NCBI GenBank assembly: GCA_017457585.1
Contig: JAFTHD010000136.1
Span: forward strand, 1 to 7,331
Source of the DNA: Bacillota bacterium
Lineage (GTDB): Bacteria > Bacillota_A > Clostridia > Peptostreptococcales > Anaerovoracaceae
Length of the DNA stretch: 7,331 nucleotides
Reading direction: 5' to 3'
Part shown: piece after piece, positions 1 through 7,331 of the stretch
Position numbering within the stretch: the stretch's first letter is position 1
How the letters are laid out: each line of letters begins with the position of its first letter
Notes under the pieces: generated by a model
Database searches by the model: none
What the model saw: the letters and a program-made list of their open reading frames with translations, nothing else
What the model was told of the DNA's origin: nothing
Program-made: the position numbers and the translations under genes

Positions 1-681
1 GACACGCTCAAAATCGACGGAGATGACTACACCGTTGTAGGCGTCCTCAAGAGCACCGGCTCGGCCATGGGCGGATATGCCGACGGGCAGGTGATCATTC
101 CAATTTCGACGGCAGGATATCTGGGGCAGAGCACGGAAATCACCAACTTTTATGTGCGAGCCGAGACAGAAAAGGATACGGAGACAGTATCGAACCAGAT
201 CAAGGACTTCCTTCAGAACGATAAAGGCCTGGTCGACGATGACTTTGAGGTTACGTCACAGCAGCAGATGCTCGACTCCATGAAGGAGATGAACAGGACC
301 CTCGCACTGCTCCTTGGCGGTATCGCGTCCATCTCCCTTCTGGTAGGCGGCATCGGCGTTATGAACGTCATGCTTGTATCCGTTACGGAAAGGACGAGGG
401 AGATCGGTATCAGGAAGTCCCTCGGCGCCAAGCGCAAAGATATCATGTTCCAGTTTCTCGTAGAGTCCATGGTTCTCAGTCTGGCAGGCGGCATCATCGG
501 CGTTCTTGCCGGAATTGCCTTTGGCAGAATCGCGGTGCTGATCGGCGGGTTCTTCTCGCCAAGCATACTGATGATACTTCTGTCGGTAGGCGTCAGCATC
601 ACCGTCGGCCTTATCTTCGGGATCATGCCGGCATACAGAGCTGCGAAACTGAGACCTGTTGAAGCGCTCAGGTACGAATAG
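1..681 (+). CDS. MacB/FtsX-type ABC transporter permease, C-terminal part (5' end outside window)
   Basis: The reading frame is open from base 1, so the start lies upstream; 226 residues are visible. They cover the end of the extracytoplasmic domain and the last three membrane segments of a MacB-type permease. Membrane segments lie at about 100-125, 149-175 and 187-212. The loop after the first carries the family signature TERTREIGIRKSLGA (129-143), and the protein ends with the typical RPVEALRYE. MacB-type permeases do not pump through the membrane in the usual way; they couple cytoplasmic ATP hydrolysis to movement of the extracellular domain, to export peptides, antibiotics or envelope proteins. 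Whether the ATPase is fused at the N-terminus or encoded separately upstream cannot be seen. The downstream genes for a secreted protein and a MacA-like adaptor, at gaps of 9-12 nt, fit a MacAB-like export operon. Family assignment is firm; the substrate is unknown. Confidence 0.93.
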   Translation, partial: DTLKIDGDDYTVVGVLKSTGSAMGGYADGQVIIPISTAGYLGQSTEITNFYVRAETEKDTETVSNQIKDFLQNDKGLVDDDFEVTSQQQMLDSMKEMNRTLALLLGGIASISLLVGGIGVMNVMLVSVTERTREIGIRKSLGAKRKDIMFQFLVESMVLSLAGGIIGVLAGIAFGRIAVLIGGFFSPSILMILLSVGVSITVGLIFGIMPAYRAAKLRPVEALRYE

Positions 682-685
682 GAGG
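681..685 (+). promoter_or_regulatory. Ribosome binding site deciding the start of the secreted beta-sandwich protein
   Basis: GGAGG begins on the last base of the permease stop codon. A GTG at 685 opens the longest frame but overlaps the Shine-Dalgarno sequence and cannot be the start. The ATG codons at 691 and 694 lie 5 and 8 nt downstream; either is possible and they differ by one residue. Confidence 0.75.
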
Positions 686-690
686 TGCAT

Positions 691-1623
691 ATGATGAGAC
701 GAAAACTGACGATCCTTGTAGGTGCAATGGCCTGCCTGCTGCTGGCGCTACCTGCATACTTTGCATTTGCAGGAAATGACTTCCTTAACTGCGATAAAGA
801 CGGCGGAACCATAAAGGCAGACGAAGAGCTGAATTTCAAGGTGGATTTGAAGCCCTTCGAGACGGAAACGAATAAACCTTATTCAATTGAACTTACGATC
901 ACTCCTGCAGAGCCTGCGCCAGGGCTTGACCTTCAGGAGGATGTGAACGTGACATATAACAAGAAAAAGGGGACATATGTAATAAAGTCCGAGGACTTCG
1001 TCCAGAACCAGGATGGAGATCAGCCTCTCGATGAGCTGAACTTCACACAGAATCCCGATACAGACCTGGAAGATGCTGTGAAATACACCATCACCGCCAG
1101 GGTAACAGGCGGCGACGGGTTCTCGGATGCGGAAGAAACCATAACATTCACCGCAGAGCCAAAGGCGCCGCAGGAACCTGAGACCGAGCCTTCACAGCAG
1201 GAGGAAACGACTGAGCCTGAAACAAAACCGGATAATTCCAAAGATCCTTCAGAGAGTACCGAGACGACCTCAAAGCCCTCTAAAGAACCTGCTGATGATG
1301 AAGGTGCTTCTCCAGGCGGCGATTTTGGCCCGGGCTCAGAGGAGCCTGAATATAAGGGCTCCTCTGACAACTACCTGAAGTCTCTCTCCGTTGCCGGCCA
1401 CCATATGACTCAGGATTTTCACAAGACCCGCGACACTTACTTTGTGGATCTGGACAAGACGGTCAGCTCACTGGATGTACACGCCGCAGCGGAAGACAGA
1501 ACTGCAAAGGTGGACATCGCAGGCAACAACAACGTGTCCGTGAACATGAGCAAGATCGTCATAAACGTTACGGCTCAGAACGGTGATCTCAGAGTCTACA
1601 GAATCTACGTAAGGTACAGATAA
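691..1623 (+). CDS. Secreted protein with PEST-like linker and C-terminal cadherin-like beta-sandwich domain
   Basis: 310 residues from ATG 691. Residues 1-28 form a signal peptide: MMRRK, a hydrophobic stretch, then a probable cleavage site after AYFAFA. Residues 29-156 look like an all-beta, Ig/PKD-like region but I do not recognise the family. Residues 157-225 are low-complexity, rich in Pro, Glu, Thr and Ser, and probably a flexible extracellular spacer. Residues 228-310 match the cadherin-like beta-sandwich pattern (Pfam PF12733 type): YLKSLSVAG, a Y-x-V-D-L strand, a D-R-T-A-K-V step, and a closing VTAQNGDLRVYRIYV. That domain is common in clostridial surface proteins and probably binds protein or carbohydrate. 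No LPXTG, lipobox or C-terminal membrane segment is seen, so release or non-covalent retention is likely. The gene sits between permease and adaptor, so the product may be a partner or cargo of the exporter. That role is inferred from position only. Confidence 0.85.
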   Translation: MMRRKLTILVGAMACLLLALPAYFAFAGNDFLNCDKDGGTIKADEELNFKVDLKPFETETNKPYSIELTITPAEPAPGLDLQEDVNVTYNKKKGTYVIKSEDFVQNQDGDQPLDELNFTQNPDTDLEDAVKYTITARVTGGDGFSDAEETITFTAEPKAPQEPETEPSQQEETTEPETKPDNSKDPSESTETTSKPSKEPADDEGASPGGDFGPGSEEPEYKGSSDNYLKSLSVAGHHMTQDFHKTRDTYFVDLDKTVSSLDVHAAAEDRTAKVDIAGNNNVSVNMSKIVINVTAQNGDLRVYRIYVRYR

Positions 1624-1635
1624 GAGGTTCTACCT

Positions 1636-2652
1636 ATGAAGAAATTCAAAAGAAATAAAAAAGAATCAAATGATACGATCAAAGGCAAACGCAGGAAAGT
1701 TCCGGCAAAGGTAAAATTCATAATCGTACTCCTGCTGATTGCCGCCTTCGTTGTCACTCCCATATTCGCTCATCCGCGCAAGTCCATCTACGATGACTAC
1801 GAAGATGGCATGGGAATGCAGCAGATGACTGCAACCGCCGAAGTCATGACTATAGAAAACAGCATCTCATCGGACGGAGAAGTAAAGAGTGCCCTCGAGG
1901 AGGATAAAGTCCCGCACGCAACATATAAACTCAAAGATATCAACGTGGAGAAGAACCAGCAGATTCGCGAAGGCGATACTATTCTGACCTATACAAACGG
2001 TGCCAAAATGCTGGCTCCATACAACTGCGTCATTCTCGACTGGACGCTTCCTAACCCGGGCAGCAAACTGACAAACGATCACAGCGTCAAGCTGGCAGGT
2101 ACCGATATCCTCAAGATGGAGCTTGAGGTGGAAGAGGACAAAGTTCTTCAGGTTGACAAGGGCGATAAAGCCACCGTCAAGGTGGATGCTGTAGACGGCA
2201 AGTACAAAGGCGAAGTCTCCTTCGTAAGCGATGTTGGCGAATACGGCGGCGGAGCCTCTACCTTCTCAGTCAGTATCATCTTTGAAAACGATGGTAACGT
2301 TAAGCTTGGCATGAACGGAAGCGCCAAAATAACACTGGATAAGGCAGAGGATGTTCTCGCCGTTCCAGTTGACGCCGTCTACGAGGAGGACGGTCACAGC
2401 TACGTCAGCCTTTTGACCGGGGATGCAGCTGAAGCCGCAATGGAAGGTGGCAGTCAGGCATCCCCTGATGAAACCGGCAGTTCGGATGAAGCTGCAGGAG
2501 GCGCTGTAGACATGAGCAGCGCCGAGGAAGTCGAGGTAAAGACCGGTCTCAAAGGAGATGAATTCATCGAGATCAAAAGCGGTCTCAAAGAAGGGGATGT
2601 GGTCGTCTATGAACCGCTGGAAGATGATGAGTGGGATGAGGAAATGTATTAA
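1636..2652 (+). CDS. HlyD/MacA-family membrane-anchored adaptor without coiled-coil hairpin
   Basis: 338 residues; GAGGT at 1624-1628 sits 7 nt before ATG 1636. A Lys/Arg-rich cytoplasmic start is followed by a membrane segment at about 26-45. Next come two lipoyl-like half-motifs (about 95-120, with IREGDTIL, and 124-146, with MLAPYNCVI). A beta-barrel follows at about 158-235 (VDKGDKATVKVD, LGMNGSAKITL), then a membrane-proximal region starting at VLAVPVDAVYEEDGHSYV (240-257) and resuming at EVKTGLKGDEFIEI. In Gram-negative MacA a long helical hairpin separates the lipoyl halves and docks on TolC; here only a few residues join them, as fits a monoderm cell. A low-complexity insert (about 262-296) interrupts the membrane-proximal region, and the tail is acidic (DDEWDEEMY). 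It probably assembles with the upstream permease. It is the last gene of the operon, 36 nt before a terminator. Confidence 0.9.
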   Translation: MKKFKRNKKESNDTIKGKRRKVPAKVKFIIVLLLIAAFVVTPIFAHPRKSIYDDYEDGMGMQQMTATAEVMTIENSISSDGEVKSALEEDKVPHATYKLKDINVEKNQQIREGDTILTYTNGAKMLAPYNCVILDWTLPNPGSKLTNDHSVKLAGTDILKMELEVEEDKVLQVDKGDKATVKVDAVDGKYKGEVSFVSDVGEYGGGASTFSVSIIFENDGNVKLGMNGSAKITLDKAEDVLAVPVDAVYEEDGHSYVSLLTGDAAEAAMEGGSQASPDETGSSDEAAGGAVDMSSAEEVEVKTGLKGDEFIEIKSGLKEGDVVVYEPLEDDEWDEEMY

Positions 2653-2688
2653 CAGTTTCTCCGGAATGGAGGGAAAAACACCACCTGT

Positions 2689-2712
2689 AAAGGGCGCCTG
2701 CCGGCGCCTTTT
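2689..2712 (+). terminator. Intrinsic terminator of the export operon
   Basis: The inverted repeat has arms GGCGCC (2693-2698) and GGCGCC (2703-2708) around loop TGCC. It is extended by a G-U pair and three A-U pairs, making a stem of about 10 bp, and is followed by TTTTGTGTT. It lies 36 nt after the adaptor stop codon. Confidence 0.85.
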
Positions 2713-2713
2713 G

Positions 2714-2722
2714 TGTTATACT
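2714..2722 (+). promoter_or_regulatory. Candidate extended -10 promoter for the reductase gene
   Basis: TGT followed by TATACT (2717-2722) gives an extended -10 element (TGn-TATAAT type), directly after the terminator and 31 nt before the reductase ATG. The -35 position falls within the terminator hairpin and is not consensus, so this rests on the -10 box and its position only. Confidence 0.5.
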
Positions 2723-2753
2723 GAACTCATCATAAAAATCCATAGGAGGTGCC

Positions 2754-3881
2754 ATGTACTATTTCGATTATAACGGAGAAAAGGTTTCGCTTCTCGGCAT
2801 GGGCTGCATGAGACTGCCGTCGGACAGCGAAGGTAATGTTGACACCGAGGAAGCCATCAACACCATCCGGGAAGGTATTGATGGAGGCATAACTTATTTA
2901 GACACTGCTTATATGTATCACGGAGGCTACAGCGAGAGGATTCTCAGCCAGGCTCTCAAGGACGGCTATCGGGAAAAGGTTCTCGTTGCCGATAAAATGC
3001 CGCCGTGGTTCGCAAAGAAAAAGGAGGATCTGGAGGTAATCTTCAATAAGCAGCTTGAGAGACTTGACATCGACACGATAGATATATACCTGATTCACGA
3101 CATACACGGATCCACATGGGATCTGATCAAGAAATACGGCGTTCTGGAATTCATGGAGCAAAAGAGAGCCGAAGGCAAGATACGCTACATAGGATTCTCT
3201 TTTCACGATGACTATGATCTGTTCGAAGAGGTTATCAATGCTTATCCCTGGGATGTATGTCAGATACAGTACAACTACGTTGATGTAGATTTCCAGGCAG
3301 GAAGAAGAGGTCTTGAGCTTTCCCGCTCCAAAGGAATTCCGGTCATCATCATGGAACCGATGAAGGGCGGCAAGCTGGCAGGCGGCCTTCCGGCTGAAAT
3401 CGACCCCCTGTGGGAAAGGATGAGTGAAAGCAGACCTCCGGTGGACTGGGGTTTTGCTTGGGTTGCAAATCAGCCGGGCATCCTTACCATCCTGAGCGGC
3501 ATGAGCAGCCGCGAACAGCTCCTCTATAACATGAATCTTTTTGGCAGCCTTGCTCCCGGATGTCTCAGTGAAGCCGACAACCGGGTTCTTGAAGACATAT
3601 CATCCAAGTTCAGGGAACTTACGGAGTACGACTGTACCGCATGCAAGTACTGCATGCCTTGTCCTCTGGAGATCAATATTCCTAAGATTATAGACCTGTA
3701 TAATCAGCTGGCGCTGTTTGAGAACAAGGAGCCGATTTATGACGGGTACAATTGGGTAGCGCCGCACTTTGCATCTACATGCGTTGCGTGCAAAAAATGC
3801 GAGTCCATCTGCCCTCAGAAACTCCCCGTCAGCGAAATCATGAAGAAGGCATCACTGGCCTTCGATGGTAAAGAGATATAA
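2754..3881 (+). CDS. Aldo/keto reductase with C-terminal 2x[4Fe-4S] ferredoxin-like domain
   Basis: 375 residues; AGGAGGT at 2744-2750 sets the start at ATG 2754. Residues 1 to about 275 form an aldo/keto reductase TIM barrel. The catalytic tetrad is visible as D50 and Y55 (in DTAYMY), K81 (in ADKMP) and H115 (in YLIHD). The barrel continues with IRYIGFSFHD, QIQYNYVD and IIMEPMKGGKL, typical of this clade. The C-terminal region holds two cysteine clusters, C294-C297-C300-C303-P and C343-C346-C349-C353-P, each suited to a [4Fe-4S] centre. Proteins of this architecture are frequent in anaerobic Firmicutes and are usually annotated only as ferredoxin-containing oxidoreductases. A carbonyl substrate reduced with NAD(P)H plus electron exchange through the clusters is likely; the substrate is unknown. 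No signal peptide, so cytoplasmic. The GH18 gene begins 1 nt after the stop codon, implying co-transcription. Confidence 0.95.
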   Translation: MYYFDYNGEKVSLLGMGCMRLPSDSEGNVDTEEAINTIREGIDGGITYLDTAYMYHGGYSERILSQALKDGYREKVLVADKMPPWFAKKKEDLEVIFNKQLERLDIDTIDIYLIHDIHGSTWDLIKKYGVLEFMEQKRAEGKIRYIGFSFHDDYDLFEEVINAYPWDVCQIQYNYVDVDFQAGRRGLELSRSKGIPVIIMEPMKGGKLAGGLPAEIDPLWERMSESRPPVDWGFAWVANQPGILTILSGMSSREQLLYNMNLFGSLAPGCLSEADNRVLEDISSKFRELTEYDCTACKYCMPCPLEINIPKIIDLYNQLALFENKEPIYDGYNWVAPHFASTCVACKKCESICPQKLPVSEIMKKASLAFDGKEI

Positions 3882-3882
3882 T

Positions 3883-4878
3883 ATGGCAAAAGGAAAAAGC
3901 AAGTCAAAAAACAAGAAGACAACATACGGCAAGATACTGATCCTCATCGTAATCGCAGTCATGCTCGTATTCGCACTTTACGAGTGCCCTGCAAAGGACA
4001 AGAAGGACAGTGCCACATTCGTAGTCGGGTACCTTCCTACCTGGTCCTACGATGCATACAAAGATCTGGACTGGAAGACTCTGACACATGTGAATATCGC
4101 CTTTGTGAATCCGGATTCCTCCGGCAATCTGAGTTGCAGCATACCGGATAAAGACTTGAAGAAAATCGTCCGCAAGGCTCACCGCAAAGGAGTCAGCGTA
4201 GAGATTTCTCTGGGCGGCGGCGGAACTTCAGCCGACTACGTTTCTCTAACGTCCAGCAAAAAGAGCATCAAGGCTTTTGATAAGAAGATCATGAGCTACC
4301 TGAAGGACTACAAGCTGGACGGCGTTGATCTGGATATCGAAGGTGATGCCGATCCTGCTTTCTGGGACAACTACGGCGTCTGGGTCAAAGACCTGTCTGC
4401 AAGGTGTAAGCGAAGCGATAAAATACTCTCCTGTGCCGCAGCAACCTGGTACGATAAGAAGATCTCGGATAAGACCTTCGCCAGGTTTGACTACATATCC
4501 GTGATGGCCTACGACAACAAAAACGATAAGAAGAATCACTCCACATATAAGTATGCTCAGAAATGTCTCGATTACTTCACCGGCAAGAGGGATATATCGC
4601 CATCGCGGCTTGTTCTTGGCATTCCGTTCTATGGATACCGGTATGATGGAGATAAAAACACCGGCAAAGTTGTGACCTACAGGGAAGTGGTCTCAAACAA
4701 CAAGAACGCAGGCAAATCCGATGTGAGCGGCGCCAACCGATACAACGGCATCGACACGGTAAAAAAGAAAACGCGCCTTGCCATGAGCTACAAGGGCGTT
4801 ATGGTCTGGGCTCTCAGTCAGGATGCCTCAGGAAGCAGTTCCCTGCTCCGCGCAATTGGCAATACCATCCGCGAATGA
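3883..4878 (+). CDS. Membrane-anchored glycoside hydrolase family 18 (chitinase-like) protein
   Basis: 331 residues from ATG 3883. A longer frame opens at ATG 3865 but has no ribosome binding site; AAAGAG (about 3870-3875) serves 3883. A Lys-rich head is followed by a membrane segment at about 17-33; there is no lipobox at the following Cys, so an uncleaved anchor or signal peptide is expected. The rest is a GH18 barrel: FVVGYLPTWSY (46-56), the SxGG strand in ISLGGGG (108-114), and the catalytic DGVDLDIE (146-153) with D149, D151 and general acid E153 all present. ISVMAYD (205-211) and VMVWALSQD (307-314) follow. The catalytic set is complete, so activity on beta-1,4-N-acetylglucosamine polymers such as chitin oligosaccharides, N-glycan cores or peptidoglycan-like material is expected outside the membrane. 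No carbohydrate-binding or LysM module is seen. Pairing with a cytoplasmic reductase is unusual. Confidence 0.92.
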   Translation: MAKGKSKSKNKKTTYGKILILIVIAVMLVFALYECPAKDKKDSATFVVGYLPTWSYDAYKDLDWKTLTHVNIAFVNPDSSGNLSCSIPDKDLKKIVRKAHRKGVSVEISLGGGGTSADYVSLTSSKKSIKAFDKKIMSYLKDYKLDGVDLDIEGDADPAFWDNYGVWVKDLSARCKRSDKILSCAAATWYDKKISDKTFARFDYISVMAYDNKNDKKNHSTYKYAQKCLDYFTGKRDISPSRLVLGIPFYGYRYDGDKNTGKVVTYREVVSNNKNAGKSDVSGANRYNGIDTVKKKTRLAMSYKGVMVWALSQDASGSSSLLRAIGNTIRE

Positions 4879-4885
4879 GCGTGAT

Positions 4886-4925
4886 ATGAAGGACGACGCA
4901 ATACTACGTCGCCCTTTCATTTTTT
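4886..4925 (+). terminator. Intrinsic terminator after the GH18 gene
   Basis: The core stem is CGACG (4894-4898) with CGTCG (4907-4911). After one mismatch it extends through GG/CC, AA/TT and, past a bulge, ATG/CAT. A run of six T (4920-4925) follows. It begins 7 nt after the stop codon. Confidence 0.85.
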
Positions 4926-4942
4926 CCGGTCTGCAACGTTAG

Positions 4943-4969
4943 TTGACATCGCGTTTGGATACATAAATT
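4943..4969 (+). promoter_or_regulatory. Weak promoter candidate overlapping the first array copy
   Basis: A perfect TTGACA (4943-4948) is followed after 15 bp by TAAATT (4964-4969), with the first GGATAC copy inside the spacer. The spacer is short and the -10 poor. No open frame follows on this strand, so any transcript would be non-coding. Confidence 0.25.
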
Positions 4970-5138
4970 CGGAAGAACGCTGGAATATGATGGGCGAAGT
5001 ATCCAAAAAGTGTGATTTTTAGGCAATTTGGATACTTATTGAGGGATAATACTGCTGAAAGTATCCACCGAATGGTTTTGACGGCTGTTTTGGATACATG
5101 GGCATGTGAATTTCAACGTTTCTAAGAAAAAAGTATCC
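4954..5138. repeat. Six-copy alternating inverted array of AAGTATCCAAA / TTTGGATACTT
   Basis: The hexamer occurs as GGATAC at 4957-4962, 5030-5035 and 5092-5097, and as GTATCC at 4999-5004, 5061-5066 and 5133-5138. Orientation alternates strictly. Start-to-start spacings are 42, 31, 31, 31 and 41 bp, near 4, 3, 3, 3 and 4 helical turns. The best-matching pair is an 11-bp perfect inverted repeat (4997-5007 with 5027-5037); the consensus in one orientation is roughly AAGTATCCAAA. The set is mirror-symmetric about position ~5048. Adjacent copies can also pair as RNA or cruciform stems of 6-11 bp. I do not recognise the family. It could be a multi-site protein-binding region, a non-autonomous mobile element or an intergenic repeat family. 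Confidence 0.85.
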
Positions 5139-5167
5139 GGACACAATCCGGACGCAATCCGGACACA
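5135..5167. repeat. 11-bp tandem repeat, three copies
   Basis: Three contiguous units of ATCCGGACRCA (ACACA, ACGCA, ACACA endings) differ at one position. The first unit shares its ATCC with the last array copy. The unit length is about one helical turn. Confidence 0.9.
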
Positions 5168-5185
5168 GTGCACAACTTATAAAGT

Positions 5186-5215
5186 CTGAGGCGGCGTAGT
5201 TATACGCCGCCTCAG
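5186..5215. repeat. Perfect 13-bp GC-rich hairpin, loop GTTA
   Basis: CTGAGGCGGCGTA (5186-5198) pairs perfectly with TACGCCGCCTCAG (5203-5215). On the minus strand it is followed by ACTTTATAA and on the plus strand by TGTTCC. Neither is a strong U tract, so it could be a weak bidirectional terminator for the convergent operons or a REP-like element. Confidence 0.8.
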
Positions 5216-5292
5216 TGTTCCTGAATCGTCTTATGAAAAGAGTACATCGATGATTAGGAGTATTGTATGGAAGTTTACTTCTTTGCGTCAGA

Positions 5293-5312
5293 GGGTTAGC
5301 TGATCCTAACCC
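5293..5312. repeat. Inverted repeat GGGTTAG-N6-CTAACCC
   Basis: Seven-bp perfect arms at 5293-5299 and 5306-5312 enclose CTGATC. The half-sites GGTTAG and CTAACC are those of DtxR/IdeR iron boxes, but the spacing here is 6 rather than 1. A T-rich stretch follows on the plus strand, so it may instead be a weak terminator. Confidence 0.6.
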
Positions 5313-5471
5313 CTTATTATTCTATTCACTGTTCTGCGTCCATTCAATAATTAAATTCTGCCTATGTGACTTCGCTCACGACTTTTTTCGTGCCCAAGGT
5401 CAGTAATTTCAATGGAGTTGCAATCGCAATAAGAAAGTTTGCGAGAATATACTTAATAGGTATTATGCTCA

Positions 5472-6350
5472 TCAGAGCCAGAAAACGAGCATTGCAGCGC
5501 TCTCCGGCATGTGGATTCTGCCAACAGAGCAGGCAAGGGTAACGGCTATCATGCCGGTCACTGCACCGTTTTCTCTGATTTCATGTTCGCAGGCGTCAAG
5601 CGGGATCAAAACTTTATCCCTCCTGATCTGCGCACTAAAAAGTTCTCCGTCCCGTTCGTATTTGAGGCTGGTAAGATGGCCGTGCATCATAAATCCATTG
5701 ATTCTGGACTTGGCCACAAGCTCTTTGACCGTCAGCTCTACGAATATGCCTCTGTTGTTTACTTTAAGAATCGCCGGCTTCTCAAATCCTGCATCCGCCA
5801 TGGAAAGACCGTTTACTACCTGGGACGAACCTCTGGCCAGCTTGAGAACCCTGAACCCGACCTGATAAGTTCCCCGATCTATCAAGCCATTCAGAGGACT
5901 CTTGCTCCTGGGTATTTCCTGATATGTCGTTCTCATAATGCGCTTCTGCATTCTGCTGTTGTTGTCCAGGATTTCGTTCAGAACGAAGTCATCCATATCC
6001 TCAACCATGGCGCAGACGCTTCGTTCCATGGCGTCTTCCGGAATCTTCGTGTCCTTGAGATACCTTCGAACACGCTCTATCATGCCGGTGTAGTATGTCA
6101 ACCACTCTTCTCCATCCTCCGTCAGTCTGTTGCGGTCGTCAATGTACCCTGCCTCGTGACAGCGTTTGAAGAATCTGCTTACGGCCGCGTGATTGACTCC
6201 GCACCGCTCTGCAACGATCGACACAGCACCTCTCTTGCGCTGTTTGCTGTCAAGCCCTCCAAGCTCTTCCAGATAATGAATCTGCAGAACCGTCGGCTTA
6301 TTCATTCTGTTGAAATAATCCCTTCTTGCTCCCACCTTGCTGTCTCCCAT
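5472..6350 (-). CDS. Divergent DtxR-like winged-helix protein, degenerate metal site, paralog of upstream neighbour
   Basis: 292 residues. ATG 6350 follows the neighbour's TAG directly (TAGATG) with no ribosome binding site, so it depends on translational coupling; the Met at residue 16 is an alternative. Residues about 17-80 form a winged helix (recognition-helix region GVNHAAVSRFFKRC, wing, then LTEDGEEW). The helical region after it aligns with the DtxR dimerisation/metal domain of the neighbour, but the ligands are largely lost. The RH histidine position is I91. In the segment matching ACRIEH, only C113 stays in register, with V116 and E117 replacing E and H. Residues about 130-292 match the neighbour's unusual C-terminal domain: SPLNGLIDRGTYQVGF, then a GFEKPAILKV strand and an IRRDKVLIP strand. 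It probably binds DNA, alone or with its paralog, but may not sense metal by itself. That last point is inference. Confidence 0.82.
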   Translation of the reverse strand: MGDSKVGARRDYFNRMNKPTVLQIHYLEELGGLDSKQRKRGAVSIVAERCGVNHAAVSRFFKRCHEAGYIDDRNRLTEDGEEWLTYYTGMIERVRRYLKDTKIPEDAMERSVCAMVEDMDDFVLNEILDNNSRMQKRIMRTTYQEIPRSKSPLNGLIDRGTYQVGFRVLKLARGSSQVVNGLSMADAGFEKPAILKVNNRGIFVELTVKELVAKSRINGFMMHGHLTSLKYERDGELFSAQIRRDKVLIPLDACEHEIRENGAVTGMIAVTLACSVGRIHMPESAAMLVFWL

Positions 6351-7154
6351 CTACCAAAGATGTATATTCAGATTTCTTACGTCGCCGTCCAATGGTTCTC
6401 TGCCTTTCTCCGAAAATGCAATGAGCGCGTCCGCATCGGTGACCGGAATCTTGCCGCTTATAGAATACTTGAAGGCAGACGATGGAATTTCGATGCTGTC
6501 TCTATCGCTTATTTCTGCCCTGATCCACTTCTCGTCATTGAGATACCAGAAGTCCGCCTCTTCCATTCCATCTGCGAGCTTCAGCCGGAACACGCTCTCG
6601 TCACCAACTACTGCCTTTACTTCCGGCGTGAAAAAGTCCATTTCCTTCGCAAATACACGAGGATACCTGACGTTGCTCTCGTATATTCCCATGTCAAAGG
6701 TGTACTTCCCCTTATCGTAAAGGGTGTTCAGATCCGCTCCCGTAATGCTTCTTCCACGGATCTGACCGTGCTTCATAAAGTCGCGAATGCCATAGAGCAC
6801 CTCGCTGCTTACGATATGTTCTATCCTGCAGGCGTCGTGATCTGCCGTTCCCTCATCGATGTTGCAGACCATCTGAAGGAATTCCTTGATGTAGTTGTGT
6901 CGGAGGAGAAGATCCTTTGCAAACTCCTTGCCTCTCGTCGTAAGCTCAAGAGTGGTCTGCCCGTCCGCCGAAACGATGTACTCGCCCTCTGCAAGGATGG
7001 CAATGACGCGCTTGTATTCCCATTTGGTCATGGTCATATCCGCAATTGCCTCGTTCATACCGTACGCTCTGTTGTTTCTCCAGGCAACGTAGATGTTTTC
7101 CAGAAGGTCCTCTGCTCTCTCGCTGTCGCCCGGTTTCCTGTCTATCGATCTCAT
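6351..7154 (-). CDS. DtxR/MntR-family metal-dependent regulator with extra C-terminal domain
   Basis: 267 residues from ATG 7154. The frame extends 15 codons further, but GGAAGGG 7 nt upstream and the TAATG overlap with the exporter gene favour 7154. A winged helix (about 10-72) ends in LTTRG, followed by the DtxR dimerisation helices. The primary metal ligands are in place: ACRIEH gives C109, E112 and H113, matching C102/E105/H106 of DtxR. H86 (in RH) matches the ancillary histidine, whereas the usual ancillary Glu four residues on is Lys, with Glu one place later. Cys at the first position is typical of iron-type rather than manganese-type members. The C-terminal ~130 residues (about 136-267) are not an SH3-like domain I recognise; they contain SITGADLNTLYDKGKYTF, FFTPEVKAVV and a closing LNIHLW. 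It probably controls the exporter operon in response to Fe2+ or Mn2+. Confidence 0.88.
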   Translation of the reverse strand: MRSIDRKPGDSERAEDLLENIYVAWRNNRAYGMNEAIADMTMTKWEYKRVIAILAEGEYIVSADGQTTLELTTRGKEFAKDLLLRHNYIKEFLQMVCNIDEGTADHDACRIEHIVSSEVLYGIRDFMKHGQIRGRSITGADLNTLYDKGKYTFDMGIYESNVRYPRVFAKEMDFFTPEVKAVVGDESVFRLKLADGMEEADFWYLNDEKWIRAEISDRDSIEIPSSAFKYSISGKIPVTDADALIAFSEKGREPLDGDVRNLNIHLW

Positions 7155-7331
7155 TACGATACCCTTCCGCTCGCTTTCATTTCGTGAATCTGGTCGCATA
7201 TACCCAGGGTTGACTTCCTGTGGGAAACGAGGATTACCGTCCTCCCGGCCGCCTCTTCCTTGAGGGATTTCAGTATGATTCCTTCGTTCAGGGAATCAAG
7301 ATTGCTGGTCGGCTCATCCAGCAGAAGAAAC
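7154..7331 (-). CDS. ABC exporter ATPase domain, C-terminal end (5' part outside window)
   Basis: The last 58 residues are visible. They start inside Walker B: FLLLDEP with D5 and catalytic E6, the D-loop SNLD (9-12), and the H-loop histidine H37 in RTVILVSHRKSTL. The ending CDQIHEMKASGRVS is typical of half-transporters that fuse a six-helix membrane domain to the ATPase (exporter type, such as MsbA, CydCD or the siderophore-related YbtPQ group). The fusion itself cannot be seen. TAA overlaps the ATG of the DtxR-like regulator by one base, so the genes are translationally coupled. A metal-sensing regulator in the same operon suggests a transporter for metal or metal-chelate homeostasis; the substrate is not shown by this fragment. 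Confidence 0.9.
   Translation of the reverse strand, partial: FLLLDEPTSNLDSLNEGIILKSLKEEAAGRTVILVSHRKSTLGICDQIHEMKASGRVS
7162..7168 (-). promoter_or_regulatory. Ribosome binding site deciding the start of the DtxR-like regulator
   Basis: GGAAGGG on the minus strand lies inside the exporter gene, 7 nt before ATG 7154. The ATG at 7199 that opens the longer frame lies within the exporter's coding sequence, and I see no Shine-Dalgarno sequence before it. Confidence 0.65.

Follow-up and report, generated by a model that had tools for sequence, protein, structure and literature searches.

In the layout known as BIME, repetitive extragenic palindromes (REPs) follow one another in alternating orientation. 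REP doublets that form hairpins are known as REPINs and are tied to RAYT genes. Passages of one account (PMC3733652) place REPs outside genes, mostly behind them, between convergent or unidirectional genes, and describe the spacers of REPs and BIMEs as differing in sequence and similar in length. In part of another account (PMC3116915), the REPIN is presented as an inverted doublet with a less conserved spacer and compensatory changes, forming a mobile unit of ~100 bp.

Here, we describe an array of short inverted words in a stretch of 7,331 nucleotides from a Bacillota bacterium (contig JAFTHD010000136.1), the whole of which is referred to as the window. The reading that we prefer, and which takes about half of our confidence, is that the array is what partial decay has left of one copy of a small palindromic hairpin repeat, a dispersed element resembling REPs and BIMEs.

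The array between convergent genes

The initial annotation of this DNA described six GGATAC/GTATCC hexamers alternating in orientation without exception. Exact sites were indeed found at spacings of 42, 31, 31, 31, and 41 bp (Table 1), and the six-site alternating array is real. The two hexamers occur 10 times in the whole window, compared with 2.40 ± 1.51 times in shuffled sequences (0 of 200 shuffles reached 10). The longest strictly alternating run of any 6-mer within 190 bp is six in the window; among 1,500 first-order Markov sequences of the same length, runs did not exceed five, a run of five arose twice, and a run of six never did, which bears out the claim that the array is no chance cluster. 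A proposed mirror symmetry about ~5048 holds for the positions of the sites, although the outer spacings of 42 and 41 bp render it inexact and the spacers add little to it: no two spacers resembled one another at p < 0.05 in local comparison, and the two outer ones, aligned to each other in inverted register, gave p = 0.04. Spacing near whole helical turns likewise holds in the window but is no rule in its relatives, where steps of 32, 12–13, and 18 bp prevail. The variation of spacer sequence at kept geometry was borne out in both window and relatives, and the 11-bp stem noticed between the second and third sites is complementary throughout.

Table 1. Positions of the sites, potential hairpins, and neighboring genes in the window (arms named as in the units of the relatives; see text)
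Feature	Position	Strand	Remarks
GH18 gene (glycosyl hydrolase family 18)	3865..4878	+	Upstream; 3′ end faces the array
Terminator-like hairpin	4894..4911	+	Behind the GH18 gene; T-rich sequence follows
Site 1, GGATAC	4957..4962	+	Outer arm, TTTGGATAC; outside the four-site core
Hairpin 1, AAGTATCCAAA / TTTGGATACTT	4997..5037	DNA fold on both strands	11/11 complementary
Site 2, GTATCC	4999..5004	-	Arm a, unit 1
Alternative middle hairpin, sites 3 and 4	5029..5067		9/9 complementary
Site 3, GGATAC	5030..5035	+	Arm a'1, unit 1; partner of site 2, 31 bp away
GGATAA, one mismatch	5044..5049	+	Offset +45, the place of a'2 in relatives; perhaps decayed
Hairpin 2, sites 4 and 5	5060..5098	DNA fold on both strands	
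Site 4, GTATCC	5061..5066	-	Arm a, unit 2; 62 bp from site 2
Site 5, GGATAC	5092..5097	+	Partner arm, unit 2; site 4 is 31 bp away
Site 6, GTATCC	5133..5138	-	Outside the core; overlaps copy 1 of an 11-bp tandem repeat
Winged-helix gene, sub-threshold NEAT match	5472..6350	-	Downstream; 3′ end faces the array, convergent

The array sits in a 593-base gap, containing short ORFs only, between the convergent GH18 and winged-helix genes. Regulation of these genes by the array was considered and rejected, because both converge on it. An Rfam search of the window matched no family, and no similar DNA was found in phage and plasmid records for the stretches searched. At 5135–5167, the 11-bp unit ATCCGGACACA stands in three tandem copies, and at 5186–5215 a 13-bp inverted repeat without mismatch (CTGAGGCGGCGTA/TACGCCGCCTCAG) encloses a 4-nt loop and is not followed by a T-run. 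The minus strand of 5472–7199 encodes two adjacent regulators, namely the winged-helix protein, with its weak match to NEAT (iron transport), and a protein with an Fe-dependent repressor dimerization domain. Eight relatives of the winged-helix protein were listed at E ≤ 0.001 in a search of 5.77 billion sequences, and matches were present in 3 of 291 class genomes at 26–28% identity. The best identity of the AKR protein of the window was 47% among the matches listed (245 class genomes); thus, the organism is not placed near the hosts of the family described below.

Dense arrays of the same word also occur in viral contigs. L044 (10101–10302) and L014 (783–987), together with L020, L031, L035, and L050, carry 9–11 GGATAC/GTATCC sites in ~200 bp, and the arrays of the first two appear origin-like, with a VapE-type primase/helicase gene directly adjoining. 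The pattern search that found them returned 41 stretches, about the number that we expected by chance, of which ~10 held dense arrays; genes were examined in two. A search of viral sequences with the four-site pattern of the window gave no match. The viral examples suggest that the array could be a replication-origin-like set of iterons left behind by a phage or satellite element. However, the genes of the window include no replication gene, and the adjacent replication initiator of an iteron origin is absent; moreover, the search pattern itself demanded the GGATAC word of the viral arrays, and chromosomal arrays, located at gene ends, bear many other words. We therefore regard an origin relic as highly improbable.

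Relatives with two hairpins and differing arm words

A wider pattern (outer gaps of 20–36 and a middle gap of 25, with ~0.5 chance matches expected by our estimate) had one match in the genome collection, in Ruminococcaceae bacterium YRB3002. There, the outer gaps, free over 17 values, both equal 26, and two further sites lie within 113 bp. In the window and YRB3002 together, 12 of 12 sites carry the flanking letters A[AT]GTATCC[AG]. Spacer homology between the two arrays is weak (p = 0.04 to 0.75 over five spacers) and was set aside. A DNA search of 39 genus genomes uncovered a further copy on YRB3002 contig C38 (77% over 122 bp) and a single-unit copy on contig C13; a one-unit relative on contig C8 was found later with the covariance model R1. 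A triple pattern matched 4 of 391 class genomes, with a dense array in YRB3002 only and 3–4 sites in each of the other three, and a related pattern matched 6 of 115 genomes of the YRB3002 family, once each in the five other than YRB3002; the genomes besides YRB3002 in both sets were not counted as members. Stretches of the YRB3002 locus (L001) searched against plasmids and phages had no similar DNA, and an Rfam search of nine relative loci returned no family for the arrays; a SAM riboswitch lies elsewhere in L001, at 6189–6273. Directly before the YRB3002 array is a 124-bp segment (L001, 1171–1294) that recurs without an array at G001:C10:104034 (93%) and C7:7700 (99%, partial).

R1 was built from two YRB3002 copies and the window. 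At E ≤ 0.001, it matched 10 of 188 genomes of the order, YRB3002 and nine others. Strict members turned up in three of these, with four arrays in G423 and further members in G450 and G404. G261, G475, and also G450 hold arrays that resemble them in style but have other words, and on reading the matched loci in G440, G414, G453, and G400 no array was seen. Querying genus genomes with a two-array locus of G423 added a copy in G448 and another in G423. A second model, R2, scored members outside its training at 69.8 bits (L264) and 67.7 bits (L265), and L111, which bears another word, at 39.7 bits; across 391 class genomes, searched with the stricter filters used at that scale, it found the family in YRB3002 only. 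No match to R2 at E ≤ 1 was obtained in L107, L145, L148, L150, L152, L137, or L254, and matches were weak in L120 (0.0086) and L126 (0.0028). A third model, R3, recovered the strict members from 480 kb of G423 sequence, with L152 reached only at E = 0.61 and L183 at E = 0.26. A single model for all arm words was thus rejected, R2 and R3 missing or barely matching the arrays with other words. Because the models do not find them, only style links these arrays to the family.

In YRB3002 and its relatives, the dispersed element measures ~115–120 bp and comprises two units of 62–63 bp. Each unit consists of an arm (a), an inverted arm (a'1) 32 bp on, and a second inverted arm (a'2) 12–13 bp further. 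From a to a'1, 17 of 18 relative units have a distance of 32 and the remaining one has 33; a'2 stands at offset 44 or 45 from a in the 18 units measured, and 8 of 8 measured arrays place the next a 18 bp after a'2. The window likewise has inverted arms 31–33 bp apart in two units of 62–63 bp, its steps being 31/31/31; the mismatched word of Table 1 occupies the a'2 position in unit 1, and unit 2 has no second arm there. Strict geometry (32, 12–13, 18) accompanies the words GTATCC, GTATCT, and GTACCT, and also ACTCTAC in L107 (GGATAC, AGATAC, AGGTAC, and GTAGAGT in the inverted arms); AGGTCAA, TATGGCA, ATTTCCC, TCGGACA, and others stand in looser arrangements.

The arm word differs even between arrays inside one genome: GTATCT and GTACCT occur in G423 at the same geometry. 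Array words in that genome are AGATAC, AGGTAC, AGGTCAA, TATGGCA, TCGGACA, ATTTCCC, and TGCGGAA, the last five with looser geometries (e.g., 22/12/29 or 33/73). When 480 kb of G423 were scanned for 7-mers of any sequence that recur in both orientations, 12 clusters emerged (9 non-coding and 3 coding; 1 in simulated sequence); one non-coding cluster, L171 2–151, was dropped as doubtful, leaving eight convincing loci. The same scan yielded 2 clusters in 400 kb of YRB3002 (0 non-coding; simulated 0) and 4 in 12 other class genomes (400 kb; 2 non-coding; simulated 1). Copy number is low, with 2–4 loci found per word: three by pattern and one weaker model match in YRB3002, and at least three loci of GTATCT and two of GTACCT in G423.

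Membership of the window in this double-hairpin family is supported, if modestly, by R3, which was built without the window. The model matched the plus strand at 4989–5120 (22.0 bits, E = 0.0019) and the minus strand at 4998–5099 (22.3 bits, E = 0.0016); in 807 kb, the only other match at E ≤ 1 had E = 0.62. Since the two strands match equally, the core element in the window may run in either direction. The members behind R3 were found via R1, which contained the window, and L001 via a window-derived pattern, so part of the likeness was selected. The element of the window lacks clear second arms, for which reason it would represent a decayed or simpler form, and it has two outer sites that its relatives do not; these, sites 1 and 6, lie about one helical turn beyond the family step of 31. 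The modest score of 22 bits and the unclear second arms would suit an unrelated local duplication or a chance array that merely resembles the family, which we consider very unlikely given the outcome of the 1,500 simulations and the flanking letters and offsets common to window and family. A non-autonomous element and alternative stems were both among the candidates first named for the array, and both fit the double-hairpin reading. The search profile first proposed, AAGTATCCAAA at 31 or 41–42 bp, would miss relatives with other arm words.

Co-change of the arms

In an alignment of nine double units, two-sided changes occurred in 14 of the 24 pairs of the two hairpins. By shuffled controls, which ignore relatedness, the 28 two-sided cells exceed expectation (16.7 ± 2.9; 0 of 500 shuffles reach 28), and slid partners gave at most 17. 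With the window left out and two members added, the corresponding figures were 14 of 23 pairs and 31 cells (16.4 ± 2.8 in shuffles; 0 of 500 reach). The middle hairpin showed two-sided changes in 6 of 11 pairs (a count attained by 6 of 500 shuffles) and in 9 cells (3.5 ± 1.5; 0 of 500). Further pair types were not above shuffles, being reached in 123 of 500, in 148 of 500 without the window, and in 65 of 500 for the middle hairpin. Inner stem columns switch between A–T and T–A together, and G448 differs in its first hairpin only, which reads GTCTCT/AGAGAC, the remaining array being still GTATCT/AGATAC. In matching, the inner flanks of partners reached 69 across all 20 units, compared with 50.9 ± 7.3 (p = 0.007); within subfamilies, they were no better matched than those of non-partners (69 versus 75.2 ± 4.2, p = 0.95), and partner-specific matching of the inner flanks was accordingly dropped as evidence. 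Because partner matching is absent within subfamilies, pairing is supported mainly between them. Arm co-change thus appears to hold largely between subfamilies and in one array (G448), not hairpin by hairpin. Judged from the aligned loci, geometry and arm complementarity are shown to be kept in the family, and the letters of the arms to vary between subfamilies. A dyad-symmetric bound site that changes its word along with its protein would leave a similar pattern.

Binding by one protein at phased, identical sites was an early proposal. A sequence-specific DNA-binding protein, such as a nucleoid protein or multi-dimer regulator, would occupy the six sites, and homologs elsewhere would recognize other words; strict spacing despite variable spacers and the near-whole-turn distances in the window accord with such binding, as does the absence of partner-specific matching within subfamilies. 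Departures from Watson–Crick pairs are also compatible with it: G·T and A·C number 12 each, and since they are equal, nothing demands RNA. What renders the proposal less well supported is that arrays of one genome (GTATCT and GTACCT in G423) differ in word at the same geometry and that one G448 hairpin changed its word alone; in addition, the 18-bp steps of the relatives are not a whole number of B-DNA turns. The setting also argues against it, as both neighboring genes end toward the array and promoter-like matches in 4850–5500 number 3, compared with 1.6 ± 1.3 in shuffles. On these grounds, a bound protein seems unlikely to account for the array.

The hairpins could alternatively act in a transcript, as an RNA or 3′ end structure whose tandem hairpins and alternative stems stabilize or terminate it. 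Indeed, both strands of 4940–5150 fold better than shuffles (z = −2.1, a value reached by 10 of 200 shuffles, and z = −3.7, reached by 0 of 200), and arrays lie behind gene ends. Among seven loci for which neither a convergent nor a divergent setting was seen, array direction equals that of the preceding gene in six (L109, L110, L170, L171, L001, and L264, the last with one neighbor only in view) and is opposite in L265. However, Rfam matches are absent, no T-run directly follows the hairpins by eye, several arrays sit behind a terminator, and one-strand RNA should favor G·T over A·C departures. An RNA function is thus quite unlikely. Folded as DNA, the core of the window gave z = −2.2 and −2.8 on its two strands, values that 9 and 2 of 200 shuffles reached, respectively; a G423 member gave z = −4.2.

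Dispersal and comparison with known systems

Five paralogue pairs, with GTATCC, GTATCT, and GTACCT words, align over 114–148 bp, and their 40-nt flanks match at 5–13 of 40 positions. In G423, the two-array locus follows a gene; used as a query, this locus matched in some part 80 of 85 genus genomes, and the matches mostly end at the gene end. No array was present in the 600 bp behind this gene in 28 of 29 relatives (the best 29 matches), and the remaining one has arrays with other words there. In L254, arrays with the words TTAAGCA (12-bp doublets) and ACCACAG (steps 28/25/28) sit ~190–440 bases past the end of the same gene. Eight of the nine non-coding G423 loci are within ~100 bp of a stop codon (for L171, the short preceding gene was recognized by eye, and the ninth locus is the doubtful one), and several G423 arrays stand directly behind a terminator. 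No target-site duplication was seen by eye at seven copies, read without an alignable empty site. As far as genomic comparison reaches, dispersal with unrelated flanks and intergenic placement of the elements are shown.

If the array is a copy of such a hairpin repeat, a non-autonomous hairpin would spread to extragenic sites behind gene ends, as REPs, BIMEs, and REPINs do. Each a'2 could pair with the next a across 18 bp. Spread would probably proceed as single-stranded DNA, and the hairpin DNA might be handled in trans by a putative enzyme. In its present place, the array may be merely a structured spacer between convergent genes, with no local function. A PF01797 search detected Y1 transposase genes in three of six array genomes, with flanks free of the arm words. 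In L127, L128, and L129, such genes are flanked by GTGACA/GGGGAC-type palindromes, with a near-perfect long palindrome in L129, and the L127 and L128 proteins (two of three compared) match the NCBIfam RAYT model below its cut-off. Mobilization by RAYT was set aside, as no Y1 gene is flanked by arm words and half of the array genomes have none, although such genes might still act in trans. No parent transposase with matching ends was found at the loci read, the genome-wide search covering PF01797 in six genomes.

A different proposal, which we hold to be doubtful, is a mobile or self-renewing class of DNA that inherits its geometry and leaves the arm word free, the word being made uniform within each array. 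Its members would behave as if an enzyme gauged hairpin size on single-stranded DNA, or as if arms were copied from arm to arm. If geometry is read by an enzyme, that enzyme would be a new one, and comparing arrays that differ in word in the same genome would reveal directly if recognition depends on structure alone. Because spacing and pairing hold while the letters turn over between subfamilies, the family escapes repeat finders, which search for shared letters. Among the matches listed, literature titles and abstracts described no such arrays in these bacteria.

Compared with known systems, the hairpin family shares with phage origin iterons of the L044 and L014 type the clustering of GGATAC words, there in doublets 9–12 bp apart. 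Iterons, in contrast, have an adjacent replication gene, denser words, and no 32/12/18 steps. With MITEs, the family has in common that it is non-coding and ~120 bp long and that its outer arms form short terminal inverted repeats (ATGTATCCG/CGGATACAT in YRB3002). Unlike in MITEs, the internal arms repeat the terminal word; neither a target-site duplication (by eye) nor a parent element was found at the loci read.

The likeness to REPs and BIMEs lies in short, opposed, palindromic arms in extragenic positions, with spacers of kept length and differing sequence. The compensatory changes expected of REPs and REPINs are also present, between subfamilies. However, the tag expected at the base of the palindrome (GTAG or CGTC) is lacking in the window, where no GTAG occurs in 4940–5150 (by eye) and one GACG falls inside a loop; some G423 members carry GTAG before the second arm. 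Instead of many copies of one word, 2–4 loci per word were found, no word reaching high copy number in YRB3002 or G423, and the word varies within one genome. None of the six array genomes has a RAYT gene flanked by its own repeat; Y1 genes occur in just three of them, with other palindromes around them, and here the family departs from REPINs. Like REPINs, its members are inverted doublets of similar size with less conserved spacers and compensatory changes, to which they add a second hairpin, extra arms, and the 32/12/18 steps.
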